Source: Ilumatobacteraceae bacterium
Lineage (GTDB): Bacteria > Actinomycetota > Acidimicrobiia > Acidimicrobiales > Iamiaceae
NCBI GenBank assembly: GCA_025463265.1
Contig: JAOBWH010000037.1
Location: forward strand, 1 to 39,402
Direction of reading: 5' to 3'
Length of the DNA: 39,402 nucleotides
The position numbers were made by a program, and so were the translations under genes. This document shows, piece after piece, positions 1-39,402 of the stretch (positions are counted from its first letter, which is position 1; each line of letters begins with the position of its first letter). The notes beneath the pieces were generated by a model. The model did not search any database. It was not told where the DNA came from and was given only the letters and a program-made list of their open reading frames with translations.

Positions 1-1
1 C

Positions 2-412
2 CTCGGCATCGACGGCAACGCCGACCAACCCCGCAACAGCCCCGACAGCATCGTGTTCACCGACCGCTGGGGACGACCCCTCAACCCGACCGGCCAACCC
101 GTCCCACCCGCACCGCCCCAGCCCGGCCCCGCCCCGGCAGAGCACGTCGCTGCGACCGCGTCGGCCATCGGCATCACCGCCGCCCCCTACCTCGGGCCCA
201 CAGGCGAACGCCTCGACCGCTGGGGCTTCCACCTCCAAGCCGACCCACCCCACCCCTCCGACACCGCCGGCCACGCCGACAGCGCCGATGACGAGGCCGA
301 ACCGCCACCGCAGGTCACCGGGCAACGCCCCAGCACCGCACCAGCAGAACCGTGCGGACCCACCGGCGGAGCACCCATCGACCCCACCCGAGCCGGACCC
401 ACCGCCGTCTGA
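2..412 (+). CDS. C-terminal part of probable DUF222/HNH endonuclease-type protein (5' truncated)
   Basis: The reading frame is open from base 2 and runs off the left edge, so only the last 136 residues are visible; the GTG at 53 is internal. The first residues contain GNADQP and, shortly after, FTDRWGRPL, which resemble the segment just after the HNH nuclease core in actinobacterial DUF222 proteins. The remainder is a Pro/Ala-rich low-complexity tail in which a second RLDRWGFHL element echoes the first. The catalytic HNH motif itself would lie outside the window, so the family call rests on tail similarity from memory. The gene converges on the tetR gene at 506-1153. It could instead be any protein with a Pro-rich tail. 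Confidence 0.5.
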   Translation, partial: LGIDGNADQPRNSPDSIVFTDRWGRPLNPTGQPVPPAPPQPGPAPAEHVAATASAIGITAAPYLGPTGERLDRWGFHLQADPPHPSDTAGHADSADDEAEPPPQVTGQRPSTAPAEPCGPTGGAPIDPTRAGPTAV

Positions 413-464
413 CCGCAGCACCCGGGCCCAGCACCCGCCGGCAAGGACTCATCCCACCCCGCAA

Positions 465-480
465 CCCGGCCTCGGCCGGG
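465..480. terminator. Hairpin between convergent genes
   Basis: CCCGGC-CTCG-GCCGGG forms a 6-bp all-GC stem with a tetraloop in the 93-bp gap between the plus-strand gene ending at 412 and the minus-strand tetR ending at 506. There is no U tract, as is common for actinobacterial terminators, so function is inferred from position and symmetry only. Confidence 0.4.
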
Positions 481-505
481 ATATCGGCGCGGGTCGGGGG
501 AGCCG

Positions 506-1153
506 TCAGGACCGGGGCTTCGAGCGGGCCTTGCCGCTGAGGTGGAGACCCTGGTCCAGGAGCTTCAGCGCCTCGTCGATGTAGCTGACGAGCGGCTCGG
601 AGGAGCCCTGCGCCACCCACACGTCGAGGGCGGCGCGAGACACGGCGATGGTGGAGGAGGCGACGACCCGGGGGGCCAGATCGACATCGGGATCGAGGCC
701 GAGGCGCTCGGCGACGAACGGGACCAGGACGGCCTCCATCAACGGCTGGCGCTCGATGCTGCGCTGCTGGAGCTCGGGGGTGGCGGCGATGATGTCGACG
801 CGGGTGCGGGTGCCCCCGCCGTCGGCGTCGGTGTCGCTGGCGAACTCGGAGGCCAGCGAGACGGTGGCGGCGCGGATCGAGTCCATCACCGACTCGCCGT
901 TCGGTCGGGCCGCGAGCGCCGCCTCCATGGCTTCGAGGAGGTCGGCCACGCTGCCGAGCACCAGATCCTCCTTGGACCCGAAGTACCGGTAGAAGGTCCG
1001 GTGCGAGACCTCGGCCTCGGCCGCGATCTCCTCGATGGTGACGTCGTGGTAGCCGCGCTCGCGGAAGAGGCGGGTGGCGATGCGCTGCAGGTCATCGTGG
1101 GTGCGCTGCTTCTTGCGCTCGCGCAGCCCTGGGAGGTCCTTCGTCGTCACCAT
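506..1153 (-). CDS. TetR/AcrR family transcriptional regulator
   Basis: 215 residues, the usual TetR length. The N-terminal helix-turn-helix lies at about residues 15-65: a basic start (RERKKQRT), then the segment around TIEEIAAEAEVSHRTFYRYF, with the conserved YRYFGSKEDL that closes the TetR DNA-binding domain. The C-terminal half is an alpha-helical ligand-binding region with no recognisable ligand signature. Translation from ATG at 1153 is the natural choice because the HTH begins soon after it. The gene is divergent from the LigD-type polymerase gene (134-bp gap). A TetR-like palindrome lies about 2.1 kb away, before the P450 gene (3284-3301); whether this regulator binds it cannot be told from sequence. 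Target genes are unknown. Confidence 0.9.
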   Translation of the reverse strand: MVTTKDLPGLRERKKQRTHDDLQRIATRLFRERGYHDVTIEEIAAEAEVSHRTFYRYFGSKEDLVLGSVADLLEAMEAALAARPNGESVMDSIRAATVSLASEFASDTDADGGGTRTRVDIIAATPELQQRSIERQPLMEAVLVPFVAERLGLDPDVDLAPRVVASSTIAVSRAALDVWVAQGSSEPLVSYIDEALKLLDQGLHLSGKARSKPRS

Positions 1154-1287
1154 GGCATGTCCACCTGTCGTCCCGGTCGTGCCACCGCAGCCGTCCCGCC
1201 CCTGCGGCCCATCCCGCCCCCAGCATACGGAGCCGGGCCCGGGGCCAGGGTCGTGTAGCGGTCCGCCGCTTGGGGTACACCGGACAG

Positions 1288-2253
1288 GTGAGCCCGAGCC
1301 GGAAGGTCGACGAGATCCGTGAGGGCGTCGACCTCACGAACCTCGATCAGCCCTTGTTCGACGGGGCCGATGCCACCAAGCGCGACCTCGTCGACTACCT
1401 CGATGCCATCAGCGACCGGCTCCTCGGCGAGGTGCGGGGCCGGCCGTTGTCGGTCATCCGGGTCCACCGGGGCCAGGACGCGTTCATGCAGAAGAACGTG
1501 CCCACGTACGCGCCGGACTTCGTGAAGACCGTGGAGGTCTGGGCGGAGGCCTCGAAGCGCAAGGTGGCCTACGCGCTCTGCGACGATCGCCCGACCCTCC
1601 TGTGGTTCGCGAACCAGCGGGCCATCGAGTACCACCCCACGCTGGTGCTGGCCGCCGAGCCCGAGCACCCCACGCACCTGGTGCTGGACCTCGACCCGCC
1701 CGAGGGCGACGGCTTCGCCGCTGCGGTGCACGCCGCTCGCCTGGTGCGGGAGGCGCTCGATGCGGCCGGCCTGGCCTGCGTGGTGAAGACCAGCGGCGCC
1801 AAGGGCGTCCACGTGTACGTCCCGGTGGCCGGGGTCGCCCTCGACGAGGCCGCGGCGGCGACCCGGGCTGTCGCCGCCCGCGCCGAGGCGCTCGACCCGG
1901 ATGCCACCACGACGGCGTTCCTCAAGGAGGACCGCAGCGGCAAGGTGTTCATCGACGCCACCCGCGTCGGGGGTGCCACCGTCGTCGCCGCCTTCAGTCC
2001 CCGGGTCCGTCCCGGTGCACCGGTCTCGTTCCCGCTGCGGTGGGCGGACCTCGACGACGTCGCTCCTGGCGACTTCACCGTCCGCAACGCGGTCGGCCAG
2101 CTCGATCGCGCCGGGCCCTGGTTGGGCGACATCACCGCCGACCAGGCCATCCCCGCGGACCTCATCGAGGAGGGTCGGGCGATCGAGCCCGGCCGGGTCC
2201 AGGCCATGCACGAGGGCAAGCGCCGCAAGCACGCCGGCGGGTCTCGGGCGTAG
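1288..2253 (+). CDS. ligD: LigD-type polymerase/primase (NHEJ PolDom family), stand-alone
   Basis: 321 residues from GTG 1288; a TTG at 1270 would add six residues. This is the archaeo-eukaryotic primase-fold polymerase domain of bacterial NHEJ ligase D. Visible motifs are LVLDLDPPEG (metal ligands about D134 and D136), SGAKGVHV (about 169-176) and the third acidic region near D223 followed by FSPRVRPGAPVSFPL, the family's conserved basic loop. In bacterial NHEJ this domain adds nucleotides, often ribonucleotides, at break ends beside Ku and the ligase domain. Here no ligase, nuclease or Ku gene is seen in the window, so it is a separate polymerase polypeptide. TACACC lies 6 nt before GTG 1288, a near match to the leaderless -10 seen elsewhere. 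The stop codon overlaps the next gene's probable -10 box. Confidence 0.85.
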   Translation: MSPSRKVDEIREGVDLTNLDQPLFDGADATKRDLVDYLDAISDRLLGEVRGRPLSVIRVHRGQDAFMQKNVPTYAPDFVKTVEVWAEASKRKVAYALCDDRPTLLWFANQRAIEYHPTLVLAAEPEHPTHLVLDLDPPEGDGFAAAVHAARLVREALDAAGLACVVKTSGAKGVHVYVPVAGVALDEAAAATRAVAARAEALDPDATTTAFLKEDRSGKVFIDATRVGGATVVAAFSPRVRPGAPVSFPLRWADLDDVAPGDFTVRNAVGQLDRAGPWLGDITADQAIPADLIEEGRAIEPGRVQAMHEGKRRKHAGGSRA

Positions 2254-2256
2254 CGT
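2251..2256 (+). promoter_or_regulatory. Leaderless -10 box of the LLM oxidoreductase gene
   Basis: TAGCGT is followed by 7 nt and then GTG 2264, matching the TANNNT-N6/7-start pattern seen before several other genes here. Its first three bases are the TAG stop codon of the preceding polymerase gene. Confidence 0.5.
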
Positions 2257-2263
2257 CCCGCCG

Positions 2264-3247
2264 GTGTTCATCACCCGGTTCGACCTGCGGGCCCAAGGGG
2301 CCACCGGCCCGGAGCGAGCGGCGCTGCACCGGACGGCGGTCGACATGGCCCGCTACGTCGACGAGCACGGCTGCGCCTCCGTGGTGGTGTCCGAGCACCA
2401 CGCCTCCGACGACGGCTACCTGCCCGCTCCGTTCCAGCTGGCGGCGGCGATGGCGGCGGCCACGTCGGCGACCCCGATCGTGCTGGCCCTCACGATCCTG
2501 CCGCTGCACGACCCCGTCCGCCTGGCCGAGGACATCATCACCCTCGACCACCTCAGCGAAGGCCGGGCCATGGTGGTGCTCGGCCTCGGGTACCGGCCGG
2601 TGGAGTACGAGCTGTTCGGCGTGGACTTCGCCCGCCGGGGTGCCATCGCGGAAGAGAAGCTGACCCGGCTGCTCGCGCTCCTCGACGACGCCCACCACGG
2701 CACCGACGAGGTCCGCGTCACCCCGGGGCCGTACACGTCGCCGCGGCCGCTGCTCGCCTGGGGCGGCGGCAGCCACGCCGCCGCCCGACGAGCCGGACGG
2801 CACGGGATCGGCTTCTTCGGGCAGAACGACGCGCTGGGCACCCGGGACGCGTACGTGGAGGCGGCGCGCGCCGCCGGGCACGAGCCCGGCCTGTGCGTGC
2901 TGCCCTCCCCCGCTGCCCCGTTCTCGGTGTTCGTGGCCGAGGACGACGACACCGGGTGGGCCGAGGTGGGTGCGTCGCTCCTCGCCGACGCCGTGGCCTA
3001 CCACCGATGGAACGCCGCAGCCGGCCTCGCCGAGCCCACCGCCAGCGTCACCGCAGCGTCGACCGTCGAGGAGCTGCGCGCCGCCGATGGCGCCCACCGG
3101 GTGGTCACCGCGGAGGGGGCGCGCCGCTTGGTGGCGGAGCACGGTCTGCTCGCGCTCCACCCGCTCTGCGGCGGCCTCGACCCCGAGACCGCCTGGCCCT
3201 ACCTCCGGCGGGCGGTCGCCGCCGTCTCGGGCTCGGGCCCTCGATGA
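2264..3247 (+). CDS. LLM-class flavin-dependent oxidoreductase (luciferase-like monooxygenase)
   Basis: 327 residues, TIM-barrel luciferase-like family. Evidence: an early SEHHASDDGYLP segment, the typical LALTILPLHDPVRLAEDIITL strand-helix (shortened here to its core LPLHDPVRLAED), the LGLGYRPVEYELFGVDF signature with the following Arg-rich helix, and WGGGSHAAARRAGRHG around the phosphate-binding region. Such enzymes use FMN or F420; the sequence alone does not decide which, though F420 is common in actinobacteria. The frame is open further upstream (from about 1901), but similarity begins at VFITRFDL, so GTG 2264 is chosen; it lies 10 bp after the stop of the polymerase gene. The substrate is unknown. 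The P450 gene follows on the same strand, so an oxidative catabolic context is plausible but not shown. Confidence 0.85.
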   Translation: MFITRFDLRAQGATGPERAALHRTAVDMARYVDEHGCASVVVSEHHASDDGYLPAPFQLAAAMAAATSATPIVLALTILPLHDPVRLAEDIITLDHLSEGRAMVVLGLGYRPVEYELFGVDFARRGAIAEEKLTRLLALLDDAHHGTDEVRVTPGPYTSPRPLLAWGGGSHAAARRAGRHGIGFFGQNDALGTRDAYVEAARAAGHEPGLCVLPSPAAPFSVFVAEDDDTGWAEVGASLLADAVAYHRWNAAAGLAEPTASVTAASTVEELRAADGAHRVVTAEGARRLVAEHGLLALHPLCGGLDPETAWPYLRRAVAAVSGSGPR

Positions 3248-3283
3248 CCGCCGACACCGACACCGGCGCCCCGCGTGACGTCA

Positions 3284-3301
3284 CTTGACCGGTCAGTCAA
3301 G
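3284..3301 (+). promoter_or_regulatory. Palindromic operator-like site before the P450 gene
   Basis: CTTGAC-N6-GTCAAG forms 6-bp inverted arms, and the overlapping TGACCGGTCA (3286-3295) is a perfect 10-bp palindrome. The size and the GAC/GTC composition resemble operators of TetR-family repressors. It abuts the P450 -10 box, so a bound repressor would block transcription. Confidence 0.5.
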
Positions 3302-3307
3302 TACGGT
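3302..3307 (+). promoter_or_regulatory. Leaderless -10 box of the P450 gene
   Basis: TACGGT is followed by 6 nt and ATG 3314, predicting a transcript that starts at or next to the start codon. This supports ATG 3314 over the in-frame GTG at 3275. Confidence 0.5.
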
Positions 3308-3313
3308 GCGTCC

Positions 3314-4609
3314 ATGCGCGAAACCGCCCCGACCATCGCCCAAGCCGAGTTCTGGCGGAGACCGCTCCAAGCCCGCATGGATGACTTCGCCGCCATGCGC
3401 GCCGAGTCGCCGTTCACCCGGTCCGAGATCCCGAACCTGCTCACCAACGAGACCGACGAGTTCTACGCCGTCACCCGCTACGCCGAGCTCGTCGAGATCA
3501 GCCGCCACCCGCAGGATTTCTGCTCGGGCAAGGGCAGCACGAACATCTCCGACATGCCGCCCGAGGCGCTGGAGTTCTTCGGCTCGTTCATCGCCATGGA
3601 CGATCCCCGGCACGCCCGCCAGCGCGGCATCGTCGCCCGCTCGTTCACGCCCCGCAAGCTCCAGGGCGTGCTCGACTCGGTGGAGACCATCTGCACCGAG
3701 GTCATCGACGACCTGTGCGAGCAGGGCGAGGCCGACCTCGTCGAGGCGCTTTCCCAGCCGTTCCCGCTCCTCGTGATCTGCGACATGATGGGCATCCCCC
3801 GCAGCGAGTTCGGCACCGTCCTGCGGGCCACCAACGTGATCCTCGGCGGCGGCGACGCCGAGATGATGGGGCTGCCCGCCACGGACGGTGGGGCGGTCGA
3901 TCCGAACGAACTGATCGGCGCGTTCTTCGGAGCCGGGATGGAGCTCATCGGGCTCATGAACGAGCTCGCTGAGTTCCGGCGGAAGAACCCCACCGACGAC
4001 CTCACCTCGGCGCTCGTGCACAACGATCTCGGCGAGGACATGTTGACCCCGGAGGAGATCGGGCCGTTCTTCATCCTCTTGGCGGTGGCCGGCAACGACA
4101 CCACCCGGACTGCGATCAGCCACGGCATGCACCTGCTCTCGCACAACCCCGACCAGCGCAAGATCTGGCAGGACGACCTCGACGGCGTGAGCGGCACGGC
4201 GGTCGACGAGATCGTGCGGGTCGCCTCGCCGGTCACGTTCATGCGCCGCACCGTCACCCGCGACCTCACGCTCTCGGGCCACGACTTCAAGGCGGACGAC
4301 AAGCTCATCCTCTTCTACGGCGCCGCCAACCGCGACCCTCGCGTCTTCGACGATCCGGAGCGCTTCGACGTCCGCCGAGACCCGAACCCGCACGTCGGCT
4401 TCGGCGGTCCCGGTCCGCACTTCTGCCTCGGTGCCCACCTGGCCCGACGGGAGCTGTCGGTCGCGTTCCGCCAGCTCCTCACCCGCCTCCCCGACATCGA
4501 GGTCACGGGCGAGCCCGTCCTGCTCGATGCGCTGGGCGTCCCGCTCGTCGGAGGCATCAAGCACCTCCCCGTCGCCTTCACCCCGACCGCGAGGGTCGGC
4601 GCCGCCTGA
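3314..4609 (+). CDS. Cytochrome P450
   Basis: 431 residues, soluble bacterial class I size. Haem-thiolate signature FGGPGPHFCLGAHLAR with the axial Cys at about 371; I-helix oxygen-activation motif AGNDTTR at about 259-265; K-helix ExxR in DEIVR; a haem-propionate Arg in FMRRT. The haem motif resembles those of the CYP124/125/142 group that oxidises sterol side chains and methyl-branched lipids, but the family cannot be fixed without alignment. It needs a ferredoxin and reductase; none adjoins it. An upstream in-frame GTG (3275) would place the operator-like palindrome inside the coding sequence, so ATG 3314 is preferred. Expression is probably repressed by a TetR-type protein acting on 3284-3301. 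Confidence 0.93.
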   Translation: MRETAPTIAQAEFWRRPLQARMDDFAAMRAESPFTRSEIPNLLTNETDEFYAVTRYAELVEISRHPQDFCSGKGSTNISDMPPEALEFFGSFIAMDDPRHARQRGIVARSFTPRKLQGVLDSVETICTEVIDDLCEQGEADLVEALSQPFPLLVICDMMGIPRSEFGTVLRATNVILGGGDAEMMGLPATDGGAVDPNELIGAFFGAGMELIGLMNELAEFRRKNPTDDLTSALVHNDLGEDMLTPEEIGPFFILLAVAGNDTTRTAISHGMHLLSHNPDQRKIWQDDLDGVSGTAVDEIVRVASPVTFMRRTVTRDLTLSGHDFKADDKLILFYGAANRDPRVFDDPERFDVRRDPNPHVGFGGPGPHFCLGAHLARRELSVAFRQLLTRLPDIEVTGEPVLLDALGVPLVGGIKHLPVAFTPTARVGAA

Positions 4610-4628
4610 TCGTGGGTAGTGGCGCCAC

Positions 4629-4775
4629 ATGTTCGCCACCTTCATCGCAAAGTTCGGCCGACGCCTCGTGATGTGGGCCGTGGTCGCCGTCGCCAGCGCC
4701 CTGGCCCGAAAGGCCCTCGACACGTGGGCGTCGGGTGATGAGCCCATCGAGACCACCGGTGCCGCAACCACCTGA
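4629..4775 (+). CDS. Small hydrophobic/basic protein, 48 aa, unknown function
   Basis: ATG 4629 to TGA 4773-4775 encodes 48 residues. A basic N-terminus (AKFGRR) leads into a hydrophobic helix of about 14 residues (LVMWAVVAVASALA), then RKALDTW and a polar acidic/Thr tail, as in small single-pass or amphipathic membrane proteins. TAGTGG lies 6 nt before the ATG, one base short of the leaderless consensus. It starts 19 bp after the P450 stop and overlaps the next gene by up to 41 nt. No family is recognised. It could be spurious, but start context, composition and position argue for a real gene. Confidence 0.45.
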   Translation: MFATFIAKFGRRLVMWAVVAVASALARKALDTWASGDEPIETTGAATT

Positions 4776-5268
4776 GGTGGAGGCCCCGCACTTCATCGAG
4801 ATCGATGGCCGGCGGTGGCGCGCGACCGATCCTTCGATACCGGATGCCTTCCGCAAGGAGCTCGTCGACGAGCTGATGCGCGCCCGCCGGGCCATCGGCG
4901 TGCTGATCAAGGCCGGGGATGACGAGCTGCTCGCCGACGCCCGCCGGCAGGTCAGCGCGGCCAAGATCGCCCTCGGCGAACGGGGCGAGCCCTGGTGGGA
5001 CGAGCCGTCTGTGGAAGGTCGGCGCCAGCGCATCGAGGCGGCGATCCTCGCCCTCGCCGGCCACCGGGCCCCCGAGGGCACCATCTGCCCCTCCGACGCG
5101 GCACGCGCCATCGGCGGCGCCCAGTGGCGGAGCCTGGTCCCCGCGGTCCGAGACGTCGCTCGAGACCTGGCGCGCGCCGGTCAGGTGCAGGTGACCCAGG
5201 GCGGCACGCCGCTCGACCCCGATGCTGACTGGAAGGGCCCGGTGAGGATCCGCCTCACCCCGAGCTGA
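4738..5268 (+). CDS. DUF3253-containing protein
   Basis: 176 residues from ATG 4738; GTG 4735, 4759 and 4777 are alternative starts, and only the last avoids overlap with the small upstream ORF. The N-terminal part (FIEIDGRRWRATDP, then a helical ELVDELMRARRAIG segment) belongs to a conserved actinobacterial domain often labelled 'biopolymer transporter Tol' in databases without functional support. The C-terminal 75 residues (CPSDAARAIGGAQWRSLVP, later LARAGQVQVTQGG and GPVRIRL) look like DUF3253, a small winged-helix-like domain found alone or fused. Biochemical function is unknown. The gene converges on the PPOX-type gene with only two bases between stop codons. Confidence 0.75.
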   Translation: MSPSRPPVPQPPEVEAPHFIEIDGRRWRATDPSIPDAFRKELVDELMRARRAIGVLIKAGDDELLADARRQVSAAKIALGERGEPWWDEPSVEGRRQRIEAAILALAGHRAPEGTICPSDAARAIGGAQWRSLVPAVRDVARDLARAGQVQVTQGGTPLDPDADWKGPVRIRLTPS

Positions 5269-5277
5269 CCTCAGCTC
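5262..5277. terminator. Inverted repeat spanning two convergent stop codons
   Basis: GAGCTGA-CC-TCAGCTC is symmetric and contains the TGA of the plus gene (5266-5268) and the TGA of the minus gene (5271-5273). As RNA it gives a 6-bp stem with an ACCT loop on either strand, a candidate bidirectional terminator without a U tract. Confidence 0.35.
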
Positions 5278-5726
5278 ACTGACCCGTGCTCGCCGATGTC
5301 GGGCTCGGTCTTGGTGATCTTCGCCTTCACGAGCCCGATGGCGGCTTTGGCTGCGTTCGGCGCGGTCCACCAGGACCCGTGCTCGACGTCGATCCGCAGG
5401 GCGATGGGCGACTGGTCCTCCTGGAACCAGGCACCCGAGACGGGGTCGCCCAGCTCTTCGATGACCGCCGGATCGCGCACCAGCTCCGCGGTGCCGGTCG
5501 CCGACACCCAGGTCTTGTCGTCGACGAAGGAGAGGTGACCCGAGCCGCCGGTCTGGCCGAGCCACTCCGCGCCGTCGCCGACCAGGAACCACACCCGGTC
5601 GCCGTCGACCTTCTGCACGGTGAGCGGCCGGGCCTCCAGGCCGTCATCGCCGTCGAGGGTGAGCATCGCCACCCGGATGCCGTCGGTGAGGTCGGCCAGG
5701 GTGCGGGTTTCGTCGGTGGAGGACAT
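5271..5726 (-). CDS. Pyridoxamine 5'-phosphate oxidase-like (general stress protein 26 type) flavin-binding protein
   Basis: 151 residues from ATG 5726. The split beta-barrel pattern of the PPOX/general stress protein 26 family is visible: TLADLTDGIRVAMLTL at the start, ARPLTVQKV, VWFLVGDGAEW, a VSATGTAELV strand, and the C-terminal WW-containing segment. Family members bind FMN, F420 or haem; several are general-stress proteins with no known substrate. It lies 44 bp downstream of the transglutaminase-like gene on the same strand, so it may be the last gene of the ATP-grasp/alpha-E/transglutaminase operon, though a separate promoter is possible. The cofactor is not decidable from sequence. 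Confidence 0.75.
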   Translation of the reverse strand: MSSTDETRTLADLTDGIRVAMLTLDGDDGLEARPLTVQKVDGDRVWFLVGDGAEWLGQTGGSGHLSFVDDKTWVSATGTAELVRDPAVIEELGDPVSGAWFQEDQSPIALRIDVEHGSWWTAPNAAKAAIGLVKAKITKTEPDIGEHGSVS

Positions 5727-5770
5727 GGCGACCACTCCCCACGCGACGATGGCCCGAACCTCGGACCAGA

Positions 5771-6616
5771 TCAGGCCTTGCGGACGAGCTCCACGCTGAC
5801 CTCGAGCTCCTGGTCGGCCCGACCGGCGTAGATGCCTCGGAAGGGGGCGACGTCGTGGTAGTCCCGGCCGGCGGCGACGCGGATGTGGCGCTCCTCCACC
5901 GGGTTCAAGCTGGTGGGATCGAGCGGCCAGACCGTGCCGGTGAACGCCGCCACCCACGCGTGGCTCTCGCCGACGATGGCCTCGTCGATCTCCGCCTTCG
6001 GGTCCGGGTGCAGGTAGCCCGACACGTACCACGACGGGATGCCCATGGCCCGCAGGAGGGCCAGCGACACGTGGGCGAAGTCCTGGCACACGCCGGACCC
6101 CGCCGCCAGCACCTCGGGCGACGTGGTCTTCACGCCGGTGCTCCCCCGCTTGTAGTCGAGCCGCTCGTTGACCCAGGCCGATGCTGCCTCGGCCGCCTTC
6201 GCCGGCGTGTCGTGCGCCGCCGCCAGCTCCGCCGCGACGGCGGCCAGCTCCTCGTCCCACGTGACGCTGGTGGTGGGGACCAGCAGCTCCTCGAACTGGT
6301 CGCGGATCTGCGGATCGGCCAGGTCGTCCCAGCTGGCGTCGCCCGGACGAGCGGGCTCGGTGGCCGTCTCCACGGTCGACCGCCCGATGACCGTCAAGGC
6401 CTGGTGCGGCACCTGGAGGTCGAAGTGGTGCACCACCGAACCCCAGTAGTCGACGTGGCGCACGACCCGGGTGGAGGGCTCCACCTCCACCCGGCTGGCC
6501 AGCACCGCCTGGTGCCGGTCGCTGCGGGGCTCGAGCCGGGCCTCGTTGTAGGACTGCGACACCGGCGCCGAGTACCGGTACCTGGTCGTGTGCGTGACCT
6601 GCAGCCGCCACGTCAT
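5771..6616 (-). CDS. Transglutaminase-like cysteine peptidase-fold protein
   Basis: 281 residues from ATG 6616, whose ATGA overlaps the stop of the alpha-E gene, showing translational coupling. N-terminal beta domain (RLQVTHTTRYRYSAPVSQSY) typical of bacterial transglutaminase-like proteins, then the catalytic domain: Cys in GSGVCQDFAH (about 177), His in ESHAWV (about 219), Asp in PLDPTSL (about 233). All three triad residues are present, so it is probably active as a peptidase or amide-transferring enzyme. The family is constantly found beside alpha-E and circularly permuted ATP-grasp genes and is thought to act on the peptide they make. There is no signal peptide, so cytoplasmic. A start seven codons upstream would lengthen the overlap and is not preferred. 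Confidence 0.9.
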   Translation of the reverse strand: MTWRLQVTHTTRYRYSAPVSQSYNEARLEPRSDRHQAVLASRVEVEPSTRVVRHVDYWGSVVHHFDLQVPHQALTVIGRSTVETATEPARPGDASWDDLADPQIRDQFEELLVPTTSVTWDEELAAVAAELAAAHDTPAKAAEAASAWVNERLDYKRGSTGVKTTSPEVLAAGSGVCQDFAHVSLALLRAMGIPSWYVSGYLHPDPKAEIDEAIVGESHAWVAAFTGTVWPLDPTSLNPVEERHIRVAAGRDYHDVAPFRGIYAGRADQELEVSVELVRKA

Positions 6617-7587
6617 GCCGGACGGTCCACGTTCCACTCGATGAACGAGGCCCGCTGGAAGTAGCGCTGGGTGACCAGTTCGCTGGCGTGGGCGCAGGCG
6701 GCCTGAAGGCGCATGACCGTGCCGTTGAGGTCGGCGGCCAGGGTGGCGGGGTCGGTGTAGGCCAGCTCGCTGCGGATGCGGCCCACCTCACGGGCGGCGG
6801 CGCTCACGCGGGGCTGGGCCTGGCGACGCCCGCTCGGTCCGGTGGACCCGTCGACCTGCTCGAGGCACATCTCGGCCTGGGCCAGGGCGTAGTTGACCGA
6901 CCGGGGGAAGTCCGGGTCGAGCAGCAGGACGCTCAGGGCCTTGGCCTGGTCGATGTCGCCGCCGTAGGTCCGGAGGAACGCGTCGTTGGCACCGCAGGAG
7001 ACGAGGACGCCGTTCCAGCGCGAGGCGTCGGCGGTGGCCGGCACCGCACCCAGGAGGCGGGCGGTCATGTCGACGCGCTCGAGGCAGCGGCCGATGGTGA
7101 GGAAGCGCCAGCCGTCGTCGTGCAGGAGCACGGTGTCGGTGAGGCCGCCGACGAGGGCGACGCGATCGCGCACCCACTGGAACAGGAGGTGCGGGCCGAG
7201 CGTCCGGGCGGCCCGGACGTGGTTGTCGAGCTCGTGGTAGGTCCGGTTCAGGGCCTCCCACACCTCGGTGGCGAGGATCTCGCGCAGGCCTCGGGCGTTC
7301 TCCCGGGCCAGGCGCAGGGAGCCGACCACCGAACTGGGGTTGTCGGCGTCGTAGGCGAGCATCTCGGTGGCCTGCCAGAGGTCGATGGGCCCCTCGCTCG
7401 AATCACCGATGCGCGCCAGCTCCGACGGGTCGAGGCCCATGGCGGCCAGGAGCGACGCTCCGACGCGCTCGTCGTTCACCTGGACCACCATCCGGTGGAC
7501 GTAGACGTCGAGCAGCCGGGCTGTGTCGTCGGCCCGCTCGAGGTAGCGGCCCATCCAGTACAGGGCCTCGGCGATGCGGCTCAGCAC
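6613..7587 (-). CDS. Alpha-E domain protein (DUF403)
   Basis: 324 residues, GTG start 7587. Diagnostic opening MLSRIAEALYWMGRYLERAD, followed by an almost entirely helical protein including RENARGLREILATEVWEALN and a conserved central FLTIGRCLERVDMTARLL. Alpha-E proteins have no established enzymatic activity; by genomic association they are partners of circularly permuted type-2 ATP-grasp enzymes and transglutaminase-like proteins. The GTG overlaps the end of the ATP-grasp gene by 7 nt and its stop overlaps the transglutaminase start by 4 nt, so the three are one coupled unit. Confidence 0.92.
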   Translation of the reverse strand: MLSRIAEALYWMGRYLERADDTARLLDVYVHRMVVQVNDERVGASLLAAMGLDPSELARIGDSSEGPIDLWQATEMLAYDADNPSSVVGSLRLARENARGLREILATEVWEALNRTYHELDNHVRAARTLGPHLLFQWVRDRVALVGGLTDTVLLHDDGWRFLTIGRCLERVDMTARLLGAVPATADASRWNGVLVSCGANDAFLRTYGGDIDQAKALSVLLLDPDFPRSVNYALAQAEMCLEQVDGSTGPSGRRQAQPRVSAAAREVGRIRSELAYTDPATLAADLNGTVMRLQAACAHASELVTQRYFQRASFIEWNVDRPA

Positions 7588-9221
7588 GGCTCGGCCTCCT
7601 CGGTCTCGGTGCGCTCGGTCATCCCGGTCATCGTGCTCGTCTCGATCTGCTGCTGCTGCTGGAGCTGCTGCTGGTGGTGGCGCTCGTGGTCGTCGGCGGG
7701 GCCGAACTGGAGCGGCACCGGCACGGCGGGCCGCGCCGCCGCCGGCATCGGTTCGGGCAGGTCAAGGCCGAACGACGTGTCTGCGTCGGCGAGGACCCAG
7801 GTGTCCTTGGAGCCGCCGCCCTGGCTGGAGTTCACCACGAGGCTGTTCTCGGGCAGCGCCACCCGGGTGAGGCCACCGGGCAGGACCCAGACCTTCTCGC
7901 CGTCGTTCACGGCGAAGGGGCGCAGATCGAGGTGGCGGGGCCGGAGCCGGCCGTCGACGAGCGTCGGGCCGGTGGACAGGGACACCACCGGTTGGGCGAT
8001 GTAGCCGCGAGGATCGCCCAGCACGTCGCGGCGGCACTGCTCGATCTCTTCGTCGGAGGCATCGGGCCCGAACACCAGGCCGTAGCCACCCGAGGCGTCC
8101 ACCGGCTTCACCACCATCTGGTCGATGCGGTCCAGCACGAACTGGCGCTGGTCGTCGTCCTCCAGGCGGTAGGTGTCGACGTTGCGGAGCAGCGGCGGCT
8201 CGCCGAGGTAGTACTCGATGAGCTCTGGGACGTAGGTGTAGGTGAGCTTGTCGTCGGCCACCCCGTTGCCCACCGCGTTGGCGATGGTGAGGTTCCCGGC
8301 GCGGGCCGAGTGCACCAGGCCGGCGCAGCCGAGGACCGAGTCGGGACGGAACTGGACCGGGTCGAGGAACTCGTCATCGATGCGGCGGTAGATGACATCG
8401 ACCCGCTCGTCTCCGGTGGTGGTGCGGACGTAGGCGACGTCGTCGCGGCACACCAGGTCGCGGCCCTCGACGAGGTCGACGCCCATCAGGCGGGCCAGCA
8501 GGGCGTGCTCGAAGTAGGCGGAGTTGTGCACGCCCGGGGTCAGCACGACGATGCGCGGGTCAGCGGCGCGCACCGGTGCGGTGGAGCGGAGCGCGCCGAG
8601 GAGGTGACGGGGGTAGTCGTCGACGGGCGCCACGGCGTGGGTGCCGAAGAGGTCGGGGAACACGCGGGCCATCACCCGCCGGTTCTCCATCACGTAGGAC
8701 ACGCCCGACGGGCTGCGGAGGTTGTCCTCCAGCACCCGGAACTCGCCGTGGTCGTCGCGGATGACGTCCACGCCCGAGACGTGGATCCGAACGCCGCCCG
8801 CCGGTTCCAACCCGTGGACCTGGCGGTGGAAGTGCGGCGACGAGTGCACCAGCTTGCGGGGCACGACCCCGTCGGCGAACACCTCGCCCGGCCCGTACAC
8901 GTCGGCCAGGAACGCCTCGAGCGCGCGGACCCGCTGGCGGATGCCGGCCTCCAGGCGCCGCCACTCGTCCGCCGAAAGCACCCGGGGCACCAGGTCGAGC
9001 GGGAAGGGCCGCTCCTGCCCGGAGAGGGCGAAGGTGACGCCGCGGTCCCGGTACGCCCGGCTCAGCCCGTCGGCTCGCACCGCCAGGTCGGCGGTCGACT
9101 GGGGCTCGAGCGTGTCGTGGACGCCACGGTAGGTGTCGCGGACCCGGCCGTACCGGTCGAACATCTCGTCATAGGTTCGCCGGATCGACCCTGCGTCGTA
9201 GTCGTCGAAGAGGTCGCTCAC
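7581..9221 (-). CDS. Circularly permuted type-2 ATP-grasp protein (DUF404/DUF407)
   Basis: 546 residues from GTG 9221. Hallmarks: DLFDDYDAG start, YDEMFDRYGRVRDTY, LDLVPRVLSADEWRRLEAG, the VLEDNLRSPSGVSYVMENR core, VYRRIDDEFLDP-like segment, a late VVKPVDASGGYGLVFG lysine/glycine loop and PAHSTGP-like VSLSTGPTLVDG near the end. ATP-grasp ligases couple ATP hydrolysis to amide or thioester bond formation; this permuted type is predicted to ligate amino acids or peptides, with an unknown product. The frame is open upstream to 9683, but homology begins at VSDLFDDYD, so GTG 9221 is the start. Oddity: a C-terminal tail of His/Gln (HHQQQLQQQQQ) followed by a Thr/Glu-rich stretch, encoded by a trinucleotide repeat. 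Confidence 0.92.
   Translation of the reverse strand: MSDLFDDYDAGSIRRTYDEMFDRYGRVRDTYRGVHDTLEPQSTADLAVRADGLSRAYRDRGVTFALSGQERPFPLDLVPRVLSADEWRRLEAGIRQRVRALEAFLADVYGPGEVFADGVVPRKLVHSSPHFHRQVHGLEPAGGVRIHVSGVDVIRDDHGEFRVLEDNLRSPSGVSYVMENRRVMARVFPDLFGTHAVAPVDDYPRHLLGALRSTAPVRAADPRIVVLTPGVHNSAYFEHALLARLMGVDLVEGRDLVCRDDVAYVRTTTGDERVDVIYRRIDDEFLDPVQFRPDSVLGCAGLVHSARAGNLTIANAVGNGVADDKLTYTYVPELIEYYLGEPPLLRNVDTYRLEDDDQRQFVLDRIDQMVVKPVDASGGYGLVFGPDASDEEIEQCRRDVLGDPRGYIAQPVVSLSTGPTLVDGRLRPRHLDLRPFAVNDGEKVWVLPGGLTRVALPENSLVVNSSQGGGSKDTWVLADADTSFGLDLPEPMPAAARPAVPVPLQFGPADDHERHHQQQLQQQQQIETSTMTGMTERTETEEAEPC
7647..7680. repeat. CTG/CAG-type trinucleotide repeat encoding a Gln tract
   Basis: On the plus strand four CTG units, a GAG interruption, three more CTG units and two GTG units follow each other; on the coding (minus) strand this gives the His-His-Gln-rich tail of the ATP-grasp protein. 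Such repeats can slip during replication, so tail length may vary between strains. Confidence 0.7.
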
Positions 9222-9316
9222 GTGGCCGAGCCTTGCTAGGTGCCGTTTCCCGATGGTGTTACCACCATGAACGGTACGTGAACCACTCCGGGGCGACGGA
9301 CGCCCACCGAAGCTGG

Positions 9317-9778
9317 TCAACCGGCGACGGGCTCCATGCGCACGTCGCGGGCCATGCGGCGGGCGGTGAGACCACCGAAGACGGCCATCCAGATCAACAC
9401 GCCCCACACGACGTAGCCCGGGAGCTGGCCGGCGGAGCTGAGCACGTAGGCGTAGGGCGCCACGAACGAGACGAACACCATCGCGATCCACGGCGCGGCG
9501 TGGCGCAGGGGACGGGTCTCGTCGCGGAGAATCTTGACGCCCATGGCCTGGCCGACGCCGTAGAACGGTGCGGTGCCGACGTCGAGGACCAGGAACCACC
9601 ACGGGTTGATGCCGTGCTCGCCGAGCATCGGCCACACGACCACCGCTCGGGCCACGCACAGGACCACGACGGTGAGGGTCCACATCTGCCCCAGGGTCCC
9701 GAGGTCCCGCAGCTCAGCGAGCCAGCCGGGGCACTCCTGTCCATCACCAACGATGACGGGATCACAGATGTCGGTCAC
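9317..9778 (-). CDS. Small polytopic membrane protein, unknown function
   Basis: 153 residues from GTG 9778, which has a weak GGAG-type ribosome site upstream; the frame is open to 9841 but the earlier part looks non-coding. Four hydrophobic segments are visible: about residues 30-49 (LTVVVLCVARAVVVWP), 57-76 (WWFLVLDVGTAPFYGVG), 95-112 (IAMVFVSFVAPYAYVLS) and 118-136 (VVWGVLIWMAVFGGLTA), ending with a basic RRMARDVR tail that should be cytoplasmic. Two cysteines (DICDPV, GQECPG) lie in the N-terminal region. No family recognised. It starts 109 bp downstream of the alpha/beta hydrolase on the same strand. Confidence 0.7.
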   Translation of the reverse strand: MTDICDPVIVGDGQECPGWLAELRDLGTLGQMWTLTVVVLCVARAVVVWPMLGEHGINPWWFLVLDVGTAPFYGVGQAMGVKILRDETRPLRHAAPWIAMVFVSFVAPYAYVLSSAGQLPGYVVWGVLIWMAVFGGLTARRMARDVRMEPVAG

Positions 9779-9887
9779 GCATGCTCCAGGTCGGGGTGGA
9801 AGGACCGACGCTACTCCGGCCTCTGCCAAAGGTATCGGCACCCCCGGTCAGACCTTGAATCCGGATCCGTGACCTGGCGTTCGGCGG

Positions 9888-10640
9888 TCAGCTGGTCTGG
9901 TGGCGCTCCCGATCGAGCCAGCCCAACAAGATGGCGACCGCCCGCGGGTCGTTGCGGAGGTCGTGGGCGGCGCCGGTGATGATCCGCAGCTCGGCATCGC
10001 CGTGCCCGTCGCTCAGGACCCGGGCGTCGAACAGCGGCACCGATTCGTCGTCGGACCCGTGCAGCACCAGCAGCGGGCGGGGGGCCACGGCGGCGGCATC
10101 GTCGGTGGGCTTGATCTCGTGGAGGCCCTTGGCCCACACCTCGATCGACGGTGGGTAGTCGTCGTGGTGGATGGCACCGATGTCCCGTGCGTGCTGGAGG
10201 AGCCGCCGGGGGTGGCTCGCCCAGTCCCGGAAGTCCGCCGGGGCGCCCAGCGCGGCGACGCTGCGCACCTCTGGGCGGCGGGCGGCTCCGGCGATGCACA
10301 GGGCGCCGCCCGTGCCGAACCCGGCCAGCCAGATCCCGCGGGTGTCGCCCATCGACTGCAGGTGGTCGACGACGGCGAGCACGTCGTCGAGCCAGCCCTG
10401 GAGCGAGAAGTCGCCGGTGGACCCGCCGCACCCCCGGAACGCGAACGTCACGACGCGCCAGCCCTCGTTGGCGATGCGATCGGCCAGCTGGGGGTACGAG
10501 CGGTTGGTGTCCGCAGCACCCAGCGCCGACGACGGGTAGCCGTGGCACAGGACCAGCGTGGGCGGTGACGGGTCGGCGACGGGCGGGTTGGCCACGTAGG
10601 CCGCCAGCCGCGCCGCACCCGACGAGATCTCGAGGTCCAC
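9888..10640 (-). CDS. Alpha/beta hydrolase-fold protein with Gly at the nucleophile position
   Basis: 250 residues, GTG 10640. Alpha/beta hydrolase features in order: LVLCHGYPSS oxyanion loop (about 29-38), FRGCGGSTGD (69-77), the nucleophile elbow WLAGFGTGGAL (about 104-113), late acid LVLHGSDDESVP and His in TGAAHDLRND near the C-terminus. At the elbow the expected G-x-S-x-G reads G-F-G-T-G, so the usual Ser is Gly109; Thr110 is adjacent. The acid and His are retained. The protein may be a non-catalytic fold member, use another residue, or have a different chemistry. No signal peptide. Neighbours give no substrate hint. Confidence 0.82.
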   Translation of the reverse strand: MDLEISSGAARLAAYVANPPVADPSPPTLVLCHGYPSSALGAADTNRSYPQLADRIANEGWRVVTFAFRGCGGSTGDFSLQGWLDDVLAVVDHLQSMGDTRGIWLAGFGTGGALCIAGAARRPEVRSVAALGAPADFRDWASHPRRLLQHARDIGAIHHDDYPPSIEVWAKGLHEIKPTDDAAAVAPRPLLVLHGSDDESVPLFDARVLSDGHGDAELRIITGAAHDLRNDPRAVAILLGWLDRERHQTS

Positions 10641-10675
10641 CGGTCAGCGCCCCCGGCCGGCCGGCGGAGCGGTGC

Positions 10676-10885
10676 TCACTCCGGGTCGGGTGCGATCGCG
10701 GTGGCGTGGGGCTTGTAGCCCCGGTTGGCCGCTTCGACGAGGGTGTCGGGGCCGAAGGCCAGGTAGGTGCCGGCCTCCATCAGCTCGTCGATGAGCTCCG
10801 ACGGCGCCGTGTCGAGGTCGTAGACCACCTGGGAGCGCTTGTCACCGACGTACTGGAAGTGCTCGAACTTGGTAGGGCGCGACAT
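10676..10885 (-). CDS. Small conserved-looking protein, 69 aa, unknown function
   Basis: 69 residues from ATG 10885. Composition is that of a folded cytosolic protein: KFEHFQYVGDKRSQVVYDLD, then an amphipathic helix (ELIDELMEAGTYLAF) and a GYKPHATAI segment. No membrane segment, signal or metal motif. A TANNNT -10 box lies 6 nt before the ATG, supporting the start. It is 35 bp upstream of the alpha/beta hydrolase on the same strand and could be co-transcribed. No family recognised. Confidence 0.7.
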   Translation of the reverse strand: MSRPTKFEHFQYVGDKRSQVVYDLDTAPSELIDELMEAGTYLAFGPDTLVEAANRGYKPHATAIAPDPE

Positions 10886-10891
10886 GCCGCA

Positions 10892-10897
10892 ACGGTA
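10892..10897 (-). promoter_or_regulatory. Leaderless -10 box of the 69-aa protein gene
   Basis: On the minus strand TACCGT is followed by 6 nt and ATG 10885, predicting a leaderless transcript that may also carry the alpha/beta hydrolase gene. Confidence 0.5.
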
Positions 10898-10924
10898 CGC
10901 GACCGGCGCCTGCCGCGGGAACTG

Positions 10925-11383
10925 CTACTCGTCGGCCTCGGGCCCGATCGCACCGATGGCCTCGAGGTAGGCCAGCCGGCCATCGAGCACGGCGACGATG
11001 TCCTCATCGGCGAGGTCGCGGCCCGAGGCGTCGGCGAGATCGAGGATCCGGGCGACCGCCGCGTCCTCGTCCACCACCTGGCGCTCCTCGGCGGCGTCTC
11101 CGGCATCGTCCGCCGCCTCTGGCTCGCCACCTTCCGGTGGCCGGTCGGCGGTGGCATCCTCGAGCAGGTCGGCGTCGGCGAGGAGCACCCAGCGGACGTC
11201 GTCGTGGGAGATCCGGGCCTGGGTCGCCTCCGGCAGCCGGTCGGCGATGAAGTCGATGGCCTCGGTCAGCTCGAACACGGCCGGGCGGCCTACATCGGCC
11301 AGGCGGGCGGTCTCCCGGCCGAGCACCACGAGACCGATCACGACCACGATGACCAGGCCGAGGAGGAGGAAGATCCACGTCAC
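10925..11383 (-). CDS. Membrane-anchored acidic protein, 152 aa, unknown function
   Basis: 152 residues from GTG 11383. An N-terminal hydrophobic helix (FLLLGLVIVVVIGLVVLG, about residues 4-21) should act as a signal anchor, followed by RETARLADVGRP and a soluble part. A very acidic Ala/Asp/Glu-rich linker (about 80-105) separates two helical segments, FELTEAIDFIADRLPEAT and EDAAVARILDLADAS. No known family. A TACGGT box lies 6 nt before the GTG. The 35-bp gap from the glucosaminidase gene stop (11419) leaves room for co-transcription, but its own -10 suggests independent initiation. Confidence 0.7.
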   Translation of the reverse strand: MTWIFLLLGLVIVVVIGLVVLGRETARLADVGRPAVFELTEAIDFIADRLPEATQARISHDDVRWVLLADADLLEDATADRPPEGGEPEAADDAGDAAEERQVVDEDAAVARILDLADASGRDLADEDIVAVLDGRLAYLEAIGAIGPEADE

Positions 11384-11389
11384 GGTCGC

Positions 11390-11395
11390 ACCGTA
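11390..11395 (-). promoter_or_regulatory. Leaderless -10 box of the 152-aa membrane-anchored protein gene
   Basis: Minus-strand TACGGT, then 6 nt, then GTG 11383; this decides the start within a longer open frame. Confidence 0.5.
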
Positions 11396-11418
11396 GCCGT
11401 GGGGTCGGGCGGCATCCG

Positions 11419-12798
11419 CTACGCCGGGGGCGTCTCCAGCAGGGCGATCTCCGCCACCGACGGGTCGTCGAAGCCCTCGCCGCGGGCCCGCCGCTGGAGG
11501 GCGTACTCCACCAGCGAGGTGTAGATCAGCATCACCTTGGGCCCGTAGGTGGGGTCCGTGGCCCACACCGTGGTGAGATCGCCCCAGGTCTGGCAGCAGC
11601 CGGCGGGTCCGCGCAGGCGCTTGTCGACGAGCGGGTTGGCGTACTCGGGCTTCTTCACCGCGTAGCCCTTGAGCAGCTGGATCTGGGCCCGGACGCCGGC
11701 ACGAGGCGACGGGAACATGAACCCGAGCGGCACGTTGTCGTAGTGGCCGATGCCCGAGAAGTTGTTGCCGATCACGCTGTCGGTGTTGGCGAAGCCACCG
11801 GTCTCGAGCACCGCCTGGGCGAAGGCGATGTCGCCCCGCATCCCCTCCGAGCGCCCCTCCTGGATGAACCAGCGGGCGTAGTCGATGATCCGCGTGGTGG
11901 TCCGGGGCGAGTACGGCCCGGTCTCGAACCAGCCGGCGAGGTCCTCGGCGTTGAGGCGGGGCATGCCGATCAGCGCCACCTCCTGGGGCACCGGCGTGAT
12001 GGGCCGACCGGCCGCCGAGCGGAGCGCAGCATCCGCCGCCGCCGCGTCGGCTTCGGCCTCCAGGTGGGCCCGTTCCGCCTCGGCGCGCTGGCGGGTCAGC
12101 TCCGATGCCACGCCGAGCAGCCGGATGGCCTTCTCCTGGGCCGCGGCGACCACGACGCGGATGGCCTTGAGCTTCCTGCGGGCCTCGGCCAGGTCCTTCT
12201 GGGCCTTCTCGGTGACGTCCTTCTGCCGGGCGAGCACCTGATCGAACATGATCTGGCGGCCGGCGGCGGGGTCGGTGGTGTCACCCTCGACGTAGGCGCG
12301 GTAGTCGTCGACGTTGGACTCGCCGCCGGTCACGTACGCCCGGACGGTGAGGTCCGACAGTCGGCGCCGCTCCTGGGCGAGCTCCTTGATGGCGGCCTGG
12401 CGCACGCCGATCGCCGCCTTCTCGTCGTCCTGGGCGGCGGCGAGCTCCTGGGCCGCGGTCATGGCCGAGCGGTTGGCGGCCTCGGATCTCGCTGTGGCGT
12501 CGAGGCGGCTGATGGCCAGCTCGGTGACCTTGAGCTTGGTGTCGACGATGTCCTGGAACGGATCGTCCGCCGAGGGCGGCTGCTCCTCGGGGGCGAGGGC
12601 CAGGGTCTCGTCTCGAGCCTTGGTGGCTGCGTCGAACTCGGCCTGGGTCTTGGGCCACGGGAGCTCGTCGCCGGCCTGCGCCTGCGCCGTCGCCGAGCCG
12701 GGCACGAGCCCGAGCACGAGCACGCCCGCGAGCGCGAGCACCGCGGCGCGCAGGGGGGCGCGGCGACGGCGGGTGCGGGGGGACGTCGCTCGATGCAT
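11419..12798 (-). CDS. Secreted coiled-coil protein with C-terminal glucosaminidase domain (peptidoglycan hydrolase)
   Basis: 459 residues from ATG 12798 (a GTG precedes it directly). Signal peptide: basic start (RTRRRRAPLR), hydrophobic core AAVLALAGVLVLGLVPG and an Ala-rich cleavage region ATAQAQA at about 40. Residues 60-280 are long Ala/Glu/Arg/Lys helices (SRLDATARSEAANR, IKELAQERRRLSD, LTRQRAEAERAHLEAE), a coiled coil like those that regulate PcsB/RipA-type hydrolases. The C-terminal 160 residues resemble the glucosaminidase family: GDIAFAQAVLETGGF carries the catalytic Glu, followed by NNFSGIGHYD. Predicted to cut between GlcNAc and MurNAc in the cell wall outside the membrane. The coiled coil may hold the enzyme inactive or link it to a membrane partner. 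Confidence 0.85.
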   Translation of the reverse strand: MHRATSPRTRRRRAPLRAAVLALAGVLVLGLVPGSATAQAQAGDELPWPKTQAEFDAATKARDETLALAPEEQPPSADDPFQDIVDTKLKVTELAISRLDATARSEAANRSAMTAAQELAAAQDDEKAAIGVRQAAIKELAQERRRLSDLTVRAYVTGGESNVDDYRAYVEGDTTDPAAGRQIMFDQVLARQKDVTEKAQKDLAEARRKLKAIRVVVAAAQEKAIRLLGVASELTRQRAEAERAHLEAEADAAAADAALRSAAGRPITPVPQEVALIGMPRLNAEDLAGWFETGPYSPRTTTRIIDYARWFIQEGRSEGMRGDIAFAQAVLETGGFANTDSVIGNNFSGIGHYDNVPLGFMFPSPRAGVRAQIQLLKGYAVKKPEYANPLVDKRLRGPAGCCQTWGDLTTVWATDPTYGPKVMLIYTSLVEYALQRRARGEGFDDPSVAEIALLETPPA

Positions 12799-12884
12799 CA
12801 CAGGGCTATCGGCATGGCGGGACGCTCGTTGAGAAGGGACGGGCGGAGTCGGGACGGAAGCCCGCCAAGGTTACGGCTTCGTGA

Positions 12885-12944
12885 CGCCTGCATCAGGCGC
12901 GGACCCGCCCCGAAGCTCGATCGCGAGCAACGGGGCGGGTTTTT
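12885..12944 (+). terminator. Tandem hairpins with a plus-strand T tract between two minus-strand genes
   Basis: The 179-bp gap 12799-12977 holds two hairpins: CGCCTG-CAT-CAGGCG at about 12885-12899, and a strong one with arms ACCCGCCCC (12903-12911) and GGGGCGGGT (12932-12940) followed by TTTT on the plus strand. The second is a textbook intrinsic terminator in plus orientation, although both flanking genes are on the minus strand, so it would stop antisense transcription; on the minus strand the same stem lacks a U tract but may still end acyl-CoA dehydrogenase transcripts. Confidence 0.6.
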
Positions 12945-12977
12945 CGAGCGGAGCGAGCCCGAAGGCGTCGAGGCGCG

Positions 12978-14093
12978 TCAGATGCCGATGCGCTGGGCGA
13001 GGAGCTCGCGGTGGTACGTGGGGTCGCCGAAGAGGAGCTCGGAGGACTTGGCCCGCTTGAAGTACAGGTGCGCCGGGTGCTCCCAGGTGAAGCCGATGCC
13101 ACCGTGGATCTGGATGTTCTCGGCCGCAGCGTGGAAGTACGCCTCGGAGCAGTAGGCCTTGGCGAGCGAGGCCACCGACGGCAGCTCGTCGTTGAGCTCG
13201 GAGGCGGCCCAGCCGGCGTAGTAGGCGGCGGACTTGGCCGACTCGACCTCGAGCAGCATGTCGGCGCACTTGTGCTTGATGGCCTGGAACGAGCCGATCG
13301 GGCGGCCGAACTGGACGCGGTCCTTGGCGTACTGGACCGCCATGTCGAGGCACGCCTGGGCGCCGCCGACCTGCTCGGCGGCGAGGGCCACGGCGGCGAG
13401 GTCGAGCACGCGCTCGAGGACGGTCCAGCCTTCACCGTCGGCGCCGATGAGGCGGCCGGTGGCGTCGCTCAGCTCGACCTTGGCCTGCTTGCGGGTCTGG
13501 TCCATCGTGGCCAGCGCGGTGCGGGTGACCCCGGCGCCCTCGCCGTCGACGGCGAAGAGGCTGACACCGGCGGAGGTGCGGGCGGCGACGATGAGCAGCG
13601 AGGCGGTGTGGCCGTCGAGCACGTACATCTTGGTGCCGTTGAGCTTCCAGGCGTCGCCGTCCTGGGTGGCGGTGGCGGTGATGCCGGCCTCGTCCCAGCG
13701 GCCGTTCTCCTCGGTGAACGCGAGGGTGGCGATGGTCTCGCCGGTGGCGATGCCCGGGAGGAGGTCGGCCTTGGCCTGGTCGTCACCGGAGTGGATCAGG
13801 GTGTTGCCGGCGAGGACGACCGACGAGAAGAACGGGGCGGGCAGCAGCGAGCGGCCCATCTCCTCGAGGATCACCACGAGCTCGATGTAGCCGTAGCCCG
13901 AACCGCCGAACTCCTCGGGGATCACGAGGCCCTGCAGACCGAGCTGCTCGCCCATCTGCTGCCAGACGGCGGCGTCGTAGCCGGCCTCGGTGTCCATCTG
14001 CTCGCGGACCGCGGCCTCGGAGGACTTGGCCTCGAGGAACGCACGGACGGTCTTGCGGAGCTCTTCCTGCTCCTCGTTGAACGCGAAGTTCAC
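12978..14093 (-). CDS. Acyl-CoA dehydrogenase family protein
   Basis: 371 residues from GTG 14093, with an AAGGGG ribosome site 7 nt upstream. Acyl-CoA dehydrogenase fold: MNFAFNEEQEELRKTVRAFL start, LVIPEEFGGSGYGYIEL, LAFTEENGRWD at the flavin site, a mid beta-domain with KMYVLDGHTA, then FGRPIGSFQAIKHKCADM and the C-terminal NIQIHGGIGFTWEHPAHLYF helix. The last motifs match the FadE/ChsE-like type acting on CoA thioesters of sterol side chains, branched or aromatic acids, often as heterotetramers of two unlike subunits. No second acd gene or CoA ligase adjoins it. A catalytic base is not obvious in the usual C-terminal position, as in partner subunits of this group. FAD-dependent, cytosolic. 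Confidence 0.9.
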   Translation of the reverse strand: MNFAFNEEQEELRKTVRAFLEAKSSEAAVREQMDTEAGYDAAVWQQMGEQLGLQGLVIPEEFGGSGYGYIELVVILEEMGRSLLPAPFFSSVVLAGNTLIHSGDDQAKADLLPGIATGETIATLAFTEENGRWDEAGITATATQDGDAWKLNGTKMYVLDGHTASLLIVAARTSAGVSLFAVDGEGAGVTRTALATMDQTRKQAKVELSDATGRLIGADGEGWTVLERVLDLAAVALAAEQVGGAQACLDMAVQYAKDRVQFGRPIGSFQAIKHKCADMLLEVESAKSAAYYAGWAASELNDELPSVASLAKAYCSEAYFHAAAENIQIHGGIGFTWEHPAHLYFKRAKSSELLFGDPTYHRELLAQRIGI

Positions 14094-14180
14094 GGTGGTC
14101 CCCTTGGGTGGTCAGCACCGGAGTGCGGGTGATCGGTCCCGTGACCCTGCCTCACGGGTCGCCCCGTCCGCTCGTCGCCG

Positions 14181-14200
14181 TGCGTACACCTGCGTACACT
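14181..14200 (+). promoter_or_regulatory. Tandem direct repeat and -10 box before the toxin-antitoxin operon
   Basis: TGCGTACACC (14181-14190) is followed directly by TGCGTACACT (14191-14200). The second copy ends in TACACT (14195-14200), 7 nt before GTG 14208, a leaderless -10. The repeat is a plausible operator at which the antitoxin, alone or with toxin, represses its own promoter. Confidence 0.5.
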
Positions 14201-14207
14201 TCGGTTC

Positions 14208-14501
14208 GTGGAACCGAACGACGCCCGCCTCGGCATCCGCGAGCTGCGGAGCCGGCTCACCTCGCTCGTGCGGCGGGCCGGCTCGGGCGAGCGGATCGTC
14301 ATCACCATCGCCGGCCGTCCGGTCGCCCAGCTCGGGCCGGTGGAGCCGGCCGACACGCGCGTCACCCTCGACGACCTCGCCGCCCGCGGGCTGATCGAGC
14401 CCGCCCGGCGCGGCGACCGGCCCGCGGACCCCGGCACCCGGATCGACACGTGGACCGGCGGCCGCCTGGACCGGGCGCTGCGAGAGGTCCGAGGCGCATG
14501 A
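14208..14501 (+). CDS. vapB: Antitoxin, Phd/YefM type
   Basis: 97 residues from GTG 14208. The N-terminal 50 residues are a Phd/YefM DNA-binding fold: GIRELRSRLTSLVRRAGSGE, then IVITIAGRPVAQLGPV. The C-terminal half (DDLAARGLIEPARRGD, later DTWTGGRLDRALREV) is the usual disordered-to-helix segment that wraps the toxin. Its stop overlaps the toxin ATG (ATGA), giving coupled translation with antitoxin first. Expected to neutralise the PIN toxin and to repress the operon through the repeats at 14181-14200. Confidence 0.88.
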   Translation: MEPNDARLGIRELRSRLTSLVRRAGSGERIVITIAGRPVAQLGPVEPADTRVTLDDLAARGLIEPARRGDRPADPGTRIDTWTGGRLDRALREVRGA

Positions 14502-14902
14502 CCCTCGCCCTCGACACCTCGGCGCTGCTCGGGCGCTACCTGTCCGGCCCGCACCGCAACGTCGTCCTCGAGGCCATGGCCGCCGACCCGGTCTGGTGCG
14601 CGTCGGCGCTGGCCCAGGCCGAGGCGCTCGGCATGGTGGACCGGGTCTGCGACATCCCGACCGACGGGGACCGGGTCCGGCGTGCGCTGCGAGACGACTG
14701 GGAGCGCATCCACGTCGTCCCCGTGGACCAGCGCTGCCTCGATCGCGCCGCCGAGCTCACGCGGGAGCAGCCGCTGCGGACGGTGGACGCCCTCCACCTG
14801 GCGGCTGCCGACCGCCTCCCCCGGCCCACCACCTACCTGACGTTCGACCCCCGCCAGATCCCGGTCGCCCTCGCCCTCGGCTTCGACGTGGTGTCGTCGT
14901 GA
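14498..14902 (+). CDS. vapC: PIN-domain ribonuclease toxin (VapC family)
   Basis: 134 residues. The acidic metal-binding quartet of PIN nucleases is intact: D6 in LALDTSALL, E42 in ALAQAEAL, D97 in RTVDALHLAAA and D117 in TFDPRQ. VapC toxins are Mg-dependent RNases that cut specific RNAs, often tRNAs, when the antitoxin is degraded; the target here cannot be read from sequence. Start ATG 14498 overlaps the antitoxin stop by four bases. The end overlaps a possible GTG start (14899) of the next gene, so the hydrolase may be co-transcribed. Confidence 0.9.
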   Translation: MTLALDTSALLGRYLSGPHRNVVLEAMAADPVWCASALAQAEALGMVDRVCDIPTDGDRVRRALRDDWERIHVVPVDQRCLDRAAELTREQPLRTVDALHLAAADRLPRPTTYLTFDPRQIPVALALGFDVVSS

Positions 14903-14919
14903 ACCGGCAGACTGGGCCG

Positions 14920-15534
14920 ATGGGAACCGACGCGCTCATCTGGTCCGATGCAGAAGCCGAGATCCACCAGGTGGTGGTCGGGCCGATGGACAACAACGTG
15001 TACGTCCTGCGCTGCCGCCAGACGGGCGACGCCGTCCTGCTCGACGCGGCGGACGAGCACGAGCAGCTGCTCGAGCTGAGCCGGCGGCTCGGCGTGCGGG
15101 AGGTGCTCGAGACCCACGGCCACCACGACCACATCCAGGCCGTCCCCCAGATGCGCGACGCCGGGTACTCGGTCCACGTCACGGCAGAGGACGCGGCGAT
15201 GCTCCCGAGCTACGACCAGCTCCTCGAGGACGACTCGGTCATCGAGGTGGGCCGCCTGCGGCTGGAGACGATCTCCACGCCGGGCCACACCCCTGGGTCG
15301 ATGTGCTTCAAGATCGCCGGGAAGCCGGTCCTGTTCAGCGGTGACACCCTCTTCCCGGGCGGCCCGGGCACCACGAAGTTCGGCGGCCACTTCCCCACCA
15401 TCCTCCGCTCGTTGGAGGACCGCCTCTTCTCCCCGCTGCCCGGCGACACCATCGTGCTCCCGGGCCACGGCGACACCACCACGATCGGCGCCGAGTCCCC
15501 CCACCTCCAGGAGTGGGCCGACCGCGGCTGGTAG
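14920..15534 (+). CDS. Metallo-beta-lactamase-fold hydrolase (glyoxalase II-like)
   Basis: 204 residues from ATG 14920; GTG 14899, coupled to the vapC stop, would add seven. Metal-binding signature THGHHDH at 65-71, then GHTPGSMCF, FSGDTLFPGGPG and LPGHGDTTTIG, supplying the further His/Asp ligands of a di-metal site. This arrangement fits glyoxalase II-like thioester hydrolases or related MBL enzymes; the C-terminal substrate domain of true glyoxalase II is missing, so the substrate is uncertain. Cytosolic. Persulfide dioxygenase was considered, but the short length and dinuclear motif favour a hydrolase. Confidence 0.88.
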   Translation: MGTDALIWSDAEAEIHQVVVGPMDNNVYVLRCRQTGDAVLLDAADEHEQLLELSRRLGVREVLETHGHHDHIQAVPQMRDAGYSVHVTAEDAAMLPSYDQLLEDDSVIEVGRLRLETISTPGHTPGSMCFKIAGKPVLFSGDTLFPGGPGTTKFGGHFPTILRSLEDRLFSPLPGDTIVLPGHGDTTTIGAESPHLQEWADRGW

Positions 15535-15599
15535 CCGTCCCCTGGCCAAGATCGGGACACGGCGCGGCACCGCCCTCGGCCCGTGGGAGGATCCGGACG

Positions 15600-15983
15600 A
15601 TGACCGAGCCCCGAGAGGTGAAGCCCACCCCAGCCGAGCTGCGGCCGCTCGACGAGCGGCCGGTCCACACCGCCGACCTCCCGGACACCCCGACCCGGGA
15701 CCGCTCGATCCCAGCCTCGGCGTGGATCGAGGCGCCGGCTGCGCTCACCTCGCTGGACGATGCGCGGTACCTGCGGCGGATCGGCCCCTGGCTGCTGTGG
15801 CGGTCCGGCCCGGCCCGTGGCGACCACGCGTGCTATTGGGTCTGCCGGGCGGACGACCCCGACGAGGCCGCCCACCACTTCACGTTCGAGCTGTTCCCCG
15901 ACGGCACCGGATCCGGCCGCGGCCCCACCGCGTCCCACACCCGCTTCCGTACGTGGAAGGAAGACCTCCGCGACCACGGCTGA
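15600..15983 (+). CDS. Hypothetical protein, 127 aa
   Basis: 127 residues from ATG 15600, preceded by GGGAGG 8 nt upstream. The N-terminal third is Pro/Glu/Arg-rich and probably unstructured (LRPLDERPVHTADLPDTP); the rest is compact, with DDARYLRRIGPWLLWRSGPA, then HACYWVCRADD and HHFTFELFPDG, and a final TRFRTWKEDLRDHG. The WxxWRSGPA and FELFPDGTG pieces suggest a small beta-rich domain. No known family. Followed by a terminator-like hairpin at 16074-16092. Confidence 0.7.
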   Translation: MTEPREVKPTPAELRPLDERPVHTADLPDTPTRDRSIPASAWIEAPAALTSLDDARYLRRIGPWLLWRSGPARGDHACYWVCRADDPDEAAHHFTFELFPDGTGSGRGPTASHTRFRTWKEDLRDHG

Positions 15984-16073
15984 CACATCGACGCTGACCC
16001 ACGTGGTCCGATCCCTCCCCGTTCCGGCCTGATGAACGCCGGTATCGTACGGATTCGCTGACACCGATGTCAT

Positions 16074-16092
16074 CACCCTGACGGGTGCTTTT
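16074..16092 (+). terminator. Intrinsic terminator-like hairpin
   Basis: CACCC-TGAC-GGGTG followed by CTTTT, 90 bp after the gene ending at 15983. It ends that transcript, or acts as an attenuator if the carboxypeptidase transcript begins upstream of it. Just before it TGACA-CCGA-TGTCA (about 16059-16072) gives a second small stem. Confidence 0.5.
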
Positions 16093-16200
16093 CCTCCCCC
16101 GTCGAGGTGGTCTTCGCGCCGACCGCTCACGGCGTCGCCCGTCGGGCCGATCGTTGATCTGACACCTGTGGCGGGATCCGACGTTCGAAGGAGAACCCTC

Positions 16201-16704
16201 GTGCACCGCGCCCCGACGCGCCTGCGGACCCTGGCCCTGGCCAGCGCGCTTCCCATCATCTTCGCCCTCGCGGCGTGCCAGCCGACCGCTCCCGTGCTGC
16301 CGAAGGTGACCACCGCCAAGGCCACCTGCACCACCGACACCTCCCGCTCGATCGTGGTGGCGAGCTCGATCGTGAGCAGCACCCGCCAGCTCCTCGCCGC
16401 AGCCAAGGCCGACGGCCTGAAGCTCTGCGGCGGCGGCTACCGCGACGCCGCCTCGCAGATCGCCGTCCGCAAGGCCAACTGCGGGCCGACCCAGTACGAC
16501 ATCTACGAGAAGCCGGCGAGCCAGTGCACCCCGCCGACGGCGAAGCCCGGCACCTCGCAGCACGAGAAGGGCCTGGCCATCGACTTCGAGTCCTGCCAGA
16601 CCAAGACCTCCGCCTGCTACAAGTGGCTGGCTCAGAACGCCAAGACCTACGGCCTCAAGAACCTCCCGTCGGAGCCCTGGCACTGGTCCACCACCGGCGG
16701 CTGA
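16201..16704 (+). CDS. D-alanyl-D-alanine carboxypeptidase, M15 (VanY-like) lipoprotein
   Basis: 167 residues from GTG 16201, which has an AAGGAG ribosome site 8 nt upstream; the in-frame start at 16168 lacks one. A lipoprotein signal is clear: basic MHRAPTRLR, hydrophobic LALASALPIIFALA and lipobox LAAC with Cys26. The zinc peptidase motifs of family M15 are complete: GGGYRDAASQ, SQHEKGLAIDF (about 119-129, His and Asp ligands) and EPWHWS (about 158-163, catalytic Glu and third ligand His). It should cleave the terminal D-Ala from peptidoglycan stem peptides at the outer face of the membrane. Six other cysteines could form disulfides. Linked by function, not operon, to the glucosaminidase at 11419-12798. 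Confidence 0.9.
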   Translation: MHRAPTRLRTLALASALPIIFALAACQPTAPVLPKVTTAKATCTTDTSRSIVVASSIVSSTRQLLAAAKADGLKLCGGGYRDAASQIAVRKANCGPTQYDIYEKPASQCTPPTAKPGTSQHEKGLAIDFESCQTKTSACYKWLAQNAKTYGLKNLPSEPWHWSTTGG

Positions 16705-16725
16705 CCCGCTCGAGCGCGGTGCGGG
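16705..16725. terminator. GC hairpin between convergent genes
   Basis: CCCGC-N11-GCGGG, with an inner CGCTCGAGCG palindrome (16707-16716), fills the 27-bp gap between the carboxypeptidase stop (16704) and the msrAB stop (16732). No U tract; bidirectional termination is inferred from position. Confidence 0.35.
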
Positions 16726-16731
16726 GATGGG

Positions 16732-17868
16732 TCAGCTGGTGGGTGCGGCCTCGGCGTCGAGGTCGAGGGCGCAGCTGTTCATGCAGTACCGCAGACCGCC
16801 GCGGTCCCGAGGGCCGTCGGGGAACACGTGGCCGAGGTGGCTGTGGCAGCGGGCGCAGCGGACCTCGGTGCGCACCATCCCGTGCGAGTGGTCCTCGATG
16901 ATCTCGACAGCGTCCGGCGACACCGCCTCGGTGAACGACGGCCAGCCGCTGCCCGAGTGGAACTTGGTGTCGCTGGTGTAGAGCGGGTTGCCGCACGCCA
17001 TGCAGCGGTACAGGCCGGGGTCCTCCACATCGGTGTAGGCCCCGACGAACGCCCGCTCGGTGCCGGCCTGGCGCAGCACCTGGTACTGCTCCGGGCTGAG
17101 CCGCTCGCGCCACTCCTCATCGGTCTCGGCGAGGGGCTTGAGCTTGGTGTCGGCGTCGGTGTTGGTGTCGCCGTCGGTGGCGGCGCCGAGGTCCGTGTCG
17201 AGGTCGACGTCGAGCTCGGCGAGCGGCCCGGGGAGCTGGCAGACCACGCCGGTCCCCTGGAGACCGCAGTAGCCACCAGGGTTCTTGTGCAGGTACTGCT
17301 GGTGGTACTCCTCGGCGTAGAAGAACTCGCCCGCCGGGGCGAGCTCGGTGGCGATGGACCGCTTGCCGGCGTCGGCCAGGGCCCGGCCGAACACCTCGAA
17401 CGCCGAGGTGGCCTCGGCCAGCTGGTCGTCGGTGGTCACGTACACGGCGGACCGGTACTGGGTCCCGTGGTCGTTGCCCTGCCCGTCGACCTGCGTGGGA
17501 TCGTGCTCGGTGAGGAACACCTCGAGGAGACGGCGGTACGAGATCTGCTCGGGGTCGTAGACCACGAGGACGGCCTCGGTGTGGCCGGTCCGGCCGGTGC
17601 ACGTCTCGTTGTAGGTGGGGTTCCGGGTGAAGCCCCCGGCGTAGCCGACGGCGGTGGTGAACACGCCGGGCAGGCGCCAGAAGATGCGCTCCGCACCCCA
17701 GAAGCAGCCCATGGCGAAGATGGCCACCTCGTGGCCCTCGGGCCAGGGCGGGACGATCGAGGTGCCGTTGACGGCGTGGACGCCGCTGATGTCGAAGGTC
17801 GGCTCGTCGTGGCTGGGGAGCGCGTTCTCCGCCGTGACCGGCTCGGGCTTGCTGCGGCTGAACAACAT
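16732..17868 (-). CDS. msrAB: Bifunctional peptide methionine sulfoxide reductase MsrA-MsrB
   Basis: 378 residues from ATG 17868, with GGAGG about 10 nt upstream. Residues 45-205 are MsrA: catalytic Cys55 in [38 protein letters not shown] and the [10 protein letters not shown] end. Residues 245-378 are MsrB: GWPSF, zinc Cys pairs RCMACGN and [11 protein letters not shown], and catalytic Cys362 in RYCMNSCAL, with an extra Cys366 nearby. MsrA reduces S- and MsrB R-methionine sulfoxide in proteins, using thioredoxin. The domains are joined by an Asp/Thr-rich spacer (about 215-240). There is no signal peptide, so cytosolic. It shares a 180-bp divergent region with sufC, fitting a joint link to oxidative stress. 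Confidence 0.95.
17140..17205. repeat. Degenerate repeat encoding the Asp/Thr-rich MsrA-MsrB linker
   Basis: Repeated GTCGGTGTTGGTGTC-like units give a linker with [18 protein letters not shown] on the minus strand. The spacer is probably flexible and variable in length. Confidence 0.55.
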
Positions 17869-18035
17869 GGGGGGGCTACCTCCTGGCAGCTCGGGCGGCG
17901 CCGCGATGGCGCCTCGGACAGACCCAACAACAGCGTGGCGGGCCGGTTTGGTCCCGTCCACCGCAGAAGTTCTCCGGGGCCGCGGGACGTGGCGGATTTC
18001 TCTTCTCGGCATTACCACTATCGCCGTAGGACTAA

Positions 18036-18041
18036 TACACT
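18036..18041 (+). promoter_or_regulatory. Leaderless -10 box of sufC in the msrAB-sufC divergent region
   Basis: TACACT is followed by 7 nt and ATG 18049; TTACCA 18 bp upstream is a fair -35. The whole divergent region is 17869-18048; near msrAB it also holds a GGCGCC-N5-GGCGCC hairpin (17897-17913) in the msrAB 5' leader. No clear SufR or IscR operator could be named. Confidence 0.5.
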
Positions 18042-18048
18042 GGCAGCC

Positions 18049-18819
<771 letters not shown>

Positions 18820-18829
18820 TGGCCGCCGC

Positions 18830-20086
18830 GTGAGCGCCGCCACCTCCCTCGACCGGCTCGACGTCGCCAGGATCAAGGCGGACTTCCCGCTGCTCCAGCA
18901 GGAGATCAAGGGGCTCCCGATCCGCTTCTTGGACTCGGCGGCGTCGTCGCAGAAGCCACAGGTCGTCATCGACGCCATGACCACCTACTACGAGACGATC
19001 AACGCCAACGTGCACCGCGGCGTCTACGCCATCGCCGAGGCGGCCACCAACGCCCTCGAAGCGTCGAGGGTCCGCGTCGGCCGGTTCATCGGGGCCCCCA
19101 ACCCCGAGACCGAGGTCATCTTCACCAAGAACGCCACCGAGTCGCTGAACCTGGTCGCCCAGTCGTGGGGCCGCGCCAACCTCGGCCCGGGCGACGCCGT
19201 GCTGCTCACCCAGCTCGAGCACCACGCCAACATCGTCCCGTGGTTCCAGCTCCAGGCCGAGAAGGGCTTCGAGATCCGCTGGATCCCGCTCACCCCCGAC
19301 GCCCAGCTCGACCTGACCGATCTCGACACCCTGCTCGACGGGGTGAAGATCGTGGCGCTCACCGCCATGTCGAACGTCACCGGCACCCTCACGCCGGTCC
19401 AGGACCTCACCCGTCGGGCCCACGACGCCGGCGCCCTGGTGTGCCTCGACGCCTGCCAGTACGTGCCGCACCTGACCACCGACCTCGGCGACATGGGCGT
19501 CGACTTCGCCGCCTTCTCCGGCCACAAGATGCTCGGGCCCACCGGCATCGGCGTGCTGTGGGGGCGCGAGGAGCTGCTCGACGCCATGCCCACGTTCCTG
19601 GGCGGCGGCGGCATGATCCTCAACGTCACCCTCGACGGGTTCGTCCCCGCCGCGCTGCCGGCCAAGTTCGAGGCCGGCACCCCGCCGATCGCCGAGATCA
19701 TCGGCCTGCACGCTGCGGTCGACTACCTCGACGGCCTCGGCATGGACCTCGTGCGCGAGCACGAGGTGTCGATCACGGCCTACGCCATGCGCTCGCTGAC
19801 CGAGCGCTTCGGCGACGCCCTCACCATCCACGGTCCGGCCGAGCCTGCGATGCGAGGCGGCGTGCTGTCGATGGCCATGGACGGCATCCACCCCCACGAC
19901 CTGTCGCAGGTGCTCGACGAGCACGCCGTGTGCGTGCGGCCGGGCCACCACTGCGCCAAGCCCCTGATGAAGGTGCTCGGCGTCGGAGCCACCGCCCGGG
20001 CCTCGTTCTACGTGTACAACGACACCGACGATGTCGACGCGTTGGCCGACGCACTTGCCGACGCGCAAAGCTTCTTCACCTTCTGA
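18830..20086 (+). CDS. sufS: Cysteine desulfurase SufS
   Basis: 418 residues from GTG 18830, usual length. PLP-dependent group II desulfurase: N-terminal [21 protein letters not shown], the [12 protein letters not shown] histidine region, Schiff-base Lys233 in [22 protein letters not shown], and catalytic Cys375 in [13 protein letters not shown], the short RxGxxC loop of SufS/CsdA enzymes. It takes sulfur from cysteine and passes it to SufU, encoded 34 bp downstream. Cytosolic. An ATG at 18819 overlapping the sufC stop gives only a four-codon frame and is not the start. Confidence 0.95.
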
Positions 20087-20120
20087 TCTGCACGTCTGAT
20101 CTGACCACGGAGCCGACCCC

Positions 20121-20612
20121 ATGCCAGGACTCGAGGATCTCTACCGCGAGATCATCCTCGACCACTACCGCAACCCCCGGAACCGGGGCGAGCTCGAGAC
20201 GCCACCCGCCACCCGCACCGAGGGCTTCAACCCCCTGTGCGGTGACGAGATCGTCGTGTACCTCGACCTCGACGACGCCGGCGTCGTCGGAGACATCCGC
20301 ATCGGCGGCACCGGCTGCTCGATCAGCCAGTCATCGGCCTCGATGATGTCGGCCGCCGTCAAGGGCAAGACCATCTCGGAGATCGAAGCCCTGACGCACG
20401 CCTTCAAGGCGATGATGAGCATCCACGAGTCGTCGCTCGACACCGACGGCGAGTCCGGCGAGGACCTGCCCTCGGAGCTCCCCGAAGGCGTGAAGCTCGG
20501 CGATCTCGAGGCCCTCCGCGGCGTCGTGAAGTTCCCGGTCCGCATCAAGTGCGCGACGTTGGCCTGGAACACCCTGGCCGAAGGCATCGGCCAAGCCACC
20601 GCCGACACCTGA
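20121..20612 (+). CDS. sufU: SufU zinc-dependent sulfur transferase
   Basis: 163 residues. SufU family: LYREIILDHYRNPRNRGE start, Cys40 in NPLCGDE with Asp42, Cys66 in GTGCSIS and Cys144 in RIKCATLAW, which together bind zinc; a mid-region insert typical of SufU rather than IscU is present (about 105-128). SufU accepts persulfide sulfur from SufS and relays it to SufB. It follows sufS by 34 bp; a weak CGGAG precedes the ATG, so translation may partly depend on upstream ribosomes. SufT does not follow; lon does, after a 153-bp gap. Confidence 0.93.
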   Translation: MPGLEDLYREIILDHYRNPRNRGELETPPATRTEGFNPLCGDEIVVYLDLDDAGVVGDIRIGGTGCSISQSSASMMSAAVKGKTISEIEALTHAFKAMMSIHESSLDTDGESGEDLPSELPEGVKLGDLEALRGVVKFPVRIKCATLAWNTLAEGIGQATADT

Positions 20613-20675
20613 CGCAGCCGCTCCCGAGCAGTCGAGCTCGTCCATCCGCTCCCGCCCCTCCTTCTACCTGCGCTT

Positions 20676-20712
20676 TATTCCCTCCTTGCCAAAGAAGTTG
20701 ATGGTGGGAATA
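20676..20712 (+). promoter_or_regulatory. Inverted repeat in the lon promoter region
   Basis: TATTCCC (20676-20682) and GGGAATA (20706-20712) are perfect 7-bp inverted arms 23 nt apart, unusually AT-rich for this window. TAGGGT (20726-20731) is a possible -10, and GAGGAG lies just before ATG 20766. It does not match CIRCE or HAIR, so any regulator is unknown; a chance repeat is possible. Confidence 0.35.
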
Positions 20713-20765
20713 GCAGGTTCGGCCGTAGGGTTGTCTGGGTCCCGCAAGACCCCGAGGAGCCCCTC

Positions 20766-23258
20766 ATGGCTGACACCACCCAACCCTCGACCGAGCTGCT
20801 GACGCTGCCCGTGCTCCCCCTGCCCAACGGCGTCGTGCTCCCCGGGATGGTGCTCACCATCGCCCTCGAGTCCGACGAGGCGAAGGCCGCGGTCGAAGCC
20901 ACCGGCGACGACAACCGGCTGCTGCTCGTCCCCCGCGTCGATGGCCGCCACGCCGTCGTCGGCACCATCGCCACCATCGAGTCCACGGGGGCGCTGCCCT
21001 CCGGAGTCCCCGCCCTCGTGGTGCGGGCGCACGACCGGGCGCTGCTGCGCACGGGCGTGGCCGGCACCGGGACGGTGCTGTGGCTCCAGGCCGAGCCCGT
21101 CCACCCCGAGGTCACCGACGAGGCCCGCACCCTCGCGGTCGAGCTGCGCGCCGGCTTCCGCGAGCTGTTCGAGGAGATGGGTGGGCGCAGGCTGAACGAG
21201 ATCCTCCGCGGTCTCGACGAGCCCGACGCCCTCGCCGACGCCGCCGGCTGGTGGCCCGAGCTGTCGCTCGAGCGCAAGATCGAGCTGCTCGAGACCGTCG
21301 ACGTCACCGACCGGATCCGCCGGGTCCTCGGCTGGGTGAAGGAGTCCCTGGCCGAGCACGCCATGCAGGAGAAGATCCGCACCGAGGTCAGCGAAGGCCT
21401 GGAGAAGAACCAGCGCGAGTTCATCCTCCGCCAGCAGCTCTCGGCCATCCGCAAGGAGCTCGGCGAGCTCGACGAGGAGGGCGGCGAGGCCGCCGACTCC
21501 CCCGCTGCGTACCGCCAGAAGCTGGCCGAGCGCGACCTGCCCGCCGATGTCCGCACCGCCGCCGAGCGCGAAGTCGAGAAGCTCGAGCGCAGCTCCGAGC
21601 AGTCGCCCGAGCGGGGCTGGATCGTCACCTGGCTCGACACCGTGCTGGAGATCCCCTGGGGGGAGCGCTCCACCGACAACCTGGAGCTGGACAACGCTCG
21701 CGCCGTGCTGGACGCCGACCACACCGGCCTCGACGAGGTGAAGGACCGCATCGTCGAGGAGCTGGCGGTCCGCAAGCTCCGAGCCGAGCGGGCCGAGGAG
21801 GCGGCCCGCGCCGCCGAGCTCAGCGCGCTCCAGGAGGCCGCCGCCGCCAAGGTGCTCTCCGGAGCAGCCGACGACGACGGCCCCGCCGACACGGCAACGG
21901 CGGAGGACGGGTTCGTCTCGCCCCAGCCGGTCCGGCAGGGCACGATCCTCACGCTCGTGGGGCCGCCCGGGGTCGGCAAGACGTCGCTCGGCGAGTCCAT
22001 CGCCCGGGCGCTCGACCGCTCGTTCGTGCGGGTCGCCCTCGGCGGCGTGCGCGACGAGGCGGAGATCCGGGGCCACCGCCGCACCTACGTCGGCGCCCGG
22101 CCAGGGCGGCTCGTCCGGGCCATGACCGAGGCCAAGACGATGAACCCGGTCGTCCTGCTCGACGAGATCGACAAGGTCGGCAACGACTGGCGGGGCGACC
22201 CGTCCGCCGCCCTGCTCGAGGTCCTCGACCCGGCGCAGAACCACAGCTTCCGGGACCACTACCTGGAGGTCGACCTGGACCTGTCGGATGTGATCTTCAT
22301 CGCCACCGCCAACCAGCTCGACACCATCCCCGGGCCGCTGCTCGACCGCATGGACATCATCTCGCTCGACGGGTACACCGAGGACGAGAAGGTCGCCATC
22401 GCCCGAGACCACCTGCTGTCCCGTCAGCTGGAGCGGTCCGGGATCAAGCCCGACGAGGTGACCATCACGGAGCCGGCCCTGCGCCGGATCGTCCGGGCCC
22501 ACACCCGCGAAGCCGGCGTCCGCTCCCTGGAGCGGGCCCTCGCCAAGGTGCTCCGCAAGGTGGCCGCCCAGGTCGCCGCCCGCACCGGTGAGCCGGTCGT
22601 GGTGGACGAGGCCGAGGTGGCTGAGCTGCTCGGCCGCGACCGCTTCCACGACACCGACATCGCCGACCGCACCTCGGTGCCGGGCGTGGTCACCGGCCTG
22701 GCCGTCACCGGCGCCGGCGGCGACGTCTTGTTCGTCGAGGCCACGGCGCTTCCGGCCGACGGTGGCGATGCCGAGAAGTCCGACCTGCTGGTCACCGGCC
22801 AGCTCGGCGACGTCATGAAGGAGTCGGCCCGCATCGCCCTCTCCTACGTCCGGGCCAACAGCGGCTCGCTCGGCATCCCCTCGGGCGCTGACCGCCGGGC
22901 GGTGCACGTGCACTTCCCCGCCGGCGCCACGCCGAAGGACGGTCCGTCCGCGGGCATCGCCATGAGCACCGCCCTGGTCAGCCTGTTCACGGGCCGGGCG
23001 GTGAAGTCGACGATCGCGATGACCGGCGAGGTGACCCTCCAGGGCCACGTCCTGCCGATCGGCGGGGTCAAGCAGAAGGTGATGGCGGCCCACCGGGTCG
23101 GCATCCGGGAGGTCATCTTGCCGATCCGCAACGAGCCGGACATCGACGACATCCCCGTCCACATCCGCGACGAGATGACGATCCACCTCGCCAAGACGGT
23201 GGACCAGGTCATCGGCTGGGCCCTCGAGCCGGCCGCTCAGGCCGAAGCCGCCGCCTAG
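20766..23258 (+). CDS. lon: ATP-dependent protease Lon (LonA)
   Basis: 830 residues from ATG 20766. Lon N-domain starts with LPVLPLPNGVVLPGM; helical FILRQQLSAIRKELGE; AAA+ domain with Walker A GPPGVGKTS (about 400-408), Walker B VVLLDEIDKVG and the sensor EVDLDLSDVIFIATAN. The protease domain holds Ser728 in PKDGPSAG and Lys771 in GGVKQKVMAAHR, 43 residues apart as in E. coli Lon. It degrades misfolded and regulatory proteins in the cytosol. Odd feature: where other Lon proteins go almost directly from LAVRKL to the Walker A strand, this one has about 50 extra residues (about 342-390), helical then acidic (SGAADDDGPADTATAEDG). Confidence 0.96.
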   Translation: MADTTQPSTELLTLPVLPLPNGVVLPGMVLTIALESDEAKAAVEATGDDNRLLLVPRVDGRHAVVGTIATIESTGALPSGVPALVVRAHDRALLRTGVAGTGTVLWLQAEPVHPEVTDEARTLAVELRAGFRELFEEMGGRRLNEILRGLDEPDALADAAGWWPELSLERKIELLETVDVTDRIRRVLGWVKESLAEHAMQEKIRTEVSEGLEKNQREFILRQQLSAIRKELGELDEEGGEAADSPAAYRQKLAERDLPADVRTAAEREVEKLERSSEQSPERGWIVTWLDTVLEIPWGERSTDNLELDNARAVLDADHTGLDEVKDRIVEELAVRKLRAERAEEAARAAELSALQEAAAAKVLSGAADDDGPADTATAEDGFVSPQPVRQGTILTLVGPPGVGKTSLGESIARALDRSFVRVALGGVRDEAEIRGHRRTYVGARPGRLVRAMTEAKTMNPVVLLDEIDKVGNDWRGDPSAALLEVLDPAQNHSFRDHYLEVDLDLSDVIFIATANQLDTIPGPLLDRMDIISLDGYTEDEKVAIARDHLLSRQLERSGIKPDEVTITEPALRRIVRAHTREAGVRSLERALAKVLRKVAAQVAARTGEPVVVDEAEVAELLGRDRFHDTDIADRTSVPGVVTGLAVTGAGGDVLFVEATALPADGGDAEKSDLLVTGQLGDVMKESARIALSYVRANSGSLGIPSGADRRAVHVHFPAGATPKDGPSAGIAMSTALVSLFTGRAVKSTIAMTGEVTLQGHVLPIGGVKQKVMAAHRVGIREVILPIRNEPDIDDIPVHIRDEMTIHLAKTVDQVIGWALEPAAQAEAAA

Positions 23259-23264
23259 CGAACC

Positions 23265-23286
23265 CGACCCCACCCGGATCGGGTCG
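23265..23286. terminator. Hairpin between convergent lon and arsC-like genes
   Basis: CGACCC (23265-23270) and GGGTCG (23281-23286) are 6-bp arms with a 10-nt loop, filling the 28-bp gap between the two stop codons. No U tract. Confidence 0.4.
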
Positions 23287-23643
23287 TCAGTCCTGCAGGA
23301 AGGCGGCGACCCGGTCCTTGGGACGGCCGATGATGGCCTGATCGCCCTTCACGATGACCGGGCGCTGCATGAGGCGCGGGTACTGGTCGAGGAGCTCGGC
23401 CACGGCCTTCGGGTCGGTGTAGTCGCCTTCGACCAGGCCCTGCTCCTTGAAGAACCCGTCCTTGCGGACCAGGTCGGCCGGGGGGTCCACCAGCTTGTCC
23501 ATCAGGTCGAGCAGCTCCTCGGCCGACAGGGGCGTCTTGATGTACTGGACGACGTCGGCGTCGACGCCGGCGGCGGTCACCTCGTCGAGCGCGTGCCGCG
23601 AGGTGGAGCAGTTCGGGTTGTGGAACAGGGTCACGTCAGCCAT
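23287..23643 (-). CDS. ArsC/YffB-family thioredoxin-fold protein (arsenate reductase-like)
   Basis: 118 residues from ATG 23643, placed 6 nt after a TAGGGT box. Single redox Cys12 in FHNPNCSTSRHAL; middle YIKTPLSAEELLDLMDKL and the diagnostic LMQRPVIVKGDQAIIGRPKDRV close to the C-terminus. In glutaredoxin-linked ArsC the Cys forms a mixed intermediate with arsenate; related YffB and Spx proteins do other jobs. The canonical NPxCSKS is NPNCSTS here, so the basic residue after the Cys is absent and arsenate activity is uncertain. No arsenic genes adjoin. Confidence 0.8.
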   Translation of the reverse strand: MADVTLFHNPNCSTSRHALDEVTAAGVDADVVQYIKTPLSAEELLDLMDKLVDPPADLVRKDGFFKEQGLVEGDYTDPKAVAELLDQYPRLMQRPVIVKGDQAIIGRPKDRVAAFLQD

Positions 23644-23649
23644 GCGCCG

Positions 23650-23655
23650 ACCCTA
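23650..23655 (-). promoter_or_regulatory. Leaderless -10 box of the arsC-like gene
   Basis: Minus-strand TAGGGT, 6 nt, ATG 23643. It lies in the 26-bp gap after the substrate-binding protein gene, so the arsC-like gene has its own promoter. Confidence 0.5.
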
Positions 23656-23669
23656 CCGACCCGGGCCCG

Positions 23670-25367
23670 TCAGCCGCCGGGGCCGGGTGAGGGGTAGCTG
23701 GGCGGGACGGCGTCGGCGGGGAGCTCGTCGTACATGGCCACGGCGCCATCGGGATCGAACACGTTGACGGGCGTGTGGGGCATCTCGCCGGGCAGGTAGC
23801 GCTTGCCGCCATCGGCGGACATCATCATCCCCTTGCCCTCCTCGCCCTGCTCGTCGGGCCCTTCGGCCTCGGCGTCCCACCAGATCACCTGCATGTCGTC
23901 GACGGCGTTGAAGTCCGGGGCCCGGAACAGGTCGTGGTCGCCCCAGGAGAGCCTCGGGTTGGTGGGCAGGCCACCGCTCGGCGGATAGGCGAACAGGCCG
24001 TCGCGGAACGTCTCGGGGGTGAGCCTCGGACCGGCCTGGTGGATGCCGGCCATGAGGATCCGGATCGGCTCGTTGATCACGGTCACGGTCTTCTTGGCGG
24101 CCGGCGGCTCGCCGTAGAACCACTCGTAGTTCCGCCATGACTCGCTCTTCTCCAGGGGGAGGCGGGCGGGCAGGCTCGACACGCCGAACGCGTGGGCCCA
24201 CTGCTCCTGGTCGTAGAGCCGGCCGAACACCGTCGTGTCGGTGAGCACGGTGCCGGTGATGATCCACTCGGGGAAGTAGTTCTGGTCGGTGGCCGCCTTG
24301 GTCAGATAGATCGGCATGACCGGGTCGCCGAGGAACACGACCGAGGTGACCTTGGCCTTCTTGAGCTGGTCGACGATGACGCGGGCCTTCGCCGGCAGGT
24401 CGGCGATGACCAGCTGGTAGGTGAGGCTGATGGCCGGCTCGTAGCCCCGGTCGCCACCCTCCTTGGCCACCTGTTCCTCGACGGCGCCGAACACGGGCGG
24501 GTCCTGCTCGAAGTGCACCACGCCGAAGTTCCGCGTCTGGGATCGGAGCTCTGCGCTTCCGGCGAACTCGGCCTTCTTCCCGAGCAGCCGCTCGATGATG
24601 AAGTCGCCGAGGTTGAGCAGGTACTGCTCCGGTGTCTGGAGGTTGCCCCACAGGAACGGCGCGTTGTCCTGGAGCGCCGAGTCCGGCAGCGACAAGCCGC
24701 AGCCCACGCAGACGACGCCGCGCCGCGCCAGCTCCTCGGCGTAGGCGCCTTCCTGGCCGGGACCGCCGATGGAGGCGAACGCCTTGATCTCCTCGGCCAC
24801 CTTCACCGCGTCGGCCTTGGCGGACGTCTCATCGGAGCCCGAGCCCTTCATCCGGACGACCTTGATCTCCCGGCCCCAGGTCTCGTAGGTCTGGGCGAAC
24901 ATCTCGATGATCTTGTCGCTCGTGTCGGCGGTGGCCTCCGGGGGGTCGAGCTGGGCGTTGAGGCTGGCGGCGAGGTCGTCGTCGGCGGCCACGTAGGCCA
25001 CGACGGTGATCTCCGTGTCGGTCACGCCCTGACCGCTCACGTTGCGCTTGACGTCGGGCCGGGCGGCCACGCAGGGCGGGGCGTACAGCGACGGCACCTT
25101 GATGCGACCGGTCTTCGGGTCGCAGTTGTCGCCGAAGTCGTACTGGTCGAGCTCGTCTTGCTCCTTGGCGTCCTGGTAGTAGACGGGCAGCTGCGCGTTC
25201 GCCGAGCCGGTCGTGGTCTTGGACCCCGGCCCGGCGGCGGTCACCTCCTCGGTGCCGGTGGACGAGATGAACCCCACCGCTGCCAGGGCGATGAGGATCA
25301 CCACGAGCGGCCCGAAGCGGGCCACGAGCGAGGAGCGGGGCGGCGGGGTGGCCGTGCGTGGGGTCAT
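23670..25367 (-). CDS. Membrane-anchored ABC transporter substrate-binding protein
   Basis: 565 residues from ATG 25367, which overlaps the stop of the MFS-ABC fusion gene by four bases. One N-terminal hydrophobic segment (GPLVVILIALAAVGFISS, about 19-36) without a lipobox acts as a signal anchor. The rest looks like a type-1 periplasmic-binding fold: GVTDTEITVVAYVAADDD strand, a first lobe with SIGGPGQEGAYAEELARRGV, then DQLKKAKVTSVVFLGDP and FPEWIITGTVLTDT, hinge-type elements of the LivK group. It is longer than usual LivK proteins (about 370-400). Cys pairs (DNCDPK with PPCVAA; VVCVGCG) may form disulfides. Third gene of the coupled transporter operon; ligand unknown, possibly an acid or lipid precursor given the lipid genes nearby. 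Confidence 0.85.
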   Translation of the reverse strand: MTPRTATPPPRSSLVARFGPLVVILIALAAVGFISSTGTEEVTAAGPGSKTTTGSANAQLPVYYQDAKEQDELDQYDFGDNCDPKTGRIKVPSLYAPPCVAARPDVKRNVSGQGVTDTEITVVAYVAADDDLAASLNAQLDPPEATADTSDKIIEMFAQTYETWGREIKVVRMKGSGSDETSAKADAVKVAEEIKAFASIGGPGQEGAYAEELARRGVVCVGCGLSLPDSALQDNAPFLWGNLQTPEQYLLNLGDFIIERLLGKKAEFAGSAELRSQTRNFGVVHFEQDPPVFGAVEEQVAKEGGDRGYEPAISLTYQLVIADLPAKARVIVDQLKKAKVTSVVFLGDPVMPIYLTKAATDQNYFPEWIITGTVLTDTTVFGRLYDQEQWAHAFGVSSLPARLPLEKSESWRNYEWFYGEPPAAKKTVTVINEPIRILMAGIHQAGPRLTPETFRDGLFAYPPSGGLPTNPRLSWGDHDLFRAPDFNAVDDMQVIWWDAEAEGPDEQGEEGKGMMMSADGGKRYLPGEMPHTPVNVFDPDGAVAMYDELPADAVPPSYPSPGPGG

Positions 25368-28300
25368 GGGACCTCCGGAGGAGCGGCGGGGCCCGTGGTG
25401 GGCCCGGAGCGGGTGAGGACGGCGCGGTCGCCGCCCAGGTAGGACGCGACCACCTCGGGGTGGGCGAGGACGTCGCTGGGCTGACCGATGGTCACGACCC
25501 GGCCCTGGTCGAGGGCGACCAGCCGGTCGGACACCGTGGCGATGAGGCCCATGTCGTGCTCGATGACGATGAGGCTGGCGTCGAGGGCGTCTCGGATCGT
25601 CAGCAGCAGCGGCGCCAGCGCCTCCGCCTCGCGCTGGGCGATGCCCGACGACGGCTCGTCGAGCAGGACCACCGACGGCTCGTGGGCCAAGACGCAGCCG
25701 ATGTCGACGACCCGCCGGGAGCCGGTGGAGAGCTCGCCGATGAACTTGGAGCGGAACGCCTGGAGCCCCAGCAGCTCGATGAGCTCGTCGACGCGGTGGC
25801 GGGCGGCGGCCTCGCTGTCGACGAGGGGCGGGAGGTGGAGGGCGGCGTTGAAGGGGTCGCGCACGTCGAGCCAGCGCTCGAGGGCGACCAAGAGCGTCTC
25901 CTCGACCGTCAGCGACGGGAACAGCCGCGAGTCCTGGAAGCTGCGGCCCAGCCCGAGCGCGGCCCGGCGGTGCGGCCGAGCATCGGTGAGGTCCACATCG
26001 CCCAGGCGGACGTGGCCGGCATCGGGACGGGTGAAGCCCGAGATGAGGTCGAGCAGCGTCGTCTTGCCGGCGCCGTTCGGGCCGATGAGGCCGACCACCT
26101 CCCGGGGCGCGACCGAGAACGACACCGCGTCCACCGCCCGGATGCCGCCGAACGCCACGGACAGCTCCTCGACGGCGAGACCGGGACCCGACGATTCCTC
26201 GCTGTGGCCGTTCGAGGCGACCGGACCCGAGCGCACCGCCACCGACGATCTCGTCGACCTGCCCGAACCCCCAGACCCGTTGGCGCCGGCCAGCCCGGAG
26301 GCCGCACCCTGGAAGAAGACCGACCGCAGCACATCGGGCCGGTCGAGCAGCTCCGAGGTGGGCCCGTGGAACCGGATCTCGCCCTTCTCCATGAAGTACG
26401 CCGTGTCGGCCACGGTGAGCGCCACGTTCACCGACTGCTCCACGAGGATGATGGTGGTGCCGCGGTCGCGCAGGCCCCGGACCACGCCGAGGAGCTGCTC
26501 CACCACCACCGGCGCCAGGCCGAGGGACAGCTCGTCGATCATCAGCAGCTTCGGCTCGGACAGGAACGCCATGGCGAGCGCCAGCATCTGCTGCTGACCG
26601 CCGGAGAGATCCGCCGCGGCATCGTCGGCGCGCGCGGCGAGCACCGGGAACAGGGCCAGCGCCTCGTCGACCCGGGCGGACCGCAGCACCGGGTCCTTGC
26701 GGAGCATCCACCCGGCAGCCCGGAGGTTCTCGGCGACCGTGAGCGAGGGGAACACGCCCTGGCCACCGGGCACCTGGGCGATGCCGAGCGGGGCGATCTC
26801 TTCCGGCGGCGCGTGGGTGATGTCCCGCCCGTCGAACACGATGGCGCCCCGGTCGGCCTGGGCCACGCCGGAGATGGCCTTGAGGAGGGTGGACTTGCCG
26901 GCGCCGTTGGTCCCGAGCAGGGCGATCACCTCGCCCTCGGCCACGTCGATGTCCACGCCGAACAGCACCCGGACGTCGCCGTAGGCGACCTGGACGTTGC
27001 GGACGCTGAGCAAGGGCAGCTTGCCTGCGGCGCGCTCCTGGATCATCTGGGCGCGCGTCGCTGCTCCCGTCCAGACCTGGGCGATGTCGTCGTCGATCAC
27101 CTTGCCGACCGATGCGATGACCAGGCCGCCGATCAAGAAGATCGGGACCATCACCGCCATGCCCCAGCGGAAGCCGTGGTTCTCGCCGATCCACCCGATG
27201 AGCGGCAGTGCGAGCAGGCCGGGCAGGACCCACAGCGCCCCGATGGAGAAGCCCATCGAGCGGGCACGAGGCGGGATGGCCAGCGAGAGCGACGAGAGCA
27301 CGCCGGGGCCGACGATCACGAGCGAGGCCGAGATGACGCAGTTGGCCGCCACGGCGACGATGACGTTGGGTGCGGCGGCGAACACCAGGGCGGTCACGCA
27401 CGCCACCGCCGAGGCCGCGCCCAGGATCCCGAAGATGTTCGACGCCCCCTTGGTGAGGGCACGGGTCGTCAGCCGGGCGCCGACCACCACGCCCACCAGC
27501 TCCACGAGCTGGACCGGGATGAGCGCCCACGCCCGCTCCCATGCATCGAGCCCGAACACCTCCTCGTACATGAGCGAGGCCAGCGACAAGAACCCGATGA
27601 TCGAGGCGGCGAGGAACGGCAGGGCGATGAAGATGCGCCGCAGGCTGCGGATGGTCCACACCATGCGCAGCGCCTCGGCGAACGACGGCGGCGGCTCGTC
27701 CACCGTGGTGTCGATGCCGAGATCGGCCGCCTCGCGCTCGAAGTGCCCCCGGCCCGGATCCCGGAGCTTGAGGCCGAGGACCACCAGGACGAGCGTGGGG
27801 AAGGCGAAGACGATGAACGGCGCCCGCCAGGTGAAGAGCGTGGCCAGCCCGGCACCGATCAGGAACCCGAGGATCTGGCCGACGCTGTTGGCCGCCCGGT
27901 GGATCGAGTACACCCGCGGCCGAGACCGGATCGGGTAGTAGTCCGCGAGCAGGCTGTTGTGGGTGGGGAACACCACGCCCTGGCCGATGGCCGCGCCGGA
28001 CCGAGCCGCGATCAGCACCCAGATCGTGAACGCCAGGCCGGTGGCGAACGAGAAGAAGGCCCAGACCACCGCGCCGAGCAGGGCGATGGCGATGCGGCTC
28101 CGGCGGTCGGCCATGTGGGCGATGGGGACCGTCAGGAGCAGGGCGACCGCACTGGCCAGCGCGACGACGCTCAAGATGGCGCCGTTGGTGAGGTGCAGCG
28201 AGTCCCGGATGTCCGGCAGCAGCACGTAGTACGCGGCGCGGTCCAGCTCGTCGGTCATGTTGAGGCCGAAGAGGATCAGCAGGGGGTACCAGCCGGCGCG

Positions 28301-28387
28301 GCCCAGCCACTCCGGGCGCCAGCGCGACGCCTCGGGCACGGGCTCGGCTGAGGCCGGCATCTCTTCGGGCACGGCGGTCGCGGTCAT
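25364..28387 (-). CDS. MFS transporter-LivF-LivG triple fusion
   Basis: 1007 residues from ATG 28387. Residues about 25-435 are a 12-helix MFS carrier: LLILFGLNMTDELDRAAYY, PIAHMADRRSRIAIALLG as the motif-A-like loop, and FPTHNSLLADYYPI. After a linker (430-457) comes a LivF-type ATPase: Walker A GTNGAGKST (about 490), VPGGQGVFPSLTVAENL, signature LSGGQQQML (about 592), Walker B LLMIDELSLGL (about 613). A Gly/Ser-rich linker (about 695-735) leads to a LivG-type ATPase: Walker A GPNGAGKTT (about 767), LGRSFQDSRLFPSLTV, signature LSTGSRR (about 884), Walker B VVLLDEPSSG (about 904), switch VIEHDMG. It overlaps livHM and the binding-protein gene by ATGA at both ends. An internal start at Met448 could also yield a separate double ATPase. 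Joining a secondary carrier to both ABC ATPases in one chain is very unusual. Confidence 0.92.
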   Translation of the reverse strand: MTATAVPEEMPASAEPVPEASRWRPEWLGRAGWYPLLILFGLNMTDELDRAAYYVLLPDIRDSLHLTNGAILSVVALASAVALLLTVPIAHMADRRSRIAIALLGAVVWAFFSFATGLAFTIWVLIAARSGAAIGQGVVFPTHNSLLADYYPIRSRPRVYSIHRAANSVGQILGFLIGAGLATLFTWRAPFIVFAFPTLVLVVLGLKLRDPGRGHFEREAADLGIDTTVDEPPPSFAEALRMVWTIRSLRRIFIALPFLAASIIGFLSLASLMYEEVFGLDAWERAWALIPVQLVELVGVVVGARLTTRALTKGASNIFGILGAASAVACVTALVFAAAPNVIVAVAANCVISASLVIVGPGVLSSLSLAIPPRARSMGFSIGALWVLPGLLALPLIGWIGENHGFRWGMAVMVPIFLIGGLVIASVGKVIDDDIAQVWTGAATRAQMIQERAAGKLPLLSVRNVQVAYGDVRVLFGVDIDVAEGEVIALLGTNGAGKSTLLKAISGVAQADRGAIVFDGRDITHAPPEEIAPLGIAQVPGGQGVFPSLTVAENLRAAGWMLRKDPVLRSARVDEALALFPVLAARADDAAADLSGGQQQMLALAMAFLSEPKLLMIDELSLGLAPVVVEQLLGVVRGLRDRGTTIILVEQSVNVALTVADTAYFMEKGEIRFHGPTSELLDRPDVLRSVFFQGAASGLAGANGSGGSGRSTRSSVAVRSGPVASNGHSEESSGPGLAVEELSVAFGGIRAVDAVSFSVAPREVVGLIGPNGAGKTTLLDLISGFTRPDAGHVRLGDVDLTDARPHRRAALGLGRSFQDSRLFPSLTVEETLLVALERWLDVRDPFNAALHLPPLVDSEAAARHRVDELIELLGLQAFRSKFIGELSTGSRRVVDIGCVLAHEPSVVLLDEPSSGIAQREAEALAPLLLTIRDALDASLIVIEHDMGLIATVSDRLVALDQGRVVTIGQPSDVLAHPEVVASYLGGDRAVLTRSGPTTGPAAPPEVP

Positions 28388-30531
28388 CGCGGCGAGCCCA
28401 CCGGTTCATCGGCCGCCGAGCCGTCGAGCCCCTGGGGCCGGTCCGGCATCACGACCTTGATGGCCTCGGGGGCCTCGTCGCCCCCCGAGTCCTCCAACAG
28501 GCTGGCGACCACGATCCCCCGCCGACGGGCCAGCGCCCGGAGCGCGCCGTCGCGGGCCCGGTACATGAGGTTGCCGAGACCGCCCGGGACGATCATCAGC
28601 ACCAGCAGGACGCCGATCGCGGAGGGCAGCAGGTTCCAGGGTGGGTCGAGGAACCACTCCCCGCCCTGGAGGTACAGCGCCCCGAGGATGGCGCCGGCGA
28701 GCGAACCGAGGCCGCCCACCACCGCAGCGGTGAAGATGCCGAGGCTGCCGCTGGCGGCGAAGGGGCCCTCGTCGAAGCCCCGGTTCACGTGGACGAGGAG
28801 GCAGCCGGCCACGGCGGCGAGGAACCCCGAGAGGGCGAAGGCGGTGAGCTTCGCCCGCAGGACCGGGATCGAATACGCCGCCGCGCCGCGCTCGTTGTCG
28901 CGGACGGCGATGAGGGCCCGGCCCGTACGGCTGCGGCGGATGCCCAGCACGGCGAGGAAGGCGAGCACCACCACGCCGAGGACCACCTCGTACATCGCCG
29001 CCTCGGAGCCGAGGTCGAACTGGCGGAACAGCGGTCGGGCGGCGACCTCTCCCTTGGGGATCCAGGCCTGCTCCTTGCGGTTGAGCAGGAAGTTGCTGCA
29101 CGCCAGGGAGAACGCGAGCGTGGTGACCGCGAGGTACAGACCCGGTTGCCGCAGCGCCGGCAACCCGACGATGACGGCCACCACGGCGCCCGCTGCGCCC
29201 GCGGCGAGCAGGCCGACGAGGAGGTCGACGTGCCAGGTGGCGGTGGCGACCGCGCCCACCGCCGCCCCCACCGCGGCGAAGGCCATCTGCCCCAGGGACA
29301 CCTGTCCCGCCCAGCCGGTGAGCACCACCACGGACAGGGCGATCAGGGCGTAGGCCGCGACCGTCGAGGCGCGGAGCTCGTCGCTGGGCCCCAGCACCAG
29401 CGGCAGCGCCGCGGCGAGCACGACCAGGACCACGGGGATGAGGACCCGGAGGATGCGGACGACCGGCACCGAGCGCAGCTCGGCGGGCACCGGCCGGACT
29501 TCGTCGGCGGCCTGGAGGGTGGCGCCGTCGACGTCTCGGCGTCGGGTCGACACCCGGCGCAGCGCCAAGATCACCAGGAGCACGACGGCGAGCACGATGT
29601 AGATGCGCGCCGGGTCGCTCGGGTACTTGGCCGCGACGCCCTGATCCAGGACGCGCAGGGCGACGGCCGAGGCGGCGACGGCCACCAGGTTGTCGAGGCG
29701 CCCGATGAGCAGGGCCGACAGGGCGAAGACCAGCGCGCCGGCGCTGAGGGCGCTGGCCCCGGTGTACCCGAACATCGATGCCTCGAGGAAGAGCCCGGTG
29801 AACGAGAGGGCGGCCGCCAGGCCCCACACGAGCGTCTGGAGCCGGCGGACCGGGATGCCGAGCAGCGCCGCCCGGTCCGTGCGGTCCGCGCTGGCTCGCA
29901 GGGCGATCCCCGCATCGGTCCCCCGCAGGAAGAGCACCAGGGCGATGAGCACGAGGGGCGCCACGATCATCGCCAGGACCTCGGCGCCGTGGAAGATCTG
30001 GCTGCCGATCTCGATCCGGGCGGTGAACGGTTGGGGCACGCTGAGGTTCGTCTGGAGCTTCTTGGTGTCCTCCTCGTCCCAGAGGCGCGGGAGCAGCAGG
30101 CCGCAGATCACGAGGAGCTGCGACAGCCCGATCGTCGCCACGGTGAGCAGGAGGCGGGGTGCCTTGAAGAAGCGCCGGATGATGGCCAGCTCCACGACGG
30201 CGCCCAGCACGATCGCCGCGGTCAGCCCGATGAGCAGCCCCGCCAGGTACGGCAGACCCGATGCGGCGATCAAGCCGACGGCCAGGGTCACCGGCACCGC
30301 CCCGAGGTCCGCCTGGGCGAAGTTCAAGATCCGGTTCGACCGGTAGATGAGCGCCAGGCCCAGCGCGACGAGCGCCGTCAGCAGCCCGACGACGACGCCC
30401 AGGATCCAGGTTCCGAGCCCGATCGGGAACAGCACGAGCTGCAGCACGATGATGCCGATCGCCGGGACGTACGGTCCGAGCGGGCGCAGGGCGGCAGGCA
30501 GCTGGAGTTCAAGGTCGCGACGACGACTCAT
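28384..30531 (-). CDS. livHM: LivH-LivM fused branched-chain-type ABC permease
   Basis: 715 residues from ATG 30531. The N-half (1-330) is a LivH-like permease: ALGLALIYRSNRILNFAQAD carries the LivH hallmark, with IALRASADRTDRAALLGI as coupling loop. The C-half (about 375-665) is LivM-like: LTGWAGQVSLGQMAF (about 402-416), ALIAVRDNERGAAAYSIPV (about 535-553, coupling loop), GGLGSLAGAILGAL. A charged joint of about 45 residues (RRVSTRRRDVDG) separates them. Together they would form both transmembrane halves of one transporter for amino acid-like or carboxylate ligands. First gene of the operon, followed by the MFS-ATPase fusion (ATGA overlap). A candidate promoter/operator lies at 30611-30629. 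Confidence 0.93.
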   Translation of the reverse strand: MSRRRDLELQLPAALRPLGPYVPAIGIIVLQLVLFPIGLGTWILGVVVGLLTALVALGLALIYRSNRILNFAQADLGAVPVTLAVGLIAASGLPYLAGLLIGLTAAIVLGAVVELAIIRRFFKAPRLLLTVATIGLSQLLVICGLLLPRLWDEEDTKKLQTNLSVPQPFTARIEIGSQIFHGAEVLAMIVAPLVLIALVLFLRGTDAGIALRASADRTDRAALLGIPVRRLQTLVWGLAAALSFTGLFLEASMFGYTGASALSAGALVFALSALLIGRLDNLVAVAASAVALRVLDQGVAAKYPSDPARIYIVLAVVLLVILALRRVSTRRRDVDGATLQAADEVRPVPAELRSVPVVRILRVLIPVVLVVLAAALPLVLGPSDELRASTVAAYALIALSVVVLTGWAGQVSLGQMAFAAVGAAVGAVATATWHVDLLVGLLAAGAAGAVVAVIVGLPALRQPGLYLAVTTLAFSLACSNFLLNRKEQAWIPKGEVAARPLFRQFDLGSEAAMYEVVLGVVVLAFLAVLGIRRSRTGRALIAVRDNERGAAAYSIPVLRAKLTAFALSGFLAAVAGCLLVHVNRGFDEGPFAASGSLGIFTAAVVGGLGSLAGAILGALYLQGGEWFLDPPWNLLPSAIGVLLVLMIVPGGLGNLMYRARDGALRALARRRGIVVASLLEDSGGDEAPEAIKVVMPDRPQGLDGSAADEPVGSPR

Positions 30532-30610
30532 GAGCAGCAGACGACTCCCCTGGTGCAGTGGTTGCGGTGGTGCGGTGGATGCACCGGGCGTCCCCTGCCC
30601 GGCGAAAGTC

Positions 30611-30629
30611 CTTGCACTCTACCTGCAAG
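30611..30629 (-). promoter_or_regulatory. Palindrome overlapping a -10 box upstream of the transporter operon
   Basis: CTTGCA-N7-TGCAAG is a perfect 6-bp inverted repeat about 80 bp before livHM ATG 30531. Read on the minus strand, its spacer contains TAGAGT, a TANNNT -10-like hexamer, so a bound regulator would block initiation. The spacing equals that of the HspR HAIR element, but the arm sequence differs. Regulator unknown. Confidence 0.4.
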
Positions 30630-30645
30630 TTGTTGGGCGTGCCGG

Positions 30646-30915
30646 TCAGACGCAGCCCTCGATGGCGACGGCCAACCGGGTGTCGCGAGCCGTCAGCCGG
30701 CCCACGTCGTGGCTGGTCAGCTCGATGACGACCCGGTTCCACGAGTTGGACCAGTCGGGGTGGTGGTTCATGCGCTCGGCTTCCGCTGCGACCCGGGTCA
30801 TGAACGCCCAGGCCTCGGCGAAGTCCGCGAACACGAACTCCTTGCGGAGGGCGTCGCCGACGACGGCCCACCCTTCGGGCACGTCCAGCGAGGGGTCGGG
30901 CTCTCGGTCGCTCAT
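30646..30915 (-). CDS. 4a-hydroxytetrahydrobiopterin dehydratase (PCD/DCoH)
   Basis: 89 residues from ATG 30915, with AAGGAG 6 nt upstream; an in-frame start at 30930 would lie before that site. The PCD signature is clear: catalytic [13 protein letters not shown] (50-62, the two His and the following Trp) and [18 protein letters not shown] (65-82). The enzyme dehydrates the carbinolamine formed by pterin-dependent aromatic amino acid hydroxylases; many bacteria carry it for moco-related or unknown pterin roles. No hydroxylase is in view. It lies two bases after the stop of the large membrane protein gene, same strand, so it is probably co-transcribed with it. Confidence 0.92.
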
Positions 30916-30917
30916 CG

Positions 30918-32906
30918 TCACTCCTTCCAAGATGGGATGGCGTCGGCGAGCTCGGCGCGGGTCAGGACCCGGAGCTCGAGCACGTCGTCTTCGTTCACGG
31001 TCGGGGCGGGGAGGAGACGCTGCAGCTCGTCGATCTGGTCGCCGTCGAAGGTGGGCGACTCGTAGTAGCCGTCTTCGATGAGCTGGAGCAGCTTCGCATC
31101 GGTGAGGATCGGCTCGGGTGCGAACGCGATGTCGTCGAGCAGGCCCTTGGCGTAGACCCGGCTCATGGGGTCGTAGCGCTCGGCGAGGAGCCGGTCGGCG
31201 TCCGCGCCGGGCACGGGATCAGCCGAGCGGGCCTGGTCCACCAGCGGGGTCAGGACGCTGCGCAGGTCGTCGTTGATGTCGTAGCGGGCGATGGTGCGCC
31301 CGGACAGGCCTTCTGGGGCGACGCCGCGGCCCGTGGCCAGCAGGAGGATGAGATCGCCCGGGTCCTCGTCCTTCTCGAGCACTCGCTGATCGCCCCAGAA
31401 CCGGTCCTCCTGCTCGGGGACCACGACGTCGTAGCCGGCGGCCTCCAGCTGCAGGGCCATGGCCTGGCCGGTGGAGAGGACCGCCGCCTTCCCCCGCAGG
31501 ACCAGGGTCACCCGGTCCGCACCCGCCTCCTCCGCTGCGTCGATCGCCGCGTCGCTCATGGCCCGCATGGCCACGAACCCGTCGCGGTCCCGGCGGGCGT
31601 CGTTGTAGCCCTCGGTGGTGAGGTTCCCGATGGTGGGGACCAGCATCACCACCACGGCGAGCGCCGGTGCGAAGCGGGGCAGGGCCGCCGGCACCGGCCG
31701 GCCGCGGCGCGCCAGCAGCGAGCGGACGGCGAGTGCCCCCACCCACCCGAACGTGAGCCACAACAGCCAGGCGGCCACGAACTCCCAGCGGTAGAAGTTG
31801 ATCCGGTACGCCTCGATCGAGTTCGGGATGGTGCTGCCGTTGCAGGTGCCCGCCGCGGCCAGCAGCAGGGCGATGAGCGCGAGGAGGGCGAGGGTCCGGC
31901 GTCGCGTCCACGCCACCACGACGGTGGCGACCAGCACGCCGTACCCGGCCAGGCCGACGATCAGCTCGAGGGGGGTCAGCGGCCCGACCGAGAACGATCG
32001 GCCGGTGAGGTCCGAGCGCGCCAGCAGCGGCGGGAACCCGGTGGTCCGGATGGCCTGGCGGAACGCCGCGGTCCAGCCGAGCGACGGCGAGTCCGAGAGG
32101 CGGGCGTACTCCGCGACCGCGGTGAGGTTGCCCGGGTCGCCGGTGAGCTGCTGCCAGATGACCGGCGACCAGAGGACCAGACCCAGGGCTGCGGCCCCCG
32201 TGACCCACGGCCACAGACGGGGCGGATCGAGGTCCCCAGCGCTCGGGCGGCGGCGCCGGACGGCGAGGACGATCACCCCGACCACGGCGGCGAGCACCAT
32301 CGCGGCGGCGGGCACCACGATCGCCAGGTGCTGCTGGGCGACCCACGACCCGAACAGCGCCCCGAGCGGGAGCAGCCGGATGTCGCCGTCGACCACCGCC
32401 CACGCCAGCACGGCCAGGGCGACGAGCGGGATGGCGCCGGCGTTGGACGAGATCGGGTCGCTCAAGATGGCGGTGCCCTCGCTCCAGAGCAGGAGCGACA
32501 GCAGGACCATCGCCCAGGCCGCCACCGCCGGTCCGGCCCGGCGCAGGACCACCCACGCCGCCACGAGCACCGCCGTCAGGTTCACCGCTGCGCTGCCGAG
32601 GATCATCCCGGCCGCCGGTCCGAGCAGCCGCATGGGGACGGCGAGCCAGTAGAACTGGATGGGTCCCGGGTGCGACGTGCCGCCCTCCTGCCCGTAGAGG
32701 TGCGTGGTGCTCCCCTGCCCGATCAGCGGCCGGTGCGAGGTCGCCACGTCCCAGCTGCGCAACCCGATCAGCGCGTCGTCGCCGCTCGGCACCCAGTGCA
32801 TCGACCGGGCGCGCAGCACGCTCGACGCGAACGGTGCCACCACGAGCAGCACCATGGCCACACCGACGAGGGCCTGGCGGCGCGTCAGGTCTCGGAGGCG
32901 GAACAC
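30918..32906 (-). CDS. Large polytopic membrane protein, GT-C glycosyltransferase-like
   Basis: 662 residues from GTG 32906; the frame extends into sufC, but TAGGCT 7 nt upstream and the first hydrophobic helix support this start. About 11-12 membrane helices occupy residues 12-430 ([20 protein letters not shown] first). The first external loop, [20 protein letters not shown], has the acidic pair expected in GT-C lipid-linked glycosyltransferases, followed by [18 protein letters not shown]. The C-terminal 220 residues are a soluble extracytoplasmic domain. Similar actinobacterial proteins are annotated as hypothetical or arabinosyltransferase-like; donor and acceptor are unknown. The carbinolamine dehydratase gene follows at once, without an evident functional link. 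Confidence 0.75.
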
Positions 32907-32913
32907 GCGCCGG

Positions 32914-32919
32914 AGCCTA
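32914..32919 (-). promoter_or_regulatory. Leaderless -10 box of the GT-C-like gene
   Basis: Minus-strand TAGGCT, 7 nt, GTG 32906. It separates this gene from the suf cluster ending at 32977. Confidence 0.5.
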
Positions 32920-32976
32920 CGGCCACCCTGGGCGAGGGCTCGGGCGCCAGGACCGGCCGTCGCCGCCTGCGAGGGC

Positions 32977-33765
32977 TCAGGCGAGGGGATCAGCGAACGG
33001 GTCGCCGGCGACGGCGGCCGGCGCCTCGGACCCAGCGTCGGGCAGGTAGGCGGCGTAGCCGTCGACCTCGAGCTCATCGGCCAGCTCCGGGCCACCGGTC
33101 TTGACGATCCGACCCCGGGCCAAGATGTGCACCACGTCAGCCTTCAGCTCGTGGAGCAGGCGGGTGTAGTGGGTGATCGCGAGGACCCCGAGACCGGTCT
33201 CGGTGGTGGCCTGCTCCACGCGACGGGAGCAAGCACGGAGGGCATCGACGTCGAGGCCGGAGTCCAGCTCGTCGAGGATGGCGATCTTGGGCGCGAGCAC
33301 GCCGAGCTGGAGCGTCTCGTTGCGCTTCTTCTCGCCGCCGGACAGGTCGACGTTGAGGTCGCGTCCGAGGAACCGCTCCGCAAAGCCGATGCGCTCGGCC
33401 TCGGCCGCCATCGTGGCGTGGAGGCCGGTGGCGTCCCGGCCGCCGGCGGCGAACGCGGCGGTGAGCACCGACTCGACCGACACGCCCGGCACCTCGGTGG
33501 GGTACTGGAGCGCCAGGAACAGCCCGGCCTGGGCCCGCTCCCAGGTGTCCATCGCCAACACGTCGACGCCGTCGAGGGTGACGGATCCGCCGGTGACCTC
33601 GTAGCCGGGCCGGCCCAGGATCACGTGCGACAGCGTGGACTTGCCCGAGCCGTTGGGGCCCATGACGGCGTGCACCTCGCCGGAGCGGACGACGAGGTCG
33701 ATCCCCCGGAGGATCTCCTTGCCGTCGACACCGGCGCGCAGGCCTTCGATCACGAGCTCGGACAT
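32977..33765 (-). CDS. sufC: Fe-S cluster assembly ATPase SufC (second copy)
   Basis: 262 residues from ATG 33765 (ATGA overlap with the Rieske gene). Walker [10 protein letters not shown] at 36-44, ALQYPTEVPGVSV, signature [11 protein letters not shown] at 141-151, Walker B IAILDELDSGLDVDAL at 161-176, switch His in AITHYTRLLHEL. Its place after sufD and the Rieske gene is the usual actinobacterial order, so this copy is the probable partner of SufB-SufD. It differs clearly from the first copy (18049-18819) across the middle region and tail (AAVAGDPFADPLA), so they are diverged paralogues rather than a recent duplication. Confidence 0.93.
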   Translation of the reverse strand: MSELVIEGLRAGVDGKEILRGIDLVVRSGEVHAVMGPNGSGKSTLSHVILGRPGYEVTGGSVTLDGVDVLAMDTWERAQAGLFLALQYPTEVPGVSVESVLTAAFAAGGRDATGLHATMAAEAERIGFAERFLGRDLNVDLSGGEKKRNETLQLGVLAPKIAILDELDSGLDVDALRACSRRVEQATTETGLGVLAITHYTRLLHELKADVVHILARGRIVKTGGPELADELEVDGYAAYLPDAGSEAPAAVAGDPFADPLA

Positions 33766-34103
33766 CAGGGGGTCCCTTCGGGATCGTCGATCTCCACGAA
33801 GACCTGGTCGGCATCGACCCAGGCCCGGTAGACGGGCACGGGTCGGGTGGCGGGGAACACGTCGGGCTCGCCGGTCGCGAGCGAGAACGAGCTCCCGTGC
33901 TTCCAGCACTCGATGTGACCGGTCTCGGCATCGACCTCGCCCTCGGACAGCGAGATGTCCTGGTGGGTGCAGATGTCGCCGATGACGTAGACGTCGTCGC
34001 CGAGGCGCACCACGGCCAGGCGGTGGCCGTGGACGTCGAAGCGCTGGGCCTCGCCGTCGACGAGGGCGTCGAGCGGGGCGATGGGGTGCGCCTGGGCGCT
34101 CAT
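33765..34103 (-). CDS. Rieske [2Fe-2S] ferredoxin in the suf cluster
   Basis: 112 residues, ATG 34103 overlapping the sufD stop. Both halves of the Rieske motif are present: CTHQD (Cys45, His47) and CWKHG (Cys66, His69), the C-x-H...C-x-x-H pattern of ferredoxins feeding non-haem oxygenases. In many actinobacteria such a protein lies between sufD and sufC, where its role in Fe-S assembly, perhaps electron supply, is not settled. It is coupled on both sides by ATGA overlaps. Confidence 0.92.
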   Translation of the reverse strand: MSAQAHPIAPLDALVDGEAQRFDVHGHRLAVVRLGDDVYVIGDICTHQDISLSEGEVDAETGHIECWKHGSSFSLATGEPDVFPATRPVPVYRAWVDADQVFVEIDDPEGTP

Positions 34104-35296
34104 CGGAGGTCCTCGGCGACGCGGTCGAGCTTCTCGGAGACGCGCTGGCGGACCTCGGCGACGAGGGCGTCGTCAGGCAGCTGGCGGACGACCTCGTCGA
34201 AGAAGCCGGCCACGATCAGCCGATCGGCGATGGTGGGCGGCACCCCCCGGCTCTCCAGGTAGAAGCGCTGCTCGGGATCGACCGGGCCCACGGTGGAGGC
34301 GTGGCTGCACCGCACGTCGTTCGTCTCGATCTCGAGGTTGGGCACGGACTCGGCCCAAGCGTCGTCGGACAGCTTCACGTTGCGGTTGGTCTGGAAGGCG
34401 TTGGTCCCGCGCCCTTCCTTGCTCACCTTGATGAGACCCGTGTACACCGACCGGCTGCGACCCCCGACGGCCCCCTTGAACAGGAGGTTCGACGTGGTGT
34501 CGGGCGCATCGTGGTGCTGGAAGGTGCGGAAGTCGAGCGTCTGGTCGCCGTCACCGAAGTAGGCGGCCAGCAGGTTGCCGGTACCGCCGCGCCCCGACAG
34601 CCGGCAGTCGGTGCGGAGGCGGGCGTAGGCACCGCCGAGCCCGATCAGTCCCACGTTGAGCTGCGCCTCCTGGCCGACCTCGGCCACGAGCGAGCCCACC
34701 TGCCAGGCGGCCGAGCCCAGCTGCTGGATGGTGACGAAGTCGAGGCGGCCGCCGCGCTCGACGCGCAGCTCCGTGAGCGGCACCGACAAGAGGGCGTCGT
34801 CGGTGGACGTGGTGCGGTCGATGACCGTGGCGGCTGCGCCCTCCCCCACCAGCACGACGAGGCGGGGGAACCCCACCGAGCCGGCGCCGGCGAGGTGCGT
34901 CCCAACCACGAGCGGGTCGGCGAGCTGGACGCCGCGCGGGACGGTGATGACCACCGGATCCTCGCTGAGGGCGTCGTTCAAGGTGGCGAAGACGTCGGGC
35001 CCGCCGTCGGCCACCGAGCCGAGCCCGGTGCCGTCGGCGTCGAGGTCGGCGGCCCGTCGGACCGTGGCGCCCTTCGACGCCCACTCATCGGGGATGGTCA
35101 GGTCGACCGACGCGGCCCCGGGCACAGGGGTGAACCGGTCGAGGTCGAGCTCCGCGATCCGGCTGTAGCGCCAGACCTCTTCTTGCGCTGTGGGCAGGGG
35201 CGCCGCCGCGAACGCGGCGGCGGCGGAGCTCCGACGGCCCCGAAGCCACGCTGGTCCGGCCAGCGCCGCAGCCGCATCTACAGGGAAAGCGCTCAG
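34100..35296 (-). CDS. sufD: Fe-S cluster scaffold protein SufD, apparent CTG start
   Basis: 398 residues if begun at CTG 35296. The first ATG/GTG/TTG in frame is GTG 35125, which would remove 57 residues, yet the upstream codons encode a normal SufD N-terminus: AALAGPAWLRGRRSSAAAAF and then LPTAQEEVWRYSRIAEL. The frame is closed by TGA at 35324-35326, and between it and 35125 only CTG codons (35296, 35263, 35197) could serve. CTG 35296 gives MSAFPVDA... after AAAGG 8 nt upstream. Core features follow: VFATLNDALSEDPVVITVPRG region, beta-helix, and the C-terminal RCSHASTVGPVDPEQRFYLESRG with the SufB/SufD-type Cys and His. SufD forms the SufBCD scaffold. A sequencing or assembly frameshift is the alternative. 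Confidence 0.9.
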   Translation of the reverse strand: MSAFPVDAAAALAGPAWLRGRRSSAAAAFAAAPLPTAQEEVWRYSRIAELDLDRFTPVPGAASVDLTIPDEWASKGATVRRAADLDADGTGLGSVADGGPDVFATLNDALSEDPVVITVPRGVQLADPLVVGTHLAGAGSVGFPRLVVLVGEGAAATVIDRTTSTDDALLSVPLTELRVERGGRLDFVTIQQLGSAAWQVGSLVAEVGQEAQLNVGLIGLGGAYARLRTDCRLSGRGGTGNLLAAYFGDGDQTLDFRTFQHHDAPDTTSNLLFKGAVGGRSRSVYTGLIKVSKEGRGTNAFQTNRNVKLSDDAWAESVPNLEIETNDVRCSHASTVGPVDPEQRFYLESRGVPPTIADRLIVAGFFDEVVRQLPDDALVAEVRQRVSEKLDRVAEDLR

Positions 35297-35367
35297 GATC
35301 CGGGCCTTTGCTCGACGGGGTCTTCAGGGTGTCCGGTCGGGGAAAGCACCCCATCGACCAGCGGTCC

Positions 35368-35373
35368 ACCCTA
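35368..35373 (-). promoter_or_regulatory. Possible -10 box of the sufD operon
   Basis: Minus-strand TAGGGT about 70 nt before CTG 35296; no convincing -35. It would give sufD-Rieske-sufC a leader, unlike the leaderless genes around it. Confidence 0.3.
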
Positions 35374-35416
35374 CTGGCGCTCGCCCGACAGCCACCACCC
35401 CTGGCAGACTGCGGCC

Positions 35417-35791
35417 ATGCCGATGCGGCAAGACTGCAAGTTCTTCGAATCCCGGACCTACGCCAACGGCGAGACCGTCCGCAAGTGCGATCTCGACCTG
35501 GCCCCCGAGGCTCCTTGGCGCTGCCCTGCGGACTGCCAGGGCTACCAGCGGCGCCTCGCCGACGTGAACTGGCAGCACGGCACGCTGGTCACGCCGGCCA
35601 CCCCGGAGGCCCCGGTGGACCTCGACGAGCACGGCGACGAGATCGCCGCCCTCCTCGACGAGGCCGAGAACATCATCAACGCAGCCGGGCCGCGCATCAT
35701 GGCCGAGGTCGACGCCGAGCGGGAGCAGGGCCGGCGCAGCCGCGTGGCCGGCCGGCTGCGCCGCTTCTTCCGGCGCAAGCCCGGGTCCTAG
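35417..35791 (+). CDS. Four-cysteine protein, 124 aa, unknown function
   Basis: 124 residues from ATG 35417 (ATG 35423 also possible). The N-terminal 45 residues hold four cysteines, QDCKFFES (C6), VRKCDLD (C24), WRCPADC (C36, C40), spaced C-x17-C-x11-C-x3-C, suited to a zinc or Fe-S site. The middle is acidic with a helix (DEIAALLDEAENIINAAG), and the end is strongly basic (RRSRVAGRLRRFFRRK), possibly binding nucleic acid or membrane. It is divergent from sufD (120-bp gap) and 64 bp before coaA. No characterised family; small actinobacterial proteins of similar Cys pattern exist. Confidence 0.72.
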   Translation: MPMRQDCKFFESRTYANGETVRKCDLDLAPEAPWRCPADCQGYQRRLADVNWQHGTLVTPATPEAPVDLDEHGDEIAALLDEAENIINAAGPRIMAEVDAEREQGRRSRVAGRLRRFFRRKPGS

Positions 35792-35840
35792 CTGTCGACT
35801 CCGTGCCATGCGGGTTTGGCCCCGGGAGGTCTCGGCTCCG

Positions 35841-35846
35841 TAGCCT
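35841..35846 (+). promoter_or_regulatory. -10 box of coaA
   Basis: TAGCCT followed by 9 nt and GTG 35856; slightly longer than the 6-7 nt of other leaderless starts here. Confidence 0.4.
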
Positions 35847-35855
35847 CGGCCGGGC

Positions 35856-36779
35856 GTGACCTCCGCCCTGTACGAGACCTTCACCCGTGACGAGTGGCGA
35901 GCGCGCCGAGCGGCCACGCCGCTGACCCTCGACGCCGACGACCTCGACGAGCTGCGGGGTCTCAACGAGGCCCTCGACCTCGATGAGGTGGAGTCCGTCT
36001 ACCTGCCGCTCTCCCGGCTTGTGAACCTGCACGTGGCGGCCGTGCGCGGCCGCCAGGACGCCACCCGGGTCTTCCTCGACCGGGCCCAGGACGGCGTGCC
36101 CTACGTGATCGGCGTGGCGGGCAGCGTCGCCGTCGGCAAGAGCACCACCGCCCGCGTGCTGCGGGCGCTGCTCGCCCGCTGGCCCGACCACCCACGCGTC
36201 GACCTGGTCACCACCGACGGGTTCCTCTATCCCAACGACGAGCTGGAGAAGCGGGGCCTCCTCGGCCGCAAGGGCTTCCCCGAGAGCTACGACGTGCGCC
36301 GGCTCCTCCAGTTCCTCCGGGACGTGAAGTCGGGCGTGGAGGAGACCCGGGCCCCGACCTACTCGCACCTCACCTACGACGTGCTCCCGCCGGAGGACGA
36401 CATCGTGGTGCGCACGCCGGACATCTTGATCGTGGAGGGGCTGAACGTCCTCCAGGTCAGCCGGGGCACCACCACGTTCGTGTCGGACTTCTTCGACCTG
36501 TCGATCTACGTCGACGCGGACGTCGAGGACGTCCGCCGCTGGTACATCGAGCGGTTCCAGACCCTGCGCCGCACCGTGTTCACCCGCCCCGACTCGTACT
36601 TCCAGCGCTACGCCGAGCTGTCCGAGGAGGAGGCCACCGAGACCGCCCTCCAGATCTGGCGGGACATCAACGAGCGCAACCTGGTCGCCAACATCGAGCC
36701 CACGCGGGACCGTGCCGACCTCATCCTCCGCAAGGGTCCGGACCACCACGTCGACGAGGTCCGCCTCCGCCGCATCTGA
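35856..36779 (+). CDS. coaA: Type I pantothenate kinase CoaA
   Basis: 307 residues from GTG 35856, family length. P-loop [17 protein letters not shown] (about 89-105), then [20 protein letters not shown] and [15 protein letters not shown], characteristic of Coa[24 protein letters not shown], and [17 protein letters not shown] with the end [17 protein letters not shown]. It phosphorylates pantothenate, the first and feedback-controlled step of coenzyme A synthesis. Its location between sufD and sufB is unrelated by pathway. A strong hairpin follows at 36781-36806. Confidence 0.95.
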
Positions 36780-36780
36780 C

Positions 36781-36806
36781 GCGCCGGGTCCCGGCGGGAC
36801 CGGCGC
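36781..36806. terminator. Strong hairpin between convergent coaA and sugar dehydrogenase genes
   Basis: Arms GCGCCGGGTCCC (36781-36792) and GGGACCGGCGC (36796-36806) pair over 11 bp with a single G bulge and a GGC loop. It fills the gap between the two stop codons (36779 and 36810), so it probably terminates both transcripts although no U tract follows. Confidence 0.6.
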
Positions 36807-36809
36807 CGA

Positions 36810-37943
36810 TCAGGCGGTCGGGGTGATCTTGAAGATGGTGCCGGGGTCGTTGTCCACGGCGATATAGAGGTTGCCGTCGGGGCCGAGGACGGCGACCCGG
36901 AGGCGGCCTCGATCGGTGATCCGGGTCCACTGCTGGTCGACGGCCGTGCCGTCCTGGTTGAAGGCGAGCACCCGGAGGTGCTGGTCCTTGAGCACGGCCA
37001 TCGCCAGGGACCGCTCCCAACCGCCCCACTTCGAGCCCTTCAGGAAGGTGCCCCCGGACGGAGCGATGGTCGGGTTCCCCGACGACCACACCGCCTTGCG
37101 GGCGTTCGGGTACTTGGTGAGGTTCGTCATCGGCTGGGACTCGTCGTAGCCGGTGCCGCCGCCGGGCGGGCGGGGGTCCCAGCCGTAGTTCGCGCCGGCG
37201 ACCAGGCGGTTGACCTCGTCGTCGCGGTCGGTGCCGTGCTCGATGGCGTACGCCTTGCCGCCCGGGCTGAAGGCGATGCCCTGCACGTTGCGGTGGCCGT
37301 AGGTGTAGATCCGGTTGTCGAAGGGTGCGCTGGCGTTCCCGGCCACGCCCTTGCCGTCGGTGTCGATGCGCAGCACCTTCCCGCCGAGGGACTTCGGGTT
37401 CTGGGGCACCGAGCTGGTCGCCGCATCCCCCGTGCCCATCCAGATGCTGCCGTCGGGCCCGAAGCGGGGCCGGCAGCCCGAGTGGCGACCCGACGAGTTG
37501 GTCGGCATGCCGGTGACGATGTCGGCCCGGCTGCCGAGTGCGGTGGTGGCGTTGTTCACCCGCCACCGGACGAGGCGGATGTCGGCCGCTCCACCGGCGG
37601 TGGAGCGGAAGCAGGTGTAGATCCGTCGGTTCGACGAGAAGTCGGGGTCGATCGCGATGCCGAGCATGCCGCCCTCCCCGACCGCCGCCACATCTGCGGG
37701 CTGGGCCAGCGTGCGCACCTCCCCGCTGGTGGTGCGGATGCGGATCTTGCCGGCCCGCTCGGTGAAGAACAGGGAGCCGCCCGGGGAGAAGGCGAGGTCC
37801 CAGGGCCGCCCGAGCCCGGAGAGCACGGTGGTCACCTGGAGGCTGCTGGGCTCGGTGCGGCAGCCGGTCAGCCCGGCGACGGCCACGAGCGCCACCACCG
37901 CACCGACCATGCCGATCGTCCTCGTCGGTCCCGTTCGTCGCAT
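36810..37943 (-). CDS. PQQ-dependent sugar dehydrogenase-like lipoprotein (GSDH family)
   Basis: 377 residues from ATG 37943, with GGAGG 6 nt upstream. Lipoprotein signal: RRTGPTR, hydrophobic IGMVGAVVALVAVAG, lipobox LTGC with Cys28, so it is anchored on the outer face of the membrane. Six-bladed beta-propeller of the soluble glucose/sorbosone dehydrogenase group: GLGRPWDLAFSPGGSLFFTER at the start, GEGGMLGIAIDPDF, SGRHSGCRPRFGPDGSIWMG with a catalytic-type His, TYGHRNVQGIAFSP, GANYGWDP and LGPDGNLYIAVDND at the end. Family members oxidise aldose sugars using PQQ. No PQQ synthesis genes are in view. Confidence 0.88.
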   Translation of the reverse strand: MRRTGPTRTIGMVGAVVALVAVAGLTGCRTEPSSLQVTTVLSGLGRPWDLAFSPGGSLFFTERAGKIRIRTTSGEVRTLAQPADVAAVGEGGMLGIAIDPDFSSNRRIYTCFRSTAGGAADIRLVRWRVNNATTALGSRADIVTGMPTNSSGRHSGCRPRFGPDGSIWMGTGDAATSSVPQNPKSLGGKVLRIDTDGKGVAGNASAPFDNRIYTYGHRNVQGIAFSPGGKAYAIEHGTDRDDEVNRLVAGANYGWDPRPPGGGTGYDESQPMTNLTKYPNARKAVWSSGNPTIAPSGGTFLKGSKWGGWERSLAMAVLKDQHLRVLAFNQDGTAVDQQWTRITDRGRLRVAVLGPDGNLYIAVDNDPGTIFKITPTA

Positions 37944-38002
37944 GTCGCCTCCGTCCCCCGGATCCCCGGCAGGGGAACCTTCGTCCTGGTATCCATGCCC
38001 TC

Positions 38003-38785
38003 ATGGCTCCCGACGAAACATCTGCTCCCATCGGCACCGTCAGCGCGTGCTGGCGCTATCCCGTCAAGTCGCTCCAGGGATCGACGGCCGAGCAGCTCGT
38101 GATCGACCCGTCCGGGGTCGGCGGCGACCGGACCCATGCGGTCATCGACCCCGAGTCCGGCCACCTGCTGTCGGCCAAGCGGGTGAAGGCGCTCTTCGAC
38201 GGCTTCGCCACCGACGAGCGCATCACGCTCCCCGACGGCCAGGTCCTGCGCTTCGACGACCCGGCGATGGACGACGTCTTGTCCACGTGGCTGGGGCGCA
38301 GGGTGCACCTCGCCGAGCAGGAGGAGGCGGGCGAGCGCTCCTTCGAGATGACCTTCGATCCGCCCGACGACGAAGCCGAGTACTACGAGATCCCGGCTCC
38401 GGCGGGGACGTTCCTCGATCTCGCTCCCCTGCACGTGGTCACCACCGCCACGCTCGCCGGGTGCGCAGCAGCGCGGCCCGACCTCGACTGGGACGTGCGC
38501 CGGTTCCGCCCGAACCTCGTCCTCGACGTCGACGTCCCGCCGTTCGGCGAGCAGGCCTGGGTCGGCCAGCAGGTGGCGATCGGCGACGTGGTCATCACCG
38601 TCGACAGCCCGACGGTGCGCTGCGCCATGCCGCTGCGGGCCCAGCCCGGCGGCATCGAGCGCCAGCCCGGGTTGTTCAAGGCGATGAGCGAGCTGAACGA
38701 GGCGTTCCCGAACCACCTCGGCCTGTACTGCTCGGTGGTGGAGCCGGGCACCGTGTCGCTCGGCGACCCGGTCAGCCTGATCTAG
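38003..38785 (+). CDS. MOSC domain protein with N-terminal MOSC beta-barrel
   Basis: 260 residues from ATG 38003. N-terminal barrel: [43 protein letters not shown]-terminal MOSC core: [13 protein letters not shown], the [22 protein letters not shown] stretch ending in the conserved Cys of the family, and [22 protein letters not shown] proteins bind or sulfurate the molybdenum cofactor, or act as Mo-dependent reductases (mARC, YcbX) that reduce N-hydroxylated compounds, usually with an electron-donor protein. The neighbouring suf genes supply persulfide and Fe-S chemistry, a loose functional match. Its stop overlaps the sufB stop by three bases. Confidence 0.9.
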
Positions 38786-39402
38786 CCGACCGAGCCTTCC
38801 ATCTGCAGCTCGATGAGGCGGGACCACTCGACGGCGTACTCCATCGGGAGCGTCTTGGTGACCGGCTCGATGAAGCCGTTGACGACCATCGACATGGCCT
38901 GGTCCTCGGAGAGGCCGCGGCTCATCAGGTAGAAGAGCTGCTCGTCGGCCACCTTCGACACGGTGGCCTCGTGGCCGATGACGGCGTCGCGGGCACCGAC
39001 CTCCATGTAGGGGTAGGTGTCCGAGACCGAGAGGTCGTCGAGGATGAGGGCGTCGCACTGGACGTGGCTCTTGCAGCCGTAGGCGTCGTCCTCGACCCGG
39101 ATCAGGCCGCGGTAGCTGGTGCGGCCGCCGTCCTTGGAGATCGACTTCGACACGATCTTCGAGGTGGTCTCCGGGGCGGCGTGGACCATCTTCGAGCCGG
39201 TGTCCTGGTGCTGGCCGGCGCCGGCGTAGGCCACCGAGAGGACCTCGCCCGAGGCCTTCGGCCCCACGAGCCACACGGCGGGGTACTTCATGGTGAGGCG
39301 GCTGCCGATGTTGCCGTCGATCCACTCCATGTGGCCCTCGGCCTCGACCCGGGCCCGCTTGGTGACCAGGTTGAAGACGTTGTTCGACCAGTTCTGGATG
39401 GT
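38782..39402 (-). CDS. sufB: Fe-S cluster scaffold protein SufB (5' end beyond right edge)
   Basis: 207 C-terminal residues; the frame continues to base 39402, and the ATG at 39330 is internal. Sequence is highly typical: [68 protein letters not shown] with the conserved Cys, [18 protein letters not shown] with the GHEA region and Glu/His cluster ligands, and the [17 protein letters not shown] helix. SufB is the site of cluster building in SufBCD. It is on the same strand as sufD but 3.5 kb away, with genes of both orientations in between, so the two cannot share a simple operon. Confidence 0.96.

Follow-up and report, generated by a model that had tools for sequence, protein, structure and literature searches.

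Actinobacterial genes that join a Spinster-like MFS domain to the ATPases of a Liv-type ABC system

Primary transport by ABC systems and secondary transport by MFS carriers are treated as separate mechanisms carried out by separate proteins. The described systems closest to the locus presented here are the Liv/HAAT and UrtABCDE importers. It shares with them a LivH-LivM-type permease, LivF- and LivG-type ATPases and an adjoining putative binding protein, but differs in having its four ABC domains on two chains and an MFS domain as an integral part. On the MFS side the closest carriers are those of the Spinster (Spns) family, which are not fused to ATPases. Two other cases bring an MFS protein together with a second unit. 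In Rhodococcus jostii RHA1, CamM (MFS) and CamABCD (ABC) both take part in the re-uptake of cholate metabolites (review, PMC8399759); they are described as two transporters, and the likeness is a functional analogy only. In the SK-MFS family (TC 2.A.1.34; PMC3924187) an MFS is likewise fused to another unit, but the partner is a kinase and not an ABC protein. No description of an MFS-ABC fusion was found among the titles and abstract openings listed for open-access PMC literature; one may stand in subscription papers, TCDB or InterPro.

The locus lies in the window, the whole 39,402-nucleotide stretch of DNA that was analysed. Its features are the following:

28384..30531, minus strand: fused LivH-LivM permease, 715 aa, with two BPD_transp_2 stretches (Pfam); its stop overlaps the fusion start (ATGA)
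25364..28387, minus strand: fusion gene, 1007 aa with a calculated size near 105 kDa, MFS, LivF-like ATPase and LivG-like ATPase in that order (stop-free ORF, Pfam and NCBIfam)
27107..28300, minus strand: Spinster-like MFS carrier domain, residues 30-427 (Pfam MFS_1; best solved profile match 6e8j, then spinster homolog 1)
27014..27106, minus strand: linker from TM12 to the first ATPase, residues 428-458, with invariant D434 and G455 (46-row alignment)
26312..27013, minus strand: LivF-like ATPase, residues 459-692 (Pfam ABC_tran, NCBIfam)
26183..26311, minus strand: Gly/Ser-rich linker, residues 693-735 (sequence)
25430..26182, minus strand: LivG-like ATPase, residues 736-986, signature LSTGSRR (Pfam ABC_tran, NCBIfam)
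23670..25367, minus strand: putative substrate-binding protein of 565 aa that begins with a hydrophobic N-terminal stretch; the fusion stop overlaps its start (ATGA)

A first-pass annotation had described an uninterrupted 1007-codon frame joining an MFS carrier to two ATPases, and this was borne out. The ORF runs without a stop from 28387 to 25364 on the minus strand, Pfam places MFS_1 at residues 42-383 (E 1e-37) and ABC_tran twice, and NCBIfam assigns residues from about 460 to 680 to an ATPase of the UrtE/LivF side and 737-985 to one of the UrtD/LivG side. The MFS was said to be complete with twelve helices. The case for a 12-helix fold is made by the MFS profile matches, since a crude hydropathy scan, although it gave 12 peaks, did not pick up TM1 and broke up several helices. 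Walker A, Q-loop, signature and Walker B were found in both ATPases; the H-loop position of the first, LivF-like one is occupied by Gln (VEQ). The second linker (LivF-LivG) is Gly/Ser-rich as described, and its length ranges from 16 to 92 residues among 63 relatives. The LivG signature LSTGSRR had been singled out as unusual, which does not hold: LSTG is unvarying among 46 aligned relatives, and an ordinary LivG elsewhere in the source genome reads LSTGS.

The gene order is LivH-LivM permease, fusion, putative binding protein, with ATGA overlaps at both junctions. The 565-aa protein has no Pfam match of its own; it is a putative binding protein by its gene position and because 7 of the 28 aligned members of its family match Peripla_BP_6. 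Neither a sequence search nor a profile search found a solved relative of it, and a promoter and terminator scan of 23000-31500 gave nothing to build on. At the gene level, the proposal of a single-chain fusion with a Liv-type importer, adjoined by LivHM and a putative binding protein, is therefore supported. The Liv/HAAT components encountered are two BPD_transp_2 domains, ATPases of the LivF and LivG types and the putative binding protein; this architecture fits a Liv/HAAT-type ABC importer, for which ATP-driven import is predicted. The window proteins nonetheless stay below the curated cut-offs of the named families: scanned singly, the ATPases reach 191-205 bits vs NCBIfam cut-offs of 286-441 for LivF, LivG, UrtE and UrtD, and the permease falls below the cut-offs for LivH, LivM, UrtB and UrtC. 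A urea transporter was considered and rejected. The whole-protein UrtD and UrtE scores lie above cut-off as the sum of two ATPases, both of which fail alone, and the permease reaches about 61 bits vs 250-296 for UrtB/UrtC.

In the source assembly (4.05 Mb, 204 contigs) this MFS has a single match at E 1e-30, while several pairs of Liv-type ATPases are encoded on other contigs. Among named relatives the closest are MAGs of Acidimicrobiales and, within the Iamiaceae, Aquihabitans sp. G128, with 72% identity in the MFS part.

The fusion is real and widely conserved in the actinobacteria surveyed. With the MFS part plus the first ATPase residues as query, 296 genomes of the class were searched at E 1e-30, and 83 had a match, at 119 places including the window. 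The other 118 places were fetched (L128 being swapped for the longer L216) and their domains called with phmmer. The same domain order, MFS then LivF in one frame, was present in 100 of the 118 class matches. Among these 100, a second ATPase follows in 56 (three cut at a contig end, one of which was called F-F) and 44 are MFS-LivF (four cut). LivH/LivM is found nearby on the same strand in 94; five of the six fused rows without it reach a contig end, L209 being the exception. Eight unfused matches are cut at a contig end, and six of these adjoin LivHM. Ten unfused matches are not cut behind the MFS: six standalone MFS genes (L053, L132, L133, L134, L135, L138), one in which an assembly gap separates MFS from LivF (L136), one with a broken frame and ABC genes alongside (L200), and L201 and L216, which are described below. 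In other classes of the phylum 18 of 19 matches (7 genomes, E 1e-25) are fused, all 18 adjoin LivHM on the same strand, and L069 is the sole standalone gene. Two class matches obtained from a looser search only (L054, L215) were excluded from both counts. Among 72,556 plasmid records a type B MFS query (layout types are defined below) gave one match at E 1e-12, in Embleya sp. NBC_00888. A scan of genome contigs for exact short peptides found 7 loci, one of which is an unfused carrier from a Gemmatimonadetes MAG (L048); it was used as outgroup and control query.

These counts bear on the suspicion that separate genes were merged by an assembly or sequencing error. The source is a draft genome in 204 contigs, which would allow it, but the order recurs across the class matches, including the single-contig genomes G110, G002, G190 and G003 as well as Aquihabitans sp. 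G128, whose chromosome is complete. An artefact is rejected by the survey as almost certainly wrong, and separate MFS and livF genes joined by error, the refutation envisaged at first pass, are ruled out family-wide.

Fused loci come in two layouts. Type A, that of the window, is [LivH-LivM] [MFS-LivF-LivG], and 51 of its 55 class rows have a binding protein of the window type nearby. Type B is [MFS-LivF] [LivH-LivM-LivG] and was counted in 45 class rows, which include the F-F row and four cut rows that are possibly type A. LivG is on the permease chain in 37 of the 45, separate in 1 and unassigned in 7. The window-type binding protein was not found near any of the 45 type B class rows; a Peripla_BP_6 binding protein of another kind occurs among the neighbours of type B-labelled loci. 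In all fused rows the MFS is N-terminal of LivF. A short linker, roughly estimated at 9-20 residues in 48 of 63 type A rows and at 29-40 in 37 of 51 type B rows, separates MFS from LivF. Its D434 and G455 are unchanged across the 46 aligned type A rows. D434 is also conserved in 77% of nine rows labelled S, some of them truly unfused, and is therefore not fusion-specific. Two products split near Met448 had been named as a possibility. Codon 448 is ATG in 6 and GTG in 14 of the 46 aligned relatives; no internal start is conserved at this position, and a minor one may exist.

Solved structures were compared with a profile built on 93 MFS domains, the rows that remained when redundancy among 122 had been reduced. 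The best match was 6e8j (E 1.5e-48), followed by spinster homolog 1 (E 1.6e-36), the D-galactonate transporter (E 2.9e-34) and then SPNS2. The entry 6e8j was equated with HnSpns, since D41 and R42 lie in it where PMC9440201 has them. That paper ascribes proton switching in HnSpns to D41 and E129; it also describes D87-R91-D142 as a relay and D60-R289 as a bridge on the periplasmic side. In a preprint about a mycobacterial Spns (PMC13192786), the bridge between TM2 Asp and TM7 Arg is counted with the family's most conserved features.

These positions were compared in 53 type A and 35 type B rows, contig-cut rows being moved to their likely type, and in standalone control carriers of the class found with the L048 query. 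That query gave 30 loci, 7 of them fused; the other 23 with L048 made 24 controls. Four of these were removed: L185, which belongs to the fused family but is cut, and the survey matches L171, L194 and L199 (the same places as L135, L133 and L134). The remaining 20 served as controls, and using all 24 does not alter the picture (TM4 switch basic in 0, TM7 Arg in 21).

Part of the Spinster pattern is retained. The motif-A relay D94-R98-D149 is intact in 52/53 type A rows, 33/35 type B rows and 20/20 controls, and the TM4 Arg (R129) is present in 48/53, 28/35 and 20/20. The TM1 Asp-Arg pair gives a mixed picture: the Asp is kept in type A (49/53) and in the controls (19/20) but is present in 17/35 of type B, and the Arg occurs in 40/53 and 13/35 but in only 1/20 controls. 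The TM4 switch position, Glu129 in HnSpns, is Glu in 2/53, 1/35 and 3/20, and 16 of the 20 controls have Gln there, as does the window fusion. It is basic in 33/53 and 16/35 (49 of the 88 fused rows) vs 0/20 controls. Since the controls mostly lack this Glu, its loss is shared with unfused carriers; what sets the fused rows apart is the basic residue. In TM7, position 276 is acidic in 36/53 and 26/35 (62 of 88) in place of an Arg that occurs in 4/53 and 2/35 vs 18/20 controls; column 276 was picked after inspecting three neighbouring columns, and the TM7 equivalence is provisional. The TM2 Asp is present in 7/53, 20/35 and 17/20. The MFS domain is thus Spinster-like by its sequence and is not filed as Spns, as it fails the defining switch and bridge positions.

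The domain does not look decayed and appears about as conserved as the permease. Between the window and eight relatives, identity is 58-81% for the MFS and 56-73% for LivHM; the MFS value is at least that of LivHM in 7 of the 8 (not in L046) and at least that of the binding protein in all 6 relatives measured (L043 was compared over part of LivHM and part of the binding protein). The dN of the MFS is below dS against all eight, dS being unreliable in such GC-rich genes. Over the 1035 pairs of 46 fusions, mean identities are 47% for MFS, 67% for LivF and 61% for LivG.

Each half of the system also occurs apart from the other. In two draft genomes of one genus (L216 in G221, L201 in G197) the MFS frame stops close to where the LivF junction would be, and a window-type binding-protein gene follows on the same strand; L201 starts inside the MFS. 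At these two loci neither LivHM (within 4 kb) nor LivG (within 6.5 kb) was found, and none of the ORFs listed there was an evident ABC gene. In a third genome of the genus (L203, G212) the MFS is cut at the contig end. These genomes hold many LivHM systems on other contigs, and an ABC partner acting in trans is possible for the loci consisting of MFS plus binding protein.

Conversely, related permeases were sought in five genomes, and 18 stretches were fetched from many permease matches. Four genomes (G114, G197, G212, G221) yielded ABC systems of this kind, none of them with an MFS match. Their layouts are binding protein, LivH-LivM and LivF-LivG in L231, L233, L234 and L237 (L232 is laid out as L231, with no binding protein on the stretch examined), all four ABC domains in one frame in L230, L236 and L238 (L227 and L235 are cut), and LivF plus LivH-LivM-LivG in L239 and L240.

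A tree of the four ABC domains (LivH, LivM, LivF and LivG; 1120 columns) was built from 50 fused, 11 MFS-less and 4 ordinary rows. Fused and MFS-less rows form one clade (support 100) in which the MFS-less rows fall in three places. A single fused clade is rejected (AU p 3e-6), as is a single MFS-less clade (p 4.5e-6), in a tree made with LG+G4 without mixture, a quick search and hand-chosen rows, the MFS-less ones coming from four genomes only. The MFS was therefore probably lost or gained repeatedly, and one old fusion followed by several losses would be the simplest reading, simpler than repeated gain. With LivF only, one fused clade was not rejected (AU p 0.13). In a 62-row MFS tree the 20 controls (19 from the class and L048) split off together with standalone L138 (support 99). 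Standalone L053, L069 and L128 are nested in the fused rows, and L132 is unplaced. The fused rows and the three nested standalone rows stand together against the rest with a support of only 36.

The reading preferred here, given about an even chance of being right, is a Liv/HAAT-type ABC importer with a tethered, working companion MFS carrier for the same or a related solute. LivH-LivM on one chain and LivF/LivG on the fusion would form an ATP-driven importer fed by the anchored putative binding protein. One MFS per complex (1:1) would be permanently tethered beside the permease through the LivF ATPase. As an alternating-access carrier it could offer a second uptake route or exchange or export a product, and it would handle the solute of the importer or a metabolically linked one. 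Assembly of such a complex, transport by its MFS and a shared solute are inferences. The occurrence of related ABC systems without MFS, and of MFS without adjacent ABC genes, suggests that the MFS is a companion rather than part of the ABC engine. The conservation of the MFS and its motif-A relay and the genus with MFS plus binding protein favour a working carrier. Several results count against a companion carrier: the lack of a window-type binding protein near type B rows, the lack of a consistent substrate from neighbour genes (below) and the LivF tree, which does not reject one fused clade. The reading is also weakened by the LivHM systems that the genomes with MFS plus binding protein hold elsewhere, as a partner in trans is possible. 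With its proton-switch and gate positions changed, the MFS may transport differently from Spinster carriers or have no transport activity.

The same altered positions, above all acidic 276 in 36/53 and 26/35 rows vs Arg in 18/20 controls, would fit an MFS that has lost its carrier function and serves as an extra membrane domain anchoring, stabilising or positioning the ATPases, and the fusion is indeed to the ATPase chain. This is rather unlikely: the related MFS-less systems imply that the ABC core can do without an MFS and speak against the MFS as an essential membrane domain of the importer, and the MFS retains its relay and shows roughly the conservation of the permease. The MFS superfamily has sensor members, of the UhpC type. 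A transceptor, in which sensing of solute or product by the MFS would control the ATPases by way of the conserved linker, would suit the one-to-one tether and the short linker, whose D434 and G455 do not vary over 46 rows, but D434 is not fusion-specific; such a sensor is considered unlikely. A hybrid transporter, with ATP hydrolysis by LivF/LivG mechanically coupled through the conserved linker to the MFS so that a single complex carries out both primary import and a linked second transport step, for example obligatory exchange of nutrient and product, is quite improbable. An ATP-driven or ATP-gated MFS, whose conformational change is powered by the ATPase cycle, is likewise improbable. It would agree with the fixed ATPase tether and with the rarity in fused rows (2/53 and 1/35) of the proton-switch Glu, Glu129 of HnSpns (PMC9440201), but 17 of the 20 standalone controls also lack this Glu, the ABC core has its own LivHM, and the MFS is found without adjacent ABC genes. 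A conserved one-to-one ABC-MFS family makes possible cooperation of two energy-coupling machines in one complex testable, and the related systems without MFS and the MFS without adjacent ABC genes are natural controls.

The genes around the fused loci were compared by ORFs chosen for length and codon-position GC, the 86 from MFS-LivF-labelled loci and the 85 from triple-type loci being subsets of 218 and 269. No consistent candidate substrate emerged among these 86 and 85 neighbour ORFs. Peripla_BP_6 was matched by 21 of the 86; among the 85, Hexapep was found in 12, alpha/beta hydrolase in 7 and TetR in 6. At least one Hexapep gene (L112) lies tail to tail with the operon.

A Pfam search matched no family to the putative substrate-binding protein of the window (23670-25367). 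Among 28 aligned members of its family, 7 matched Peripla_BP_6, and two cysteines, C82 and C99, are invariant across all 28. The operon is flanked by the following open reading frames:

30918-33095, minus strand: ORF of 725 aa, membrane-protein-like by eye, with no match in a Pfam search
23287-23643: gene for a small protein of the ArsC family, separating the operon from the Lon protease gene
20766-23258: Lon protease gene, on the far side of the ArsC-family gene from the operon

In two genomes, both of one genus, an MFS of the fused family stands alone and is followed by a binding-protein gene (L216:1961-3403 and L201:5606-6310). These proteins are possibly binding-protein-dependent MFS carriers.

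Genome G114 (loci L052, L053, L054, and L237-L240) contains the importer as type A ([LivH-LivM] [MFS-LivF-LivG]), as type B ([MFS-LivF] [LivH-LivM-LivG]), and in several versions that lack the MFS. It also carries an MFS that stands alone, and together these loci form a natural comparison set.

At the level of the reading frame, a complete Liv-type importer, LivH-LivM-LivF-LivG, is found within one open frame at L230:750-4367. The same four-domain frame is also present in loci L236 and L238, with lengths of 1206-1424 codons across the three.
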